Shown one piece after another: positions 1 to 64,000 of a DNA stretch of 64,000 nt. Where the stretch lies: NCBI RefSeq assembly GCF_014596745.1, contig NZ_JABTCF010000006.1, positions 124,001-188,000 on the forward strand, given 5' to 3'. Origin of the DNA: Maribacter aquimaris (GTDB lineage Bacteria > Bacteroidota > Bacteroidia > Flavobacteriales > Flavobacteriaceae). A program made the position numbers and the translations under genes. Below the pieces are notes generated by a model. It searched no databases. It was given only the letters and a program-made list of their open reading frames with translations, and was not told where the DNA came from. Numbering within the stretch: position 1 is the first letter of the stretch; the number at the start of each line of letters is the position of its first letter.

Positions 1-267
1 TTCCCCGACGGCTTTTGATGCCGCAAAGTGAATTACACCTTGCACATCGGCATGTCTTTTGAAAAACTCCTCCACCTTTGATTTTTCCTTTAAATCAATT
101 TTTTCGAACAATGGTCTCTTCCCTGTTATCGCAGTGATACCATCGAGTACTTTTTCAGAGGAATTGGAACAATCATCAATAATAACGACCTCATACCCTT
201 CATTCTGAAGCTCTACTACGGTATGGGAGCCTATAAACCCCAATCCACCTGTTACCAATACTTTCAT
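1..267 (-). CDS. galE: UDP-glucose 4-epimerase, N-terminal part (runs off the left edge)
   Basis: Only the first 89 codons are in the window, read leftwards from an ATG at 265-267. They contain the NAD-binding Rossmann motif GGLGFIGSH near residues 7-15, a following acidic strand end (VVIIDDCSNSS) that would bind the NAD ribose, and a conserved IHFAASKAVGE segment. These are characteristic of extended short-chain dehydrogenases of the GalE type, which interconvert UDP-glucose and UDP-galactose in the cytoplasm. The neighbouring aminotransferase and waaA fit a role in cell-envelope sugar supply. A related nucleotide-sugar epimerase cannot be excluded because the catalytic Tyr-x3-Lys lies outside the window. 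Confidence 0.85.
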   Translation of the reverse strand, partial: MKVLVTGGLGFIGSHTVVELQNEGYEVVIIDDCSNSSEKVLDGITAITGKRPLFEKIDLKEKSKVEEFFKRHADVQGVIHFAASKAVGE

Positions 268-313
268 CTAATCTTGTTTATTTTGAAATTCAATTCTATT
301 AAAAGTGCGTTTA

Positions 314-1468
314 TTAGCCATTAACAAAATGGATAACCGTTTCTGTGATAAAATCTATTTGTTCTTCATCGAGTTCGGTATGCATAGGAAGTGAAATAAC
401 CTCTTTCACCAATTGATTGGTCACAGGGAAATCCGCTTCACTATACCGTTCATCCGCATAGGCTTTTTGACTATGTAATGGTATGGGATAATACACCCCA
501 CATGGAATTTGTTTTTCCCCCAAGTGGGCTACCAAGGCATCCCGTTTTCCATTGGTAATACGCAACGTGTACTGATGAAAGACATGACAGTCACAGGTAT
601 CACAAATTTCACCACAATTGTTCACGGTCACAGGAACAACAATATGTTCTTGACCTTTAAATGCTTTTGAATATGCCCGTGCCGCTTTTCTACGAGCATC
701 GCAATAGCTATCCAAAAGCGGAAGCTTTGCCCTAAGGACAGCGGCCTGAATGGAGTCTAGACGTGAATTCACACCCACAACATCATGATGGTACCTTTCG
801 TACATACCATGGTTCACAATGCCCCTAATGGTGTGCGCCAAAGCATCATCATTAGTGAAAATCGCACCTCCATCGCCATAGCATCCCAAGTTTTTAGAAG
901 GGAAAAATGAAGTGGCACCCACATGACCAATAGTTCCGGCCATTTGTTTTGAACCATCGTCCCACTTATACGTGGCTCCAATGGCTTGGGCATTATCCTC
1001 AATAACAAATAAATCGTGTTTCTTGGCCAAGGCCATAATGGCATCCATATTGGCACATTGACCAAATAGGTGTACGGGGACAATCGCCTTTGTCTTTGGG
1101 GTTATTGCCCGCTCTGCTGCTTCAATATCGATATTAAAGGTATCTTTTTCGACATCGACCAAAACCGGTGTCAATTGGAGCAAGGCAACTACCTCAACGG
1201 TGGCCGCAAAGGTGAAATCCACGGTAATAACCTCATCACCGGGCTGCAATCCTAAACACATCATGGCTATTTGTAATGCATCCGTACCGTTGGCACAGGG
1301 TATCACATGTTTAACCCCTAAATATTCCTCCAGTTCCTTTTGAAAGGCGTGCACTTCGGGACCATTGATAAATGCCGAAGTATCCAGAACATTTGATATC
1401 GATGAGTTTATTTGCTCTTTGATGGATTGGTATTGACCATTTAGGTCAACCATTTGTATTTTTCGCAT
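314..1468 (-). CDS. DegT/DnrJ/EryC1/StrS-family PLP aminotransferase (nucleotide-sugar type)
   Basis: A 384-residue protein of the fold-type I sugar aminotransferases, which transfer an amino group from glutamate to a keto-sugar nucleotide used for surface polysaccharide. Visible hallmarks are ANGTDAL for phosphate binding (about 59), VIEDNAQAIGA whose Asp contacts the PLP ring (about 158), and the lysine in FFPSKNLGCYGDGGA (about 192) that forms the Schiff base. The open frame extends to a TTG at 1474, but ATG at 1468 gives the usual MRKIQMVDL start. An odd feature is a Cys-x3-Cys-x2-Cys-x-Cys patch near residues 285-294 just before HVFHQYTLR. It lies beside galE and divergent from waaA; the exact sugar substrate cannot be told. 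Confidence 0.88.
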   Translation of the reverse strand: MRKIQMVDLNGQYQSIKEQINSSISNVLDTSAFINGPEVHAFQKELEEYLGVKHVIPCANGTDALQIAMMCLGLQPGDEVITVDFTFAATVEVVALLQLTPVLVDVEKDTFNIDIEAAERAITPKTKAIVPVHLFGQCANMDAIMALAKKHDLFVIEDNAQAIGATYKWDDGSKQMAGTIGHVGATSFFPSKNLGCYGDGGAIFTNDDALAHTIRGIVNHGMYERYHHDVVGVNSRLDSIQAAVLRAKLPLLDSYCDARRKAARAYSKAFKGQEHIVVPVTVNNCGEICDTCDCHVFHQYTLRITNGKRDALVAHLGEKQIPCGVYYPIPLHSQKAYADERYSEADFPVTNQLVKEVISLPMHTELDEEQIDFITETVIHFVNG

Positions 1469-1550
1469 CTGCAAGTTTTAGCATAGTAACAGTGCAAAAA
1501 TAAGGAACAATTCTGGAAAGAAACGTATTTTAGCCACAAACCATAACCAA

Positions 1551-2786
1551 GTGAATCATATCTACAATCTTATCGCACAAATCACGTGGTTCTTCTTGAA
1601 AATAGTAGCATTTTTCCATCCAAAAATCAAACTATTCGTTCAAGGCAGAAAAGACACTTTCCCTATACTACAAAAGGCCATTGATAAAAAAAGGGATGTT
1701 ATCTGGTTTCATGTTGCCTCATTGGGGGAATTTGAACAGGGCCTTCCTGTCATGGAAAAAATCAAAGCCGAATACCCTAGTTACCAAATACTGATCAGCT
1801 TTTTTTCCCCCTCCGGCTACGAGGTGAAAAAAAACACACCCGTGGCAGATGCCGTCATCTATCTACCCATCGACACCCTGGACAACGCCAAACGGTTTAT
1901 AGCCTCGGTCAATCCCAAGCTAGCGATATTCGTCAAATATGAAATTTGGCCCAATTATTTAAAAGTTTTGGGCGACAATAACATCCCGACTGTTTTGATA
2001 TCGGCCATTTTCAGAAAAGACCAAATATTTTTCAAATGGTATGGAGGCATCATGCGAAAAGCACTTGACACATTTACCCATTTCTTTGTTCAGGATGAAA
2101 AATCGGTAAACCTATTGAAAGGGATAGGCCTCAACAACATAACACTTAGTGGCGATACCCGATTTGATCGGGTTTCCGAAATTCTGGAAAGGGACAACAA
2201 ACTTCCTTTTATGGAGCAGTTCAAAGGAAGTTCCCCCTGCTTTGTTGCTGGAAGTACTTGGCCCGAGGATGAAGCCATTATGCTCCCGTTCATCAATGAA
2301 ACCCAATCCCCATTAAAATTTGTTCTCGCCCCGCATAACATAAAACCGGAACACATTACGGACTTAAAAAAATCAATCACCAAAAAAACCTTGCTCTATT
2401 CCGAATGGGAAAATAATGACCCCAGCCAGTTTGATGTATTGATTATTGACACCATAGGCCTTTTGACCAAAATATACAGTTATTCGAATATCGCCTATGT
2501 TGGTGGTGCTTTTGCCACTGGGCTGCACAACACCCTCGAACCGGCTGTTTTTGGCATCCCCATTATCATTGGCCCGGACTATTCGAAATTCAATGAGGCA
2601 AAGGCCTTGGTGCGCAACAAAGGTATTTTGGTCATCAAAGACAGTGCTGAATTCGACACCACGATAACCCGATTATTGGAAAACCCGGATTATTTAAGGG
2701 AAACCGGTCAGATCAATGCGGATTATGTAAATGGGAACAAGGGGGCTAGCATCCAAATTATGGCATACGTTCGTACATTACTATGA
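1551..2786 (+). CDS. waaA: 3-deoxy-D-manno-octulosonic acid (Kdo) transferase
   Basis: A 411-residue membrane-anchored glycosyltransferase that adds Kdo from CMP-Kdo to lipid A precursors. The N-terminus (about 5-25) is a hydrophobic anchor followed by basic residues. The segment HVASLGEFEQG (about 55-65) carries the conserved catalytic Glu of the N-terminal domain, and VGGAFATGLHNTLEPAVFG (about 318-336) is the CMP-Kdo-binding C-terminal signature. Length matches other WaaA proteins (about 410-425). The only plausible start is GTG at 1551, because the next internal Met would remove the anchor. It is transcribed away from the aminotransferase gene and is followed 18 bases later by a small lipoprotein gene. 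Confidence 0.92.
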   Translation: MNHIYNLIAQITWFFLKIVAFFHPKIKLFVQGRKDTFPILQKAIDKKRDVIWFHVASLGEFEQGLPVMEKIKAEYPSYQILISFFSPSGYEVKKNTPVADAVIYLPIDTLDNAKRFIASVNPKLAIFVKYEIWPNYLKVLGDNNIPTVLISAIFRKDQIFFKWYGGIMRKALDTFTHFFVQDEKSVNLLKGIGLNNITLSGDTRFDRVSEILERDNKLPFMEQFKGSSPCFVAGSTWPEDEAIMLPFINETQSPLKFVLAPHNIKPEHITDLKKSITKKTLLYSEWENNDPSQFDVLIIDTIGLLTKIYSYSNIAYVGGAFATGLHNTLEPAVFGIPIIIGPDYSKFNEAKALVRNKGILVIKDSAEFDTTITRLLENPDYLRETGQINADYVNGNKGASIQIMAYVRTLL

Positions 2787-2804
2787 CACTAATATGTAGC
2801 CACT

Positions 2805-3071
2805 ATGAGAATTCCCCAAATTTTTATGCTTTTGGCCTTGATAAGTATATTGACAAATTCTTGTGGTAACCGACATTCGAGAAAGGACAATCTACCCATT
2901 CAAGAGGACAACACCCCTTCTACCAAGGAGCTCCAAAAATTGAAATCCGACCCCAACGAGAAGAACAAGGCCGTTCCGAACAGGAACTACCAGGATAGCA
3001 TTTTAAAAAAGCGGAAGAAATCAAGGGGCCTGGACTCCCTAAAACCAAAAGTGGCCATGATGGGAACATAA
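2805..3071 (+). CDS. small lipoprotein of unknown function
   Basis: An 88-residue product that starts with a lipoprotein signal: MRIPQIF, a hydrophobic stretch, then the lipobox LTNSC with Cys near residue 20. The mature part is short, highly charged, rich in Lys, Asp and Ser, and looks disordered, so it is probably a periplasm- or outer-membrane-tethered peptide. It begins 18 bases after the waaA stop and is likely co-transcribed with it. No family was recognised. Confidence in a real gene rests on the clean signal and the spacing. Confidence 0.6.
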   Translation: MRIPQIFMLLALISILTNSCGNRHSRKDNLPIQEDNTPSTKELQKLKSDPNEKNKAVPNRNYQDSILKKRKKSRGLDSLKPKVAMMGT

Positions 3072-3118
3072 GGTCATCTTGGGCTTGGGCATTTATCCCA
3101 AACCAAGGAAATATACCT

Positions 3119-3277
3119 ATGAATCCCAAACTTTCCGGAATTTCGCTTACCATAGCATTATCCGGATTTTTATTTGGTTTTGATACCGTTGTCCATAGTG
3201 GGAACAAGACCCATAAAGGGACTTTGGAACACCCCCCTAGGACCAATAATCGACAAACTATGCAAAGACCCCCATGA
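3119..3277 (+). pseudogene. remnant of a sugar-porter (MFS) transporter N-terminus
   Basis: From ATG at 3119 the frame reads MNPKLSGISLTIALSGFLFG then FDTVV, which is the first transmembrane helix and the FGFDT motif of sugar/H+ symporters. The family continues with ISGA and a PIK-x-LWNT stretch. Here the open frame instead runs into unrelated residues and stops at 3275-3277. The missing family motif can still be read in another frame: CCC ATA AAG GGA CTT TGG AAC ACC at about 3209-3232 gives PIKGLWNT. So small deletions shifted the frame and the rest of a roughly 450-residue transporter is gone. This is a fossil, not a functional gene. Confidence 0.7.
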
Positions 3278-3426
3278 AAACTGATTTAAAAATCCGTGCT
3301 TTTCATCGAATAATCAGGCAATACATCCAAGAAACATACTAAGGAACAGTCTTTTAGTCGAAATATTGGCAAAAACAGATGGATTTTAAACGGTATTTGC
3401 TTAAATTGTAATAAATTAATAAAATC

Positions 3427-3555
3427 ATGGAGCAAGAAATTACATTTGGCACCAAAATGCTCAACCTTTTTTTGGGTATAATGGTTGTGGTTTTAATCGC
3501 GATTTTGCTATCCGTAGTTGGTGGACTTTTATTGGCTGCCGTTGGAATCATTTAA
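3427..3555 (+). CDS. single-span membrane miniprotein (42 aa), unknown function
   Basis: An ATG frame of 42 codons reading MEQEITFGTKML followed by a continuous hydrophobic helix of about 27 residues ending in AAVGII. It has a short polar N-terminus, a single predicted transmembrane span and almost no C-terminal tail. A strong hairpin terminator begins 57 bases after the stop, which argues that a transcript ends here. No family was recognised. It could be a small membrane regulator or simply a spurious ORF, but the composition is clearly that of a membrane peptide. Confidence 0.45.
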   Translation: MEQEITFGTKMLNLFLGIMVVVLIAILLSVVGGLLLAAVGII

Positions 3556-3611
3556 TGCGATTAAACTGAGAATCCCCCAAATATTACCTCCTAATTTGTT
3601 CTGAAAATAAC

Positions 3612-3639
3612 AAAGTCCATTTTTAAATGGACTTTTTTT
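3612..3639 (+). terminator. intrinsic terminator
   Basis: Perfect 11-base stem (AAAGTCCATTT at 3612-3622 against AAATGGACTTT at 3625-3635) with a two-base loop and a T-run that continues to 3639. It would end the transcript of the 42-residue membrane peptide. Confidence 0.8.
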
Positions 3640-4242
3640 ATGCCTTGACCAAGCCTTCCTGCCATAGTATTTCACAATTCCCGTCAGGTTGATGGGATCT
3701 ATTCGATCTTATCCGATAAAAAAGACCTTTAAACAATGCCAGGGGACCGTTTACGTATGATTTCAACAGGAATATGATTCCATACCCTATTTTTCCATAA
3801 AATGACTTATTTAGGTAGCTCCGATCAAACTCCCCTTTTTTAGTGGGTATATGTTGGAATCAAAAAATATCCAAAAAGGGATATCCGGAATGCAGTGTAA
3901 TAACCACAATTATTTTTCCTGACCCGTTGGGTTGGATCAATCCCAAAAGTTGTGTGTGGATTAGAAAAAGAAAGCATAAACTATCCCGAAGTTCGTGTTC
4001 TGTTCTTTTTTGCATTGCAAAAAAAAAGAAATCAAAAATAGGCCGCTCCTTCTTTAGTACCCCGTTCAGTAGGGTGAATATTATAGCATTCTTCCTTTAT
4101 AGATTAACATTGATCCTTGCATAAACACAACAATGGGTCATGACCCCTATTTAGGTTAAACCAACTATTTGCATAAATATCCAAATATCCAGAAATTGTT
4201 CTTAATCCCTATTGGGACGCGTAAACAGTATAATTGAAAAAC
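3640..4242. other. long intergenic stretch with no supported gene
   Basis: About 600 bases between the terminator after the 42-aa ORF and the terminator of tRNA-Leu. An open frame at 3843-4124 exists, but its product is rich in Cys, Lys, Ser and Trp without a recognisable pattern, and base composition is AT-rich with homopolymer runs. A perfect 12-base palindrome GGGTCATGACCC lies at 4135-4146. Together with the adjacent transporter fossil, this looks like a decaying region. Confidence 0.5.
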
Positions 4243-4272
4243 AAAAAAGCCGACTCCTAAAAGTCGGCTTTC
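4243..4272 (-). terminator. intrinsic terminator of tRNA-Leu
   Basis: Stem AGCCGACT (4248-4255) against AGTCGGCT (4262-4269) with a six-base loop. On the minus strand it is followed by a T-run (A-run at 4243-4248). It lies just downstream of the tRNA gene in the direction of its transcription. Confidence 0.85.
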
Positions 4273-4278
4273 GCTTTG

Positions 4279-4360
4279 TACGGGCGGAGAGACTCGAACT
4301 CTCACACCTTGCGGCACTAGATCCTAAGTCTAGCGTGTCTACCAATTCCACCACGCCCGC
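4279..4360 (-). tRNA. tRNA-Leu, anticodon TAG
   Basis: Read on the minus strand, the 82-base gene folds as a class II tRNA. It has acceptor GCGGGCG paired with CGCCCGT (one G-T pair), D-arm with TTGGTAGA, and anticodon stem CTAGA/TCTAG around loop CTTAGGA. It also has a long variable arm TGCCGCAAGGTG and T-arm GAGAGTTCGAGTCTCTC. The loop places TAG as anticodon, reading CTA leucine codons. The 3' CCA is not encoded. The gene stands alone and has its own terminator. Confidence 0.95.
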
Positions 4361-4454
4361 AAAACAATAATCCCTAATCCTATTTGATTATCGGGATGCA
4401 AATATAAAGCAAAATTTCAATTTACGATACTCTCGCTTTAAAAAGTTCTTTTTG

Positions 4455-4462
4455 TAATTTTG
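4455..4462 (+). promoter_or_regulatory. candidate Bacteroidota -7 element upstream of the dipeptidase
   Basis: TAATTTTG fits the TAnnTTTG consensus of the Bacteroidota housekeeping sigma factor and lies 22 bases before the ATG at 4485. A matching -33 TTTG is not obvious, so this is a weak call. Confidence 0.35.
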
Positions 4463-4484
4463 AATTTCTAACAAAGCCTTATAC

Positions 4485-5873
4485 ATGCAAAATAGTAGAG
4501 AGTACGTAGCGAAGAACAAAGAACGATTTTTAACCGAGATTATCGAGCTTCTCAAAATGCCTTCCATCAGCGCAGATTCGGCATTTTCGCAGGATGTGAT
4601 CAACACTTCGGAAATGGTCGGGAAAGCATTGGATGAAGCAGGATGTGATCATGTGGAAATATGTGAGACCGATGGCTACCCAATTGTATATGGCGAAAAA
4701 ATAATCGATCCCAACCTACCAACCGTTCTGGTCTATGGCCATTATGATGTTCAACCCCCCGATCCCGTTGAGCTTTGGGACTCCCCTCCTTTCGAACCTG
4801 TTATCAAAAAAACAGAAGAACATCCTGAAGGGGCGATATTCGCAAGGGGTGCCAGTGATGACAAAGGTCAGATGTACATGCATGTAAAAGCCCTGGAGTT
4901 TATGGTAAAGACCAACCAACTCCCCTGTAATGTAAAATTCATGATCGAAGGGGAAGAAGAGGTTGGCAGCGTCAATATAGCGACCTATGTCGCCAATAAT
5001 AAGGAGAAATTAAAGAATGATGTCATCTTGATTTCCGACACCGGAATGATCAGTAAGGAATATCCTTCGATTACCACAGGCTTGCGTGGTTTGAGTTATG
5101 TTGAAGTAGAAGTGACAGGACCCAATCGAGACCTGCATTCCGGATTATACGGAGGGGCTGTAGCAAATCCCATCAATATCTTAACGAAAATGATCGCTTC
5201 GCTGCATGATGAGGACAACCATATTACCATTCCAGGGTTTTATGATAAGGTAGAGGAGTTGTCTTCCAAGGAAAGGGCTGAAATGGCCAAGGCCCCTTTC
5301 GATTTGAATGCTTACCAAAAAGCATTGGATATTGAAAGTGTATATGGGGAAAAAGGATATACCACCAACGAACGGAATTCGATTAGACCCACTTTGGACG
5401 TGAATGGGATATGGGGCGGCTATATCGGGGAAGGTGCCAAAACCGTAATACCGAGTAAGGCCTATGCCAAAATATCGATGCGTTTGGTTCCCCATCAGGA
5501 ATGGGAAGAAATTACAGACCTTTTTGTAAAACACTTCACCAATATCGCGCCAAAAGGCGTAAAGGTAAAAGTAACGCCACATCACGGTGGCCAAGGTTAT
5601 GTGACTCCTATCGACACCATTGCATACCAAGCTGCCGCCAAAGCTTATGAAACAACATTCGGCAAAACGCCCATACCCCAGCGTAGTGGTGGCAGTATTC
5701 CCATTGTATCACTTTTTGAAAAAGAACTGGGCAGCAAATCGATATTATTGGGCTTTGGTTCCGATAGCGATGCCATACATTCACCCAATGAGCATTTTGG
5801 GCTCTGGTTTTACTACAAGGGAATTGAGACCATTCCCTATTTTTATAAATATTTTACGGAAATGAATTCATAA
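4485..5873 (+). CDS. M20-family metallodipeptidase (CNDP/PepV-like)
   Basis: A 462-residue cytoplasmic zinc peptidase. Metal and catalytic residues are all present: GHYDVQPPDP (His86, Asp88), GASDDKGQM (Asp125, bridging), EGEEEVGS (about 155-161, catalytic Glu and ligand Glu), DTGM (about 192) and the last ligand His in DAIHSPNEHF near the C-terminus. A dimerisation domain with HSGLYGG lies in the middle. Length and motif spacing match the dipeptidase branch that includes carnosinases, so it probably hydrolyses dipeptides. It is flanked by its own promoter-like sequence and a strong terminator, so it is probably monocistronic. Confidence 0.9.
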   Translation: MQNSREYVAKNKERFLTEIIELLKMPSISADSAFSQDVINTSEMVGKALDEAGCDHVEICETDGYPIVYGEKIIDPNLPTVLVYGHYDVQPPDPVELWDSPPFEPVIKKTEEHPEGAIFARGASDDKGQMYMHVKALEFMVKTNQLPCNVKFMIEGEEEVGSVNIATYVANNKEKLKNDVILISDTGMISKEYPSITTGLRGLSYVEVEVTGPNRDLHSGLYGGAVANPINILTKMIASLHDEDNHITIPGFYDKVEELSSKERAEMAKAPFDLNAYQKALDIESVYGEKGYTTNERNSIRPTLDVNGIWGGYIGEGAKTVIPSKAYAKISMRLVPHQEWEEITDLFVKHFTNIAPKGVKVKVTPHHGGQGYVTPIDTIAYQAAAKAYETTFGKTPIPQRSGGSIPIVSLFEKELGSKSILLGFGSDSDAIHSPNEHFGLWFYYKGIETIPYFYKYFTEMNS

Positions 5874-5892
5874 TAAATGCCCGAAAAAAAAG

Positions 5893-5934
5893 AAATCCCA
5901 AATCCCATTCACAAGAATTGGGATTTGGGATTTT
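5893..5934. terminator. bidirectional terminator between convergent genes
   Basis: A 15-base near-perfect stem (AAATCCCAAATCCCA at 5893-5907 against TGGGATTTGGGATTT) with A-run on the left and T-run on the right. It can end both the dipeptidase transcript and the convergent PhnA-type gene. Confidence 0.85.
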
Positions 5935-5951
5935 GTAATTAGGATTTTATT

Positions 5952-6530
5952 TTAGATTTTCTTCACGTACTTTGTGATTATCACGATTTGCTGTGGCCCT
6001 ACTTTGCCTTCAATATATTCGGCATTTTCCCTATCCAAGGAAATACGCCGTACAGCGGTTCCTTGTTTGGCCACCATACTAGATCCTTTTACCTTCAAGT
6101 CTTTGATTAAGACCACACTATCCCCATTTTCCAATATGACACCGTTCACATCCCTGTGAATGATCTTCTCAGATTCATCCTGACCTTCCCCTGTGGCCTT
6201 CGCCCAAGCCAATAGCTCATCATCCAAATACATCATATCGAGCAGATCCTGGGGCCATCCTTCAGCTTTCAATCGGGAAAGCATGCGCCAGGCCACTACC
6301 TGTACAGGAGGATGTTCGCTCCACATACTATCATTCAAACAACGCCAATGGTTAGGGTCTACCGCATCCGGGTCCTCAATCTGACTTAAGCAAGTTTCAC
6401 AACCCAATAAACTACCATCAACACCACCTGTCGATACCGGGGGTACTTCATAAATTTTTAAATTTTCCGTTGCCCCACATATTTCACATTTTGCACCGCT
6501 TCTCGCTTGTAAGTCTTCCAATAAACCCAT
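5952..6530 (-). CDS. PhnA-domain zinc-ribbon protein
   Basis: A 192-residue soluble protein. The N-terminal part has two Cys pairs (C15-x2-C18 and C44-x2-C47) forming a zinc ribbon. The middle is tryptophan-rich, and the C-terminal 70 residues (IHRDVNGVILENGDSVVLIK onward) are the PhnA/YjdM beta domain. The family is named after the phn operon but is not needed for phosphonate breakdown; its role is unknown. The frame extends to TTG at 6557, but ATG at 6530 gives the family start MGLLEDLQARSG. It is convergent with the dipeptidase gene. Confidence 0.85.
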   Translation of the reverse strand: MGLLEDLQARSGAKCEICGATENLKIYEVPPVSTGGVDGSLLGCETCLSQIEDPDAVDPNHWRCLNDSMWSEHPPVQVVAWRMLSRLKAEGWPQDLLDMMYLDDELLAWAKATGEGQDESEKIIHRDVNGVILENGDSVVLIKDLKVKGSSMVAKQGTAVRRISLDRENAEYIEGKVGPQQIVIITKYVKKI

Positions 6531-6939
6531 TATATATATTTTTTTTAAGAGCTGCAAAGCTACATATATTTAGGAATATGGATTTTGGATCAACTTAAAA
6601 TTATCATCAACCTTTAATCCATTCCCTTTTAACGACATAGGACAAGCATATAAATCGAATGAAACATCAAGGGAATCCAAGCATAATCGAAACTTATTAT
6701 ATTATGAAACCTCCTTAATTTATAGTAAACCATACATTTTATCCTAAAATATTGCCCAAATTCATAGATTTAACAGCTTTTCCTGTAACAAAACCCCACA
6801 GATGGCGTTCTAATTACCTATATGAAACATTTCGCAGTACTACGATCAATTCGGATTTAGTATAGAACCAAGATCAAAAGTTCTCGACTGCGCTCGAACT
6901 GACCGTAGTATTGCCATCATCAATCAAAATCGGAACACT
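6531..6939. other. intergenic region between PhnA-type gene and DUF4407 gene
   Basis: About 400 AT-rich bases holding divergent promoters by position. No ORF or RNA gene was recognised. The only structure seen is the inverted repeat at 6838-6910. Confidence 0.5.
6838..6910. repeat. nested inverted repeat with REP-like core
   Basis: Outer arms TACTACGATCA (6838-6848) and TGACCGTAGTA (6900-6910) pair over 10 of 11 bases. The inner core at 6879-6900 contains CTCGACTGCGCTCGA, an imperfect palindrome that also occurs (reverse orientation) at 12931-12950 and in variant form at 12973-12992. It lies 30 bases before the DUF4407 start codon. Confidence 0.6.
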
Positions 6940-8040
6940 ATGTTACAACACTTTTTTATCCTCTGCTCAGGGGCAGATGCTTCTTTGCTTTCAACCTGCT
7001 CCCAAGGTGAACAAAATAAATATGCCGGTATCGGTGCCACAGTCTTTTTTACTGCCGTGATGGCCTTTCTGGCCAGTGCCTACGCTTTATTCACCGTTTT
7101 TGACACTATTTACCCGGCCGTTTTTTTTGGACTTATTTGGGGGCTGTTGATTTTTAATTTGGATCGTTTTATCGTTTCAACCATAAAGAAGCGCAATAGT
7201 TTTGGCAATGAACTACTACAGGCCACCCCACGGATTATTTTAGCCGTGATCATCGCTGTGGTTATTTCAAAACCTTTGGAAATGAAAATTTTTGAAAAGG
7301 AAATCAACCAGGTATTATTGGAACAAAAAAACGAGCTCACTTTAGCCAATAAAGATCAAATAGCACTGCAGTACAACCCCCTGATCGAAAAATTGCATCA
7401 GGATATAGCCGCTTTGAAAAGTGAAATCGATACACAAGAAGCTGAGACCAATGCCCTATATAACACTTATATATCCGAGGCTGAAGGAACGGCAGGTACA
7501 GGCCTTTTGGGAAAAGGTCCCGTGTATGCCGAAAAGCGCGAAAAGCACGATGCCGCATTGGCCGAATTGCAACAATTGAAGACAACCAACGCCGAAAAAA
7601 TAGTGGCATTGGAATCGCAAATTGCAGCTTTAAATACCGATTACAATAGTGCTGTAAACAGCTCCCAACCCATTATCGATGGTTTTGACGGACTCATGGC
7701 TCGTATTAATGCCCTAGGTAAGTTACCGTGGTTCCCCTCATTCTTCATTTTTCTTTTGTTCCTCGCCATTGAGACTTCGCCGATTATAGCCAAATTGTTG
7801 GCCCCAAAAGGTGAATACGACATAAAACAGGAAGAAGAGGAAAGTATTCTAAAAACATGGGTAGCCCAGAAGGTTCAGCAACGCCAGCAGATTTTGGCAA
7901 CCGACATTTCTTTGAACACTAAAATCTACAACGAAATTGAAGCGGAAGAAGCGGTTTATGCCCATAAAAAGAAAAAAGCTGAGGAACTCCTTAAACTACA
8001 GGCCGATGCTTTTCATGATTTACAGGTAAAGCGATTGTAA
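6940..8040 (+). CDS. DUF4407 membrane protein
   Basis: A 366-residue inner-membrane protein. Three hydrophobic segments lie near residues 30-50, 55-75 and 85-105. A long charged coiled-coil region follows (about 115-245, rich in Glu, Lys, Ala and Leu), then a fourth span (about 265-285), and a helical charged C-terminus. The motif LIFNLDRFIVSTIKK after helix two is typical of DUF4407. The function of this family is not established; it is widespread in Bacteroidota. It stands alone and is convergent with the MutS-like gene. Confidence 0.85.
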   Translation: MLQHFFILCSGADASLLSTCSQGEQNKYAGIGATVFFTAVMAFLASAYALFTVFDTIYPAVFFGLIWGLLIFNLDRFIVSTIKKRNSFGNELLQATPRIILAVIIAVVISKPLEMKIFEKEINQVLLEQKNELTLANKDQIALQYNPLIEKLHQDIAALKSEIDTQEAETNALYNTYISEAEGTAGTGLLGKGPVYAEKREKHDAALAELQQLKTTNAEKIVALESQIAALNTDYNSAVNSSQPIIDGFDGLMARINALGKLPWFPSFFIFLLFLAIETSPIIAKLLAPKGEYDIKQEEEESILKTWVAQKVQQRQQILATDISLNTKIYNEIEAEEAVYAHKKKKAEELLKLQADAFHDLQVKRL

Positions 8041-8056
8041 ATTATCGGATTTGCAA

Positions 8057-9829
8057 TTATTCCACAATTTCCATCTTTTTCAACAAGAAGGAAGCATTCA
8101 TATTCTGACAAATACCTTTTTTAAGCGTATAATCGAAATGAAGCTCATTATCGATGATTTCGGCATCAAAATAATAATTGGCAACTTGTGGTAAATCCTT
8201 AGCTACCTCACAAAGACTCAAGTCATGGGTGGCAATGATTCCTGTGGATTTGGATGCTACCAATTTCTCCACGAATTTTCGAGATCCAATGGCCTTGTCC
8301 GTGCTATTGGTGCCCTTTAAAATTTCATCCAAAATGATAAAATAACGGTCTTTTTGAATTTCATCCACAATGAATTTCAGGCGTTTCAACTCAGAGAAAA
8401 AGTACGATTCGTCATCGGCCAAGGAATCCGAGGTCCGCATACTGGTAATCAATTTTATCGGAGCGTATTCCGAAGTGGAGGCACATACGGGCAATCCTAC
8501 GTTGGCCATAACAATCTGAAGGGACACTGTTCTTAAAAAGGTACTCTTCCCAGCCATATTGGCCCCGGTGATGATAAAGAATTGCTCCTTATCTATTTGA
8601 AAATCATTCAAAACACTTTTCTTCGGATCCAGTAAGGGATGACCGGCCTTAGTTGGTTTTAGAACAACATTTTCATTTTCGATCTTTGGAAAAGCGTAGT
8701 GTGGATGGTTATAAGCGAAATTGCCCAAACTATTATAAGCATCAAAAAAAATGACAACATTGAACCAAGCTTCCACATTGCCTCCATGGCTTTGGATCCA
8801 ATTCTCCAACTTAAAAGATTGCCGTAAATCCCATAGCAAAAGGCCATTCCCCAAAAATCCGAAAATCATATTGTTTCTTTGGTCAAAGGCATTCAAGATC
8901 TTGGAGAACTCCTCCAAGATTTTTGATGTCGGCTCTTTATCCCGCAAAACGGCAGTTTGCTGTTCTTTCAATAATCCGGCTGAAAATTCGGTGCTTTCCA
9001 ACTGCATTATCAATTTTTGATATTGGTGAAAAGTACTTTGCACCTTCGAGGTATCTGCGGATAATTTATTTATCCTTTTTAAATACCGCCCAGTAATCCC
9101 AAGTCCTAAAAAGTACCAAAAAACAACGCCCCATCCATTTAGTAAGTCCATGAAATACAGGGTGACCAACGCCACCGAAACCAATGAGAAAACGGTTGGC
9201 AAAAAGGACATGTATTTCGGCACAAAAACCTGATATCCTTTCAACCATTTGATAATGACGTTAAATGGCGTCTCTGTTTTTACCAAGCTCGCCACGGCAG
9301 AAAACCCTTGTCTCCATTTTGGTTTCTGACCCAATTCATCGATAGCTTCCTGTTTGGCGGGAATGCCCTCAATATCATTTTCCAACAATAATGATGAAAA
9401 ATACGCTCCCCCTTCCTTCAAGGCTGTTCGGTTTGCATATTGATAAAAAGACCCTTTCCCAAAAAGGTCAATATCCTGACAAAAGTAATGATCGTCCCTA
9501 TTGAATTCCTTACCCTCCGGTAGATGATGGAATTTGCGTTCCAACACTTCAATCTCCGTAGTATTTATGTGAAGCAGGGCCTTAATCCGATCCCGCTTAT
9601 ATTGCAAATCGGAATGTCGTGAAACCAAGAAAATGAAAAGCACAATAGTACCTACGATGATACCTGCCACTAATTTTCCATTCCCATAAGCAAAATAAAT
9701 ACCGACAACCGCGATACAAAAAATAGCCAATCGCAGCATACTCGATGCATACAATCGCTTTTTTACTTGGGATAACTGATGTTTATATTCTGAAATCTGT
9801 TCGTTGTAGAACGATAAAGGCTCTTGCAT
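8057..9829 (-). CDS. membrane-associated MutS-like ATPase
   Basis: A 590-residue protein whose C-terminal 180 residues are the MutS ATPase domain: Walker A GANMAGKST (422-430), SYFFSELKRL, Walker B IILDEILKGTNSTDK and the following ATHDLSL switch. Unlike true MutS there is no mismatch-binding N-domain with its Phe-x-Glu motif. Instead two pairs of hydrophobic segments (about 31-48 and 52-70, 208-227 and 233-250) suggest membrane attachment, followed by a helical core/clamp-like region. Such MutS-related proteins are common in Bacteroidota and their role is unknown; they should not be read as mismatch repair MutS. Confidence 0.85.
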   Translation of the reverse strand: MQEPLSFYNEQISEYKHQLSQVKKRLYASSMLRLAIFCIAVVGIYFAYGNGKLVAGIIVGTIVLFIFLVSRHSDLQYKRDRIKALLHINTTEIEVLERKFHHLPEGKEFNRDDHYFCQDIDLFGKGSFYQYANRTALKEGGAYFSSLLLENDIEGIPAKQEAIDELGQKPKWRQGFSAVASLVKTETPFNVIIKWLKGYQVFVPKYMSFLPTVFSLVSVALVTLYFMDLLNGWGVVFWYFLGLGITGRYLKRINKLSADTSKVQSTFHQYQKLIMQLESTEFSAGLLKEQQTAVLRDKEPTSKILEEFSKILNAFDQRNNMIFGFLGNGLLLWDLRQSFKLENWIQSHGGNVEAWFNVVIFFDAYNSLGNFAYNHPHYAFPKIENENVVLKPTKAGHPLLDPKKSVLNDFQIDKEQFFIITGANMAGKSTFLRTVSLQIVMANVGLPVCASTSEYAPIKLITSMRTSDSLADDESYFFSELKRLKFIVDEIQKDRYFIILDEILKGTNSTDKAIGSRKFVEKLVASKSTGIIATHDLSLCEVAKDLPQVANYYFDAEIIDNELHFDYTLKKGICQNMNASFLLKKMEIVE

Positions 9830-9872
9830 TGGGGCGGTAACTTATTTGATTGGTAAATATAAGGAAACCATC

Positions 9873-10346
9873 CTAGCTTTTGGTCATGCCACTAAGCATT
9901 GCAATCTGTCCCAAATGATAAATATCGTGTTGGGAAACACTTCTTAGAATAACACCGAAAACATAGTTTTTACCGGGTACTTTTTTATTTAAAACCGAAT
10001 CATTACTATCCGCCAATAGCCCCAAAAGTTCTTTTTGTGTTTGCCTGATCCCCTGTTTTAACCGTTCCCATTCCTTTTCGTTGCCAACAGTGATCGGGAC
10101 CCAGTTGTTCAATGTATCGATAATGACATCATAATCGGCATCACCCTGTAATTTTTTAATGACAAAAATGCGCCAATTGATTATATGCTGTAACACAACG
10201 GCAATCGTCTTATCCCCATACATTCGATCATTGACAATATGCCAATCGACGGTATCGAGTTTTGTCATGACAGCATCCCCATACCCGGGCCTGCCATCAA
10301 AGCATTCCTTTAAATCATGGATTATGTATTCCAAATTCGTCCGCAT
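9873..10346 (-). CDS. DinB-family protein
   Basis: A 157-residue four-helix protein of the DinB/YfiT type. Three metal-binding His positions can be seen: HIVND near 32, VLQHIINW near 53 and QHDIYHLGQI near the C-terminus, the last being the family hallmark. These proteins bind a divalent metal; many act as thiol-dependent transferases, but the substrate here is unknown. The start lies three bases after the stop of the YjbR-type gene, as the last gene of a tightly packed minus-strand block running from 12085 down to 9873. Confidence 0.85.
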   Translation of the reverse strand: MRTNLEYIIHDLKECFDGRPGYGDAVMTKLDTVDWHIVNDRMYGDKTIAVVLQHIINWRIFVIKKLQGDADYDVIIDTLNNWVPITVGNEKEWERLKQGIRQTQKELLGLLADSNDSVLNKKVPGKNYVFGVILRSVSQHDIYHLGQIAMLSGMTKS

Positions 10347-10349
10347 AAC

Positions 10350-10709
10350 TCATCCTAAGGCATCAAATTCCGCCTTAAGCTTTTTGGTGAATTTCGAAAC
10401 TACCAAATCATGGGAATGATCCACCAAATCCAATATCAACTTCGGCGGCAGATTCCCCAGAAGAACGGTATTCCAATGCACCTTACTCATGTGATAACCG
10501 GGAATAACATCACCATCATATTCTTCCCTTAAGGCAATGGCCCGTTCAGGATCACACTTTAAATTGACTTGGGACGGAAGCCGCTCCAATGCAACCAAAG
10601 CAAACATCTTGCCCATGACCTTGAACACCAAGGTCTTTTCATCAAAAGGAAACTCCTCGGTAATCCCTTTTTTGGAAATGCAATACTCCCTGAATTCCTC
10701 TATGTTCAT
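10350..10709 (-). CDS. MmcQ/YjbR-family protein
   Basis: A 119-residue protein of the YjbR/CyaY-like fold. The hallmark LKCDPERAIALREEYDG (about 49-65) and PGYHMSKVHWNTVLL (about 69-83) are present at the expected places. Members are called DNA-binding-like but have no proven function. The gene is packed between the Dabb gene (11 bases upstream) and the DinB gene (3 bases downstream), so co-transcription is likely. Confidence 0.88.
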   Translation of the reverse strand: MNIEEFREYCISKKGITEEFPFDEKTLVFKVMGKMFALVALERLPSQVNLKCDPERAIALREEYDGDVIPGYHMSKVHWNTVLLGNLPPKLILDLVDHSHDLVVSKFTKKLKAEFDALG

Positions 10710-10720
10710 ATCCTATATAT

Positions 10721-11113
10721 CTAAATACCTTTGGAATCGTACACTACGACCTTGGCCCAAAGGTGGCCTACCTCCTTTATAAACAATTTATGGGGTGCCT
10801 CATCCTGGTATTTTTGCTGTGCCTCTGCAGATTCAAAAGTAACAATCAAGGAATAGGTAAAAGAACCATCGACCACATCCCTACTGGCCCTTGGAGGGGT
10901 ACCAATGAACTTGGTCTTGGCATAGGCCGAAGCCTCCATAAATTTTTGTAGGGATGTTTCAAAAGCCGCACGGTCTTCCTGGCTATCAGGATTGTGCAAC
11001 CAAAAATAAACGGTATGTACAAAACTAGTATCGAAATTCCCCATAGTATTGTCTGTTTGGCCATAACCGACCATGCTGAAGGTGATAAGCAATACGGTTA
11101 ATACGATTTTCAT
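10721..11113 (-). CDS. exported Dabb-domain (stress-responsive A/B barrel) protein
   Basis: A 130-residue product with a signal peptide (MKIVLTVLLITFSMVGYGQ, cleavage after about residue 18) followed by a dimeric ferredoxin-like A/B barrel domain: FVHTVYFWLHNP, then FIGTPP and a terminal HLWAKVVVYDS. The longer frame to 11173 has no signal at its start and overlaps the upstream gene. The ATG at 11113 shares ATGA with the stop of the DUF4230 gene, indicating translational coupling. Dabb proteins vary in function; a secreted form is common in Bacteroidota and its job is unknown. Confidence 0.85.
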   Translation of the reverse strand: MKIVLTVLLITFSMVGYGQTDNTMGNFDTSFVHTVYFWLHNPDSQEDRAAFETSLQKFMEASAYAKTKFIGTPPRASRDVVDGSFTYSLIVTFESAEAQQKYQDEAPHKLFIKEVGHLWAKVVVYDSKGI

Positions 11114-11733
11114 AAGTCCAATAATTTTTTTTGTTTTCCTTCTATCTTCAAAGCGGAGTAATCCAATTTCCACCCTATGGTCTCAACGATCTTCTCAATC
11201 AACAATACTGCCTCCAAGGCCTCTCGTTTTGCCGTTTCCATTAAGCCGCTCTCCGGTATTTTCTCCATGATATGCTTTCTGGCCTCCTTATTCAATGACG
11301 TAAGATCATTCGGGGTAAACGTATTGAAGAGTCCGTTTTGGATATCATAAAACTCCAATTCGGGCTCTATGGAAAGTACTTCGGGATCAGGAAAATTCGT
11401 CAGGATGATTTTCTTCTTATCGTTATCGGCATGCATCAATATCTTCTGTAGATCGTATCCGATCAGGGCTTTGGCATTGATGACGATCAAGGCTTTCTTT
11501 TTACTGCTCACCAAGCTTAGAAAACGCTCCTTGGTATTTTCGTACTTATAGATTTCGGCAAAATCACCTTCCACCGAAATGAGCTTACAAACACTTTTTA
11601 TCTTTTCCAAAAGCACGGTCGATTGATGCTCTGTAAGCTCCTTGCTCTTCTTTTTCCTGAACATGGAAAACATCCAATACATAAGTATGGCACCAAGGAT
11701 GAGCCCTAAAAATATCTCTAAAATACTATCCAT
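11110..11733 (-). CDS. DUF4230 membrane-anchored protein
   Basis: A 207-residue protein with one N-terminal transmembrane helix (about 5-24), a basic stop-transfer (FRKKKSK), and a DUF4230 domain of alternating strands and helices facing the outside or the cytoplasm. The segment KALIVINAKALIGYDLQKI is typical of the family. Function unknown. It overlaps the DUF4260 gene upstream by eight bases and the Dabb gene downstream by four, so it sits in the middle of a coupled operon. Confidence 0.8.
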   Translation of the reverse strand: MDSILEIFLGLILGAILMYWMFSMFRKKKSKELTEHQSTVLLEKIKSVCKLISVEGDFAEIYKYENTKERFLSLVSSKKKALIVINAKALIGYDLQKILMHADNDKKKIILTNFPDPEVLSIEPELEFYDIQNGLFNTFTPNDLTSLNKEARKHIMEKIPESGLMETAKREALEAVLLIEKIVETIGWKLDYSALKIEGKQKKLLDL

Positions 11734-12085
11734 TTTTATTTCCGATTTCCCCTAAATGGGTATACTTGAATCCCTTATTATATTTTAACCCATATCCCAA
11801 CACCCTATCCAACGCGGCATGGGAAAATACAATAACCCCTATCAATTGAACAATGGGGGATGAAAAATACATTCCGGCAAAATATAAAATTATGGCCAAA
11901 CCTTTATGATGAAAAAGGTTATACATCATTGCGCCTATTTTATTTCCAAACAAATACCCTGCCATTCCAATATCGGGGGTGAGTATCAAAACCAAAAACA
12001 ACCACCATGGGTACCCCAATAAACCGAACATGAAAATACCGAGGGTAAGCATCATGAACTCTTCCAATTTTATCAATGTTTTCAT
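11726..12085 (-). CDS. DUF4260 membrane protein
   Basis: A 119-residue protein with four hydrophobic segments. Motifs include PDIGMAGYL, an NLFHHKGLAI segment with paired His, and FSHAALDRVLGYGLKY near the C-terminus, which together define DUF4260. The open frame extends to TTG at 12124, but ATG at 12085 gives the compact start MKTLIKLEEF. Function unknown; conserved His and Asp residues hint at metal or heme contact, which is inference only. First gene of the coupled block with the DUF4230 and Dabb genes. Confidence 0.82.
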   Translation of the reverse strand: MKTLIKLEEFMMLTLGIFMFGLLGYPWWLFLVLILTPDIGMAGYLFGNKIGAMMYNLFHHKGLAIILYFAGMYFSSPIVQLIGVIVFSHAALDRVLGYGLKYNKGFKYTHLGEIGNKNG

Positions 12086-12159
12086 CAACTTGCTTTTAAA
12101 TTCGTCACTACTAAGGCCAAACAAAGCATTGGCAACAGCACCAAAGATAACACTCCTAC

Positions 12160-12918
12160 CTATTCGGACACTTCTATGTTTGCGTATAATACCGGTCTAC
12201 TGGGCGATGCGTCGTTCTCAAAAGGCGCCACTTGTAAATTAAGGAAATATGTGCCGTCCTCAATACTATTGTGCACATAAATGAATTCAGTTATGGTTGC
12301 TTGCTTTCGCATTTTACCATTTGCATTCCAAAAAGCCCTATGGGCTCGTAGTTCCCCACCATCCCTTTCCCTGTCTATCGAGGGCAGATCGACCAATAGA
12401 TGTTCCACACCCTTATCGACCAAGAATTTAGCGGCTTCCTCTGTTATATAAGGAGGATTCGTTTTCGAATACTGCTTGGAGAATTTATCCCTTAAATTGG
12501 GTAAGGTGCGTATGATAATCGCATCCCTTTTTTTGTTCCCAAAAGCATATTGTAGTTGTTTTTTCGAAATTATAAAATCTTCATTCACCTTCTCAGGGGC
12601 AATGGTTACCACCTCAGCATAAAAGAAATATCGATTCAGGTTTTTATTCACGGAATGGAATTCCTCTGTAATATGTCCCACACATTCGGTATGCGTCCCA
12701 TGCGCATGCGGATTAAACCAAATATCGTTGAAATTGACAGCAGCCCCTTGGGATACCGCCCCAACAAAATCGCCTAGGGTGTGCGGTTCTATCCGAGGGT
12801 GCGTAATATACCATGCATTTACATTGGATGCATTACCACGTATGGGAATGGATATATCAAGTGGATTTGAAAGATCTATCGTATGGTTTCTGTTATTAAC
12901 TTTCAGGGTTGCAAGCAT
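12160..12918 (-). CDS. cyclase-family metal-dependent hydrolase
   Basis: A 252-residue protein of the cyclase/kynurenine formamidase-like fold. The metal site is recognisable as NPHAHGTHTECVGHI (about 69-83), matching the HxGTHxDxPxH type but with Glu in place of the first Asp. A further conserved region HLLVDLPSIDRERDGG follows near residue 135-150. Family members hydrolyse amides or cyclise substrates using Zn or Mn; the substrate here is unknown. No tryptophan-degradation genes are nearby, so calling it formamidase would be speculative. Confidence 0.78.
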   Translation of the reverse strand: MLATLKVNNRNHTIDLSNPLDISIPIRGNASNVNAWYITHPRIEPHTLGDFVGAVSQGAAVNFNDIWFNPHAHGTHTECVGHITEEFHSVNKNLNRYFFYAEVVTIAPEKVNEDFIISKKQLQYAFGNKKRDAIIIRTLPNLRDKFSKQYSKTNPPYITEEAAKFLVDKGVEHLLVDLPSIDRERDGGELRAHRAFWNANGKMRKQATITEFIYVHNSIEDGTYFLNLQVAPFENDASPSRPVLYANIEVSE

Positions 12919-12927
12919 ATAAAAAAA

Positions 12928-12992
12928 GTCTCGTCGAGCGCAGTCGAGACGTACTGGGTTTAAGGGTTATTGGTTCTTGACCGCGCTCGAAC
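12928..12992. repeat. pair of REP-like palindromes
   Basis: Two copies of a short palindromic element between the cyclase gene and hemW. The first (12928-12950) has arms GTCTCG and CGAGAC around TCGAGCGCAGTCGA. The second (12973-12992) is GTTCTTGACCGCGCTCGAAC. Both match the core at 6879-6900, so at least three copies lie in this window, all intergenic. Confidence 0.65.
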
Positions 12993-13073
12993 AGCCAAAA
13001 ACCGATGTAAAAGGCTTCCTTACAATGATGGAACAATGTTCAGCATACGTGCAGTAGGAAGCAAATTTTAATT

Positions 13074-14207
13074 TCAACCTAAATTAATCATAAACAAATC
13101 GCTGGCAATCCCATCGACCAAGAACTTTCCTTTTTTTGTGGCAATCAGATGCCCATAAGTCACCACCAACAATTCCTGTTCTAAATATTTTTCCATCTGT
13201 CGGGTGATATATACATAGTATTTTTCACCGAATCCAGATCGGATCCTATCTAAAGAAACACCCCAAATGGTACGCAAACCGGTCATGACATACTCATTGT
13301 ACTTATCGGTCAGGGATAGTAGTTCACTGGTATTGGGCAACTCCCCTTCCCCAATGGCTTTAAGGTATTTCGGATTATTGGCTATATTCCAACTTCTGTT
13401 TTTTCCATCGTAGGAATGGGCAGAAGGACCAATACCCATATACTTTTCACCCAACCAATAGGCTGTGTTATTTTTAGAATAGAATTCTGGTTTTCCGAAG
13501 TTGGAAACCTCATAACAATCAAAACCAGCCTTGGTCAAAACATCGTAAAGTGTTTGAAAATGGATCTGGGCGAGCTCGTCATCCAATGGCTTTATCAATC
13601 CTTTTTTAATAAAAGTAGCCAATGCCGTTTTTGGCTCCACCGTCAAGGCATAGGAAGATATATGTGGAATGCCGAACGACAGGGCTTTTTGTATGTTTTG
13701 CCTCCATCGTGCATCACTCATTCCGGGAATACCGTAAATAAGGTCTATAGAGATATTATCAAAATATTTCGTCGCCTCCCCTATGGATTGCTCCGCCTCT
13801 TTGGCACTATGGGCCCGGTTCATCATTTTCAAATCTTCCTCGAAAAAGGATTGGACCCCAATGCTTAAACGATTAATACTACTTTGGGACAATTCCAGAA
13901 TTTTCCCCTGTGATAAGTCATCGGGGTTGGCCTCTAAGGTAATTTCCGGATTTTCGATGACTTTATAATTTGAGTAGACGGTTGCTATCAGATCATTGAT
14001 CTCGGTCGTCGTCAATACGGATGGTGTGCCCCCACCAAAATAAATGGTCGCTATAGTATCACCCTTGAATTCATCCTTTCGCAATACCAACTCTTGCTTT
14101 AAGGCTGCTATCATCGCATCTTTCTTCGCCATACTGGTCGAAAAATGAAAGTCACAATAGTGACAGGCCTGTTTGCAAAATGGAATATGGATGTAAATGC
14201 CGGACAT
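13074..14207 (-). CDS. hemW: radical SAM heme chaperone
   Basis: A 377-residue cytoplasmic protein with the radical SAM motif at the very N-terminus: C11-x3-C15-x2-C18 followed by Asp-Phe. That Cys-x3-Cys-x2-Cys-x-Phe pattern is characteristic of HemW and differs from coproporphyrinogen dehydrogenase HemN, which has a fourth Cys. YFGGGTPSVL (about 56-65), the SAM-binding LEANPDDL (about 94) and RLSIGVQSF follow in the usual order, and the C-terminal HemN-C domain is present. HemW inserts heme into respiratory proteins, which suits the oxidase genes in this window. Its start codon lies four bases from a heptamer array that forms its 5' leader. Confidence 0.92.
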   Translation of the reverse strand: MSGIYIHIPFCKQACHYCDFHFSTSMAKKDAMIAALKQELVLRKDEFKGDTIATIYFGGGTPSVLTTTEINDLIATVYSNYKVIENPEITLEANPDDLSQGKILELSQSSINRLSIGVQSFFEEDLKMMNRAHSAKEAEQSIGEATKYFDNISIDLIYGIPGMSDARWRQNIQKALSFGIPHISSYALTVEPKTALATFIKKGLIKPLDDELAQIHFQTLYDVLTKAGFDCYEVSNFGKPEFYSKNNTAYWLGEKYMGIGPSAHSYDGKNRSWNIANNPKYLKAIGEGELPNTSELLSLTDKYNEYVMTGLRTIWGVSLDRIRSGFGEKYYVYITRQMEKYLEQELLVVTYGHLIATKKGKFLVDGIASDLFMINLG

Positions 14208-14210
14208 AAT

Positions 14211-14294
14211 TCAGTTTTCAGTAGTCAGTAGTCAGTGGTCAGTAGTCAGTTTTCAGTGGTCAGTGGTCAGTGGTCAGTGGTCAGTGGTCAGTGG
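14211..14294. repeat. array of 12 heptamers (TCAGTNN)
   Basis: Twelve head-to-tail units of seven bases: TCAGTTT, TCAGTAG twice, TCAGTGG, TCAGTAG, TCAGTTT, then six TCAGTGG. The six identical units at one end suggest recent expansion by slippage. The array fills the leader of hemW (ATG at 14207, minus strand) and faces a second array at 14718-14780 of opposite orientation. Confidence 0.9.
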
Positions 14295-14305
14295 TATGGA
14301 CATAA

Positions 14306-14671
14306 TTATTTAGAGCCGAATTTCGCAGGATTGTTCATCATATAATTTATTAGTTTTCCAACTTCTTTACTTTTTAGAAACAAATCATCATATATCCCTT
14401 TATTAACATATCCGCATCCCAATGCGAATTCCAACCAACTTTGAGTTTCAAGATTTTCTGAATCGGCATCTGTTAATTTACTAATAAAATGTTTTGGGTA
14501 AATCCGCTTGGCGTAAGACTCTGCAATATTTGCCGAAACACTTCGTGATGATCTTCTTATTTGATCAGTTAACGAAAATCTCTCTTCAATAGGAAAATTT
14601 TTGGAGACCTCAAAAATGCGCATGGCAAGAGCAAATGATTTTTGATATGCTAAAAGTTCTTGAAATTTCAT
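14306..14671 (-). CDS. four-helix-bundle protein (S23/IVS-like family)
   Basis: A 121-residue all-helical protein. The sequence LLAYQKSFALAMRIFEVS, FSLTDQIRRSSRSVSANIAES, an aromatic/acidic third helix and EVGKLINYMM match the family first seen in 23S rRNA intervening sequences and related to the Avd proteins of diversity-generating retroelements. Members form pentameric barrels with a basic surface; no enzyme activity is known. It lies between hemW and ruvC, framed on both sides by seven-base arrays in opposite orientation. That makes it look like an inserted unit, not an operon member. No reverse transcriptase is nearby. Confidence 0.85.
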   Translation of the reverse strand: MKFQELLAYQKSFALAMRIFEVSKNFPIEERFSLTDQIRRSSRSVSANIAESYAKRIYPKHFISKLTDADSENLETQSWLEFALGCGYVNKGIYDDLFLKSKEVGKLINYMMNNPAKFGSK

Positions 14672-14717
14672 TTTAATATTATCAATTTTTAATACACCAG
14701 CTTTCTATCCTCTGCTA

Positions 14718-14780
14718 ACTGTTTACTGCCCACTGTTTACTACCCACTGTTTACTGTTCACTGTTTACTGTTCACTGCCC
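14718..14780. repeat. array of 9 heptamers (ACTGNNN)
   Basis: Nine seven-base units reading ACTGTTT, ACTGCCC, ACTGTTT, ACTACCC, ACTGTTT, ACTGTTC, ACTGTTT, ACTGTTC, ACTGCCC. The reverse complement carries CAGT, the core of the array at 14211-14294, so the two arrays are inverted around the four-helix-bundle gene. The array ends three bases before the stop codon of ruvC. Confidence 0.9.
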
Positions 14781-14783
14781 CCT

Positions 14784-15338
14784 TCACTTCTTCACCCTTT
14801 TCTCATTTTGTTTTACAAAAGCATCCCAGCCCGAATAGCTTTTTCCGATATCTATCTTACCCTCATTGTAAAAATGGCACACCGCAGCTGCGAGTCCGTC
14901 GGTACTATCCAGGTTTTTCGGTAAGGATTTCAATCCTAGGGTACTTTGCAACATTCGTGCGACTTGTTCCTTACTCGCATTTCCATTACCGGTAATCGCC
15001 ATCTTTATTTTCTTGGGCAGGTATTCCGTGATGGGAATCTGACGGGATAAACCTGCGGCCATCGCAACCCCTTGGGCACGACCCAATTTTAACATGGATT
15101 GTACATTTTTTCCAAAAAATGGGGCCTCTATGGCTATTTCATCGGGATGATACGTATCGATCAATTCGATGGTGCGCTCAAAGATGAGTTTAAGTTTGGT
15201 ATAGGGATCGTTATATTTCTGAAGTAATAATTCGTTCATTTGAACGAACTTCATTTTCTTGTTCTCCACTTTGATGATCCCAAAACCCATAATCGTGGTT
15301 CCTGGATCGATTCCCAATATGATTTTTTCGTTGGACAA
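14784..15338 (-). CDS. ruvC: Holliday junction resolvase RuvC
   Basis: A 184-residue endonuclease that cuts four-way junctions after RuvAB branch migration. The catalytic acidic residues are in place: Asp11 in GIDPGT, Glu71 in AIEAPFFGKN, and the C-terminal pair in LDSTDGLAAAVCH (about 144 and 147). The RAQGVAMAAG segment contacts DNA. The C-terminus is about ten residues longer than many RuvC proteins and strongly basic. The 3' end abuts a heptamer array. Confidence 0.95.
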   Translation of the reverse strand: MSNEKIILGIDPGTTIMGFGIIKVENKKMKFVQMNELLLQKYNDPYTKLKLIFERTIELIDTYHPDEIAIEAPFFGKNVQSMLKLGRAQGVAMAAGLSRQIPITEYLPKKIKMAITGNGNASKEQVARMLQSTLGLKSLPKNLDSTDGLAAAVCHFYNEGKIDIGKSYSGWDAFVKQNEKRVKK

Positions 15339-15400
15339 ATTTTTAAATATTAAGTGTTAGAAAACTACGTTGGCAATCTTAAGCTTTTCTGCGATGTACA

Positions 15401-15877
15401 TTAATTGGCACTGAGCACAATGGGTATCCTGAATTTCGCACGTACGGGTATACCCCTTTTCAATGCCGGTGCCAATGGTGGTAAGTTTCGTAGACTCTGT
15501 GAAATAATTCCGTCGAAATCGGGCATTGTCTTTTCGATCCCCTTATCCTTTTCAATATCCACGACGGTTATCTTCCCCTCTTGATCTATTAAGAAATCTA
15601 CATAAACCGTGGTATTCGTGTCAGGATCGATGACAAACTCGAACTCTTGTAAAGTTGCCGAAAAATGATTGAGCAATTCCCTCTCAAAACATTGTCGTTG
15701 CATTGTTTTTGAAGTTGACTCATCGCAATTTTCAAAAAGCGGATAGTTGTCAACATCATTCCAATCAATAGTAAGCATTTCCTTATTGACCAATTTTTGG
15801 GTCTTTGCCTCCTTGGATTCGAACAAACCGCAAGAAAAACAAGAACATAAAAGCAGTATGGCTAAAAACTTTCTCAT
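15401..15877 (-). CDS. lipoprotein with TonB-C-terminal-like domain
   Basis: A 158-residue product. MRKFLAILLLCSCFSCG is a lipoprotein signal with lipobox ending at Cys16 or so. The C-terminal half (TTVYVDFLIDQEGKITVVDI, then LPPLAPALKRGIPVRAKFRIPI) resembles the TonB C-terminal fold that Bacteroidota reuse in many periplasmic proteins. There is no N-terminal TonB transmembrane anchor or Pro-rich linker, so it is not a standard TonB. The frame opens three codons earlier, but ATG at 15877 starts the signal cleanly. Role unknown. Confidence 0.7.
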   Translation of the reverse strand: MRKFLAILLLCSCFSCGLFESKEAKTQKLVNKEMLTIDWNDVDNYPLFENCDESTSKTMQRQCFERELLNHFSATLQEFEFVIDPDTNTTVYVDFLIDQEGKITVVDIEKDKGIEKTMPDFDGIISQSLRNLPPLAPALKRGIPVRAKFRIPIVLSAN

Positions 15878-15940
15878 GAACCCCATTTCTAGGGCGGAAA
15901 TTACGATTTTTTAAGGAGCTTCACCAACTCCTTAATATAC

Positions 15941-15970
15941 AAAAAATAAGCCCCATTCATAAATGAGGCC
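15941..15970 (-). terminator. intrinsic terminator downstream of the TonB receptor
   Basis: On the minus strand GCCTCATT (15962-15969) pairs with AATGGGGC (15950-15957) across a four-base loop with one G-T pair, followed by TTATTTTTT. Another hairpin with arms TCCGCC/GGCGGA lies at 16056-16080, immediately after the receptor stop. Confidence 0.6.
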
Positions 15971-16087
15971 TATGCCTTTCCCTCCGACATAAAATTGCCT
16001 TGCCCCTGCCTTGTCTATGTTCAACTAATTTCTTTGTTGAAAAATGGATAATAAATCCGCCAGTGTAGCATACCGGCGGACTTATAT

Positions 16088-18313
16088 TTAGAATGCTACT
16101 GTTACTTTTCCCCTCAGATAGAATGGCGTACCCGGCGTAAAATGGATTTCCTCCACAGACTCCGGTTCATTGAACAAACGGCTTTCGGTGGCGAATTGCG
16201 TTTCGTTCCATTCCGCATCGAAAATGTTTTCCACAATCAAACCAAACGTCCAATTATGTATACTGTAATTCAATGTTGCATCGGTCACGAAATAACCCTC
16301 GGCGGTAATTGAATTATCTTCATTGGCAGATCTATCATCGATATATCTATAGTTAAGTCCCCCTGAAAAACCTTGATTCCCACCTAGGGTTATACCTCCG
16401 GCCATGGTAAAATCCGGTGCAAGCGGAATAAAATCCTCCCCATCTGCCTCTTCGGTACTTCGCGCATGGGTATAATTCGCATCAGAATACATATAGACCC
16501 AATCAAAAGGTTGATACCTGGCTCCCACCTCAAGTCCCATTCTTCGCGTTTTCCCACTAGGCTCCACAATACCCGCATCACCTACATACACAAACTCCTG
16601 ATCTAAAAACAAGCTCCACAAAGTGGCATTCAAAACCAATTTATCCAAAGGTCTTATGATGGTTCCCAAATCGATCCCATAAGCTGCCGGTAGAATTTCC
16701 TCCCCACCATTTGCCACCACTACCCTAGTATCATTGGAATGAAATCCAATTCCTGTTTTCAGGAATAGCTGTGTCTTTTCCGTTGGACTATAAATAAAAT
16801 TGAACTTTGGACTGAACGCCACTTTTTCTTCACTCTGGCTATCGTAAATTTCACGCATCTTGTTGTTATAATCAAACTTAAAATAATCCAAACGAACCCC
16901 TGGTTCAAAAGTAAATTTGCCCGATTTAAAAGTGGCTCCCGCAAAGGCATAACTATTCACCTCATCTACATCGCCATAAGCGAAACGCTCTAACAATTCT
17001 CGTCGATTTGCGGTGTGCGACAACTGGTTATCGTCCACATTATCGTACCTGAAACCAATCCCGATATTGTATTTAAAACCCAAATCCCCCAAACTTGCCG
17101 AATTGTTATTAAATTCCGTTTTTGCCCCAGCCAATAAACGATCTTCATATTGTTTGATCTGGTCCCCATTGACCGGGTCTTCCAAGAAAAAAGTAAAATT
17201 GGAATAGAGCTCAAAATCATAATGGGACACAAAAGCCATTGTGTTCAAGGATTTACCCGATCCTAGATTTTTGTTATGGTTCAAAAGGAAATTGGTTCTA
17301 CTGGTCTGTCCACCCTCAGTGTCATCAATGGCCCCAAAACGACCTATCAACCCTTGGTCAACCGCTCTTTGCGGAATTTGACCGGATGCATCCCATTTGC
17401 TGGAAAAGTGGGAAGCTGTCAACATTAACTCTTGTTCCCCAGGCAATGCGTAACGGTATCTTCCCAACATATTGATGCGATTAAAATGCTGGGGTGAATC
17501 AAACGGACCATCCGTCAAATACAGTTCGGAAGCTAGATAGGCATTGCTGTTCTGGCTATCGATTACATTGAACATCCCCATAAACCTTCGAGCTCCATAT
17601 TGCCCCACTTCGGTAGACAACATACTTTTATCCAAACGCTTTCTCAACCTCAGGTTCACGTAACCTGCCGTATTAAAATTGCCTTGGTCGACATAATAGG
17701 GTCCTTTCCCAAAGTTTACATTTTCTATGGTTTCAGGAATTACAAAGTGCAGATCGGCGTAACCTTGCCCATGGGCATGGGAAACCATGTTTACAGGCAT
17801 TCCGTCCACATTAATTGCCACATCGGTACCGTGGTCCACATCAAAACCCCGTAAAAATATTTGCTCAGCCTTTCCGCCTCCTGCGTGTTGACCAATGATA
17901 AGCCCTGGAACTTTTCTGAGGATTTCCTGCGATGATTTCACAGGGTTCGTCTTTACATCCACATCTACCAATTTACTCAAGGCATCCACCTCTGATACCA
18001 AAACCACTTGATCTAAAGAAATCGCACTTTCTTGGAGTATGACCGTTATCGACCCCTCCATATCGGCAGGACTCACCACCCTGGTTTGGGTAGCATACCC
18101 CAGTCTGGAAAAATAGACCGTATCGCTAACCGAAGTCCTATCAAGAACAAAATGCCCTGTACCATCGGTATGGCTATGTTGGCCACTGGTTTTGTTAAAT
18201 ATGCCCGCGTCCCCTAATGGCGAACCGGATTCATCAATCAATTTTCCTTCCAAGTTTTGTGCAGCAATAGTGCACATGAACAGCATGGAAAATGCCGTCA
18301 TAAAATATTTCAT
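16088..18313 (-). CDS. TonB-dependent outer-membrane receptor, probably for a metal or metal complex
   Basis: A 741-residue receptor. A signal peptide (about 1-18) is followed by a carboxypeptidase-regulatory-like beta domain (about 20-92), a plug domain (about 115-220: KVPGLIIGQHAGGGKAEQIF, RGFDVDHGTDVAINVDGMPV) and a 22-strand-type barrel ending in an aromatic residue (VTVAF). The plug contains HAHGQGYADLH and the N-terminal domain HSHTDGTG. These His-rich loops, together with the His-rich protein encoded upstream, suggest uptake of a transition metal; this is inference. Length is short compared with SusC-type receptors (about 1000) and no SusD is present, so it is not a glycan system. Confidence 0.85.
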   Translation of the reverse strand: MKYFMTAFSMLFMCTIAAQNLEGKLIDESGSPLGDAGIFNKTSGQHSHTDGTGHFVLDRTSVSDTVYFSRLGYATQTRVVSPADMEGSITVILQESAISLDQVVLVSEVDALSKLVDVDVKTNPVKSSQEILRKVPGLIIGQHAGGGKAEQIFLRGFDVDHGTDVAINVDGMPVNMVSHAHGQGYADLHFVIPETIENVNFGKGPYYVDQGNFNTAGYVNLRLRKRLDKSMLSTEVGQYGARRFMGMFNVIDSQNSNAYLASELYLTDGPFDSPQHFNRINMLGRYRYALPGEQELMLTASHFSSKWDASGQIPQRAVDQGLIGRFGAIDDTEGGQTSRTNFLLNHNKNLGSGKSLNTMAFVSHYDFELYSNFTFFLEDPVNGDQIKQYEDRLLAGAKTEFNNNSASLGDLGFKYNIGIGFRYDNVDDNQLSHTANRRELLERFAYGDVDEVNSYAFAGATFKSGKFTFEPGVRLDYFKFDYNNKMREIYDSQSEEKVAFSPKFNFIYSPTEKTQLFLKTGIGFHSNDTRVVVANGGEEILPAAYGIDLGTIIRPLDKLVLNATLWSLFLDQEFVYVGDAGIVEPSGKTRRMGLEVGARYQPFDWVYMYSDANYTHARSTEEADGEDFIPLAPDFTMAGGITLGGNQGFSGGLNYRYIDDRSANEDNSITAEGYFVTDATLNYSIHNWTFGLIVENIFDAEWNETQFATESRLFNEPESVEEIHFTPGTPFYLRGKVTVAF

Positions 18314-18423
18314 GTCGTTGTTTTTAAATTTGATTTGTACAAATAAGCCTGAACAATTAGAAGCCTAGACCCTGTTCCCTTTAGTTTGGAAACTGTTCTT
18401 TAAAAATTTTGGCCTGGCCCATG

Positions 18424-18864
18424 TTAGCTATTTTGAGGAGGGGGTGTACGCACACCTTCGTACCAAAAAGAATTTACACTTTTGTATTCCCAATTGTCAT
18501 ACTGGACAACTGTAGCAGTTCGTTCGGATACAAAATAAGATTCTTCAACGATGTGTTTATCCAGTTTAAGATTGGTTTCACTATTGGATTCTTGTTCATC
18601 CTGCTGATTGGCCTCCAACAACTGCTTTAAAGCCTCCAAAGCTTCGTGCGAGTGCCCTGCCATTGCTTCCAATGAGGAATAATCCATCCGTTCATGACTG
18701 GATGCAAAATTATGGTGGTGTATTTTTGGCCCTATAATATGTGAAACCTCATGCAATGTTTCCAAAACCAGACCATTAAACAGTCCCAATAAATAGAACA
18801 CACAAAGTACTGCACATCCCATTCTTGCCAATCTGGAGTTTCGAGATGTTCTGTGGGGTTTCAT
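18424..18864 (-). CDS. His-rich single-span membrane protein upstream of the receptor
   Basis: A 146-residue protein with a basic N-terminus, one hydrophobic segment (about 14-34, MGCAVLCVFYLLGLFNGL), and then a His-rich external stretch: HEVSHIIGPKIHHHNFASSH and later GHSHEALEAL. The C-terminal part has an ESYFV...VVQYDNWEY pattern and a proline tail. The organisation resembles small proteins encoded beside metal TonB receptors in Bacteroidota. A role in metal binding next to the receptor is likely but not shown. ATG at 18864 is preferred over the TTG at 18876. About 110 bases separate it from the receptor gene. Confidence 0.6.
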   Translation of the reverse strand: MKPHRTSRNSRLARMGCAVLCVFYLLGLFNGLVLETLHEVSHIIGPKIHHHNFASSHERMDYSSLEAMAGHSHEALEALKQLLEANQQDEQESNSETNLKLDKHIVEESYFVSERTATVVQYDNWEYKSVNSFWYEGVRTPPPQNS

Positions 18865-18925
18865 TTCTTGATCCAATCTTATTCAAATTTACTTATCAAA
18901 TTTGAAATGAACAGGACAATTTGAT

Positions 18926-18955
18926 TTTGTTTGTAACATTTGTCGGTTACATTTG
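18926..18955 (+). promoter_or_regulatory. Bacteroidota-type promoter of the DUF456 gene
   Basis: TTTG at 18926-18929 and TACATTTG (TAnnTTTG) at 18948-18955 are separated by 18 bases. The start site would fall near 18961, giving a leader of about 16 bases. It also rules out the upstream TTG at 18953 as start codon. Confidence 0.65.
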
Positions 18956-18976
18956 TCCAATAGTAAAAACACAACC

Positions 18977-19492
18977 ATGGATATTGCTTTACTGATTTTC
19001 GGATTTATTTTTATGTTGATCGGGATTTTGGGTAGTTTTCTACCGGTACTGCCCGGTCCCCCTATAAGCTGGATCGGACTATTATTGTTATATCTGACCA
19101 AGGCGGTTCCCAATGATTGGGTCTTCCTGGGCATTACCTTAGTGATTGCCCTGATTGTTTTTGCACTCGATTATATCATTCCAGCCGTTGGGACCAAAAA
19201 ATTTGGGGGTACCAAAGCCGGAATGCTAGGTACTACGATAGGACTTTTGGTTGCCTTGTTTTTTCCTGTCCTGGGACCTTTTGGTATTATAATCTGGCCC
19301 TTTGTCGGGGCTTTTGTCGGGGAACTTTTGAACAAGGCCGATAAAAAAACGGCCACTAAGGCCGCTTTTGGTTCTTTTATAGGATTCTTAACCGGGACTT
19401 TCCTAAAGTTTATGGTCACAATCGTTTATTTAGGACTCTTTATAGCCACGTTTTGGGAGTACAAAGGAGCCTTGTTTCCCTATTTTAATTGA
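18977..19492 (+). CDS. DUF456 membrane protein
   Basis: A 171-residue protein made of two repeated hairpins of hydrophobic helices (about 2-22, 30-50, 52-70, then 85-105, 110-125, 145-165). Conserved features are LPVLPGPPISWIGLLLLY near residue 25 and GLLVALFFPVLGPFGIIIWP with FVGAFVGELLN, the duplicated Gly/Pro-rich signature of DUF456. Function unknown. The start at 18977 follows the promoter at 18926-18955. Its 3' end overlaps the convergent nitroreductase gene by 13 bases. Confidence 0.88.
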   Translation: MDIALLIFGFIFMLIGILGSFLPVLPGPPISWIGLLLLYLTKAVPNDWVFLGITLVIALIVFALDYIIPAVGTKKFGGTKAGMLGTTIGLLVALFFPVLGPFGIIIWPFVGAFVGELLNKADKKTATKAAFGSFIGFLTGTFLKFMVTIVYLGLFIATFWEYKGALFPYFN

Positions 19493-20052
19493 TCGAGCCA
19501 AACCACCTTATCCTTAATCGGATTTCGTTGGCCAATCGCCAATTCCCCTTCAAAAAAGCCCATATATAAAAATCCGAGACACTTCTCCCCTTCGGCCAAA
19601 TCAAAAAATTCATCCATATAGGTGATTAAACCGGGAGAACTCCAATAGCACCCGATGCCGATTTCTGTACAGCTCAGCCACATATTTTGCACGGCCATGG
19701 CCACAGCAGCGACCTCTTCCCATTCAGGTACACTCCCATTGGGGTCACGTTGCATACAAATGGCTATAACAACGGCCGATTTAGTCGGATTTTCCTTCAG
19801 TTTTTTAATCTTTACCTGCTTCGGTCTTTCTTCAACCTCCTGGTATTTTGCAGAAAGGAAGGTCCCCAATCTTTCCTTGGATTCCCCCTGCATTACCTTA
19901 AATCGCCATGGTTCCGTCTTTTTATGGGAAGGTGCCCAATTGGCGGCTTCCAGGATTTGATCCAAATCTTCCTTGGAGATGGGGATATCAACATATTGGT
20001 CAGGAAATACCGAACGCCTATCTTTGATTAAGTCAAAAATCATGTATTGCAT
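19480..20052 (-). CDS. nitroreductase-family flavoprotein (YdjA-like)
   Basis: A 190-residue FMN-dependent oxidoreductase. DLIKDRRSVFP provides the N-terminal phosphate-binding Arg pair, LEAANWAPSHKKTEPWRF (about 34-51) is the flavin and dimer motif of the small YdjA/TdsD branch, and the C-terminal GFFEGELAIGQRNP closes the FMN pocket. Such enzymes reduce nitro or quinone substrates with NAD(P)H; the natural substrate is unknown. Two ATG codons (20052 and 20043) are possible. It is followed upstream by the LysR gene on the same strand 32 bases away. Confidence 0.85.
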   Translation of the reverse strand: MQYMIFDLIKDRRSVFPDQYVDIPISKEDLDQILEAANWAPSHKKTEPWRFKVMQGESKERLGTFLSAKYQEVEERPKQVKIKKLKENPTKSAVVIAICMQRDPNGSVPEWEEVAAVAMAVQNMWLSCTEIGIGCYWSSPGLITYMDEFFDLAEGEKCLGFLYMGFFEGELAIGQRNPIKDKVVWLDQLK

Positions 20053-20084
20053 ATTTAGATTTTAAAACTACTCTTTTATCAAGC

Positions 20085-20969
20085 TTACTTCAAAAGTAAA
20101 TCCATACAATTTTTCAAAACGGGGTTAGCGTTATCCTTTTTCCATATGGCAGATAATAAGGCGCGTTGGTCAATATCCCTTAATTCAATGAATTTTACCC
20201 GCATCTGAAAGCCCGATTTCAAGGCAGTGGGCACAATGGCAATTCCCATATTATTCTCTACCAATTTAAAAATGGTATGCGCATGAACCGTTTTGTGCGA
20301 CACCTTGGGAACAAAACCGGCATCGGAACAGATACTCATGATCGTTTCAAAATAAAAAGGGCTGTATTCCTTACTAAAGAGTATAAAATCATCGTTGGAA
20401 AATTGATGCATTCCCTCAAAATTCCGTGTAAGCATGGGGTAATTCTCAGGAAGTACCAACGAAAACGTATCCCTATAAACCGTTGTCATTCCCAAGGCCT
20501 TGGGAACCCTGGACAACCTTACAAATCCTATATCCAACTCATCCTTTAAAACGGCCTCTACCTGTGCCATATTCGAACGCTCTTCCAAGGACGTTTTTAT
20601 GTTAGGGAATTTATCCTTGAGGCTTAAAAGCAAATTCGGAATTACACTTTGCATGGCAGACCCCAAAAACCCGATCCGGATTTCCCCTTTATCCCCTTCC
20701 CCAATCAATTGCAATTGCCTTTTTGCTTCGTTTATCTGATGGAATATGGCCTCCGCCTGGCCTTTTAGATAATGCCCCGCTGGCGTTAGAATCACCTTTT
20801 TTTTATCCCGAACGAACAATTGCACTTGTAATATCCCCTCCATTTGCTTGATCTGCCTACTCAACCCCGGTTGGGATATAAATAGCTTTTCTGCCGCTTT
20901 CCTAAAATGCAATTCCTCGGCAACCGCCAAAAAATAAGTGAAATGCCGAAGCTCCAATTGATAACCCAT
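20085..20969 (-). CDS. LysR-family regulator, probably of the hut operon
   Basis: A 294-residue transcription factor. The N-terminal winged helix-turn-helix (about 5-62) includes FRKAAEKLFISQPGLSRQIK. The C-terminal periplasmic-binding-like effector domain (about 90-294) begins at GEIRIGFLGSAMQSVIPNLL. The gene is divergent from hutH with 78 bases between start codons, the classical LysR arrangement, so control of histidine degradation is likely, with a pathway intermediate as possible effector. It may also drive the nitroreductase gene downstream. Confidence 0.88.
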   Translation of the reverse strand: MGYQLELRHFTYFLAVAEELHFRKAAEKLFISQPGLSRQIKQMEGILQVQLFVRDKKKVILTPAGHYLKGQAEAIFHQINEAKRQLQLIGEGDKGEIRIGFLGSAMQSVIPNLLLSLKDKFPNIKTSLEERSNMAQVEAVLKDELDIGFVRLSRVPKALGMTTVYRDTFSLVLPENYPMLTRNFEGMHQFSNDDFILFSKEYSPFYFETIMSICSDAGFVPKVSHKTVHAHTIFKLVENNMGIAIVPTALKSGFQMRVKFIELRDIDQRALLSAIWKKDNANPVLKNCMDLLLK

Positions 20970-20980
20970 GGTAATTGAAT

Positions 20981-21021
20981 ATTGATTTTATTGGTATTAG
21001 TAAGTATCAAACTTAATCAAT
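20981..21021. promoter_or_regulatory. inverted repeat between LysR gene and hutH
   Basis: ATTGATT at 20981-20987 and AATCAAT at 21015-21021 are perfect inverted repeats. A second pair, TTGAT and ATCAA, sits inside. Placement in the divergent spacer suits a LysR operator. TAAATTTA at 21021-21028 resembles a -7 element for hutH. Confidence 0.45.
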
Positions 21022-21047
21022 AAATTTAGGGTTAAACAAGAAAATTG

Positions 21048-22628
21048 ATGGTTTCAACTCCAAAAAGGTTCAAATTAGGGGAAGATTGGTTAACTGCCAG
21101 TACAGCGATTGCCATTGCCAATGGCCAAACGGAAGTATGGTTGTCCAAACCGAGTAGGAACAAAATCAACGAAAGTTGGAAAATCGTGGGGAATATTGTC
21201 GAGAAAGGCCTGCCTGTCTACGGAATCAATACGGGTTTCGGGCCTTTATGTACAACGAAGATATCGAAAGAAGAAACCCAAATATTACAAACGAATATTT
21301 TACAAAGTCACAGTGTTGGTGTTGGTAAACCTATCGACAAGGAAATTGCCAAGTTGATGCTTATCCTAAAAGCGCATTCCCTTGCCAAGGGCTTTTCCGG
21401 GATTTCCGAAACGACTCTAGAACGTATCCTTTGGCATATTGGGCACGATGCGATTCCCGTCGTTCCTTCCCAAGGTTCCGTAGGGGCCTCTGGGGATTTG
21501 GCCCCGCTCTCCCATTTGTTCCTTCCCTTAATTGGTTTGGGAAAGGTGGAGTATGATGGTGAAACACTGACCACAGCAGAACTTTTTAAAAAAACAGGAC
21601 TGAAAGCCATTGCCCTTGGGGCAAAAGAGGGGTTGGCCCTGATTAACGGCACCCAATTCATTGCGGCGCACGCCATAAAAGTGGTTGAAAAATTGCACAG
21701 CTGTCTTTCACAAGCCGATATTATCGGGGCCATGATGATCGAAGGTTTGCAAGGCTCGATAAAACCTTTTTACAACGAACTTCATAAACTGAGGCCCTTT
21801 AAAGGCAACATCCATGTGGCCAAAAGAATCAAACGCTTATTGAAAGGGTCGGAAATCATGGAGGCCCATGCCAACTGTGAACGTGTACAGGACCCATATT
21901 CCCTTCGATGTATCCCCCAAGTACATGGGGCTTCACGCAATGCGTGGTTACACCTGAAAGAATTGCTCGAGATTGAACTGAACTCCGTTACCGACAATCC
22001 CGTTATCATTGACAATGACCTTACCATCAGTGGTGGAAGCTTTCACGGACAACCTTTGGCAATGGCCTTGGATTATGCGTGTTTGGCCGCCTCTGAAATT
22101 GGTAATATCTCGGACCGCAGGATTTATTTGGCCTTGGAGGGCAACAGCCCTGGCGTACCCAAACTCCTGATGAAGGACACGGGAATCAATTCCGGCTATA
22201 TGATCCTACAATATACAACGGCCGCATTGGCCAGCGAGAATAAGGGATTATGCTTCCCTTCAAGTGCAGACAGTATTCCTACCTCCCTAGGCCAGGAAGA
22301 CCACGTAAGCATGGGGTCGATAAGTGGTCGAAAGGCATTACAGGTATTGGAGAATGTTGAGAAAATCTTGGCTATAGAACTTTTAACCGCAGCCCAAGCC
22401 TTTGAATTTCGAAAACCCTTAAAATCGGGTATATTATTGGATGAAGTACATAAAGCGGTACGTAAGAAAGTTGCCTTTGCGGCCAAGGACAGGGTCTTTG
22501 CCGATGACATAGCCCTCGGCATCGATATGATAAAGGACAAAACCATAATGAATGTTATCGATGCAACCAAAAAGCAAAAAAAGATTTCGTTCAAGACACC
22601 CTATTCAGACGAATTTGAAGTATTTTAA
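21048..22628 (+). CDS. hutH: histidine ammonia-lyase
   Basis: A 526-residue enzyme that removes ammonia from L-histidine to give urocanate, the first step of histidine breakdown. The Ala-Ser-Gly that cyclises to the MIO cofactor is at about 147-149 in GSVGASGDLAPLSH. The active-site Tyr-containing YGINTGFGPL is near 59, and the conserved region NSVTDNPV follows in the middle. Length is slightly above the typical 505-515. The frame opens with TTG at 21045, but ATG at 21048 is the likely start. It heads hutH-hutI-hutU-hutG, transcribed together. Confidence 0.96.
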   Translation: MVSTPKRFKLGEDWLTASTAIAIANGQTEVWLSKPSRNKINESWKIVGNIVEKGLPVYGINTGFGPLCTTKISKEETQILQTNILQSHSVGVGKPIDKEIAKLMLILKAHSLAKGFSGISETTLERILWHIGHDAIPVVPSQGSVGASGDLAPLSHLFLPLIGLGKVEYDGETLTTAELFKKTGLKAIALGAKEGLALINGTQFIAAHAIKVVEKLHSCLSQADIIGAMMIEGLQGSIKPFYNELHKLRPFKGNIHVAKRIKRLLKGSEIMEAHANCERVQDPYSLRCIPQVHGASRNAWLHLKELLEIELNSVTDNPVIIDNDLTISGGSFHGQPLAMALDYACLAASEIGNISDRRIYLALEGNSPGVPKLLMKDTGINSGYMILQYTTAALASENKGLCFPSSADSIPTSLGQEDHVSMGSISGRKALQVLENVEKILAIELLTAAQAFEFRKPLKSGILLDEVHKAVRKKVAFAAKDRVFADDIALGIDMIKDKTIMNVIDATKKQKKISFKTPYSDEFEVF

Positions 22629-22688
22629 AGGATATGCCCAACCGCTTTTCCACAGAAATGGGAATCTTTTTACAATTAAAAAACACGC

Positions 22689-23933
22689 ATGAAATTAATA
22701 GGACCATTTAAACAAATCATCCCCATGACAGGGCTTTCCCTAAAGGGACCCATCGCAGACCAAGACCTGAAAACCATAGAAAATGGGGGGATTCTTATTG
22801 AAGGTCAACATATAAAATCCATAGGGAAATTCGATGCATTGGCAAAAACCGTTTCCACGGATACGGAAATCCATGAACTGCAGGGGGACCACACCTGTCT
22901 ACCAGGCTTTATTGATACACATACGCACATCTGTTTTGCTGGATCAAGGGCCAATGATTATGCCTTACGCAATTCCGGCAAGACCTATATGGAAATCTCA
23001 AAAGCCGGTGGGGGTATCTGGGATACGGTTACCCAAACCCGTAAGGCCACCAAGGAAGCCCTGATCAAAGGCATTGTAAAAAGAGCGAAACGGCATATGG
23101 CCAATGGGGTAACGACGATTGAAGTTAAAAGTGGTTATGGACTTTCGATTCAAGAGGAATTGAAAATGCTATATGCGATTAAGGAGGCCGATGCCCTGCT
23201 ACCTATTGATTTGGTTCCTACCTGTCTGGCCGCACATATGGTTCCGAAGGATTTCGATGGCAACCCTGCCGAATACCTGGAATTGATCATAACCGAATTG
23301 CTACCTATCCTTAAGGCCGAAAAACTCACACATCGGATCGATGCCTTTATCGAAGAAGGGGCCTTTTACCCCTTATTGATAGAACCCTATTTCAATAAAG
23401 CCAAGGAACTTGGTTTCGATATTACCGTACATGCCGACCAATTTACCACTGGGGGGAGTGAAGTCGCCATAAAATACAAAGCCATCAGTGCTGACCATTT
23501 AGAGGCCAGTACCGAAGTGGAAATAAAGCTTTTGGCAACAAGTGATGTGATTGCGACCGCACTGCCAGGGGCTTCCATAGGGTTGGGATGCGCTTTCGCC
23601 CCAGCCCGTAAAATCCTCGATGCCGGTGGTGCCCTGGCCATTGCCAGTGACCATAACCCAGGTTCGGCCCCCATGGGCGATTTATTGACGCAAGCGGCCA
23701 TTTTGGGAACTTTCGAAAAATTGACCAATGCCGAAGTACTCGCAGGAATTACCTCAAGGGCAACTGCCGCCTTGAACCTTTCCGATAGGGGTCAATTGCA
23801 AACTGGTTTCCTGGCCGATATGTGCATATTCCACACAGGAAATTACAAAGAGATCTTATACAACCAAGGAAACTTCAAACCATGTATGGTATGGAAAAAA
23901 GGCGAATTGGTCTATAATAAACATAAGCACTGA
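22689..23933 (+). CDS. hutI: imidazolonepropionase
   Basis: A 414-residue amidohydrolase that opens imidazolone-propionate to N-formimino-glutamate. The metal ligands are visible: THTHICFAGSR (about 77-87), the later VHADQFTTGG (about 248) and ASDHNPGSAPMG (about 318). The Lys-bearing IEVKSGYGLS lies near 147. It sits 60 bases after hutH and six bases before hutU, so it belongs to the same transcript. Length is typical for HutI. Confidence 0.95.
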   Translation: MKLIGPFKQIIPMTGLSLKGPIADQDLKTIENGGILIEGQHIKSIGKFDALAKTVSTDTEIHELQGDHTCLPGFIDTHTHICFAGSRANDYALRNSGKTYMEISKAGGGIWDTVTQTRKATKEALIKGIVKRAKRHMANGVTTIEVKSGYGLSIQEELKMLYAIKEADALLPIDLVPTCLAAHMVPKDFDGNPAEYLELIITELLPILKAEKLTHRIDAFIEEGAFYPLLIEPYFNKAKELGFDITVHADQFTTGGSEVAIKYKAISADHLEASTEVEIKLLATSDVIATALPGASIGLGCAFAPARKILDAGGALAIASDHNPGSAPMGDLLTQAAILGTFEKLTNAEVLAGITSRATAALNLSDRGQLQTGFLADMCIFHTGNYKEILYNQGNFKPCMVWKKGELVYNKHKH

Positions 23934-23939
23934 TTTAAG

Positions 23940-25964
23940 ATGCAAAAAAATAGCCCATCATTGGATTTTAAATCCCAAATAATTCAGGGTATTCCCAAAG
24001 TGTTACCCAAAAAAAGGGAAAGATCCTCCGCTGTCAGCCATGCGCCAAAGCGAAAGGACATCCTCTCCCTGGAAGAAAAGAAACTGGCCATTCATAATGC
24101 CTTACGCTATTTTCCAAAAGATTGGCATTTAGAATTATCCCAAGAATTTGCGCAAGAGCTCCATGATTACGGCAGAATTTACATGTTCCGTTTTAAACCG
24201 GAATACAGGATTTATGCACGGCCAATTGATGAATATCCGGCCCAAACCCCGCAAGCAGCCGCTATAATGCTGATGATCCAAAACAATCTAGATCCAGCTG
24301 TCGCCCAACACCCTGAAGAATTGATTACCTATGGTGGCAATGGCGCCGTATTCCAAAATTGGGCACAATACCTATTGACCATGCACTATTTGGCCATAAT
24401 GACCGAGGAGCAGACGTTGCATATCTATTCAGGGCATCCCATGGGACTTTTTCCTTCTTCCAAAGAAGCGCCAAGGATTGTGGTTACCAATGGCATGATG
24501 GTCCCCAACTACTCCAAACCGGACGATTGGGAAAAATACAATGCCTTGGGAGTTACCCAATACGGACAAATGACCGCCGGCTCCTATATGTACATTGGTC
24601 CACAAGGCATCGTTCATGGTACGGCCATAACGGTAATGAATGCCTTTCGTAAAGTGTTGGGAAAAAATGAGTCGCCCAAAGGAAAAATCTTCCTAACCGC
24701 CGGATTGGGGGGCATGAGTGGAGCACAACCCAAAGCCGGAAACATTGTCGGTTGCATCACCATTTGTGCGGAAGTGAATAGGGCCGCAGCACAAAAAAGA
24801 CATACACAAGGTTGGGTCGATGAATTAATTGACGACATGGAGCAACTGGTTGCCAGGACCCAAAAAGCCATTGCCGAAAACGAAGTGGTTTCCTTGGCTT
24901 TTATCGGCAATATTGTCGACGTTTGGGAACGATTTGATAGGGAGGACATATTCATACACATCGGTTCGGATCAAACCTCCCTGCACAATCCTTGGTCGGG
25001 CGGGTATTACCCTGTCGGACTGAGTTTCGAGGCATCGAACGAAATGATGGCCACCGACCCCAATACTTTTAAGGTTGAAGTACAAAAATCATTGCGCAGA
25101 CAGGTTGATGCAATCAACAAACATGTTGCAAAAGGAACCTATTTCTTTGATTATGGCAATGCTTTCCTACTGGAAGCATCACGGGCAGGGGCCGATGTCA
25201 TGGCTGAAAACCGAATTGATTTTAGGTACCCGTCCTATGTTCAGGACATCTTGGGGCCCCTATGTTTTGATTATGGTTTTGGACCTTTTCGATGGGTTTG
25301 CACCTCGGGCAATCCGGAAGACCTTCAAAAAACAGATGCCATTGCCCTTACGGTAATGAAACAAATTTTGACTGAAGCCCCCCAGGAAATCCAACAACAA
25401 TTACAAGACAATATCACCTGGATCCAAGAAGCCGGACAAAACAAACTGGTTGTGGGATCCCAAGCGCGAATCCTATATGCCGATGCCGAAGGTCGCAGTA
25501 AAATTGCCGAGGCATTCAATAAGGCCATAAAAAGTGGGGAAATTTCCGCACCGATCGTCTTAGGTCGTGACCATCATGATGTCAGTGGTACCGACTCCCC
25601 CTTTCGAGAGACCAGCAATATTTACGACGGCAGTAAATTCACCGCGGATATGGCCATTCACAATGTTATCGGGGACAGCTTTAGGGGTGCCACCTGGGTT
25701 TCCATCCATAATGGTGGCGGTGTAGGTTGGGGCGAAGTTGTTAATGGCGGCTTCGGAATGGTCTTGGATGGCTCCAAGGATGCCTCAAGACGATTAAAGA
25801 ACATGTTGTTCTATGATGTCAATAACGGAATTTCACGTAGAAGTTGGGCTCGAAACAAAGAAGCCCTGTTTGCAATTAAACGGGAAATGGAGCGTACTCC
25901 TGAACTCAAGGTTACCCTACCTAATTTAGTGGACAACAAATTATTGAATAATTTATTTGATTGA
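23940..25964 (+). CDS. hutU: urocanate hydratase, long (eukaryote-like) form
   Basis: A 674-residue NAD-dependent enzyme converting urocanate to imidazolone-propionate. YGGNGAVFQNWAQYLLTM (about 126), SGHPMGLFPS, GQMTAGSYMYIGPQGI and GLGGMSGAQ mark the urocanase fold with its tightly bound NAD+. The C-terminal RDHHDVSGTDSPFRETSNI is also present. Most bacterial HutU proteins have about 550-560 residues. This one has the extra N-terminal segment (HAPKRKDILSLEEKKLAIHN) and length of animal urocanases. In the operon it lies between hutI and hutG. Confidence 0.95.
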   Translation: MQKNSPSLDFKSQIIQGIPKVLPKKRERSSAVSHAPKRKDILSLEEKKLAIHNALRYFPKDWHLELSQEFAQELHDYGRIYMFRFKPEYRIYARPIDEYPAQTPQAAAIMLMIQNNLDPAVAQHPEELITYGGNGAVFQNWAQYLLTMHYLAIMTEEQTLHIYSGHPMGLFPSSKEAPRIVVTNGMMVPNYSKPDDWEKYNALGVTQYGQMTAGSYMYIGPQGIVHGTAITVMNAFRKVLGKNESPKGKIFLTAGLGGMSGAQPKAGNIVGCITICAEVNRAAAQKRHTQGWVDELIDDMEQLVARTQKAIAENEVVSLAFIGNIVDVWERFDREDIFIHIGSDQTSLHNPWSGGYYPVGLSFEASNEMMATDPNTFKVEVQKSLRRQVDAINKHVAKGTYFFDYGNAFLLEASRAGADVMAENRIDFRYPSYVQDILGPLCFDYGFGPFRWVCTSGNPEDLQKTDAIALTVMKQILTEAPQEIQQQLQDNITWIQEAGQNKLVVGSQARILYADAEGRSKIAEAFNKAIKSGEISAPIVLGRDHHDVSGTDSPFRETSNIYDGSKFTADMAIHNVIGDSFRGATWVSIHNGGGVGWGEVVNGGFGMVLDGSKDASRRLKNMLFYDVNNGISRRSWARNKEALFAIKREMERTPELKVTLPNLVDNKLLNNLFD

Positions 25965-25966
25965 TT

Positions 25967-26923
25967 ATGGCTAATTACAAAAAACCAAACCGAAACATCT
26001 GGACGGGAAGAACCTCTGACCAGAAACTCTATCTGCATGAAAAAGTTGAATGTACCGATTTTGATAAAATCAGCGCAGGTCGAACCCAAAAGACAATTGC
26101 CTTATTAGGCTATGCCTGTGACACCGGGGTAAAACGCAATCAAGGGAGAATAGGAGCCTTTGCCGGACCGGATGCCATTAGGGCCCAATTGGGAAAAATG
26201 CCCAACCATATGGATGAAAAGTCGCAAATACTTGATTGCGGCACTATTGAATGCGTGGATGATGATATGGAGGCTGCGCAAAGCCTATTATCACAAAAAG
26301 TATCCAAGTTATTGGAGCTACATACATTTCCGATACTCCTTGGGGGCGGTCATGATATCGCCTATGGCCATTATAATGGCTTACTTGACCATATTGAAAA
26401 AGATAAGACCATTGGCATTATCAATTTTGACGCCCATTTCGACCTTCGTTCCAATGAAAAAGGGAATAATTCAGGTACCCCCTTTTATCAAATCGCACAA
26501 GACGCCACTGCCGGCAAACACAATTTTAAATACTTGTGCCTAGGCATTCGTAAAGATGCCAATGACAGAAACCTCTTTGAAACAGCGATAGACTTCAATG
26601 TTGAATTCTTGCGAAAAAAGGAATTCAATATGCAACATTTGGATGCTGTGAGACAAACCATCAAAGATTTTATCGCTGGGGTGGATTACATTTATACGAC
26701 CATAGATTTAGACGGATTTTCATCGGCATACGCCCCTGGGGTCAGTGCAGCATCCCCTATGGGTTTTGCCCCCGATATTGTACTTAAATCCTTGTGGACG
26801 ATAATCCGATCCAAAAAAATGATAGGTATGGATATTGCCGAGATGAACCCAAAATATGACAGGGACGACCAAACCGCCAAACTGGCGGCCTCCTTGATCC
26901 AATATGTACTGCATAGGATCTAA
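25967..26923 (+). CDS. hutG: formimidoylglutamase
   Basis: A 318-residue ureohydrolase of the arginase family that turns N-formimino-glutamate into glutamate and formamide. The binuclear manganese site is clear: GGGHDIAYGHY (about 125), NFDAHFDLRS (about 151, Asp-x-His-x-Asp) and TIDLDGFSSAYAPG (about 243, Asp-x-Asp). The frame opens with TTG at 25961, but ATG at 25967, two bases past the hutU stop, is the probable start. It ends the hut operon, so the pathway uses the one-step HutG route and not HutF plus deacylase. Confidence 0.94.
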   Translation: MANYKKPNRNIWTGRTSDQKLYLHEKVECTDFDKISAGRTQKTIALLGYACDTGVKRNQGRIGAFAGPDAIRAQLGKMPNHMDEKSQILDCGTIECVDDDMEAAQSLLSQKVSKLLELHTFPILLGGGHDIAYGHYNGLLDHIEKDKTIGIINFDAHFDLRSNEKGNNSGTPFYQIAQDATAGKHNFKYLCLGIRKDANDRNLFETAIDFNVEFLRKKEFNMQHLDAVRQTIKDFIAGVDYIYTTIDLDGFSSAYAPGVSAASPMGFAPDIVLKSLWTIIRSKKMIGMDIAEMNPKYDRDDQTAKLAASLIQYVLHRI

Positions 26924-26965
26924 ACTACCATGATGGGTGGTGAGGCCTTACAAGGCGATACTCTC

Positions 26966-27052
26966 TTAATACGGCACTTCCTTTGGGCGTTCAACTTTCA
27001 CCGTATTGCCTGCTTTAGCGTGGGAGATACCCATAGAAAACAGAAAAACCAT
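26966..27052 (-). CDS. possible 28-aa secreted peptide downstream of hmgA
   Basis: A short ATG frame beginning 10 bases after the hmgA stop. It reads MVFLFSMGISHAKAGNTVKV and ends eight residues later at TAA. The first 13 residues look like a truncated signal peptide with an Ala-x-Ala type cleavage site. No family is recognisable. It may be the start of a decayed exported-protein gene or chance. Confidence 0.2.
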   Translation of the reverse strand: MVFLFSMGISHAKAGNTVKVERPKEVPY

Positions 27053-27062
27053 GGAAGTCACC

Positions 27063-28220
27063 CTACTCCAACCAGGACTGGTAGTATTTTCCATCATCAA
27101 TATCCAAGGCGGTCTGGGTGAGTTGTAACGGTTTAAAGGTATCGATCATAACCGCGAGCTCCTCCGTTTTGGTTTTTCCGATACTTGCTTCATAAGTACC
27201 TGGGTGCGGCCCATGGGGTATTCCCGCGGGATGTAATGAAATATAGCCTTGATCAATATTATTTCGGCTCATAAAATCGCCATCCACATAATACAACACC
27301 TCATCAGAATCTATGTTCGAATGGTTGTATGGTGCCGGAATGGCCTTGGGATGGTAATCGTACATCCGGGGCACAAAGGAACAGACGACAAAAGCATTCG
27401 TTTCAAAAGTCTGGTGTACTGGTGGCGGTTGGTGTACCCGTCCGGTTATCGGTTCAAAATCGTGTATGGAGAAACCATAAGGATAATTATATCCGTCCCA
27501 ACCCACAACATCGAAAGGGTGCGAGGCATAGACCAATTCGTGCAACTGACCTTGCTTCTTTACCTTCAATACAAATTCGCCCTTCTCATCATGGGTCCTT
27601 AAATTTTGGGGCAGTTTAAAATCGCGTTCACAGAAAGGTGAATGCTCCAAATGTTGTCCAAACCAATTGCGATATCGTTTGGGGGTATAAATAGGGCTAT
27701 ACGATTCGGTGACCAATAAACGATTATCCTCGGAGTCAAACTCAATCTGATAGATCATTCCACGGGGAATCAAGAGATAATCCCCATACCCAAAATCGAT
27801 TTCACCCAAAAATGTTTTCAATGTACCGGTGCCTTTATGAACGAACACCAATTCGTCGGCATCGGCATTCTTGTAAAAATAATCAGTCATAGATTTTCGT
27901 GGTGCTGCCAAACCCACATTCACATCGGAATTGAAAAGTACTATTTTCCTACTATCCAAAAAATCATCTTCAGCCTGGACCTGGAAGCCCTTCAGCAATC
28001 TCGACTTTATATTGTGTTCCACTGCCGCCTTGGGAGACACATCCTTGGTCGCCCCAACTTGCTTGACCATCGTTGGTCTATGCAAATGATAGAGCAAGGA
28101 TGACATACCATCAAACCCAATCGTTCCGAACAGCTGCTCATAATGCAAAGAACCATCTGCCTTTTTGAAAACCGTATGTCGTTTATGGGGAATCTTACCC
28201 AATTTATGATATAATGGCAT
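27063..28220 (-). CDS. hmgA: homogentisate 1,2-dioxygenase
   Basis: A 385-residue cupin-fold iron enzyme that opens the ring of homogentisate in phenylalanine and tyrosine breakdown. The iron ligands are in the C-terminal part: HPFDVVGWDGYNYPYGFSIH, VHQTFETNAFVVCSF, and the pair of His and Glu around YNHSNIDSDEVLYYVDG and LHPAGIPHGPHPG. It is shorter than the 430-445 residues of mammalian and proteobacterial forms, as is common for Bacteroidota homologues. It is convergent with hutG. Other tyrosine genes such as hppD are not in the window. Confidence 0.92.
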   Translation of the reverse strand: MPLYHKLGKIPHKRHTVFKKADGSLHYEQLFGTIGFDGMSSLLYHLHRPTMVKQVGATKDVSPKAAVEHNIKSRLLKGFQVQAEDDFLDSRKIVLFNSDVNVGLAAPRKSMTDYFYKNADADELVFVHKGTGTLKTFLGEIDFGYGDYLLIPRGMIYQIEFDSEDNRLLVTESYSPIYTPKRYRNWFGQHLEHSPFCERDFKLPQNLRTHDEKGEFVLKVKKQGQLHELVYASHPFDVVGWDGYNYPYGFSIHDFEPITGRVHQPPPVHQTFETNAFVVCSFVPRMYDYHPKAIPAPYNHSNIDSDEVLYYVDGDFMSRNNIDQGYISLHPAGIPHGPHPGTYEASIGKTKTEELAVMIDTFKPLQLTQTALDIDDGKYYQSWLE

Positions 28221-28343
28221 GATCGTGGTATTGATTAAACTTTCTTAAAAATACGATAAACCATCTAACCCTAGAAATCCAACTCAATTATTTAGATGAA
28301 GAGAATGACTGGGAATGCTGTGTAACATCTTGGAAAAGTGCAT

Positions 28344-28374
28344 AAAAAAAGCCTCCCAGTAGTAGGAAAGCCTT
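28344..28374 (-). terminator. intrinsic terminator downstream of ndh
   Basis: On the minus strand AAGGCTTTCC pairs with GGGAGGCTT (three G-T pairs) around TACTACT and is followed by seven T. It lies between the ndh stop and the hmgA start, separating the two transcripts. A small hairpin ATGCC/GGCAT sits nearby at 28385-28398. Confidence 0.55.
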
Positions 28375-28496
28375 TCATTGGTAGATGCCCTAAGGCATTT
28401 TCACCATAGCCTCAACCGAAATCGAAGCTCAACACAACATTACAAATATACAAAGGTTTTTCGTATCCGGGATATAGAATTGCACAATTCAGGCAT

Positions 28497-29804
28497 CTAC
28501 TCCTTGGGTTTGTATGGCCGTACTATCAAACGGGCCGCCTTATCAAAATTAATATAATTATACACCCAATTGAAAAAGACAATCACACGATTTCGAAAAC
28601 CGACCAAGGCCATTAAATGCACGAACATCCAAATGTACCAGGCAAAGAACCCCCCGAATTTCGCCCTTTTCAAATCGACCACAGCCTTATTTCTCCCAAC
28701 AGTGGCCATAGTGCCCTTGTCATAATACCGAAATGGTTTCATCTCCTTACCGAGCAATAGGCTTTTTAAATTTTTAGCCAAGAGTTCCCCTTGTTGTATG
28801 GCGGGTTGGGCCACCTGCGGATGCCCCTTTGGATATTCCTTGGTCTGCATCAACGCTATATCACCAATGGCGAAAATATTCGTATATCCTTCAACTTGGT
28901 TGAATTCATTCACCTTATACCTATTAATCCGATCTACCAGCACGTCCTTATTGAATCCTTCAATGGCCGCACCGGTGACCCCTGCTGTCCAAATACAGTT
29001 CTTACTTGCAATGGTTTCCCCGTTCTTCAAGGTCAGTGTTTCCCCATCATAACCTTCAACAATCGTATTCAAACGCACTGTAACCCCTAATTTACAAAGA
29101 AACTGAAGGGCTTTTTTCGAGGCTTTTACACTCATGGGGGGCAAGATCCGGGGACCGCCTTCAAATAAATGAATTTGCATTTCGGAAATATCCAAATGAC
29201 GATAATCCTTGGGAAAAACATTATTCTTGAGTTCTGCAAAGGCCCCTGCCAATTCCACCCCGGTAGGCCCTGCCCCTATGATACAAAAATTCATCAGGGC
29301 ATTACGCTCCTTTTCATCGACACAATCGTCGGCCTTTTCAAAATTCTGGAGCATAAGACTTCGAATATTCAATGCCTGGGGAACACTCTTCATGGGCATG
29401 GTATATTTTTCAATATCCTTGTTCCCGAAATAATTGGTTTTTGTACCTGTGGCCAGCACCAAAAAATCATAGGACAAATCCCCTTTGGATGTTATGACAC
29501 GTCGCTGTTCGGGGTCAATTCGCTCCACAGTGGCCCAGCGAAAATAAAAATTATTGAGTTTACGCAACACCTTTCGCAAGGGATAGGCTATAGAATCAGG
29601 CTCCAATCCACTTGTCGACACTTGATATAACAAAGGTTGAAACGTATGGTAGTTTTGTTTGTCGAGCAATACCAATTGCACATCCAAATCCTTGAGTTTT
29701 TTGGCCAATGATATTCCGGCAAAGCCGCCACCGATGACCACAACCCTTTTCTTATCTGTCTTGGGAATATTCACTCTTTTTTTTGTAAAATTACGCAATC
29801 CCAA
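28497..29804 (-). CDS. ndh: type II NADH:quinone oxidoreductase
   Basis: A 435-residue flavoprotein that passes electrons from NADH to menaquinone without pumping protons. The FAD-binding GGGFAGISLAKKL is near residue 25 and the NADH-binding GAGPTGVELAGAFAELKN near 177. The FAD ribityl motif IFAIGDIA follows near 312, and QPAIQQGELLAKN near 335 is the quinone-site signature. The hydrophobic C-terminal part (FFAWYIWMFVHLMALVGF) anchors it to the inner membrane. Its position next to cbb3 oxidase genes fits a simple non-pumping entry to that chain. Confidence 0.9.
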   Translation of the reverse strand: MGLRNFTKKRVNIPKTDKKRVVVIGGGFAGISLAKKLKDLDVQLVLLDKQNYHTFQPLLYQVSTSGLEPDSIAYPLRKVLRKLNNFYFRWATVERIDPEQRRVITSKGDLSYDFLVLATGTKTNYFGNKDIEKYTMPMKSVPQALNIRSLMLQNFEKADDCVDEKERNALMNFCIIGAGPTGVELAGAFAELKNNVFPKDYRHLDISEMQIHLFEGGPRILPPMSVKASKKALQFLCKLGVTVRLNTIVEGYDGETLTLKNGETIASKNCIWTAGVTGAAIEGFNKDVLVDRINRYKVNEFNQVEGYTNIFAIGDIALMQTKEYPKGHPQVAQPAIQQGELLAKNLKSLLLGKEMKPFRYYDKGTMATVGRNKAVVDLKRAKFGGFFAWYIWMFVHLMALVGFRNRVIVFFNWVYNYINFDKAARLIVRPYKPKE

Positions 29805-29990
29805 GCGCTTTCGACACTATTACAGCCCCCTTTACCATGTCCTTAACATCAGCGTAACATCCGAACCAAACAGGGGCACCCCAATGGGTTACCTATCAGG
29901 GACAAGTTGGGCAGCCCTTATAAGGAAAACCTTTTTTTAGTATTTCCTTAACCCTGAAAAACCACCATTTTCGTATTTTGTAAATAAAAC

Positions 29991-30215
29991 ATGAAAAACT
30001 CCGCAATGTTCTGGGTGGCCAACACCACCTTAACCTTAGTCGTCGTAACGATTATGGCAGCAATGAATTTCTCTTTCAATTGGGTATTTTACATCACTGT
30101 ACTAGGCCAGTCAATGGTCGTTTATATGGTGTATAAGGTTTTAACGGATAATTACACCACAAAAAAAACATTCAAGGATTTCTACGAAGACCATCCTATG
30201 GGAAAAGCTTCCTAA
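29991..30215 (+). CDS. small two-span membrane protein, unknown function
   Basis: A 74-residue product with two transmembrane helices (about 6-26 and 30-50) and a short charged tail ending KDFYEDHPMGKAS. It is divergent from ndh and overlaps the 3' end of the universal stress protein gene by four bases. No family name was recognised. The composition, the clean ATG and the conserved-looking aromatic/acidic tail argue for a real gene, perhaps associated with the respiratory membrane. Confidence 0.6.
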   Translation: MKNSAMFWVANTTLTLVVVTIMAAMNFSFNWVFYITVLGQSMVVYMVYKVLTDNYTTKKTFKDFYEDHPMGKAS

Positions 30216-31111
30216 TCCATTACTGCATTTTCCCTATTCGATGAAGATTTCAAGGGTGTGTTCATACCCAGTTCAGGTACGACCAACAAGGGTATTTGGG
30301 TATGGAAAGCCATACGCTTCACCACTGCCTCACGAGTCATTTTCTCCATATAGCTATGTTGGTAATTCAACATGGCCAATAAATGGATATCGAGCTCTTT
30401 GGCAAAAACCTCCAACGTCTTCGACACGGAGTTCAATTCGGAAACCGTATGCACATAGTGCTCAACTTCATTCAAGTACTTACGCAACATATTTAAATTG
30501 AACATTTGAATCTCTGTCAATGCCTTTATCTCGTATTGCACATGAACAATGCGCAATGACGCCTTAAAAGTCTTGGCCAAATCGATAATCGGTTGAAGCT
30601 CGGAAAGCGAATAGAACCTATTGAAGTCCGTAGCAAAAGCGATTTCAGTAGGACTCGCATATTCAAAATGCTGTGGAATGGCCAATACGGGACAATTTTT
30701 TACGGACTTGATTATTCGTACGGTATTACTACCCATGAATACCTCATCCAAACCTGATGCCCCCTTGGTTCCCGTGATTATAATATCTATACCCACTCTT
30801 TCAACAATATCCTTGATTTCGTCAACGAGAAGGCTAAAAGATGAGATGGTTTTGAAACTATGTTTGGGGTAATTGAAATTCTTCTTTATTTTACCCAAGA
30901 GATCCTTTAATCCCTTTTCCGAATTATCACGAACATTACTTTCCTGTACATGACCCATACTGGTCCCCATAAATCTACTACTAACAATGGCAGGGGTATA
31001 GGTGTTGAGTAAATGAAAAACACATTCCTCATCTTTGAACAACTCAATAGCATACTTAGTGGCATTCCAAGCATTCTCTGAAAAGTCCGTGGGTAGTAAA
31101 ACATTTTTCAT
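30212..31111 (-). CDS. tandem universal stress protein
   Basis: A 299-residue cytoplasmic protein with two Usp domains. The first (about 1-145) begins MKNVLLPTDFSENAWNA and carries the ATP-binding G-x2-G-x9-G-S pattern in GTKGASGLDEVFMGSN. The second (about 150-285) is degenerate at that site. Usp proteins act in energy and stress responses and often depend on FNR-type control. An FNR-like box lies about 50 bases upstream (31163-31176). ATG at 31111 is preferred over the longer TTG frame. Confidence 0.88.
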   Translation of the reverse strand: MKNVLLPTDFSENAWNATKYAIELFKDEECVFHLLNTYTPAIVSSRFMGTSMGHVQESNVRDNSEKGLKDLLGKIKKNFNYPKHSFKTISSFSLLVDEIKDIVERVGIDIIITGTKGASGLDEVFMGSNTVRIIKSVKNCPVLAIPQHFEYASPTEIAFATDFNRFYSLSELQPIIDLAKTFKASLRIVHVQYEIKALTEIQMFNLNMLRKYLNEVEHYVHTVSELNSVSKTLEVFAKELDIHLLAMLNYQHSYMEKMTREAVVKRMAFHTQIPLLVVPELGMNTPLKSSSNRENAVMD

Positions 31112-31162
31112 TCCAATCCATTTTATAAGGTGTAAAATTATCGGAAGACGTTCTGGCAAACT

Positions 31163-31176
31163 ATGATTTATGTCAG
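31163..31176. promoter_or_regulatory. FNR/CRP-like box upstream of the usp gene
   Basis: ATGATTTATGTCAG contains TGA-N6-TCA, the core spacing of FNR-family sites. It overlaps a larger inverted repeat TTTATG/CATAAA at 31167-31187. Similar but better boxes occur before ccoI and ccoS. Confidence 0.45.
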
Positions 31177-31263
31177 TTTTTCATAAATGCGCCAAACCCT
31201 TAATAAAACAGAGGGTTTATGAGACATACGGAAGCTTGGGAATAGAAGGATAAAACGGGCTTA

Positions 31264-31965
31264 TCAAAAGCCCTCAATAAGATCTTGGAGTAATTTTTCA
31301 TTCAAAACCCCGATTTTTTTACCGGAGGTCTTGATCATTCCTTTTTTCTTGAATTCGGAGATTATCCGGATGGCGGATTCCGTTGCGGTACCCACAACAT
31401 TTGCGATATCCTCTCTGGAAAGGGTCAGTTTTAAAAAGCCTTGATCATCCTCCCCATAATTGTTCTTTAAATAAACGAAGGCCTCGGCAATACGCTGTTT
31501 CACCGTTTTCTGGGACATATTCACTATTACATCATCGGCTTCCTTAAGGTCGTGGGCCATATGCCTCAAAACCTCAATGGCGAAATCCGGATTTTTACTC
31601 AAGGTATGAACGATACTGTCCTTTGGGATAAAACACACTTCCATGTCACTGACAGCAACGGCACTTAAATTGGTATATTCTTCGGCAATGACGGATCTTT
31701 GACCCATCACCTCACCTTTACTGGCTAACTTTATGATTTGATCTTTACCGTTAGAACTCAATTTGGAAAGCTTGGAAACACCTTCCCGAACACAGAACAC
31801 CCCATCGAGTTTGTCCCCTTCCTCGAAAAGAGCCTCCCCCTTTTTGATCTTTTTAGTGACCTTTGAGTCAGAAACCTTCTTTAATTCGGCCTTACTCATA
31901 GCACGTAAAGAGTTGAACTGCCGTACAATACAGTTCTCACATCTATTCTGTTCTGCCTCATCCAT
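31264..31965 (-). CDS. Crp/Fnr-family regulator beside the cbb3 cluster
   Basis: A 233-residue protein. The cyclic-nucleotide-binding-like beta roll spans about 25-140 (KGEALFEEGDKLDGVFCVREG). The dimerisation helix is about 120-150 and the winged helix-turn-helix about 165-225 (LSREDIANVVGTATESAIRII). The N-terminus has C9-x2-C12, with two more Cys near 57 and 109. That is a possible iron-sulfur ligand set, though not the standard FNR spacing. Divergent position next to ccoI makes it the likely oxygen- or redox-responsive activator of the oxidase. ATG at 31965 replaces the TTG at 32022. Confidence 0.88.
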   Translation of the reverse strand: MDEAEQNRCENCIVRQFNSLRAMSKAELKKVSDSKVTKKIKKGEALFEEGDKLDGVFCVREGVSKLSKLSSNGKDQIIKLASKGEVMGQRSVIAEEYTNLSAVAVSDMEVCFIPKDSIVHTLSKNPDFAIEVLRHMAHDLKEADDVIVNMSQKTVKQRIAEAFVYLKNNYGEDDQGFLKLTLSREDIANVVGTATESAIRIISEFKKKGMIKTSGKKIGVLNEKLLQDLIEGF

Positions 31966-32015
31966 AAAGTAATCTATTTGCTCTACCCTAAATATGGTAT
32001 AAAAATATCGAAAAG

Positions 32016-32029
32016 ATGACAATTATCAT
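32016..32029. promoter_or_regulatory. FNR-like box between fnr-type gene and ccoI
   Basis: ATGACAATTATCAT has symmetric ATGA/TCAT ends with TGA-N6-TCA spacing. It sits in the divergent spacer and differs from the box before ccoS (34467-34480) only at the two central bases. Confidence 0.6.
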
Positions 32030-32081
32030 GAATTATTTCAGGAAAGTTCTAGATATTTGTTGTAGGTATATGCAAATGTAA

Positions 32082-34457
32082 ATGGAGAAAGTCCGGTGTT
32101 ATCATTGTGGTGACGATTGTGGCAGAAACCCTATTGTTCACGATGGGAAGAATTTCTGTTGTAATGGCTGTAAGACCGTATACGAAATTTTCTCCTCCAA
32201 TGACCTGTCCTATTACTACGACCTACAATCCTCTGCCGGTTCCACACCTAACGTTGTCGAAAGTAAATACGACTTTTTAAATGATTCCAAAATCATCGAG
32301 AAACTCTTGGAATTCAATGACGAAAACCTACAAATCGTAAACCTATATATTCCACAAATACATTGTAGTTCCTGTATTTGGATTCTGGAAAACCTCAACA
32401 AATTAAATCCCGCGATCAGTAGTTCCCAAGTGGATTTCCCCAAAAAGACGGTACGTGTCATCTTCAACCCCGAAAATATGGGACTTAAAGACCTTGTCAT
32501 CTTACTGGCACGTATCGGATACGAACCCTATATCTCACTAGAGGATTTTGATAAGGGCAAGAAAAATATAGATCGGGGGATTATCTATAAATTGGGCGTG
32601 GCAGGTTTTGCATTCGGCAACGTAATGTTTCTTTCCTTTCCAGAATACTTTGAGGTCAATGAGTTCTGGCTAGACCAATACAAAGGGCTATTCCGATGGT
32701 TGATGTTCGCTTTTTCACTGCCTGTTGTTTTCTATGCCGGGCAGGATTATTTAATCTCGGCCTTTAAGGGCCTTCGTTCCAAAATACTGAACATCGATGT
32801 TCCTATTGCTCTGGGAATCCTGGTTTTATTCCTTCGGAGCACCGCAGAAATCATTTTTGATTGGGGAACTGGTTTCTTCGATAGCTTGACCGGACTCATA
32901 TTCTTTCTACTAATAGGGAAGTTTTTTCAACAAAAAACATATTCCTTTCTCTCTTTCGAGCGGGATTACAAATCTTATTTCCCCATCGCTGTCACCAAAA
33001 TATCAGAAGACCACAAAGAAGAGACCGTCCAGGTTTATGACATAAAGAAAGGCGATCGTCTCTTAATCCGGAATGAAGAACTGATTCCCGTTGATGGCAT
33101 ACTTATCAATGGTAGGGCCCAAATCGACTATAGCTTTGTCACGGGTGAGTCCGAACCGGTGTTCAAGGAATCGGGTGACAAAATCTACGCTGGGGGAAAA
33201 CAATTGGACGGCGCCATAGAGATGGATGTACTAAAGACCGTTTCCCAAAGTTATTTAACCCAATTATGGAGCAGCACGGTATTTAGCGAAAATAAAGAGA
33301 GTAAATTCCAAACCCTGACCGATAGTATTGGAAAGCGCTTTACCTGGGCTGTTTTGACCATTGCCTTTTTAACCACAGCATTTTGGCTCTATTACGATAG
33401 CAGCAAAGCCATGAATGTGTTTACGGCAGTACTTATCATTGCCTGCCCATGTGCCATTGCCTTGGCTGCGCCATTTACCTTGGGCAATATGCTTCGGATT
33501 TTTGGACGCAAGAAATTCTACTTGAAAAACACCCAGACCATAGAGCAATTGGCCCAAATAGATACGGCCATCTTTGACAAAACCGGAACCATTACCACCA
33601 CCATGAAAAGCAAGGCTACCTATGAGGGCATGGAGCTGACGTTGGAAGAAGAATCACTTTTAAAAAATACCCTAAGGGCCTCCAACCATCCATTGAGCAG
33701 AACCCTGTACGACATGTTGGCAGCCCACAATATCGTACCTCTTGACGACTACCAAGAACATCTGGGCAAAGGGATCGAAGGACAAAAAAATGAAAGTCAT
33801 ATCAAGGTGGGATCAGCGGATTTTGTCGGGAATACCACCGATTATGATTCCGAAACCACTTCGGTTCATATTAGCACCAACAATACATACAAAGGGCGTT
33901 TTGTATTCCACAATCACTACAGGGAAGGTGTTTCCGATGTTTTTAAGGCCATGCACCAGCATTTACATTTGGCCATTTTATCCGGGGACAACGAAGGGGA
34001 AAAATACCGGCTCGAAAAAATATTACCCCCGCTTACCCCCATGTATTTCAATCAAAAGCCCAAGGACAAGTTGAATTTCATAAAGACACTGCAAGAGCAA
34101 GGCAAAAAAGTAATGATGGTGGGTGACGGACTCAATGATGCCGGGGCGCTGGCCCAAAGTAATGTCGGTATTGCCATTTCAGAGAATGTCAATGTTTTTT
34201 CACCGGCATGTGATGGCATATTGGACGCATCAAAATTTGACCAATTGGACCAATATATCCTAGCGGCCAAGAAAGCAATGAAAATTATTAAGTTAAGTTT
34301 TCTATTATCACTTGTTTATAATGTTGTTGGTTTGTATTTTGCGGTAACCGGGCAATTAGAGCCCGTTATAGCAGCAATCCTAATGCCTTTAAGCTCTATA
34401 AGCGTGGTAGGTTTTACCACCTTGGCCACAAATGTTTTAGGAAAAAAAGTAAATTAA
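32082..34457 (+). CDS. ccoI: CcoI-type copper-exporting P-type ATPase
   Basis: A 791-residue P1B ATPase that supplies copper for cbb3 oxidase assembly. Order: a Cys-rich metal-binding segment (about 5-35, CYHCGDDCG and CCNGC), a heavy-metal domain with CSSC (about 93-96), and eight membrane helices including ACPCAIAL. The actuator loop has VTGESEPV, the phosphorylation site is DKTGTITT, and the hinge is GDGLNDAGAL. The Cys-Pro-Cys marks a Cu(I) transporter. First gene of the cco cluster, divergent from the FNR-like gene and preceded by an FNR-like box. The ccoS gene follows after 73 bases with its own promoter. Confidence 0.93.
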   Translation: MEKVRCYHCGDDCGRNPIVHDGKNFCCNGCKTVYEIFSSNDLSYYYDLQSSAGSTPNVVESKYDFLNDSKIIEKLLEFNDENLQIVNLYIPQIHCSSCIWILENLNKLNPAISSSQVDFPKKTVRVIFNPENMGLKDLVILLARIGYEPYISLEDFDKGKKNIDRGIIYKLGVAGFAFGNVMFLSFPEYFEVNEFWLDQYKGLFRWLMFAFSLPVVFYAGQDYLISAFKGLRSKILNIDVPIALGILVLFLRSTAEIIFDWGTGFFDSLTGLIFFLLIGKFFQQKTYSFLSFERDYKSYFPIAVTKISEDHKEETVQVYDIKKGDRLLIRNEELIPVDGILINGRAQIDYSFVTGESEPVFKESGDKIYAGGKQLDGAIEMDVLKTVSQSYLTQLWSSTVFSENKESKFQTLTDSIGKRFTWAVLTIAFLTTAFWLYYDSSKAMNVFTAVLIIACPCAIALAAPFTLGNMLRIFGRKKFYLKNTQTIEQLAQIDTAIFDKTGTITTTMKSKATYEGMELTLEEESLLKNTLRASNHPLSRTLYDMLAAHNIVPLDDYQEHLGKGIEGQKNESHIKVGSADFVGNTTDYDSETTSVHISTNNTYKGRFVFHNHYREGVSDVFKAMHQHLHLAILSGDNEGEKYRLEKILPPLTPMYFNQKPKDKLNFIKTLQEQGKKVMMVGDGLNDAGALAQSNVGIAISENVNVFSPACDGILDASKFDQLDQYILAAKKAMKIIKLSFLLSLVYNVVGLYFAVTGQLEPVIAAILMPLSSISVVGFTTLATNVLGKKVN

Positions 34458-34466
34458 TTTAAAAAC

Positions 34467-34480
34467 ATGACAAAAATCAT
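34467..34480. promoter_or_regulatory. FNR-like box upstream of ccoS
   Basis: ATGACAAAAATCAT, the same pattern as at 32016-32029. Its centre lies about 43 bases before the predicted start of transcription, the position used by FNR/CRP proteins to activate by contacting RNA polymerase. Confidence 0.65.
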
Positions 34481-34482
34481 AT

Positions 34483-34510
34483 TTTGCCTTGAGGCGAATA
34501 CATATGTTTG
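34483..34510 (+). promoter_or_regulatory. promoter of the ccoS-ccoNO-QPGH transcript
   Basis: TATGTTTG (34503-34510) is a -7 element, with TTTG at 34483-34486 as a -33 element. The 16-base spacing is shorter than usual, which suits an activator-dependent promoter. Confidence 0.5.
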
Positions 34511-34530
34511 AGTCGAATTTCAGGTAAGGT

Positions 34531-34746
34531 ATGAGTGTTATTTATGTGCTATTGACTATTAGCATCATTATTGCTATATTCTTTTTCACAGCTTTTATTA
34601 TTTCAGTGCGCAGTGGGCAGTACGATGATTCGTATACGCCATCTGTTCGCATGCTCTTTGATGACGAGTTAGTGAAAGACGACACCGCCTTAAAAAAAGA
34701 GGACAAGAATAAATCAAACCAACTAAATAAAAGTCAAAAATTGTAA
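34531..34746 (+). CDS. ccoS: cbb3 oxidase assembly protein CcoS
   Basis: A 71-residue protein with one N-terminal transmembrane helix (about 4-26) and the family motif RSGQYDDSYTPSVRMLFDDE, followed by a Lys-rich tail. CcoS is needed for insertion of heme b and copper into the catalytic subunit. It ends two bases before the ATG of the fused ccoNO gene, so translation is probably coupled. Confidence 0.92.
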   Translation: MSVIYVLLTISIIIAIFFFTAFIISVRSGQYDDSYTPSVRMLFDDELVKDDTALKKEDKNKSNQLNKSQKL

Positions 34747-34748
34747 TT

Positions 34749-36950
34749 ATGGAAGTACAACAATTCTATTACGATAACAAAATCGTAAAAAATTTCCTCT
34801 ATGCTACCATGTTCTGGGGAGTTGTGGGAATGTCGGTAGGCCTACTACTGGCCTTCATGTTTCTTTTCCCAAATGTAACCGATGGCATTGCATGGTTAAG
34901 CTTTGGTCGTTTAAGACCCTTGCATACCAACGCCGTGATTTTTGCCTTCGTGGGTAATGCTATTTTCGCAGGGGTATACTATTCCACACAGCGATTGTTG
35001 AAAGCACGTATGTACAGCGATTTCCTAAGTAAATTTAATTTTTGGGGATGGCAATTGATTATTGTCGCTGCCGCGATCTCACTTCCATTAGGGTATACTA
35101 CAACCAAGGAATATGCAGAATTGGAATGGCCGATTGACATCGCTATTGCAGTTGTTTGGGTTGCCTTTGGTGTAAACTTGATAGGGACCATGTTCAAAAG
35201 AAGACAACGTCACTTGTATGTTGCTATATGGTTTTACCTAGCCACATTCATAACGGTTGCCGTATTACACATTTTCAATAGTTTGGAATTACCTGTAAGC
35301 GCAATGAAAAGTTACTCCGTGTACGCTGGTGTTCAGGATGCCTTGGTACAATGGTGGTATGGTCACAATGCCGTTGCATTCTTTTTGACAACGCCTTTCT
35401 TGGGGCTTATGTACTATTTCGTACCTAAAGCCGCAAACAGACCTGTATATTCATATCGACTATCGATAGTGCATTTCTGGTCTTTGATCTTTATTTACAT
35501 TTGGGCAGGACCCCACCATTTGTTGTATTCCGCCTTACCTGATTGGGCACAAAATTTAGGGGTTGCCTTTTCTGTAATGTTGATCGCCCCATCTTGGGGA
35601 GGTATGATCAACGGATTGTTGACCTTACGTGGTGCTTGGGACAAGGTTCGGGTAGATCCTACCCTGAAATTCATGGTAGTGGCGATTACCGGTTATGGTA
35701 TGGCCACATTCGAAGGACCCATGCTTTCCCTCAAAAACGTAAACGCCATTGCCCACTTTAGTGATTGGATTATTGCCCACGTACACGTTGGAGCCTTGGC
35801 TTGGAACGGTTTCTTGACCTTTGGTATGATTTATTGGTTGGTACCCAGAATGTTCAAGACCAAATTATATTCCGTAGGCATGGCCAACTTCCATTTCTGG
35901 ATTGGCACCCTAGGGATCATCCTTTATACATTACCCATGTACGTTGCCGGGTTCACCCAAGCATTGATGTGGAAAGACTTCAATCCTGACGGAACATTGG
36001 CCTATGGGAACTTCTTGGAAACCGTACACGAAATCATGCCAATGTATTGGATGCGTGCCATTGGTGGTAGCCTTTACATCCTAGGTATGTTCACCTTGGT
36101 CTACAACATCATTGTGACCATTAGATCAGGTAATAAGGTTGAGGATGAATTGGCCGAGGCCCCAGCCCTGACCCGTGTATCGAGCAAAAGAACCGCTGGA
36201 GAGACATTACATACATGGTTGGAGCGCAAACCTGTTCAAATGACCGTCTGGGCCACCGTCGCCATCTTAATTGGCGGTATGATCGAGATAGTCCCTACCA
36301 TCATGGTAAAATCAAATATACCTACAATTAGCAGTGTTAAACCATACACTCCCCTAGAACTGGAAGGAAGGGATCTTTATATACGTGAAGGCTGTGTAAG
36401 CTGCCATTCCCAAATGGTGCGCCCTTTCAGAAGTGAAGTGGAAAGATATGGGGAATATGCCAAAGCTGGGGAATTTGTGTACGACCACCCATTCCTATGG
36501 GGTAGTAAACGAACCGGGCCGGATCTTTTAAGAATCGGCGGCAAGTATTCAGACAACTGGCATTTCAATCATATGTATGACCCCCAAAGTACTTCCTCAG
36601 GGTCAATTATGCCGGCCTACCGATGGTTGATTCGCAACAAACACGACCGTAGTAACATTCAAACCAAAATGGAGGCCATGGTTAGCCTAGGCGTTCCTTA
36701 CTCCGAAGAGGAAATTGCCAATGCTTACGAGTTAATGGACACCCAAGCGTCAAAAATCGAGAAAAACCTTTATGCAGATCCCGATTTTGTAAGTTCTTAT
36801 GAGGCCGACAAAAAATTTGCTGAAGAAAGCGGAGAGGAGTTCGTAGAAATGAAAGATCGCGAGATCGTTTCCTTAATAGCCTATTTACAGCGATTGGGAA
36901 CTGACATCAAGGTCAAGGAGACAGGCGAAGTTTTAACCCAAAACAAATAA
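34749..36950 (+). CDS. ccoN: fused cbb3 cytochrome oxidase subunits I and II (CcoN-CcoO)
   Basis: A 733-residue protein combining the catalytic and monoheme subunits of the high-affinity oxidase. The CcoN part (about 1-480) has twelve or more helices and the heme and CuB ligands in RPLHTNAVIF, WWYGHNAVAFF, GPHHLLYSALPDW and IIAHVHVGALAWNGF. After a linker comes the CcoO part (about 500-733), with its own anchor and one heme c site, GCVSCHSQMVRPF. Fusion of the two subunits is typical of Bacteroidota. It reduces oxygen at very low concentration while pumping protons. Confidence 0.96.
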   Translation: MEVQQFYYDNKIVKNFLYATMFWGVVGMSVGLLLAFMFLFPNVTDGIAWLSFGRLRPLHTNAVIFAFVGNAIFAGVYYSTQRLLKARMYSDFLSKFNFWGWQLIIVAAAISLPLGYTTTKEYAELEWPIDIAIAVVWVAFGVNLIGTMFKRRQRHLYVAIWFYLATFITVAVLHIFNSLELPVSAMKSYSVYAGVQDALVQWWYGHNAVAFFLTTPFLGLMYYFVPKAANRPVYSYRLSIVHFWSLIFIYIWAGPHHLLYSALPDWAQNLGVAFSVMLIAPSWGGMINGLLTLRGAWDKVRVDPTLKFMVVAITGYGMATFEGPMLSLKNVNAIAHFSDWIIAHVHVGALAWNGFLTFGMIYWLVPRMFKTKLYSVGMANFHFWIGTLGIILYTLPMYVAGFTQALMWKDFNPDGTLAYGNFLETVHEIMPMYWMRAIGGSLYILGMFTLVYNIIVTIRSGNKVEDELAEAPALTRVSSKRTAGETLHTWLERKPVQMTVWATVAILIGGMIEIVPTIMVKSNIPTISSVKPYTPLELEGRDLYIREGCVSCHSQMVRPFRSEVERYGEYAKAGEFVYDHPFLWGSKRTGPDLLRIGGKYSDNWHFNHMYDPQSTSSGSIMPAYRWLIRNKHDRSNIQTKMEAMVSLGVPYSEEEIANAYELMDTQASKIEKNLYADPDFVSSYEADKKFAEESGEEFVEMKDREIVSLIAYLQRLGTDIKVKETGEVLTQNK

Positions 36951-36954
36951 AGTC

Positions 36955-37152
36955 ATGCTGAAATTCATTAAAGGACACATGGAAAGTATAGATGGCGTAG
37001 CCACCTACCCCATGATATCATTATGTATATTCTTCCTCTTTTTTGCCATCCTTTTTTTGTGGGTATTCACCGCACGAAAGGCATACATCAAGGAGGTAAG
37101 CGAACTCCCTTTAGAAGATGATAACAACCAAAATAACCAACTAGAATTATGA
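36955..37152 (+). CDS. ccoQ: CcoQ-like small subunit
   Basis: A 65-residue single-span protein (hydrophobic about 18-42) with a short acidic and Asn-rich tail. Position between the CcoNO and CcoP genes and its size match CcoQ, which stabilises the oxidase. Sequence conservation in this family is low, so the name rests mainly on context. Its stop overlaps the ccoP start by four bases (ATGA). Confidence 0.75.
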   Translation: MLKFIKGHMESIDGVATYPMISLCIFFLFFAILFLWVFTARKAYIKEVSELPLEDDNNQNNQLEL

Positions 37153-38087
37153 AAAATATGTCACCTTGGTGGATTAGAATCCCCGTAACCTTCTTCATCA
37201 TTTTCGGATTGATGGAGTACTTTATAGACGCTGGCGATAAATTGGCCATCATAGAATACCCCATTACACAATTCTTTATGTTGATGGTGTTATTGATTCT
37301 GATTGCCATTGAGTTGATTTTAAAGTCGATTGAGAATGTGATGTTCCAAACGCTTAACGAAGAGGCCAAAGAACGCTACTTATCGGCAAAATCAAAACAA
37401 TGGGAATGGCCTTGGGCCAAAAAGGTATGGGCCAAGTTAACAGCTAACAAACCTATTGCAGAAGAAGGTGAGATCATTCTAGACCACAATTATGATGGTA
37501 TCAAGGAGCTTGATAATGAATTACCACCTTGGTGGGTATATATGTTCTATGCGACCATAGTCTTTGCCGTGGTCTATTTGATCCGTTTTGAAGTTTATGG
37601 GGATTATGACCAAGAACTTGAATACCAACAGGAAGTTGCAGCTGCCAACTTGGCGATAGAGGAATACAAAAAAACAGCCAAAGACCTAGTCGATGCCAAT
37701 TCAGTGGAATTATTGACCGATGCATCGGATCTAAATGCTGGTAAAGCAATTTTTGAAACCACATGTGTAGCCTGTCATATGGCCGATGGTGGCGGTGGAA
37801 TTGGACCCAACCTAACCGATGACCACTGGATTCTAGGTGGTGGAATAAGTAACGTCTTCAACACCATTTCAGAAGGTGGTCGTGATGGCAAAGGTATGGT
37901 TGCCTGGAAATCGAACTTCAAACCTGCTGAAATTGCCCAAATAGCCAGTTATGTACTGAGTCTTCAGGGTACGACACCCGCAAATCCAAAAGCTCCGGAA
38001 GGTGATATTTGGGTAGATGAGAATGCCCCCGCAAAGGAACAAACACCAGAACAAGCGACCGATTCAATTACAGTGGCCGTTAATTAA
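37149..38087 (+). CDS. ccoP: cbb3 oxidase subunit III, monoheme form
   Basis: A 312-residue protein with helices near 8-25, 35-60 and 125-145, followed by a periplasmic cytochrome c domain. Only one heme c site is present: CVACHMADG near residue 207, with the axial Met expected in GMVAWKSNF. The usual proteobacterial CcoP has two CxxCH motifs, so this is a monoheme version with a longer membrane part. It delivers electrons to CcoO. Co-translated with the ccoQ gene. Confidence 0.92.
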   Translation: MKNMSPWWIRIPVTFFIIFGLMEYFIDAGDKLAIIEYPITQFFMLMVLLILIAIELILKSIENVMFQTLNEEAKERYLSAKSKQWEWPWAKKVWAKLTANKPIAEEGEIILDHNYDGIKELDNELPPWWVYMFYATIVFAVVYLIRFEVYGDYDQELEYQQEVAAANLAIEEYKKTAKDLVDANSVELLTDASDLNAGKAIFETTCVACHMADGGGGIGPNLTDDHWILGGGISNVFNTISEGGRDGKGMVAWKSNFKPAEIAQIASYVLSLQGTTPANPKAPEGDIWVDENAPAKEQTPEQATDSITVAVN

Positions 38088-38118
38088 TGAATTTCATTCC
38101 ATTTAAAAGGAATAAATA

Positions 38119-39540
38119 ATGGCAAATCAAGAAAAGGATAATTTCAGGGATTCCATAGGCACCATAAGGGAAGATGGTAAACGCGCTTGGGTCTTCCCCA
38201 AGAAACCCAGTGGAAGGTTTTATAAATACAGGAAGTTGGTCAGTTACTTTTTATTGGCATTCCTGATTTTATCACCTTTTATCAAAGTAAATGGGAACCA
38301 ATTTTTAATGTTCAACGTATTGGAACGTCGTTTCAATATTTTTGGATTCCCTTTCTGGCCGCAGGATTTTCATCTTTTCGTGATTTCAATGATCATAGGC
38401 GTTATTTTCATCGCCCTTTTTACCGTCGCCTTTGGTCGTATCTTCTGCGGATGGATCTGCCCACAAACCATTTTCATGGAAATGGTTTTCCGTCGAATCG
38501 AATTTTGGATCGATGGGGATCGTCCCGCACAAATGCGTTTGGACCGACAACCTTGGAACAGCGAAAAAATAAGGAAGAGGGTCACCAAATGGATCATCTT
38601 CTTTCTGATATCCTTTATCATAGCCAATGTCTTTCTAGCCTACTTGATCGGCAGTGACAAACTGATACAATATGTATTCGAGGGACCCATGTCACATGTG
38701 AGTACCTTGGTAGCCTTATTGATATTCACAGCGGTATTCTACTTCATATTTGCATGGTTTAGAGAGCAAGTATGTATTATCGCTTGCCCTTATGGTCGAA
38801 TGCAAGGAGTATTACTCGATAATAAATCGATCATTGTCGCTTATGACCACAAACGGGGTGAAGGTGAAAATGGAAGAAAGACATTCCGGAAAAATGAAGA
38901 CCGTGAAGCGCTTGGCCACGGGGATTGTATTGACTGTAAACAATGTGTCCATGTATGCCCAACCAACATCGATATTCGAAACGGGACCCAATTGGAATGC
39001 ATTAACTGTACTGCCTGTATTGACGAGTGCGACACGGTAATGGAGAAAATAAACCTCCCTAAAGGCCTGATCCGATATACCAGTGAAGACGAGATTACCA
39101 AAAAGGAAAAATTCAAGTTTACACCAAGGCTTAAAGGTTATACCGCTGTTTTGGTCATATTGACCGGGGTGTTGATCGGTATGCTTTTCTTGCGTAATGA
39201 TTTGGAAGCAAACATATTGCGACTTCCCGGACAACTATACGAACACAAAGAGGGCAATATTATCAGTAATGTCTTTACCTATAAATTGATCAATAAGACA
39301 ACCAAGGATATTCCTGATGTAAGTTTTAAACTCATGTCCCACAAGGGTACCATAAAATTAGTGACCTATGATAACTTTGTTGTACCCGCCCAGGATTTGG
39401 CGGAAGGCACCCTATTTATCGAAATAAACAATTCGGCACTGAATGGCGATAAGGATAAGCTGAAAATCGGAGTATATAGTGGGGACGAACTAATCGAAAC
39501 CACCACAGCGCGATTCTTGGCACCAAGGAGTTATAATTAA
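38119..39540 (+). CDS. ccoG: cbb3 oxidase accessory protein CcoG
   Basis: A 473-residue membrane iron-sulfur protein. Helices lie near 38-55, 75-100, 155-180, 200-220 and 335-355. Conserved motifs are GRIFCGWICPQTIFMEMVFR (about 107) and two 4Fe-4S clusters in DCIDCKQCVHVCP and CINCTACIDECD (about 275-310). A C-terminal immunoglobulin-like periplasmic domain follows. CcoG (RdxA/FixG) reduces Cu(II) for assembly of the oxidase copper site. 32 bases separate it from ccoP, same transcript. Confidence 0.94.
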   Translation: MANQEKDNFRDSIGTIREDGKRAWVFPKKPSGRFYKYRKLVSYFLLAFLILSPFIKVNGNQFLMFNVLERRFNIFGFPFWPQDFHLFVISMIIGVIFIALFTVAFGRIFCGWICPQTIFMEMVFRRIEFWIDGDRPAQMRLDRQPWNSEKIRKRVTKWIIFFLISFIIANVFLAYLIGSDKLIQYVFEGPMSHVSTLVALLIFTAVFYFIFAWFREQVCIIACPYGRMQGVLLDNKSIIVAYDHKRGEGENGRKTFRKNEDREALGHGDCIDCKQCVHVCPTNIDIRNGTQLECINCTACIDECDTVMEKINLPKGLIRYTSEDEITKKEKFKFTPRLKGYTAVLVILTGVLIGMLFLRNDLEANILRLPGQLYEHKEGNIISNVFTYKLINKTTKDIPDVSFKLMSHKGTIKLVTYDNFVVPAQDLAEGTLFIEINNSALNGDKDKLKIGVYSGDELIETTTARFLAPRSYN

Positions 39541-39569
39541 ACCATGCATAAAGCAATAAAAAGAGTCAT

Positions 39570-40016
39570 ATGAAAATTAATTGGGGAACAGGAATTGTAC
39601 TGGCATTCATTGGCTTTATAAGCTTTATACTATTTTTTGTCGTTCGAATGAATATGGATGACCATGCGAATCACGATTTGGTCACTGAAGAGTATTACAA
39701 GGCGGAATTGGGGTTTCAAAAAGAGATTGATGCCGAGACCAATGCCAATAATCTGTCTTCAAAACTTATATTACATAAAACCCCTGAAGGATTGCTCGTT
39801 CAATTTCCTGAAGAAATAGAACCTGAGAAAATTAAAGGCACAGTGTCCCTATACAGACCGTCCAATAAACACTTGGATTTTGACTTACCCATAAGTTTAT
39901 CCAATACACATTTGCTCATACCTGACAAACGTTTGTTGGATGGTCGCTGGGACATTAAAATTTCATGGGAATACCATGACCTTCCCTATTTATTTAAAAA
40001 GAGCATCACCTATTAA
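39570..40016 (+). CDS. ccoH: FixH/CcoH-family assembly protein
   Basis: A 148-residue protein with one N-terminal helix (about 8-28, GIVLAFIGFISFILFFVVR) and a periplasmic beta domain. The motif DHDLVTEEYYKAEL-like segment (about 36-52, DLVTEEYYKAELGFQKEI) is the family signature. CcoH associates with the oxidase during assembly. It follows ccoG by 29 bases and ends two bases before the SafE-like gene. Confidence 0.88.
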   Translation: MKINWGTGIVLAFIGFISFILFFVVRMNMDDHANHDLVTEEYYKAELGFQKEIDAETNANNLSSKLILHKTPEGLLVQFPEEIEPEKIKGTVSLYRPSNKHLDFDLPISLSNTHLLIPDKRLLDGRWDIKISWEYHDLPYLFKKSITY

Positions 40017-40018
40017 TC

Positions 40019-40723
40019 ATGTTACTATCCGCATTGGCATTGGGTCTTATGGGCAGTCTTCACTGCGTAGGTATGTGCGGCCCGATTGCATTTATGCTTC
40101 CTGTCGATCGCAACAATGGTTTCAAGAAAGTGTTACAGATTGCATTGTACCATGCAGGCCGCCTTTTGGCCTATGGTTTGATTGGATTGGTCTTTGGCCT
40201 TTTAGGCAAGGGGCTTTATGTTTTTGGCATGCAACAAAAACTATCGATCATCATTGGTGTCATTATGATAATTGCCGTTCTTATCCCCTACAAAACCTTT
40301 GCGAAGTACAACCTTTCGAAGCCCTTATTCAGGGTTATATCAAGAATAAAGAGCCGACTGGGACAAGAATTGAAGAAAAAATCGCCGGACACATTTTTGA
40401 CCATTGGCTTTTTAAATGGCTTTTTACCATGTGGTTTGGTTTACATGGCTCTTTTCGGGGCTATAGCCATGGGTAGCGCTATTGAAGGCAGCCTTTACAT
40501 GATCTTATTCGGACTGGGCACCGTACCCCTAATGACCACAGCGATTTATATGAGTGGTTTTTTACAAAGTTCGGTCAAAAGAAAAATACGACAACTGATT
40601 CCCGTTTTCGTGGTGGTCATTGGCGTCCTCTTTATTTTACGTGGAATGGGTCTTGGCATCCCCTACATTTCACCCAAACCAATAGGCGAAATAGGTACAA
40701 GCCCCATGGAATGCCACCCATAA
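40019..40723 (+). CDS. SafE/UreH-like membrane protein of the cco cluster
   Basis: A 234-residue protein with six membrane helices. The N-terminal GSLHCVGMCGPIAFMLP (about 12-28) and the second-half GFLNGFLPCGLVYMAL repeat the DsbD-like pattern of the sulfite exporter TauE/SafE-type and UreH-like family. In Bacteroidota this gene regularly closes the cco operon. A role in moving copper or reducing equivalents for oxidase assembly is plausible from the paired Cys, but not shown. A terminator follows at 40749-40770. Confidence 0.85.
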   Translation: MLLSALALGLMGSLHCVGMCGPIAFMLPVDRNNGFKKVLQIALYHAGRLLAYGLIGLVFGLLGKGLYVFGMQQKLSIIIGVIMIIAVLIPYKTFAKYNLSKPLFRVISRIKSRLGQELKKKSPDTFLTIGFLNGFLPCGLVYMALFGAIAMGSAIEGSLYMILFGLGTVPLMTTAIYMSGFLQSSVKRKIRQLIPVFVVVIGVLFILRGMGLGIPYISPKPIGEIGTSPMECHP

Positions 40724-40748
40724 AAGGTTCCTTTCCAATTTCCTTCAT

Positions 40749-40770
40749 AAGGTTTACCAAACTTTTTTTT
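40749..40770 (+). terminator. intrinsic terminator of the cco operon
   Basis: AAGGTTT (40749-40755) pairs with AAACTTT (40759-40765) with one G-T pair and a three-base loop. A T-run continues to 40770. Confidence 0.6.
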
Positions 40771-40910
40771 ATTTCCAGGAACACCCTCCTGAACCCCATT
40801 GGTCCGAACACTTTTAAACGAATCCGACGTTACGCTTAGCACTGGCATACACCATTTATGAAGAATAAAATCCAAAAATTATTCTACTTGCGGATTTTTT
40901 TATACATTTG

Positions 40911-40937
40911 TTAACCATTTGGTTAAACCATTTAGTT
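40911..40937. promoter_or_regulatory. tandem TetR-type operator overlapping the start of the exporter operon
   Basis: TTAACCATTTGGTTAA (40911-40926) is palindromic with six-base arms. It is followed directly by AACCATTTAGTT (40926-40937), a weaker copy sharing the AACCATTT core. A -7 element TACATTTG lies at 40903-40910. The repressor would cover the transcription start, so self-repression is likely. Confidence 0.65.
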
Positions 40938-40938
40938 A

Positions 40939-41541
40939 ATGAAAGATTCCAATACAGAGCAATCTATTTTAAATGCCGCCATAACCATTTTCGAAAAGAA
41001 GGGTATGGCTGGGGCACGCATGCAAGAAATTGCCGATGAGGCAAAGATCAACAAGGCCATGCTACATTATTATTTCAGAAATAAGCAACAATTGTTCGAG
41101 GCTGTCCTGATGTCGGCCTTTCAAAAACTGGCTCCTCAGATGAACATCATTTTCGCCTTGGAAATAGACCTCTATGAAAAAATAAGAAGGTTTACATCAA
41201 GCTATATCGATTTTATATTGGAGAATCCGTATTTACCGTCTTTTATAATTCACGAACTCAACCACAACCCTGATTTTGTAAAAAAAATAATGTCACACCC
41301 CAACAAACCCGATCCAAAACCTCTCCTACGGCAATTTGAAGCGGAAATTGCAGCAGGCAAAATAGAAAGAAAATCCCCTAAACAATACGTCTTGAATTTG
41401 TTCTCGCTCACCATCTTCCCTTTCGTAGGGGAAACACTGCTTAAATTGGTATTGGATATTCCAGATGCAGAATATAAAAAGTTACTTCAGGAACGTAAAA
41501 CGTTGATTGCCGAACAATTCATAAATAGTATAAGCGTATAA
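40939..41541 (+). CDS. TetR/AcrR-family repressor of the exporter operon
   Basis: A 200-residue regulator. The N-terminal helix-turn-helix (about 8-55) includes MQEIADEAKINKAMLHYYF, the recognition helix region. The C-terminal helical domain (about 70-195) would bind the inducer. Gene order (TetR, TolC, HlyD, two ATPases, two permeases) parallels the E. coli cecR-ybhGFSR cluster. The palindromes immediately before its start codon indicate autoregulation and control of the downstream exporter. Confidence 0.9.
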   Translation: MKDSNTEQSILNAAITIFEKKGMAGARMQEIADEAKINKAMLHYYFRNKQQLFEAVLMSAFQKLAPQMNIIFALEIDLYEKIRRFTSSYIDFILENPYLPSFIIHELNHNPDFVKKIMSHPNKPDPKPLLRQFEAEIAAGKIERKSPKQYVLNLFSLTIFPFVGETLLKLVLDIPDAEYKKLLQERKTLIAEQFINSISV

Positions 41542-41567
41542 ATGTCGGTCCCATAAACCATAACAGT

Positions 41568-42860
41568 ATGAACACATCAATAAATAAGGGCGTAACCAAA
41601 TACAGTTTCATTCTCTTACTATTCTTACCGATAGTTCTAGTAGGGCAACGCACGCTGACCTTGGATGATTGTTTCGATGGGGTAACCAAAAATTATCCCA
41701 TGGCCAAACAATCCATTCTACTTCAAAACCAGGCCGAGTTGGATATTGCCACGATAAAGAAGGACAAATTACCAAAATTGGATGCGAATGCACAAGCCAC
41801 ATATCAATCTGACGTAACACATTTACCCATTGAACTCCCGAATATAACGGTTACACCTCCCAATAAAGACCAATATCGGGCCACCTTGGACGCCAGCCTC
41901 CTCATCTATAATGGCGGACTCATAGATGCTACCGCCAAGGTAAAGGAAAGCAACTCGAAAGTCTCGGAACAGGAGGTTAACGTAAATCTTTACGCCTTAA
42001 AAAACAAGGTCAACGAACTCTATTTATCGCTGCTTCTCTTACAGGAAAACAAGTCTTTATTGGAGGCTAAGGAAAAACAATTGCAAAGCCGTATTGAGGA
42101 AGTAAAGGCTGGTGTATTGTATGGCACCTTGCTTCCATCATCCGCAGATGCCTTGCAGGTAGAACTATTGAACATTAAGCAGAAATATGCCGAAATCGAT
42201 TATTCCAAAAAGGGTTTGGTCCAACGTTTGGCGTTGCTGATCGGAAGTGACCTCAGTACGGATGTCATCCTACAGACCCCCATGGTTCCCACCGAGAATC
42301 AAACTGACTCCCAAAGACCGGAATTGACCTTGTTCGATCTTAAAAAAGAGCAGATCGATTTTTCAAAGCAGCAACTGACCAAATCGAAATTACCCAAATT
42401 GAATGCCTTTGCACAAGGAGGCTATGGCAATCCCGGCTTGAACATGCTCGATAATTCCTTTAAGACATTTTACATTACAGGACTAAAACTCAATTGGAAC
42501 ATCTTTGATTGGAATAAAACCAAGGGTCAAAAACAATCCCTCGAGATCAACAAGGAAATCATAAATACCCAAAAAGAGACTTTTGAACTTAACACCAATC
42601 TTGAACTTGTTCAACTTCAATCTGAAATAGATAAGCTACAAGACTTCATGGACATTGACAGCGAAATAATCAAAATTCGTGAAACCATGGTGAAATCGGC
42701 AGCTTCCCAACTGAAAAACGGAGTTATCACCTCCTCTGCCTATATCACCGAATTTACCGATCTATATGAGGCCAAGAGCAATCTTGCCTTACACAAGACA
42801 CAACTATTATTACTCCAGATACAATATCAACTGACAAACGGAACTTATGGAAAATACTAA
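41568..42860 (+). CDS. TolC-family outer-membrane efflux protein
   Basis: A 430-residue outer-membrane channel subunit. A signal peptide ends near residue 27 (VLVGQ), and two repeated outer-membrane-efflux domains of long amphipathic helices follow, with the strand regions YRATLDASLLIYNGG and FYITGLKLNWNIFDW at the expected places. It would form the exit duct of the ABC exporter. Its last 14 bases overlap the HlyD gene. Confidence 0.92.
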   Translation: MNTSINKGVTKYSFILLLFLPIVLVGQRTLTLDDCFDGVTKNYPMAKQSILLQNQAELDIATIKKDKLPKLDANAQATYQSDVTHLPIELPNITVTPPNKDQYRATLDASLLIYNGGLIDATAKVKESNSKVSEQEVNVNLYALKNKVNELYLSLLLLQENKSLLEAKEKQLQSRIEEVKAGVLYGTLLPSSADALQVELLNIKQKYAEIDYSKKGLVQRLALLIGSDLSTDVILQTPMVPTENQTDSQRPELTLFDLKKEQIDFSKQQLTKSKLPKLNAFAQGGYGNPGLNMLDNSFKTFYITGLKLNWNIFDWNKTKGQKQSLEINKEIINTQKETFELNTNLELVQLQSEIDKLQDFMDIDSEIIKIRETMVKSAASQLKNGVITSSAYITEFTDLYEAKSNLALHKTQLLLLQIQYQLTNGTYGKY

Positions 42861-43785
42861 TTCCCAAGTTATTATAAAGCCCAAAATGATGAAAATCCCA
42901 ACAATATTCCCGGCCCTATGTATTGGAATCCTAATGCTATCCTGTAGCGGTAACGGTGAAAAAGCGGATGGCTATGGAAACTTCGAAGCCACAGAAACGA
43001 TTATATCTTCCGAAGCGAATGGCAAACTTTTGTTTTTCAATGCGGAAGAAGGCCTCAACCTTGAAAAAAATACGATAGTCGGCGTCGTGGACACGGTTCA
43101 ACTCTCTCTAAAAAAAGACCAACTGTTAGCGAATAAAACGAGTGTTTTTTCCAAATCGAGCAATGTTCTGTCCCAACGGGAAGTAATCAAGGAACAACTA
43201 AAAGTTGCCGTAAAAGACCAAAATCGGATTAAAAACCTAATCAAGGAAAATGCGGCCACGGAGAAACAACTGGACGATATCAATGGGAAAATCGACATTC
43301 TGAAACAACAAATGCGAAGTGTTGAGACCCAAAACGCCCCAATCGTCAATGAAGTAAAAAGCATAGAGGTCCAAATACAACAGATTGAGGACCAAATCAA
43401 AAAAAGTATCATTCAAAATCCCGTAAAAGGGACTGTTCTTGTAAAATACGCAGAACCCAATGAAATCACGTCTTTTGGAAAACCCCTATATAAGATTGCG
43501 GACTTGGATGAAATGGAGCTTCGGGTATACATCAGTGAGACCCAATTGGCCAACCTTAAAATAGGAAAGGAAGTGGCTGTACGGGTAGATTATGGGGACA
43601 GCATGAAATCCTATAAGGGAACGGTATCGTGGATTTCCGAATCCGCCGAGTTTACCCCCAAGATAATACAGACCAAGGAGGAACGTATAAACTTGGTTTA
43701 CGCCGTAAAGGTCAAGGTGAAAAACGATGGTAGCCTCAAAATCGGAATGCCAGGGGAAATGTGGATTAACAACGAAAATCAGTAG
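42847..43785 (+). CDS. HlyD-family membrane fusion lipoprotein
   Basis: A 312-residue periplasmic adaptor. After a basic N-terminus comes a hydrophobic signal with lipobox LMLSC (Cys near residue 33). A lipoyl half-motif, a long coiled-coil hairpin (about 75-190) and the second lipoyl and beta-barrel domains (YISETQLANLKIGKEVAVRV) follow. It links the inner-membrane ABC permeases to the TolC channel. Starts at 42847, 42886 and 42889 are all possible; the later ones give a shorter, more usual lipoprotein signal. Confidence 0.88.
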   Translation: MENTNSQVIIKPKMMKIPTIFPALCIGILMLSCSGNGEKADGYGNFEATETIISSEANGKLLFFNAEEGLNLEKNTIVGVVDTVQLSLKKDQLLANKTSVFSKSSNVLSQREVIKEQLKVAVKDQNRIKNLIKENAATEKQLDDINGKIDILKQQMRSVETQNAPIVNEVKSIEVQIQQIEDQIKKSIIQNPVKGTVLVKYAEPNEITSFGKPLYKIADLDEMELRVYISETQLANLKIGKEVAVRVDYGDSMKSYKGTVSWISESAEFTPKIIQTKEERINLVYAVKVKVKNDGSLKIGMPGEMWINNENQ

Positions 43786-43815
43786 TGTTGAACCAATTAA
43801 CATCATGAAAATATT

Positions 43816-44205
43816 ATGAAAACCACACGAATTATCGCATTAGTGCTTGCCGGGGCCATAGGAACCATGTCTGTTCTCTCTGGAACATCGGTATTATTGG
43901 GTCTTCATAAAGTCGATTATACGGTCTTGAATGGACTGGTGGTATACAACATAGTCGTTGGGGGCCTATCCATGATTACCGCATATTTGATTTGGAAAAA
44001 CTTCCTGCTTTCAAAAAAATTGATATCGGTGATCCTTCTCTTCCATGCCCTTGTCTTGGCCTATCTCTACTTTTTCATTGATACCGTCGCCACGGAAAGC
44101 ATAAAAGCCATGGCCTTTAGGGTAATTGTTTGGCTGTTGATATTCCTGCTCATACAATTAAAATTGGTCAAAAAAGGAAGTTCAACCAAAACCTGGAACA
44201 CATGA
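43816..44205 (+). CDS. four-span membrane protein in the exporter operon
   Basis: A 129-residue inner-membrane protein with four predicted helices (about 5-25, 38-60, 68-90 and 98-117) and a short basic tail. No family name was recognised. It lies between the HlyD gene and a lipoprotein gene with which it overlaps by four bases (ATGA), so it belongs to the same transcript. It may be an accessory of the exporter or a separate function carried along. Confidence 0.65.
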   Translation: MKTTRIIALVLAGAIGTMSVLSGTSVLLGLHKVDYTVLNGLVVYNIVVGGLSMITAYLIWKNFLLSKKLISVILLFHALVLAYLYFFIDTVATESIKAMAFRVIVWLLIFLLIQLKLVKKGSSTKTWNT

Positions 44206-44687
44206 AACGAATCATCATTATTTCAATAGCACTCCTGATGGGACTTATTGGTTGCCAGGAAACCAAGAAAGAGCAGCCGGGAACGACGGAAAAAATAAGC
44301 GAAACCAATCATCAGGCCGACTCCAAAATGTCCCAAGAACCCGACAATGCATGGATCAGTGAAATTGTATTGGACAATGGCGTCAAATGGAAGGCGAACA
44401 AAGAAACTACCGATGGGGTCGTGTTGATGCTATCCTACATAAACGAACGTCAGCCAACCACTAGCAACGAATATAGGGCCTTAGGGGATCGTCTCAATAC
44501 AGTAAAGAACACCGTGGTCAAGGAATGTACCATGGATGGGGCATCACACGACAACCTACACATTTGGTTGCATCCCCTCATCAAAAAAATAGCGATGCTC
44601 CAAAAAACCCAAAACCAGGAGGAAGGAGCGCTATTACTATTAAACCTAAAAACGCATTTAGAAGGATATTACGATTATTTCAACTAA
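44202..44687 (+). CDS. small lipoprotein in the exporter operon
   Basis: A 161-residue product. MKRIIIISIALLMGLIGC is a lipoprotein signal with Cys18. The linker is rich in Glu, Lys and Ser, and the rest is helical with the conserved-looking WLHPLIKKIAML and a terminal HLEGYYDYFN. The open frame extends 24 codons upstream, but the ATG at 44202 overlaps the stop of the previous gene and starts the signal directly. Function unknown; probably periplasmic. Confidence 0.7.
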   Translation: MKRIIIISIALLMGLIGCQETKKEQPGTTEKISETNHQADSKMSQEPDNAWISEIVLDNGVKWKANKETTDGVVLMLSYINERQPTTSNEYRALGDRLNTVKNTVVKECTMDGASHDNLHIWLHPLIKKIAMLQKTQNQEEGALLLLNLKTHLEGYYDYFN

Positions 44688-44724
44688 GGAAAATTGGAAC
44701 GGAATTATTTAATCAAAAGACAAA

Positions 44725-45627
44725 ATGGGCATATCCGTCAAAAATATAAGTAAATCGTACGATAAGGTAATGGCCTTGAAAGACATCTCCTTTGAGGTAA
44801 AACCAGGGGAATTGTTCGGTTTAATAGGTCCGGACGGAGCCGGCAAAACCACCTTGTTCCGTATCCTTACCACTTTGTTGATTGCGGATAAAGGTGAGGC
44901 CACGGTAGCAGGTTACAATGTCATCAAGGAGTATAAGTCCATCAGAAACCATGTTGGCTATATGCCGGGGCGATTCTCGCTCTACCAAGACCTGACCGTA
45001 GAGGAGAACTTGAATTTCTTTGCCACCATTTTCGGAACGACTATCCAGGAAAATTACGATTTGATCAAGGAAATATATGTCCAGATCGAACCTTTTAAAG
45101 ATCGAAGAGCGGGTAAACTCTCAGGGGGAATGAAACAAAAACTGGCATTGTCCTGTGCGCTGATACACAAACCCAAGGTGTTGTTCCTAGATGAACCTAC
45201 AACCGGAGTAGATCCAGTTTCCCGTAAGGAATTCTGGGAAATGTTGAAACGATTGCAAAAAAAAGGAATCACCATTTTGGTATCTACCCCGTATATGGAC
45301 GAAGCAGCACTTTGTGATAGAATAGCCCTGATCCAAAATGGAAACATTTTAGAGATCGACACCCCCGAAGTGATTAAGAATTCCTTTCCCAAAACGCTTT
45401 TCAAGGTAAAGGCTGCCGAAACCTTCAAACTAATCCAGGATCTAGGCAGCTACGAGCTAACGCATAGTGCCTATCCCTTTGGGGAATACATACATTTCAC
45501 TAGCAACAATGTTGATTTCAATGCCAAGGACTTGGTTCAGTATCTGGAATCAAACGGACATACGGACATTGAGGTGAATGAAACAGCTCCTACCATAGAG
45601 GATACTTTTATGGAATTGTCGAAATAA
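44725..45627 (+). CDS. ABC exporter ATP-binding protein 1
   Basis: A 300-residue ATPase. Walker A is GPDGAGKTT (about 33), the signature LSGGMKQKLAL (about 132), Walker B LFLDEPTTGVDP (about 153), and the H-loop is degenerate: the position reads STPYMDEAALCDR instead of THYMDE. A C-terminal extension of about 80 residues follows. It corresponds to the first half of E. coli YbhF. Together with the next gene it forms a heterodimeric motor for the two permeases. Confidence 0.92.
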   Translation: MGISVKNISKSYDKVMALKDISFEVKPGELFGLIGPDGAGKTTLFRILTTLLIADKGEATVAGYNVIKEYKSIRNHVGYMPGRFSLYQDLTVEENLNFFATIFGTTIQENYDLIKEIYVQIEPFKDRRAGKLSGGMKQKLALSCALIHKPKVLFLDEPTTGVDPVSRKEFWEMLKRLQKKGITILVSTPYMDEAALCDRIALIQNGNILEIDTPEVIKNSFPKTLFKVKAAETFKLIQDLGSYELTHSAYPFGEYIHFTSNNVDFNAKDLVQYLESNGHTDIEVNETAPTIEDTFMELSK

Positions 45628-45654
45628 GTACAAACAGTCAGCGCAAGAAAAAAA

Positions 45655-46389
45655 ATGAACAAGGAAAATGCCATAACCGTTAAAGACCTGACCAAAACAT
45701 TTGGCGCCTTCACCGCAGTGAACAATATATCATTCGAAGTGGGAAGAGGTGAGGTCTTCGGCTTTCTTGGAGCCAATGGCGCAGGAAAAACCACTGCCAT
45801 GAAAATGCTCATTGGCATTCTAAAACCCACATCGGGAATAGCCACTGTGGCCAATTTCGATGTCATTTCCCACGCGGAGGATGTCAAAAAGAGTATCGGG
45901 TATATGAGCCAGCGGTTCTCTTTGTACAACGACCTTACCATAAAGGAAAACATCACTTTTTTTGGTGGGATCTATGGTCTTAAGAAAACGGATATAAAAG
46001 TAAAGACCCAAGAATTGATCGAGGAACTGGGACTGCATGATGAAGCCAATAAACTGGTCGGGGCATTGCCCTTAGGGTGGAAGCAAAAAGTCGCTTTCTC
46101 GGTGTCGCTTTTGCACAATCCGCAAATCATTTTCTTGGATGAGCCCACTGGCGGTGTAGACCCGATTACAAGACGGCAATTTTGGGAAATGATCTATCGG
46201 GAAGCACATAAGGGAAAAACCATTTTCGTAACGACACATTACATGGACGAGGCCGAATATTGCGATCGGGTATCGATTATGGTCGAAGGTAAAATAGAGG
46301 CCCTGGATACGCCAAAGAACCTAAAAACCCAGTATAAGGTAGACACGATGAACCAAGTGTTCCTCAAATTAGCGAGAAATATAGAATAA
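45655..46389 (+). CDS. ABC exporter ATP-binding protein 2
   Basis: A 244-residue ATPase with Walker A GANGAGKTT (about 41), Walker B IIFLDEPTGGVDP (about 159) and H-loop TTHYMDEAEYCDR. The signature is altered to LPLGWKQKVAF in place of LSGG, a feature of the second nucleotide-binding domain in YbhF-type exporters. One of the two ATP sites is therefore probably non-standard. 27 bases after the first ATPase gene. Confidence 0.92.
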   Translation: MNKENAITVKDLTKTFGAFTAVNNISFEVGRGEVFGFLGANGAGKTTAMKMLIGILKPTSGIATVANFDVISHAEDVKKSIGYMSQRFSLYNDLTIKENITFFGGIYGLKKTDIKVKTQELIEELGLHDEANKLVGALPLGWKQKVAFSVSLLHNPQIIFLDEPTGGVDPITRRQFWEMIYREAHKGKTIFVTTHYMDEAEYCDRVSIMVEGKIEALDTPKNLKTQYKVDTMNQVFLKLARNIE

Positions 46390-46397
46390 TAAAAGGG

Positions 46398-47504
46398 ATG
46401 AAACGATTTATAGGATTCATACAAAAGGAGTTTTACCATATTCTACGGGACAGACGGTCTCTGTTCATCCTCTTTGGTATGCCCATTGCCCAAGTGTTAC
46501 TCTTTGGCTTTGCCATAACCAATGAAATAAACAATGTGGACATTGCCATCCTCGACCATTCGAAGGATGCAACTACCAAGGAAATCATATCGAAAATAGC
46601 GGCTTCCAAATACTTCAGCATTAAACAGGTCATTGATAATGAAGCTGCCATAGCGACTGCCTTTAAAAAAGGACATATTAAGGCGGTATTGAATTTTGAA
46701 AACGATTTCAGCAAAAAACTGATATCCGAAAACAAAGCGACCATACAGATATTGACCGATGCCACAGACCCCAATACCGCGAATACCATAAGCAACTATA
46801 CGGCCTCCATCCTAAAAAACTATCAAGAAGACCTCAATAAAGGAGCTACATTATCCTATCAGATTGTACCAAAAACCCGTTTGGCTTATAACCCGGAACT
46901 TAAAAGCGTTTTCATGTTCGTACCAGGGGTCATGACAGTCATTCTAATGTTGGTCTCCGCGATGATGACCTCCATATCGATAACCCGTGAAAAAGAATTA
47001 GGTACCATGGAAATCCTGTTGGTGTCCCCCTTAAAGCCCTTTCAAGTCATTATTGGAAAAGTAGTGCCCTATATACTACTTGCGGTGATTAATGCCATAA
47101 TCATCATTTTATTGAGTCTTTTCGTTTTTAAAATGCCCGTACAGGGGAGTTTCTTCCTTTTGGGGGCGGAAAGCATCCTGTTCATCATCAATGCCCTATC
47201 CTTAGGTATATTAATCTCTACCATTTCAACTTCCCAACAAACCGCTATGATGATCTCACTTATGGGGTTAATGCTTCCTGTAATTTTATTGTCCGGATTT
47301 ATCTTTCCTATCAGCAGCATGCCCCTACCCTTACAGCTGTTAAGCCATATCATTCCGGCCAAATGGTTTATTATCATCATTAAAGGCATAATGCTCAAAG
47401 GGGTCGGAATTGAATATTTATGGAAAGAAACCTTGATCCTGATTGGGATGACCTTGTTCTTTATTGCCTTAAGTATCAAAAAATATAAAATCAGATTGGA
47501 ATAA
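46398..47504 (+). CDS. ABC-2-type permease 1
   Basis: A 368-residue inner-membrane permease. One helix near the N-terminus (about 22-42), a large periplasmic domain (about 45-175), then five helices from about 178 to 360 with the family segment TREKELGTMEILLVSPLKPF between helices two and three. It is homologous in layout to YbhS. The stop codon shares one base with the start of the next permease gene. Confidence 0.92.
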   Translation: MKRFIGFIQKEFYHILRDRRSLFILFGMPIAQVLLFGFAITNEINNVDIAILDHSKDATTKEIISKIAASKYFSIKQVIDNEAAIATAFKKGHIKAVLNFENDFSKKLISENKATIQILTDATDPNTANTISNYTASILKNYQEDLNKGATLSYQIVPKTRLAYNPELKSVFMFVPGVMTVILMLVSAMMTSISITREKELGTMEILLVSPLKPFQVIIGKVVPYILLAVINAIIIILLSLFVFKMPVQGSFFLLGAESILFIINALSLGILISTISTSQQTAMMISLMGLMLPVILLSGFIFPISSMPLPLQLLSHIIPAKWFIIIIKGIMLKGVGIEYLWKETLILIGMTLFFIALSIKKYKIRLE

Positions 47505-48625
47505 TGAACATCATCCGATATATCATTCAAAAGGAGTTTAGGCAGATCTTTAGAAATAAGGCCATGCTTCCCATTATTTTTATCATGCCCATGATCCAAC
47601 TGATCATTCTTTCGAATGCGGCAACGTTTGAAGTCAATAACATCAAGTTTGGATATATCGATAATGACAAGACTTCCTTTTCAAGGGAATTGGTTGAAAA
47701 ATTCAATGCCTCGACCTATTTTAATGTACTTTCCGATTATCCTACAGCCAAATCCGCCAAATCCGCCATGCTCAATGGGGAGGTCGATGTCGTCCTTGAA
47801 ATCCCCCAATATTTCAGTCGTGACCTGATCAAGGAAAAAAAATCGGACCTATCATTGACCATTAATGCCATTGATGGTGCCGCTGCTGGGGTTGAAAACG
47901 TATACGTGAGTCAAATCGTTCAACAATTCAACAGTAAAATAAGGGTAGGCCTTATGCTTCTCGGTACTCCCGAGGCACAGCCCCAACTCATAGAGACCAT
48001 TCCCCTGTTTTGGTACAATGAGACGTTGAATTACAAAACCTTTATGGTCCCTGGAATTTTGGTGCTGTTGGTAACGATGATTACCCTCTTCCTCTCTGGA
48101 ATGAACGTGGTTCGGGAAAAGGAAATCGGTACCTTGGAGCAAATCAATGTCACCCCGATCAAAAAACACCAATTCATCATTGGCAAACTATTCCCTTTTT
48201 TGATATTGGGACTCGTCCTTTTGACGGTTGGACTGATTATTGCCAAACTAATATTCAACATTCCCATGGTAGGGAGTATCCTGCTTATGTACGGCTATAC
48301 GATTATTTATATCCTTGTGATCCTCGGTATTGGATTGTTTATCTCAAATTATACCGACACCCAACAACAAGCCATGTTCATCGCTTGGTTCTTTATGGTT
48401 ATCTTTATCTTGATGAGTGGTTTGTTCACTCCCATTGAGAGTATGCCCGAATGGGCCCAGATATTGACCGAGTTCAATCCCATCAAATATTTCGTTCAGG
48501 TCATGCGGATGGTGATGCTCAAAGGTGCAGGAATTTCCGATATTTTTCCCCAAGTGTTAAAGACGCTCCTATATGCCATTGTAATGAATGGCCTGGCCGT
48601 ATGGAGTTATAAAAAGGTCAATTGA
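47504..48625 (+). CDS. ABC-2-type permease 2
   Basis: A 373-residue partner of the previous permease, with the same arrangement: N-terminal helix (about 24-42), periplasmic domain, and five C-terminal helices with VREKEIGTLEQINVTPIKKH. It corresponds to YbhR. Overlapping TAATG with the first permease gene points to coupled translation and a 1:1 complex. It is the last gene of the exporter operon. The substrate is unknown; related systems export drugs or toxic organic compounds. Confidence 0.92.
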   Translation: MNIIRYIIQKEFRQIFRNKAMLPIIFIMPMIQLIILSNAATFEVNNIKFGYIDNDKTSFSRELVEKFNASTYFNVLSDYPTAKSAKSAMLNGEVDVVLEIPQYFSRDLIKEKKSDLSLTINAIDGAAAGVENVYVSQIVQQFNSKIRVGLMLLGTPEAQPQLIETIPLFWYNETLNYKTFMVPGILVLLVTMITLFLSGMNVVREKEIGTLEQINVTPIKKHQFIIGKLFPFLILGLVLLTVGLIIAKLIFNIPMVGSILLMYGYTIIYILVILGIGLFISNYTDTQQQAMFIAWFFMVIFILMSGLFTPIESMPEWAQILTEFNPIKYFVQVMRMVMLKGAGISDIFPQVLKTLLYAIVMNGLAVWSYKKVN

Positions 48626-48720
48626 ATATGTATCAATATAGCACAAGATCAATTGGAAAGACAACTTAAAAATAGTTTGAACTTGATTCTTGAGTTGAAA
48701 CTTGATACTCGAACTTTACT

Positions 48721-49485
48721 ATGAATAATAATAACAGATTACAGACCGAAGAATCCTTATTTCTGAAAGGGCCCTTGTCCAGGTTCAAGGAATTGTTCTT
48801 CACATTTAGGGTAATGTTCAGTTTCATCAAGGGTTTCCGAAAAATGCACTTTATCGGACCCTGTGTCACTGTATTCGGGTCAGCACGTTTCGATGAATCA
48901 AATCCGTATTATATTAAAGCCGAGGCCGTTGGTGCTTCTTTGGCAAATCTAGGTTTTACCACCATGACAGGTGGCGGCCCTGGCATCATGGAGGCTGCAA
49001 ACAAAGGAGCCTACGAAGCTGGTGGCTATTCGGTGGGTTGTAATATCATCCTACCCTTTGAGCAAAAACCAAATCCTTATTTACATAAATGGATCGATAT
49101 CCGTTACTTTTTTGTCCGCAAGTTCCTTTTGATCAAATATTCCTATGCTTTTGTGGTGATGCCTGGAGGAATGGGTACTTTGGATGAACTGTTCGAATCC
49201 ATAACACTGATCCAGACGAAGATGATCCAAGATTTCCCCGTGGTCATCTTCGGAACGGAGTACCATAAAGAACTCTGGCAGCATATAAAAATAATGGCAG
49301 AAAATGAAAGCATAAGCCCAGAGGATATGAAATTACTTTTTGTTACAGATTCCGTTGAAGATATGGCAGAACATATCAAGACCTACTCCATCAAAAAATT
49401 CAAATTGGTCAAAAAGGAACAAAAACCTAAGTGGTGGTTCGGGGAAAGTAACCAAAAAGTTGCCGCAATACATAGAACAAAATGA
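48721..49485 (+). CDS. LOG-family (lysine decarboxylase-like) nucleotide hydrolase
   Basis: A 254-residue Rossmann-fold protein. TGGGPGIMEAANKGAYEAGG (about 80-99) and PGGMGTLDELFE (about 149-160) are the phosphoribohydrolase motifs, in which the Arg and Glu residues cleave nucleoside monophosphates such as cytokinin precursors. It is the larger Bacteroidota type with a helical N-terminus of about 50 residues. Upstream (48670-48718) are imperfect direct repeats TTGAACTTGATTCT and TTGAAACTTGATACT. It overlaps the DUF2141 gene by four bases. Confidence 0.88.
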   Translation: MNNNNRLQTEESLFLKGPLSRFKELFFTFRVMFSFIKGFRKMHFIGPCVTVFGSARFDESNPYYIKAEAVGASLANLGFTTMTGGGPGIMEAANKGAYEAGGYSVGCNIILPFEQKPNPYLHKWIDIRYFFVRKFLLIKYSYAFVVMPGGMGTLDELFESITLIQTKMIQDFPVVIFGTEYHKELWQHIKIMAENESISPEDMKLLFVTDSVEDMAEHIKTYSIKKFKLVKKEQKPKWWFGESNQKVAAIHRTK

Positions 49486-49952
49486 AAAAGGACAAAATTT
49501 CGGGATTCCTTACCCAATTGGTCTTCTTGGCCTTTATCTTTCTGACTGTAATATCATTTGATTATCCTATTCAAAAAAAGAGGAACACTTTAATTATAAA
49601 GGTTGAAGAACTTCGTAACTCTAGGGGGGTAGTACAGTTTACCTTGTACAATAAGGAAGGTTCAATTCCCGATACTAAATTCAAGGCCTATTATAAAATG
49701 GGAAAGTCCAAAATAAACAATAGCTCATCTACCAAAATTTTCACCGATCTTCCCAAAGGAAGATATGCGATCAACGTGTTGCACGATGAAAACGAAAATG
49801 GTAAAATAGACAAAGGATTGATCCTGCCGACAGAGGGTATTGGATTTTCCAACTATACCAGCATCGGGTTGTCAAACCGTCCTAATTTCTCCCAAGCGAG
49901 TTTCGAACTGCATTCCGATGCTACGGTGTCCGTAAAAATAATTTACAAATGA
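49482..49952 (+). CDS. DUF2141 exported protein
   Basis: A 156-residue secreted protein. The N-terminal hydrophobic segment (about 9-29) is a signal or anchor. The rest is the DUF2141 beta-sandwich with LIIKVEELRNSRGVVQFTLY near 37, a KIFTDLPKGRYAINVLHDEN segment near 87 and NGKIDKG, an Asp-rich possible calcium loop. Function unknown; common in Bacteroidota and Proteobacteria. It is overlapped at both ends by neighbours (ATGA with the LOG gene and with the following gene), forming a three-gene unit. Confidence 0.82.
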   Translation: MKKDKISGFLTQLVFLAFIFLTVISFDYPIQKKRNTLIIKVEELRNSRGVVQFTLYNKEGSIPDTKFKAYYKMGKSKINNSSSTKIFTDLPKGRYAINVLHDENENGKIDKGLILPTEGIGFSNYTSIGLSNRPNFSQASFELHSDATVSVKIIYK

Positions 49953-50845
49953 GAAGGTATGGCTACATACTGATCCTATTCTACTTTTTGGCACAGGTAA
50001 TCCATGCACAAATAAACGACTCCCTGCCCAATCTTGACCTCGCAAAAATAGCGCAGGTCAACCAGAGTGATAGCTATATCACATTTCCTACGGATATCGG
50101 CAATATGGAACCCCTGATGTTCGAGGCCAACGTTAACCCCAGTTTTGTCATCCGTGAACAGAAAGATTCACATTTGATGGCGGTGCTAACGTCTCAGATT
50201 ACCATTAGAATGTATAATGAAGAATCGTATCCCGTAAAAACGCCCAGCTATATTCCGCAGATAACCTTTTACTATTTGATGGGGGATAAAAATCTAGAAG
50301 ACCATTATACATTTTTCGGCAAATTTGCACACCATTCCAACGGCCAGGACGGCAATTTCTATAATACCGATGGCAACATCAATGTACAGAACGGCAACTT
50401 TTCCACGAACTTCTTTGAACTGGGTCTGATAAAAACATCGTTTAGCAAAACGTTGAACGCCTCCAAGTTTTTTAAAAGTTCCCTTGAAGTGCATCCCCGA
50501 AGTTGGATGCTTGACGAATTGCACGGCAAGTATAGTGGCTTTCGTTGGCACAATGCCTTTTTCGCTTACAAACTCCCTGTAAAAATGGGACATCGTGGAT
50601 CGGTAAGAGCAGATTTCTCATTAAAGGCCGAAACCACATGGATGATTGACAATATCAATGATTGGGACACCTTTAATTTTAAAAGATTCAATATCGGATT
50701 GACATTCTACTACCATCCTAAATTTTTGGAGGATATCGGCTTTTTCATACAACTATACCATGGTATGGATTATTATAACATATACTTTCAACATCGATTG
50801 GATATCGTTCGATTTGGGATAATGACCGAATTGTTACGCTTTTGA
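49949..50845 (+). CDS. OMPLA-like outer-membrane phospholipase or barrel protein
   Basis: A 298-residue protein with a signal peptide (cleavage near residue 20) and alternating beta-strand pattern ending in a terminal Phe, as in outer-membrane barrels. The segment KFAHHSNGQDGN (about 125-136) has His128 and Ser130 in the His-x-Ser-Asn-Gly motif of outer-membrane phospholipase A, and Asn residues follow about 12 positions later as in the His-Ser-Asn triad. Overall similarity to PldA is otherwise not obvious by eye, so activity is inferred only. It is coupled to the DUF2141 gene. Confidence 0.6.
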   Translation: MRRYGYILILFYFLAQVIHAQINDSLPNLDLAKIAQVNQSDSYITFPTDIGNMEPLMFEANVNPSFVIREQKDSHLMAVLTSQITIRMYNEESYPVKTPSYIPQITFYYLMGDKNLEDHYTFFGKFAHHSNGQDGNFYNTDGNINVQNGNFSTNFFELGLIKTSFSKTLNASKFFKSSLEVHPRSWMLDELHGKYSGFRWHNAFFAYKLPVKMGHRGSVRADFSLKAETTWMIDNINDWDTFNFKRFNIGLTFYYHPKFLEDIGFFIQLYHGMDYYNIYFQHRLDIVRFGIMTELLRF

Positions 50846-50857
50846 TTCAAAAAAAAT

Positions 50858-51700
50858 ATGGACAAAAACAGATTATCCATCACAAAGAATTCAGGTGAGA
50901 AGGAACCCTTCTCAATGGAAAAGTTTAAAGAATCGCTACAGGTCTGTGGCGTAAAAAACGACGAGGTAGAATCTATTGTTCAAACTATGGAGCCACAGTT
51001 ATATGATGGTATAACCTCTAATGAAATCCATAAAAGAATCTTCCCCCTTTTAAAGAAATACAACCGTTTGTACGCTTCAAAATATAATCTAAAACGGGCT
51101 ATTTTTGATTTGGGACCTACTGGATATCCTTTTGAGAAAATGGTAAGTGCATTGTTGCATCATAAAGGATACAACACCAAAGTAGGTGTAATTTTACAAG
51201 GAGAATGCGTTACCCATGAAATAGACGTTTTGGCAGAAAAAGACGGGGACGTATATGCTATTGAATGCAAGTTTCATTCCAAGTCCGATTATTCAAGTAA
51301 CGTTAAAACGCCCCTATACATCAATTCGAGATTCCTGGACATTCAAAAAAAATGGAACTCGGACACCAAAAACAAAACGCATTTAAAACAGGGTTGGCTG
51401 GTTACCAATACCCGTTTCACCACTGATGCCATCAATTACGCGAAATGTGTGGGTCTAACATTATTGAGTTGGGACTACCCAAAAAACAACGGGATAAACA
51501 AAAATATAGATGAATTCAGTTTATATCCTGTTACGGCATTGACCACATTGACACAACATGAAAAAGAACAACTGATCGCAATGGATGTAATCTTAATCAA
51601 GGAGCTTAGTGAAAAAACCAATATTTTGGGACAACTCAAATTTTCCCCAAACAAAATAAAGCAAGTACTGTCAGAGGTCCATCAGCTATGCCGCATTTAA
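50858..51700 (+). CDS. ATP-cone domain fused to Mrr-type endonuclease
   Basis: A 280-residue cytoplasmic protein. Residues about 6-88 form an ATP-cone, the nucleotide-sensing domain usually seen in ribonucleotide reductase and NrdR (LSITKNSGEKEPFSMEKFKE and later RLYASKYNLKRAIF). Residues about 90-190 are a PD-(D/E)xK nuclease domain with Glu94, Asp123 in HEIDVLAE and Glu136-x-Lys138 in AIECKFH. The C-terminal 50 residues are helical, possibly a DNA-binding helix-hairpin. No methyltransferase is nearby, so it is not part of a restriction-modification pair. An ATP- or dATP-gated nuclease is inferred. Confidence 0.75.
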   Translation: MDKNRLSITKNSGEKEPFSMEKFKESLQVCGVKNDEVESIVQTMEPQLYDGITSNEIHKRIFPLLKKYNRLYASKYNLKRAIFDLGPTGYPFEKMVSALLHHKGYNTKVGVILQGECVTHEIDVLAEKDGDVYAIECKFHSKSDYSSNVKTPLYINSRFLDIQKKWNSDTKNKTHLKQGWLVTNTRFTTDAINYAKCVGLTLLSWDYPKNNGINKNIDEFSLYPVTALTTLTQHEKEQLIAMDVILIKELSEKTNILGQLKFSPNKIKQVLSEVHQLCRI

Positions 51701-51879
51701 ATAAATGATCAAAAACACTCTGGAAAACCAAAAAAACAAGATATATGCATTATTTTATGAAATAAACGCTCGCCTTCATTCTTTTATATGCGAACATGGC
51801 ATGTAATAAAAGAAGCAGGGAAAGCCCTAAGGACTTTTTTAAAATCGATATTTTTACCACGATTGTCAGTGAATAATTG

Positions 51880-51899
51880 GGAAGGATTATTGTCCTTCC
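51880..51899. promoter_or_regulatory. inverted repeat upstream of the truncated haemoglobin
   Basis: GGAAGGA and TCCTTCC, seven-base perfect arms around TTATTG, end 23 bases before the ATG at 51923. The AGGA/TCCT theme recurs in the leader of the downstream RIC gene. It may be an operator or an RNA hairpin. Confidence 0.4.
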
Positions 51900-51922
51900 T
51901 TAACTATAATATAAGGAACGCC

Positions 51923-52315
51923 ATGCAAACGAAAAAAGACATAAAAAATAGGGAAGATGTTTCCTTGTTGATAAACACCTTTTATAAGAAAATACGGAAG
52001 GACGAAATACTAGGACCTATCTTCAACAACATTATTTCGGACTGGGATGCCCATTTGGAGTTGCTGACCGATTTCTGGGAAACACAATTGTTCCTTAAGC
52101 GGAAATACTATGGCAACCCTGTAACCGCACATCAGGAAGTAGACGACAAAACAAACCATACCATTTCATCCGAGCATTTCGGTTTTTGGCTAAACCTTTG
52201 GTTTGAAACCTTGGACGAATTATTTGAGGGGGAAACTGCCTGGGTTGCCAAGAACAGGGCCCAAAAAATGAGTACTATGTTATTCATGCAAATGTATCAA
52301 CATCGGAAAAAGTAA
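51923..52315 (+). CDS. group III truncated haemoglobin
   Basis: A 130-residue heme protein of the 2-over-2 fold. The proximal His is His85 in SSEHFGFWLNLW, with Tyr21 at the distal B10-like position, Trp52 in DFWETQLF and GPIFNN at the AB loop. The frame stays open to 51788, but that extension is basic, has no match to the family, and crosses an inverted repeat; ATG at 51923 gives the normal length. Group III proteins are linked to nitric oxide or oxygen handling, in line with the RIC gene that follows. Confidence 0.85.
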   Translation: MQTKKDIKNREDVSLLINTFYKKIRKDEILGPIFNNIISDWDAHLELLTDFWETQLFLKRKYYGNPVTAHQEVDDKTNHTISSEHFGFWLNLWFETLDELFEGETAWVAKNRAQKMSTMLFMQMYQHRKK

Positions 52316-52395
52316 TCTGCCAATTTCAAAATACCCCTCCTCGCATAAAACTTTTGGACAGCCATTCATGCTACACAAATTTTAATTCGGATATT

Positions 52396-52426
52396 TTTGT
52401 CCTATTTAAAAATAATACTATCTTTG
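52396..52426 (+). promoter_or_regulatory. Bacteroidota-type promoter of the RIC leader
   Basis: TTTG at 52396-52399 and TATCTTTG (TAnnTTTG) at 52419-52426 are separated by 19 bases. Transcription should start near 52432, giving a leader of nearly 190 bases before the ATG at 52620. Confidence 0.7.
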
Positions 52427-52582
52427 TACAGGTCTGGATTAAGGAAGTGCAATGCCGACAAACCGTGGAAACGTGTTGACCTACGATGCTGGGTAATAAA
52501 TCAACACACGAACCCCGAGGGAGGGCTTAAGCTATAAAAAACCAAATCATCTTAATCTTAAATAGGACAATTTTATCCTATT
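52397..52582. promoter_or_regulatory. operator-like inverted repeats around the RIC leader
   Basis: TTGTCCTATTTAA (52397-52409), lying between the -33 and -7 elements, is a perfect inverted copy of TTAAATAGGACAA (52558-52570). The downstream copy is also one half of a second palindrome, with arms AATAGGA (52561-52567) and TCCTATT (52576-52582). Three half-sites of the same motif in one regulatory region suggest binding by a dimeric regulator and perhaps DNA looping. Confidence 0.6.
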
Positions 52583-52619
52583 CAATCATAAAACAGTCAA
52601 AAACAAAATCAAAGCTATC
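52432..52619 (+). ncRNA. structured 5' leader of the RIC gene (candidate riboregulator)
   Basis: The leader can fold with an outer helix GATTAAG (52437-52443) to CTTAATC (52551-52557) and an inner helix GTGTTGA (52473-52479) to TCAACAC (52501-52507). The inner loop is conserved-looking (CTACGATGCTGGGTAA), and a GC-rich segment ACCCCGAGGGAGGGC follows. This is unusual in an AT-rich spacer. It does not match a riboswitch class that I can recall. A 14-codon ORF starts at 52452 and ends at TAA, so a leader peptide is an alternative. Confidence 0.4.
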
Positions 52620-53351
52620 ATGGAAAATACACTTAAAACAAACATTGGCGAAATAGTGGCCGAAGATTATCGAACCGCGCAAGTCTTTAAAGCGCACAAT
52701 ATAGACTTCTGTTGCAGGGGTAACAGGAGTATACAGGAAGTGGCCGAAAAAAACAAACTGGATGCGGATAAACTATTCAAGGAGATTGAGGAGGTATTGA
52801 ATCAAACCCATGCCGATACTATTGATTTTAAATCATGGCCCTTGGACCTACTTGCCGACTATATTGAGAAAAAGCACCATCGCTATGTAGAAAAACAAAT
52901 TCCCGTATTAAAACAATTCTTGACAAAGCTATGTCAGGTTCATGGGGAACGCCACCCAGAACTATTTGAAATTAGCGATCATTTCACGAAGTCCGCTGAT
53001 GAATTGACCAAGCACATGAAAAAAGAAGAGTTAGTGGTTTTCCCTGCCATACGCAAAATGGTAAAAGCCACACAAAACGCCAGTGTTTTGGACAACTTTC
53101 ATTTTGGAACCATTCAAAATCCAATCCAGGTGATGATGCAGGAACACGATAATGAAGGTGAACGATTTAGGCAAATAGACGCCTTAAGCAACAACTACAC
53201 CCCTCCGGCAGATGGTTGCACCACATACAAAGTAGCATTTTCGTTGCTCAAAGATTTTGAAAATGACCTACACAACCATATTCATTTGGAAAACAACATC
53301 TTATTTCCAAAAGCTGAGGAATTGGAAAAACAATTGGGCGATCCACGATAA
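52620..53351 (+). CDS. ric: iron-sulfur cluster repair di-iron protein (RIC/ScdA/YtfE)
   Basis: A 243-residue protein that repairs iron-sulfur clusters damaged by nitric oxide or oxidants. The N-terminal ScdA domain has Cys31-Cys32 in NIDFCCRGNRSI. The hemerythrin-like four-helix domain carries His and Glu ligands in IEKKHHRYVEK, HGERHPEL, HMKKEELVVFP, MQEHDNEGERF and NHIHLENNILFPKA, forming the di-iron site. A long structured leader precedes it, and a second hemerythrin-type gene follows after 15 bases. Confidence 0.94.
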   Translation: MENTLKTNIGEIVAEDYRTAQVFKAHNIDFCCRGNRSIQEVAEKNKLDADKLFKEIEEVLNQTHADTIDFKSWPLDLLADYIEKKHHRYVEKQIPVLKQFLTKLCQVHGERHPELFEISDHFTKSADELTKHMKKEELVVFPAIRKMVKATQNASVLDNFHFGTIQNPIQVMMQEHDNEGERFRQIDALSNNYTPPADGCTTYKVAFSLLKDFENDLHNHIHLENNILFPKAEELEKQLGDPR

Positions 53352-53366
53352 AGGCCATACGAAAGG

Positions 53367-53828
53367 ATGAAAACATCACCCATAAAAAGGAGTAAGGCAT
53401 TAATGCCGGTAAGTCGTGACCATCATTACGGCTTACTCCTTTGTTATAAATTACGGACTGGCTTCAGTAAGAACATAGCCCCTGAAAGAATGAAACGGTA
53501 CACCGATTGGTTCTTTAAAACGCACCTCATACCCCATTTTGAGGTGGAGGAAAAATACATTTTCCCCATTTTAGGCAACCAACATGAACTGGTAAAAAGA
53601 GCAATTTCGGAACACTGCGCAATGGTTGGTCTTTTTGAAAATACCCATGACATTGAACTATCGTTGCATCAAATAGAGGAAACCTTAAAACAACATATAC
53701 GTTTTGAAGAACGTGAATTGTTCAATGCCATAGAAAAGGTCGCCACCCAAGCCCAACTAGCTTTAGTTGCTGAATTTCATAAAGATGAAGATTTCATAGA
53801 CAACCAAGACGATCCTTTTTGGGAATAA
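53367..53828 (+). CDS. hemerythrin-domain protein
   Basis: A 153-residue four-helix protein. The His/Glu ligand pattern is visible: PVSRDHHYGLLLCYKL, HLIPHFEVEEKYIFPIL, ISEHCAMVGLF and QHIRFEERELFNAIE. These match single-domain hemerythrins that bind a non-heme di-iron centre and react with oxygen or NO. It is co-transcribed with the RIC gene, so it probably serves NO or redox defence. Convergent with the 129-residue hypothetical gene. Confidence 0.88.
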   Translation: MKTSPIKRSKALMPVSRDHHYGLLLCYKLRTGFSKNIAPERMKRYTDWFFKTHLIPHFEVEEKYIFPILGNQHELVKRAISEHCAMVGLFENTHDIELSLHQIEETLKQHIRFEERELFNAIEKVATQAQLALVAEFHKDEDFIDNQDDPFWE

Positions 53829-53918
53829 AAAGACGAACAAACTTAATTTTTACTTAAAGCGCAGGTCGATTCCTATTGACAACGCATTCGTTGATGGCAT
53901 AACCCCCCAATACCACGG

Positions 53919-54308
53919 TTATCTTTTGGCATTCAAAAGTATTTTGGAAAGTACCTTCCCTTTTAATGCCCTGTAATTCCTAAGGTGCTCAAGATATAGG
54001 TTACGATGCTTCTCATGATTATTCAGATAGAAGGCATCACAGGCCATATCATCGCATTCCTTTGCATTCCGCATCGCGGTCTCATAACGGTACATTGCCC
54101 CGGATTTCAACGTATTCTCACGACGCATGGCCAATAGTTGGGCATAGAGATTGGCATCGTTCAACATGAGGTTTTCAATATCTATAAGAAAATCCAATTC
54201 CTGGTTGATATACTCCAAACTTTCCGTCCACCCCTCCAGTTCTTTTTTATCCTTCTTGAACATGATCCTGCTGTCGGACTCATGTTCATAAAATAGTCGT
54301 GTGCTCAT
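53919..54308 (-). CDS. helical protein of unknown function downstream of a GreA-like gene
   Basis: A 129-residue, largely helical, charged protein without membrane segments or signal. Notable features are two Cys (ECDDMACDAFYL) and two His (NNHEKHRNLYLEHLRNY). The start codon overlaps the stop of the GreA-like gene by four bases (ATGA), so the two are co-translated and may act together. No family was recognised. Confidence 0.7.
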   Translation of the reverse strand: MSTRLFYEHESDSRIMFKKDKKELEGWTESLEYINQELDFLIDIENLMLNDANLYAQLLAMRRENTLKSGAMYRYETAMRNAKECDDMACDAFYLNNHEKHRNLYLEHLRNYRALKGKVLSKILLNAKR

Positions 54309-54724
54309 AATACCATGCTCGCATTTAATTTTTGATTCCCCTGCTCCACCTTCTCAATCGTTAAGTTCTGTTCCCCCGCAGGAAACTCCCAAACAATGGT
54401 ATCGCCCTCGGCATAACCAATAACCGCAGAACCCATAGGTGTCAACAACGATATCTTACCGTGCTTTACATCACTTTCCGCGGGTGTGACCAAAGTGAAT
54501 TCCTTATTCCATCCTTTTTCAGAAACTATAGTTATAGTACTATTAAAGCGAATCACATCCTTGGGCATATCCTTTTCGTCGCATATTTTTGCGGATTCCA
54601 TCTCACTATTCAACTTTTTAATGGATTTCCCCAAGGTAACATCCTTGTAATACCTCGAAAGATTCATTAGCTTTTTCAGCAGAACATATTCCTTCTTTTC
54701 TATGACTAAATTTCCGTATTTCAT
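54305..54724 (-). CDS. GreA/GreB-family (Rnk-like) protein 1
   Basis: A 139-residue protein. The C-terminal half (NSTITIVSEKG, then KISLLTPMGSAVIGYAEGDTIVWEFPAG) is the FKBP-like GreA/GreB C-domain. The N-terminus is a helical segment of about 50 residues, shorter than the full GreA coiled coil, so it resembles Rnk-type RNA polymerase binders. It shares the MKYG-x-LV-x-EKK start with the second copy at 56729-57208. It follows gdhA on the same strand and is coupled to the 129-residue gene. Confidence 0.82.
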   Translation of the reverse strand: MKYGNLVIEKKEYVLLKKLMNLSRYYKDVTLGKSIKKLNSEMESAKICDEKDMPKDVIRFNSTITIVSEKGWNKEFTLVTPAESDVKHGKISLLTPMGSAVIGYAEGDTIVWEFPAGEQNLTIEKVEQGNQKLNASMVL

Positions 54725-54927
54725 TTTTTTATTATTTAAGTTTTAGGCTACCTCCATTGATAAAAAGGGAGAAACCCAATTATTTACCAATAGACATAGG
54801 ATTAGTAGGCCCAAGGATTGAACCATCATCCTTATTCGGGATATGGTCAACGCCCTGAGCCTACCCCCCACATGGGGAAACAATAAGATATTGACTATCT
54901 ATTTACACTCTTTTTCCCGTTGATGTA

Positions 54928-56220
54928 TCATGGGAAAATTCCACGTTGCTCATACGCTTGTTCCAATCGTTCTATGGCAATGATAAAAGCAGCAGACCTC
55001 ATATCGACACCCCTTTCCTTGGATGTTTTGAGCACCCTGCTAAACGACCCCCGAAGTTTCTTTTCCAACTTTTCCATTACTTCTTCCAGATGCCAGATCT
55101 CCCCGTTCCTGTTTTGGAGCCATTCATAATAACTACCGATAACACCCCCGGAATTACATAATATATCGGGAATGATATCAATACCTTTTTTCAACAAGAT
55201 CTTCTCTGCCTCAACATCAGTTGGCCCGTTGGCCCCCTCAGCAATCAAGTACGCCTTGATGCTTGATGCATTTTCCGCAGTTATTTGGTTCCCTAAGGCG
55301 GCTGGCACGCAGATATCACAATCCAAGCCAAAGAAATCCTTGTTCTCTATCGCTTGGGCATCCGCGAAGCCCAATATGCTACCTTTATTGGCTTGGGAAT
55401 ACTCCAATAACTTTTCGACCGAAATACCATCCTCGTTGTAGACACTACCAAAAGCATCTTGGACAGCGGTCAATATCGCTCCTTCCTTTTCAAGAAAATA
55501 AGCAGTCCAATACCCTACGTTACCAAAACCCTGTACGATGAATTTCTTGCCTTTAAGATCGACTTTCTTGTTTTCGGCCCAAAACTTGATATTTAGGAAA
55601 ACCCCAAATCCTGTGGCTCTATCCCTTCCCTCTGAACCTCCAACACCTAAAGGTTTTCCGGTAACGACATGCATGTTCTTTGACCGCTCATTAGGCGATT
55701 TGGTAGACATATACGTATCCAAAATCCATGCCATTACCTGTGGATTCGTATTTACATCAGGTGCAGGAATATCCAATTCCGGCCCTATGTTATCCCCCAA
55801 GGCATAAGTAAACCTACGGGTAATCCGTTCCAATTCCGATTGGCTGTATTTAGAAGGAAGCAATTGTATTCCCCCTTTGGCCCCACCGTAAGGCAAGCCT
55901 GCCAAAGAAGTTTTCCAGGTCATCCACATGGCCAAAGCCCTTGCGGCATCAATATCAACCGTAGGGTGATATCTCAATCCTCCTTTATAGGGACCCAACG
56001 CGTTATTATGCTGTACCCTATACCCAGTGAAAACCTCTACTTCCCCATTATCCATTCGGACGGGAAAATGCACGACCAATTCGTTATTGGTCACTTCCAA
56101 TATTTTACGAATATTGGCGTTTAGGCCGATTATATCGGCGGCATGGTTGAACTGTCGCATAACGTTGTCCAACATACCCTGTTTTTGTTGCCTTTTTTTC
56201 TTTGGCGTTTTTGTTATCAT
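54928..56220 (-). CDS. gdhA: glutamate dehydrogenase (Glu/Leu/Phe/Val family)
   Basis: A 430-residue oxidoreductase interconverting glutamate and 2-oxoglutarate plus ammonia. The substrate lysines are in YKGGLRYHPTVD and GGAKGGIQL (about 85-115), and the dinucleotide motif is GFGNVGYW (about 225). A second conserved region, VPAALGNQIT, is near 308 and LCNSGGVIGSYYEWLQN near 355. Length and motifs match the NAD-type hexameric enzymes. It lies within a minus-strand unit containing two GreA-like proteins, which could link nitrogen assimilation to the NtrC-type regulator upstream. Confidence 0.92.
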   Translation of the reverse strand: MITKTPKKKRQQKQGMLDNVMRQFNHAADIIGLNANIRKILEVTNNELVVHFPVRMDNGEVEVFTGYRVQHNNALGPYKGGLRYHPTVDIDAARALAMWMTWKTSLAGLPYGGAKGGIQLLPSKYSQSELERITRRFTYALGDNIGPELDIPAPDVNTNPQVMAWILDTYMSTKSPNERSKNMHVVTGKPLGVGGSEGRDRATGFGVFLNIKFWAENKKVDLKGKKFIVQGFGNVGYWTAYFLEKEGAILTAVQDAFGSVYNEDGISVEKLLEYSQANKGSILGFADAQAIENKDFFGLDCDICVPAALGNQITAENASSIKAYLIAEGANGPTDVEAEKILLKKGIDIIPDILCNSGGVIGSYYEWLQNRNGEIWHLEEVMEKLEKKLRGSFSRVLKTSKERGVDMRSAAFIIAIERLEQAYEQRGIFP

Positions 56221-56421
56221 CTACTTATTATTTAAAACTAATTGTCTTTGGTTCTTACTCCTTTTAAAATTACCATTATTATGCTTACCGTAAGCTATTC
56301 CTTCATCCAAATAATGCTCATAATCACTGCACAAGGTAATATTACTTTTGTCCGTTGTCAATTCACAAAAGGATACAAACCGGCATGTAGAGCAAATACT
56401 TCTATTATATTTTTGTCGCAT
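56221..56421 (-). CDS. small four-Cys protein upstream of gdhA
   Basis: A 66-residue peptide beginning MRQKYNRSICSTCRFVSFC. Four Cys occur as Cys-x2-Cys-x6-Cys followed by another 13 residues later in NITLCSDYEHYLDEG, a possible zinc or iron-sulfur site. A longer GTG start at 56496 would add 25 residues. The gene abuts gdhA without spacing. No family name was recognised, but the Cys pattern and position support a real gene. Confidence 0.6.
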   Translation of the reverse strand: MRQKYNRSICSTCRFVSFCELTTDKSNITLCSDYEHYLDEGIAYGKHNNGNFKRSKNQRQLVLNNK

Positions 56422-56533
56422 CCAAATTCTATTTAAACCCGTATTAATATCAGAAATACCTAACCGACTCTCCCTATTAAAACCAAACAAATTCACTTTC
56501 GGGAAAGCCGGATAGATAACACCACCAAACTAA

Positions 56534-56644
56534 CTATTTTGAACATCGCCAACATGACTGTGCATTAATTTCAAAGTCATCGGATATAAACCTGTGGTTA
56601 CCTAAGAATTGGCGACCTCCATTATGTTTGACCCTAAACTGCAT
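56534..56644 (-). CDS. possible 36-aa Cys-containing peptide
   Basis: A short ATG frame reading MQFRVKHNGGRQFLGNHRFI and ending INAQSCWRCSK before TAG. The Cys-x2-Cys end and unbiased codon use are suggestive, but no family was recognised. It sits in the 230-base spacer between GreA-like protein 2 and the four-Cys gene. Confidence 0.2.
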   Translation of the reverse strand: MQFRVKHNGGRQFLGNHRFISDDFEINAQSCWRCSK

Positions 56645-56728
56645 TGTACCGTATTTAATTATTTACTTCAGTAACTACTATTTTGTTATCCGCAACACGT
56701 TTTTCGTAATTTGGACTACCCTCCCAAT

Positions 56729-57208
56729 CTATATGAATTGATTTTTTGGATATTTAGGCAGAACGTTCGTGAATACTTCTTCGGAAATATTCACTTTAAA
56801 ATGTTTGGGGCTTTGTTTAACCCTCTTTATTTTAAGTTTAATAATATTGGAAGGCAAACCATAATTGATACAATCACCCTCTGACAAACCTATTACAGAG
56901 GCACCCAACGTACTTTGCACGGATAATTTATCCTTTTCTATATCCTTTTCCGAGGGCAATACCAACTGGAAGGTTTTACACCACCCCAATTCGCTGCGCA
57001 CGGTAACAATCGAATACAGCCTAACAATATCTTCCGGAATATCTTCCAAATCATATATCTGGGCATCTGACATATTCTCCTCTAAAGCCTCCAATGCATC
57101 TTTATGGGCATAATCCTCGATATAGTGATTCAGCTGTACATAGCGCTTTATCATCACAAAATCCTTCTTCTCAAAAACCAGACTTCCATATTTCATTTTT
57201 TCTTCCAT
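56729..57208 (-). CDS. GreA/GreB-family (Rnk-like) protein 2
   Basis: A 159-residue paralogue of the 54305-54724 product. It shares MKYGSLVFEKKDF, the acidic helix DIPEDIVRLYSIVTVRSE and the C-terminal LSVQSTLGASVIGLSEGD, again the GreA/GreB FKBP-like domain with a shortened N-terminal hairpin. ATG at 57196 would match the paralogue start exactly and is as likely as 57208. A sigma-54-like promoter lies about 150 bases upstream (57356-57371). It would interact with RNA polymerase; effect on transcription unknown. Confidence 0.8.
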   Translation of the reverse strand: MEEKMKYGSLVFEKKDFVMIKRYVQLNHYIEDYAHKDALEALEENMSDAQIYDLEDIPEDIVRLYSIVTVRSELGWCKTFQLVLPSEKDIEKDKLSVQSTLGASVIGLSEGDCINYGLPSNIIKLKIKRVKQSPKHFKVNISEEVFTNVLPKYPKNQFI

Positions 57209-57355
57209 ATCCCCCCTTTATTGTTCCATCGATCCATACTGACCGACGTACCATTTACGGCTTTCCATTTCCCCTTTTGTATTAGATGGGCCCTAGTCCT
57301 TCGAATAGCCTGCACAAAGAATTGGGTCATCATAGGATGCTGTTTTCCCCTATTG

Positions 57356-57371
57356 GGCAAAAGGCATGCCC
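57356..57371 (-). promoter_or_regulatory. sigma-54-type promoter candidate
   Basis: On the minus strand GGGCATGCCTTTTGCC matches the -24/-12 consensus TGGCAYRN4TTGC: GG and GC are exactly ten bases apart, with CATG and TT in place. The first T and last W are not matched. It lies between the NtrC-type regulator gene and GreA-like gene 2, reading towards the latter. An ATAGG/CCTAT inverted pair sits at 57332-57353 near the predicted start. Confidence 0.55.
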
Positions 57372-57500
57372 AAGGCATGAACAAACGATCAACTAAAGCA
57401 CAACCACCTGATTATAAGTATGTTATAAAACTAAATGAAATAGGGATCCAAAAAGTAATCGGGGAGTTTTACCCCTGATGGGGAATTTTTACCCAGTAGG

Positions 57501-58823
57501 TTATTTCAATTTCTCACGCAAGGTCTTACGATCGATCTGAAGAATTTCGGCCGCCTTAGTCTTGTTTCCTTGGGTATGGTTGAGCACTTTTTGAACATAC
57601 TCTTTTTCCATCTCTTGAAGGGAACGGAAATTGGAATCGGGAAAGTCAATTTGAAATTTCAACTTATCTGGCAAGTCACCGACACCTATAGTGCCATCGC
57701 TCATAATGACGGCCCGTTGAATGACATTCTCAAGTTCACGTACATTGCCTGGCCAAGGGTATCTTTTCAATATCTGAAGGGCATCTGGTGAAATCCGCAA
57801 CAATCGGTCTTTGTATTCGATACCGTATTTTCTTATAAATTTCTCGACCAAAAGCGGTATGTCCGATTTTCTTTTCCGCAATGGTGGTACATCAATCTCA
57901 ACCACGGTCAAACGATAGTACAGATCTTCCCGGAACCTTTTGTTTTCAATTTCTTCGAGCAGATTGGAGTTAGTAGCGGCTATCACACGTATGTCTACCT
58001 TTTCTGTCTTCCTAGCACCTACTTTAGAAACTTCCTTTTCCTGTAATGCCCGTAATAATTTACTTTGAACTGCTAGTGATGCTGTTCCGATTTCGTCCAA
58101 GAACAAGGTACCCCCTTGGGCTGCCTGAAAGAATCCGTCGCGGTTTTCATTGGCCCCTGTGAAGGCTCCCTTCACATAGCCGAAGAATTCCGACTCCTGC
58201 AAATTTTCAGGAATCGCCCCACAATTGACCGCTATAAAAGGAGCTCGGGAAAACTTACCCGAATAGTGGATAGCCCTTGCCACCAATTCCTTTCCTGTTC
58301 CACTCTCCCCTTTGATCAGAACCGTAGCCTTATTGTCTTTTACCCGCTCGATAATATCGGTGACTTTGCCATATGTATCGGATTTACCTACCATATCGGG
58401 GTACAAGCCATCTTGGTTGGCTCTAATGGTCTTCTTGGAATCCTTTCGTTTAGAACCTTGTTCAAAAGCCTTTAACACCCCTTTTCGTAGCTCCTCCTTG
58501 GTAAAGGGTTTGGTCAAATAATCGGTAGCGCCTGCCTTTATGACCTCCAAAGCCCCAGAAACGGAAGGATACCCCGTAATGACCAATTTCGGCATTTCGG
58601 GATAATGTTCATCGGCAAATTTCAACAACTCCAAGCCATCAACCCCAGGCATCTGAATATCGGTGATCAACAAATCAATATAGGTGTCTTTCAAAATATA
58701 CAAAGCCTCCTTTACAGAAACAGCCTTATAGGTATGATAATCCATGGATTGTAGATGGCGCTGTAATAGCTCCAAAATATCGATATCATCATCGACCAAT
58801 AAAATATTCTCCTTGTGTAGCAT
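57501..58823 (-). CDS. NtrC-type sigma-54-dependent response regulator
   Basis: A 440-residue regulator. The receiver domain (1-120) has acidic residues 11-13 and phospho-acceptor Asp55 in LLITDIQMPG. The AAA+ domain (about 145-375) has Walker A GESGTGKE, the sigma-54-contacting GAFTGA loop, and Walker B GGTLFLDEIG. The C-terminal Fis-type helix-turn-helix is TQGNKTKAAEILQIDRKTLR. Its partner kinase gene ends two bases upstream. Placement at the end of the nos operon suggests control of nos and nitrogen genes through RpoN. Confidence 0.94.
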   Translation of the reverse strand: MLHKENILLVDDDIDILELLQRHLQSMDYHTYKAVSVKEALYILKDTYIDLLITDIQMPGVDGLELLKFADEHYPEMPKLVITGYPSVSGALEVIKAGATDYLTKPFTKEELRKGVLKAFEQGSKRKDSKKTIRANQDGLYPDMVGKSDTYGKVTDIIERVKDNKATVLIKGESGTGKELVARAIHYSGKFSRAPFIAVNCGAIPENLQESEFFGYVKGAFTGANENRDGFFQAAQGGTLFLDEIGTASLAVQSKLLRALQEKEVSKVGARKTEKVDIRVIAATNSNLLEEIENKRFREDLYYRLTVVEIDVPPLRKRKSDIPLLVEKFIRKYGIEYKDRLLRISPDALQILKRYPWPGNVRELENVIQRAVIMSDGTIGVGDLPDKLKFQIDFPDSNFRSLQEMEKEYVQKVLNHTQGNKTKAAEILQIDRKTLREKLK

Positions 58824-58825
58824 AG

Positions 58826-59914
58826 TTACAATTTAGGAAAGTTGACGGTGAATACAGTACCCTTAGGATGATTTTGCCTATGGCTTATACTTCCCTTGTG
58901 GCTACTGATAATACCATGTACCACACTTAGTCCCAAACCAGAACCATCGCCAATCGGTTTCGTGGTGAAAAAAGGTTCAAAGATCTTATCCCCTATCCCA
59001 GGATCAATACCTGGACCTTCGTCCTTTATATGGATTTTGTTGTTGTTCTTGTTTCCTTCCACCTCAACGGTAATTTTCCCTCCCTCCGGTGAGTAATAAA
59101 CCGCATTCATAATGAGGTTAAAAAGTACTTGGGTCAATTGAACCGTATCGGCCCTTAGTTGAATATCCGCAGCGCCAAAAGACTTTACCAATTGTATTTT
59201 CTTTGCCTTTAAGGAAGGCTGTAATAGCTTTAAAACGTTATCTATAATCGGGTTCAGCTGAATGACATCCATTTCTTGTGGCATCTCGCAGGCGAAGAAC
59301 ATCAATTTCTTTACGATCTCGCGACTAAAGATGGTATTGTCAACAATCTTTTGCAAGTCCCTAGAGGCTTCCTTGTCCGATATCCTCTCCTTTAACAATT
59401 CGGTGAACCCTAAGATATTGGCCAAGGGGGTGTTGAGCTCATGGGCAATGCCGGCAGTAATCTCACCCAAAATGTGCAACCTATCAGTCCGTTCCATTTG
59501 CCGCTTTACCTTCTCCTCACTATCCTTTATCTGTTTTCGCTCCAATAGGTTAGACACTGCCAGACTAATATTATCCAACAGAACCTCTTCCTCCTCCAAA
59601 AAATCGGATTTCGAATATTTGTATTCCGGGTATCCCACCAAAATATGACCATCAACCTTATTAAAGACCTTGATTTCAGATTTTATGGTAGTCATTAAAG
59701 TGCTGAAACCCTTTGTCTTCACCCTGTAAACACCACTCTTTATCTCGACCTCCGCATCCTTATCAAATTGCCAGGCTTTTTTTAGGCAGTAAGCAATGGC
59801 CTCGAGTGAAATATGAAGTTGATCGTAATCTGAATTAACAATGATCGAGGTTACTTCATGAAGACAAGTAAGCTCCTTGATCCGTTCTTTTAATATAGCC
59901 TCGGTTGAATTCAT
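58826..59914 (-). CDS. soluble sensor histidine kinase
   Basis: A 362-residue kinase without membrane segments. Residues about 1-125 form a GAF-like sensory region, 126-145 a coiled coil, and 146-205 the HisKA domain with phospho-acceptor His158 in GIAHELNTPLANILGFTE. Residues 240-360 are the HATPase domain (LIMNAVYYSPEGGKI, DEGPGIDPGIGDKIF, GDGSGLGLSVVHGI). It would phosphorylate the NtrC-type regulator encoded two bases downstream in response to a cytoplasmic signal, perhaps a redox or nitrogen-oxide cue given the nos genes. Confidence 0.92.
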   Translation of the reverse strand: MNSTEAILKERIKELTCLHEVTSIIVNSDYDQLHISLEAIAYCLKKAWQFDKDAEVEIKSGVYRVKTKGFSTLMTTIKSEIKVFNKVDGHILVGYPEYKYSKSDFLEEEEVLLDNISLAVSNLLERKQIKDSEEKVKRQMERTDRLHILGEITAGIAHELNTPLANILGFTELLKERISDKEASRDLQKIVDNTIFSREIVKKLMFFACEMPQEMDVIQLNPIIDNVLKLLQPSLKAKKIQLVKSFGAADIQLRADTVQLTQVLFNLIMNAVYYSPEGGKITVEVEGNKNNNKIHIKDEGPGIDPGIGDKIFEPFFTTKPIGDGSGLGLSVVHGIISSHKGSISHRQNHPKGTVFTVNFPKL

Positions 59915-59964
59915 CCGTACTAAAATAATAGTTAGTAATGGTGGGATTTGAAAATTTCAATAGA

Positions 59965-61170
59965 TCATTCCAATTCCCCTTGCCCTTTTCGTACAAGCAA
60001 GGTAACCAAACTTACAAAAATCAGTAAACTCGCGAGGGCCAAACTTCCAAAATAGCCCTTAAAAATACCAAAACCCAACCAAGCGGCGATACCCTTGTAG
60101 AAAATCAGACCCTCGGTAAGGACAAATCCAACAAAAAACAGAAAGAACGACCCTACCGACAATCGCAATAATTTAAAATAATCAAGGAACAGGAATAAAC
60201 CCATGGATACCACACCTAAAAATGTCAAATGCAAATACCCTATGGTAAAATCGGTAATCGTAGCTGCCAAATTTGCAAAATAGGGAAATGCCGATACCAA
60301 TTGCAGGAACATTTTAAGTGCCAAAAGCACTCCAATGGTAAACACTATTTTCATCTGTAACCGATTGAATACCAAATACATTACTTCTTTATCACCCCTA
60401 CCGAACCTAAATAGGACAGTCAATGCCACAATCTGAAGCATTGCGCCAGCGCCACCAATGATATATAGAAAAATAGTGGGTTTGATCCAAAGGGTAGAAA
60501 GAAAGAACGAGGCCATTATCCCTACGTTGATTGTCCAGAAAAAAAGCTTGAAGGTCTTTGGTGGTATCTTCATCCCTTTCCTTTCGAGAACATAAACAAA
60601 CAACCCCAAAAGGGCAAGAACCATCCACCCATTATATTGAAAATGGAGGTAAAAATATATCGACAATCGGTACCAAATAGACCCAGCACCCAAGGTATTC
60701 ATTATTATACCCAAACACCAAGGCCCTATACTTGATAATACCATGTACCATAGGGCCAATTTTATACATTGATAGGAATTTGTAGGTATGTTTTTCGCTG
60801 GGATATGCTTTAAAAAAAACCATACAAACCAATACGAGGCCAATAGGAACAAAGTTGAAAAAACAATGGAGAAAAGGGCATAGCCCTGAAAAGGGAATGT
60901 CACCAACATACCTACCAAGGTCAATTGGGTAAACCAAAAGATACGTCGATATTTCACTTCAAGGGCCTTATTGGCCAAGAACAACTTATATAACAGGGTG
61001 GTCAAACCCATATAGACCCAGCCCATCAGGGCAATATGGGAATGTCCATGCACGACGAACTTATAATTGATGGGAATTTCAAAAGAGTGGAAAGACCGTA
61101 ATACCACCCCAAAAAAAGCTGCTATTACAAAATAACCCAGCGCTACGTTTATATGCCTCTTAAGATTCAT
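59965..61170 (-). CDS. twelve-span membrane protein of the nos operon (heme-copper-oxidase-subunit-I-like?)
   Basis: A 401-residue, very hydrophobic protein with about eleven or twelve helices. His-rich helices FVVHGHSHIALMGWVYMGL (near 38-56), YFYLHFQYNGWMVL (near 172) and GYLHLTFLGVVSMG (near 312) recall the LHTH and AHVH helices of NorB/CcoN-type subunits. However, the CuB-ligating Tyr or His-His pair is not seen, so it may bind b-type heme only. It is encoded between nosY and the histidine kinase, within one minus-strand run. No firm family name was recognised; a role in quinol or electron supply for N2O reduction is inference. Confidence 0.6.
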   Translation of the reverse strand: MNLKRHINVALGYFVIAAFFGVVLRSFHSFEIPINYKFVVHGHSHIALMGWVYMGLTTLLYKLFLANKALEVKYRRIFWFTQLTLVGMLVTFPFQGYALFSIVFSTLFLLASYWFVWFFLKHIPAKNIPTNSYQCIKLALWYMVLSSIGPWCLGIIMNTLGAGSIWYRLSIYFYLHFQYNGWMVLALLGLFVYVLERKGMKIPPKTFKLFFWTINVGIMASFFLSTLWIKPTIFLYIIGGAGAMLQIVALTVLFRFGRGDKEVMYLVFNRLQMKIVFTIGVLLALKMFLQLVSAFPYFANLAATITDFTIGYLHLTFLGVVSMGLFLFLDYFKLLRLSVGSFFLFFVGFVLTEGLIFYKGIAAWLGFGIFKGYFGSLALASLLIFVSLVTLLVRKGQGELE

Positions 61171-61202
61171 ATTGCAAACAACTTCTTTGAAGCGAATGTA
61201 GT

Positions 61203-61985
61203 CTAAAAATCCTTTCTCTTCGATTTATAGGCCAATCTCCACACGGGAAGAATTGTCCATAACACCAGCATGCCCAAGGAAACGAACAACCCTAAATTGG
61301 TTCCGAAATAGGATTTGAATACGGCTCCAGTATAACCCAGCAAAGCGGAGATATCCAATTTCAACAAAATCAGGGTCCTTGACAAATCAATCGGGTTAAA
61401 GGTCGTAGCCGCCAATGAAAAGGAATCCAACGGATATTCCTCAAAAATTATCAATGACAATAAAAAGAGTCCATCATAGATAACAGCCAAGAACAACCAC
61501 ATGAGAACGGCATAACCAAAACCCTTGATTTTATTTTCATTGGACAGGGCTATATTAAATGCCAATGCCGTGAAGATCATGGTCAAGAATGCCCCAGTGA
61601 CCAAGAGCAACGAAAAATCCCAAATGGCATCGCTACGGAACAATCCGTAGAGCACGAAGGGAATTCCCAATCCCAAAACCAGACTCAATGTAAGGGAACC
61701 TGCAACACCCAAGTATTGCCCCAAGAATATGGAGGTACGCTTTAAGGGTTGTGCCAACAGCAGTTCTGTAAATTCCTTGGAGTTATAAAAATACATAACC
61801 CCGAAAATCGTACTGATCAAGGGTACAAGAACAATGATCACATTCATTAGGGTGATGACCGCCTTCGAAAGATCCTGGTTCAAAAAAAGAAGGACAAAAC
61901 CCAATGCCAAGTAAAAAAGGAAGTACACATAACTCCATCGACTTCGCATTAAATCGTAAAAACTATATTTAAGTATCTTAAGCAT
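61203..61985 (-). CDS. nosY: nitrous oxide reductase ABC permease NosY
   Basis: A 260-residue membrane protein with six helices and the conserved cytoplasmic helix YFYNSKEFTELLLAQPLKRT after helix two, as in NosY and related ABC-2 permeases. With NosF it forms the transporter that helps assemble the CuZ centre of N2O reductase, working with periplasmic NosD. The start overlaps the nosF stop by eight bases. Confidence 0.9.
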   Translation of the reverse strand: MLKILKYSFYDLMRSRWSYVYFLFYLALGFVLLFLNQDLSKAVITLMNVIIVLVPLISTIFGVMYFYNSKEFTELLLAQPLKRTSIFLGQYLGVAGSLTLSLVLGLGIPFVLYGLFRSDAIWDFSLLLVTGAFLTMIFTALAFNIALSNENKIKGFGYAVLMWLFLAVIYDGLFLLSLIIFEEYPLDSFSLAATTFNPIDLSRTLILLKLDISALLGYTGAVFKSYFGTNLGLFVSLGMLVLWTILPVWRLAYKSKRKDF

Positions 61986-62688
61986 TTGTAGTATGGGTTG
62001 ATATAGCCGCTATGGCATGTTCAAAATCACTTTGTTCGGTTTTGGCCATCAATTCATCAATCGTGCCTTTAAAGTAAATGTTACCCTCTAGAAGGTACAC
62101 TATCTTATCGGCCATTTCTTCGACAAATTGCATAATATGGGTCGTAATCAAAATAGTTTTTCCCTTGCCCTTTTCCTGCAGGATCAATTCCTTTAATTTG
62201 ATCAGTGATGCTGGGTCCAACCCCGTAGTCGGCTCATCGAGAATAATCAATGGACTATCGAACATAAAGGTCAGTACGATATTGACTTTTTGCTTGGTCC
62301 CTCCTGAGAGTGTCGCCAATTTCTTGTCTAAAAAGGGTTCTAGGCCAAAAAGCGTTATCAGCTCTTGTTCCCTACTGGGTTTTTGACGTAGATCCTTGAT
62401 CATACGAATCAGCTCCCTCACCTTAAGATTACCAGGGAAATTGGCAATTTGGGGCAAATAGTCGATTTCTTGTCGGTACTTCCAATTTTTTCTAACGGAC
62501 GCCCCCAAGACCGTAAGGTTCCCTTTGTTGGGGACCACCATCCCCAAAATACTTTTGATCAAAGTCGTTTTTCCTGAGCCATTAGGACCTAAAACGGCAA
62601 AAATCCCCCCTTCATTAATATGTAGGTCCAAATGGGAAAGCACTTGGTTCTTTCCAAATTTCTTATGTAGATTCTCTATCTCTATCAT
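61978..62688 (-). CDS. nosF: nitrous oxide reductase ABC ATPase NosF
   Basis: A 236-residue ATPase with Walker A GPNGSGKTT (about 35-43), signature LSGGTKQKVNI (about 128), Walker B LIILDEPTTGLDP (about 152), and the H-loop ITTHIMQFVEE. Size and order (nosD, nosF, nosY) match the maturation module for the CuZ cluster of nitrous oxide reductase. It overlaps nosD by four bases and nosY by eight. Confidence 0.92.
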   Translation of the reverse strand: MIEIENLHKKFGKNQVLSHLDLHINEGGIFAVLGPNGSGKTTLIKSILGMVVPNKGNLTVLGASVRKNWKYRQEIDYLPQIANFPGNLKVRELIRMIKDLRQKPSREQELITLFGLEPFLDKKLATLSGGTKQKVNIVLTFMFDSPLIILDEPTTGLDPASLIKLKELILQEKGKGKTILITTHIMQFVEEMADKIVYLLEGNIYFKGTIDELMAKTEQSDFEHAIAAISTHTTNA

Positions 62689-63923
62689 TCTGCTTTTTTC
62701 ATTAAGGGTAAGGTATCCAAAAGATTATCGGGTGTAAATACGGGAGATACTTTTTCGGAAAAATCAATGATATCCATAAACAAACTGCGCAATAGCACGA
62801 TCGTTTCCGGTGTCCGATTCACAATGTATGAAAACAATTTCACGGGGCGATAGGGCACATCACCTATCCCGTCTTTATCCAAGTCATAACCTGTATAATT
62901 ACTCCAATAATTATTCTCGAACTTATTATCGTTCAGCTTGCTATTATAGGAAATATCAAAGGAATTGTACAGGAAATTATTATGCTCGAATGAATTGGTA
63001 TAACAAGCCCCAAGAACCTTTACGGCCCAACCGTTATTGATAAAATCGTTATTCCTATAGGTAATACGGTTGGAACCTTCAATGTTGATCCCTATGGTAT
63101 TCTCTTCAAAAGTGTTTCCGATAATCTCTGCATCGTTGATTTCCTTGAGTAGCATACCAAAGGCTGCAGTACCCCAATTTTGTCGAAAGGTATTACCGAC
63201 CATTCTAATGCGCTTGGAAAACATGACCGCTACACCTGCGCCATTCTTCTCGAAAGTATTATTCGTATAAACATCATCATCTGAAAACATAAAATGCAGG
63301 CCATACCTAAGGTTATTGGTACTCTCATTGTCATTGATGGTTATGTGGTCTGAAAACTCCAGGTAAATACCGTCCCTTACCCCTTGAACAATATTTCGGT
63401 CAACCTCAACATGGTGCGAATACCACAATTGAATACCGTTGCCGGAATTATACTCATCTACGGCATCCCCAACAATCTTATTGTGATACACTTTACCGTG
63501 ATTAGATTTTTCAAGATAGATGCCAAAAAAAAGCTTTTCCAACACCACATTCTGTATAAGGAAGTTTTCGCTTTTGACCACCCTAATGGCGGCATAATCG
63601 GTCGTATAACTCGTACCAACATTGATAATGAATAGTCCGTCTATGGTAACGTTATCCGAAACGACCCGTATGATCTCGCCCCGGTCTTCCCCATCGATTA
63701 CAGGAAAGTTTTCACCCAACAAGGTCATAGGTTTGTCTACAAGAAGATTAAATTCCTTGTACGTCCCTTTTTTGATCAAAAGTGTATCATAATCCGAGGC
63801 TATTCCAATCCCCTCTTTTATTGATTTCACCTTACAGTCAGGACAGACCGTTATGGTTTTGGCCCACAGTGAATTCCCAATCAGGAAAAGTAGGACCAAT
63901 AAATGTCGATTGTAATATCCCAT
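62685..63923 (-). CDS. nosD: nitrous oxide reductase maturation protein NosD
   Basis: A 412-residue periplasmic protein with a signal peptide (about 1-20) and a long parallel beta-helix made of repeated short Asn- and Ile-rich turns such as NGIQLWYSHHVEVDRNIV and NFLYNSFDISYN. A Cys pair CPDCKVKS follows the signal. NosD works with NosF and NosY in building the copper-sulfide centre of NosZ. Start ATG at 63923 shares one base with the stop of the gene upstream, so it is in a tightly packed operon coming from the right. Confidence 0.92.
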   Translation of the reverse strand: MGYYNRHLLVLLFLIGNSLWAKTITVCPDCKVKSIKEGIGIASDYDTLLIKKGTYKEFNLLVDKPMTLLGENFPVIDGEDRGEIIRVVSDNVTIDGLFIINVGTSYTTDYAAIRVVKSENFLIQNVVLEKLFFGIYLEKSNHGKVYHNKIVGDAVDEYNSGNGIQLWYSHHVEVDRNIVQGVRDGIYLEFSDHITINDNESTNNLRYGLHFMFSDDDVYTNNTFEKNGAGVAVMFSKRIRMVGNTFRQNWGTAAFGMLLKEINDAEIIGNTFEENTIGINIEGSNRITYRNNDFINNGWAVKVLGACYTNSFEHNNFLYNSFDISYNSKLNDNKFENNYWSNYTGYDLDKDGIGDVPYRPVKLFSYIVNRTPETIVLLRSLFMDIIDFSEKVSPVFTPDNLLDTLPLMKKAE

Positions 63924-64000
63924 TATCGAATGACCAAAAATTTAGAATTCACCACCGCTTCCACCCAATGTTTTTCCTCTTTTGGGAAGTTGAAGTACTG
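63923..64000 (-). CDS. C-terminal end of the gene upstream of nosD (runs off the right edge)
   Basis: The last 25 codons end KFLVIR before TAA at 63923-63925, overlapping the nosD start by one base. The visible tail begins QYFNFPKEEKHWVEAVVNSK. By position it could be nosL or a hypothetical nos gene, but the tail alone does not identify it. Confidence 0.6.
   Translation of the reverse strand, partial: QYFNFPKEEKHWVEAVVNSKFLVIR

Follow-up and report, generated by a model that had tools for sequence, protein, structure and literature searches.

A decayed rrf2 gene as the likely source of the leader in front of the RIC iron-sulfur repair gene of Maribacter aquimaris

In Maribacter aquimaris the gene for the iron-sulfur cluster repair protein RIC is preceded by a long, GC-rich leader and by repeats that mirror one another, and the question raised by this locus is whether such a leader is a new regulatory RNA or the trace of something older. 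The window analysed here is a stretch of 64,000 nucleotides (contig NZ_JABTCF010000006.1, positions 124,001 to 188,000), and unprefixed coordinates below are counted from its first base. Taken as a whole, it is very probable that the leader is a dead rrf2 gene, that RIC now stands behind the promoter of that gene, and that an intact paralogue elsewhere in the genome most likely represses RIC in trans. The best reading of the locus is thus a modest piece of regulatory evolution and not a new RNA. What seemed to be a novel RNA becomes a case in which a local repressor would have been lost and its promoter captured by its target, with the operators kept.

Promoter, leader and gene order at the RIC locus

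The features on which the argument depends are the following.

51923..52315, plus strand: group III truncated haemoglobin gene, the upstream neighbour (phmmer match to 2ig3, E 1.4e-14)
52372..52426, plus strand: putative former rrf2 promoter region (alignment to the sequence upstream of rrf2 in L003)
52386..52405, no strand assigned: candidate operator O1 (TTCGGATATTTTTGTCCTAT), over the -33 element (pattern upstream of rrf2 in relatives)
52396..52426, plus strand: predicted promoter, TTTG at 52396-52399 and TATCTTTG at 52419-52426 with 19 bases between (from the sequence)
52431..52545, plus strand: probable relic of the 3' end of rrf2 (~58 codons), shortened and frameshifted, which now forms the RIC leader (alignments, profile)
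52562..52581, no strand assigned: candidate operator O2 (ATAGGACAATTTTATCCTAT), in the rrf2-RIC spacer (pattern in the spacers of relatives)
52620..53351, plus strand: RIC, ScdA/YtfE-type iron-sulfur cluster repair di-iron protein (TIGR03652, Pfam ScdA_N and Hemerythrin)
53367..53828, plus strand: second hemerythrin-domain gene, 3' of RIC (Pfam Hemerythrin, 37.6 bits)

The product of 52620-53351 scores 241.1 bits against TIGR03652 (cut-off 204.7), which places it among the RIC/ScdA-YtfE proteins. At E 0.001 the haemoglobin gene matched nothing in Pfam or NCBIfam; the globin proteins encoded beside rrf2 in two other genomes of the genus are 88% (G001) and 81% (G003) identical to its product. 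We take the TTTG at 52396-52399 to be a -33 box which, with its spacing to the -7 box, presumably fits a flavobacterial sigma-A promoter. For the -7 box of flavobacterial sigma-A promoters, PMC9723704 gives TAnnTTTG. Because RIC starts at 52620 and the predicted transcript start lies near 52431, the leader would be ~189 bases long; an earlier sequence-only reading had proposed a promoter followed by a leader of nearly 190 bases, and both the boxes and the length bear this out. The GC-rich blocks that it had thought unlike their surroundings are equally real, with 47% GC in 52431-52545 vs 24% in 52546-52619 and 31% in 52316-52430. This GC-rich leader reads as decayed rrf2 coding sequence, and the promoter points the same way: aligned over 56 columns, 52372-52426 and bases -78 to -23 of the intact rrf2 of L003 share 91% identity. 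At least this block is matched in 7 of the 12 genus genomes, counting the one that contains the window; in G007 the match reaches only E 5e-4.

The comparison with relatives covered the best 80 of 466 confirmed RIC relatives, taken from genome contigs. At 51 of these 80 loci, fewer than 100 bp separate RIC from the end of an upstream Rrf2-family open frame, which is 144 or 145 codons long in 49 of the 51 (163 in L064, 148 in L076), and at 17 more rrf2 lies further upstream. A motif search found no rrf2 upstream of RIC at the other 12, which include the Maribacter polysiphoniae locus that has the window's leader (L002) as well as two loci with short upstream DNA (L021, L029). The order globin - rrf2 - RIC - hemerythrin protein is seen in G003 (L156), in G001 (L157) and at L004, where the hemerythrin gene follows RIC as it does in the window; at L005 and L031 no globin gene lies within the stretch seen. 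The window itself retains the full order globin - RIC - hemerythrin gene with rrf2 missing, and its nearest relative, M. polysiphoniae, likewise has no rrf2 gene before RIC. A separate observation concerns the position directly upstream of RIC, which is occupied by a small Cupin_2 gene at L031:2701-2994 (tested with Pfam) and, by eye, by a small cupin-like gene at Arenibacter loci such as L008; a cupin gene beside RIC recalls nsrT in the Thermus nsrRST cluster.

One operator in two copies and the probable remains of rrf2

The mirrored repeats were first described as a 13-base sequence between the -33 and -7 elements with a perfect inverted copy downstream, and as a second palindrome with arms AATAGGA and TCCTATT. 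Both are present, the former within an imperfect inverted repeat of 34 nt (52382-52415 with 52552-52585, 76%) and the latter at 52561-52567 and 52576-52582. The perfect inverted 13-mer is half of one operator recurring in the other. Since the O1 pattern is found before rrf2 and the O2 pattern in rrf2-RIC spacers, a single palindromic operator accounts for both mirrored repeats, with copies at 52386-52405 and 52562-52581 whose centres are 176 bp apart, and it is the operator side of the sequence-only reading that holds. Within the same best 80 RIC relatives, the O1 pattern occurs upstream of rrf2 at 31 of the 51 loci in its strict form and at 35 in a looser one, several of the misses being a single base off (e.g. 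AAGACAATTTTGTCC), and the O2 pattern is found in the rrf2-RIC spacer at 46 of the 51; the looser O2 pattern appeared in none of 10200 shuffled spacers. What lifts the operators above chance is that relatives have them in the same two positions. In L002, O1 departs from the window's copy at 1 of 20 bases and O2 at none of 20, with 1 difference in the 38 bases after O2 and 5 in the 70 before O1; the low divergence of the two operators, and the identity of O2 in both relic genomes, may reflect constraint, in samples too small to prove it.

Between the operators, 52431-52545 aligns with the last 40% of rrf2 (global alignment, last 58 codons). The 3' part of rrf2 was tested alone, with 10 genes chosen from 67 and then with all 67. 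Over the 10 chosen genes the window relic has a mean score of -13.0 against -44.9 (sd 5.5) for shuffles, and 0 of 500 dinucleotide shuffles reached it; the L002 leader scores -22.6 against a shuffle mean of -49.7, again with none as high. Random segments of the window never scored as high as the relic (0/2000 with the same 10 genes, 0/400 with all 67), and against a profile of 66 rrf2 genes the window and L002 leaders each stand above 1000 of their own shuffles. Recognisable scraps of Rrf2 persist in SGLRKCNADKPW (intact: CGLGLKECNADKPCP), LGNKSTHE (intact LENTSLYE) and EGGLKL (intact EVGLTYL). Other results count against a relic: blastn of the leader alone is marginal (33.7 bits, the best of 500 shuffles reaching 32.8), single distant rrf2 genes are matched as well as by the window in up to 38 of 500 shuffles and as well as by L002 in up to 147 of 500, and whole-region global alignment to L003 and L004 sets the leader on the 5' part of rrf2. 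With L005, L007, L083 and L091 the same procedure places it over the 3' part, where O2 is also in register. Comparison of the window's relic with that of L002 shows 14 differences in 133 aligned bases and two gap columns; at four-fold sites the two genomes differ at 6 of 72 in RIC and at 7 of 33 in the globin gene, and the relic drifts at about the silent-site rate.

An intact paralogue, a proposed history and its rivals

The genome that contains the window (G000) has four Rrf2-profile matches, three of them over cut-off, and one, G000:C3:81126-81557, is of the kind found next to RIC. This paralogue belongs to the Rrf2 family by both Pfam PF02082 (86.7 bits, cut-off 30) and TIGR00738 (87.9, cut-off 73.3), and carries three cysteines spaced C-x6-C-x5-C (GCGLGLKECNANKPCP) in a predicted Fe-S loop. 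Matches of at least 72% to it occur in 6 of the 12 genus genomes: G001, G002, G003 and G010 have the close copy at RIC, and only G000 and G004, both of them relic carriers, have it away from RIC, their paralogues being 94-100% identical to each other. The remaining matches in the genus are at most 40%, and G007 has none. A second, more distant Rrf2 gene (G000:C24:192743-193138, L084) lies ~4.7 kb past the end of the window, matching the C3 paralogue at 31% and divergent from a gene that, by eye, resembles a c-type cytochrome gene; it may belong to a nos cluster, since Rrf2 genes are reported by PMC6264515 to occur in clade II nos clusters.

The operator was then sought genome-wide with a strict pattern, WWNGGAYAWNNWTRTCCNWW, and its reversal as control. 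An initial version matched at 10 sites (reversed control 5) but overlooked one of the paralogue's flanks; its palindromic successor was chosen after those flanks had been inspected. In G000 (4.86 Mb) the strict operator occurs at 6 places (control 3), namely O1, O2, both flanks of the paralogue, one intergenic spacer and one site inside an open frame, and in G004 four of five matches lie at RIC and the paralogue (control 4). G003 has one match, at RIC (control 1), G010 two, both at RIC (control 2), and G002 four, one of them at RIC (control 5); G001, which has an intact local copy, has three, none at RIC (control 2), the sites at its RIC locus deviating from the pattern. These counts are hardly above the reversed control, and the positions alone carry weight. 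A fifth operator-like site of G000 (C1:104400-104419, L148) sits in the spacer separating two genes that look unrelated, and G004 retains it (C12:75869).

On one side the paralogue is accompanied by a gene for a small protein without a Pfam match and by a 2Fe-2S ferredoxin-domain gene, and on the other by a phage-integrase-family gene ~0.9 kb away (L154:9124-11676, G000:C3). The surroundings are possibly the edge of a mobile island; a tRNA search around the paralogue found none. In G001 and in Maribacter sp. ACAM166 (L031), two similar small genes come after RIC and the hemerythrin gene. The tree joins the trans copies to L031 (90/93); another group unites the local copies of L003, L004, L005 and G001 (94/91). 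The simplest course, on moderate tree supports, would be that a trimmed cluster was acquired and that the redundant local gene was lost afterwards, and we infer that acquisition preceded local decay.

The syntenic loss of the gene, the relic, both operators and the paralogue with its own operators can be read from the sequence, and a plausible history joins them. The ancestral order would have been globin - rrf2 - RIC - hemerythrin protein, with O1 over the rrf2 promoter and O2 between rrf2 and RIC. In an ancestor shared with M. polysiphoniae an internal deletion would have taken roughly 60% of rrf2 from its 5' end, start codon included, the remaining sequence would have drifted, and RIC would have come to lie behind the old rrf2 promoter and a non-coding leader of ~189 bases, with both operators kept. 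The C3 paralogue, which has the same operator on each of its own flanks, would now act on RIC in trans as a repressor, bound at O2 and at O1, where it would cover the -33 element. Damage to its predicted Fe-S cluster by NO, or through iron or oxidative stress, would release it; a response to NO is proposed because its target would be RIC. The intact paralogue beside the integrase gene is thus the likely replacement regulator, and GGAYA-N4-TRTCC offers a concrete and testable candidate operator for the control of RIC in Flavobacteriaceae.

The rival that survives best accepts the relic as described and holds that no trans regulator is at work, so that the operators are leftovers and RIC is constitutive. 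This rival can point to the putative status of regulator binding, to the small number of genomes (two) and to the one base at which O1 differs between them; yet both genomes keep the paralogue whole and flanked on each side by the same operators, and we consider constitutive expression unlikely. Doubtful to a greater degree is that the body of the relic has been reused, either because the length of the leader sets a loop or roadblock between two operators or because a core at 52483-52527 acts in the RNA. That core, a stretch picked afterwards, is the same in the window and L002 at all but one of its 45 bases, and if reuse were true RIC would have a control that its relatives lack.

The same core could be cited for a structured RNA that responds to NO or iron and owes nothing to a dead gene, as the sequence-only reading had suggested, together with the long leader and two perfect seven-base helices (the outer 52437-52443 with 52551-52557, the inner 52473-52479 with 52501-52507), both of which do exist in the sequence. 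A cmscan run over 51900-53000 at E up to 10 gave one chance match inside RIC and no Rfam family in the leader, in keeping with the earlier remark that it resembled no known riboswitch. The leader folds without excess stability (z 0.10, with 101 of 200 shuffles folding at least as well), L002 loses 3 of the 14 proposed pairs, with both helices hit and none compensated (in a comparison of two sequences only), the leader is found at RIC in only 2 of the 12 genus genomes searched, and its sequence is explained by rrf2 homology; such an RNA is highly improbable. A translated leader peptide attenuating RIC from 14-codon frames at 52452 and 52488 has next to no chance and was rejected: both frames are open in the window and the second is still open in L002, but the first is shifted and cut short there, and the second has another ending and resembles the Rrf2 scrap LGNKSTHE vs LENTSLYE.

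Relation to known regulators

In the literature on Rrf2 or NsrR in Bacteroidetes and Flavobacteria no study of this RIC operator was found by title, and a search by title on orphaned operators gave general papers only. A 2026 preprint (PMC13370916) describes a nitrite-responsive RNA locus in Bacteroides that concerns hcp, and no link to the RIC leader was found in the portion of the preprint consulted. NsrR regulons with ytfE or dnrN (PMC1274295) resemble the present locus in their Rrf2-family repressor, palindromic operator and RIC gene target; that paper reports such regulons from gamma- and beta-proteobacteria, from Bacillus and from Streptomyces; for dnrN in Bacteroides fragilis it names HcpR. 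The NsrR motif it gives is gATGyAT-N5-ATrCATc, which O1 and O2 do not fit. The paralogue reaches 33.8 bits with the NsrR equivalog NF008240 (cut-off 182) and scores higher with the SUF-regulator and IscR models. It is not filed as NsrR because it falls short of the NsrR cut-off, its operators depart from the NsrR consensus and the SUF and IscR models score higher. Likeness to IscR and SufR is seen in its best solved-structure match, IscR 4hf2 (E 1.1e-6), and in its best equivalog matches, although it stays below the cut-offs for IscR (59.1 of 207.55 bits) and the SUF regulator (65.9 of 110.65 bits).

In Thermus thermophilus the nsrRST cluster consists of nsrR, then the ScdA-domain gene nsrS, then nsrT (PMC5748679). 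As described there, it shares with the Maribacter relatives an Rrf2/NsrR gene followed by an ScdA-domain (RIC-type) gene, the same palindrome before nsrR and nsrS, and a cupin gene in the cluster, as at L031 (Cupin_2). The Thermus cluster differs in having an intact nsrR and the palindrome CTTGACCNNGGTCATGG, whereas here the local gene is a probable relic and the operator is about AATAGGACA-N4-TATCCTATT. Among documented arrangements, nsrRST is the nearest to this locus.
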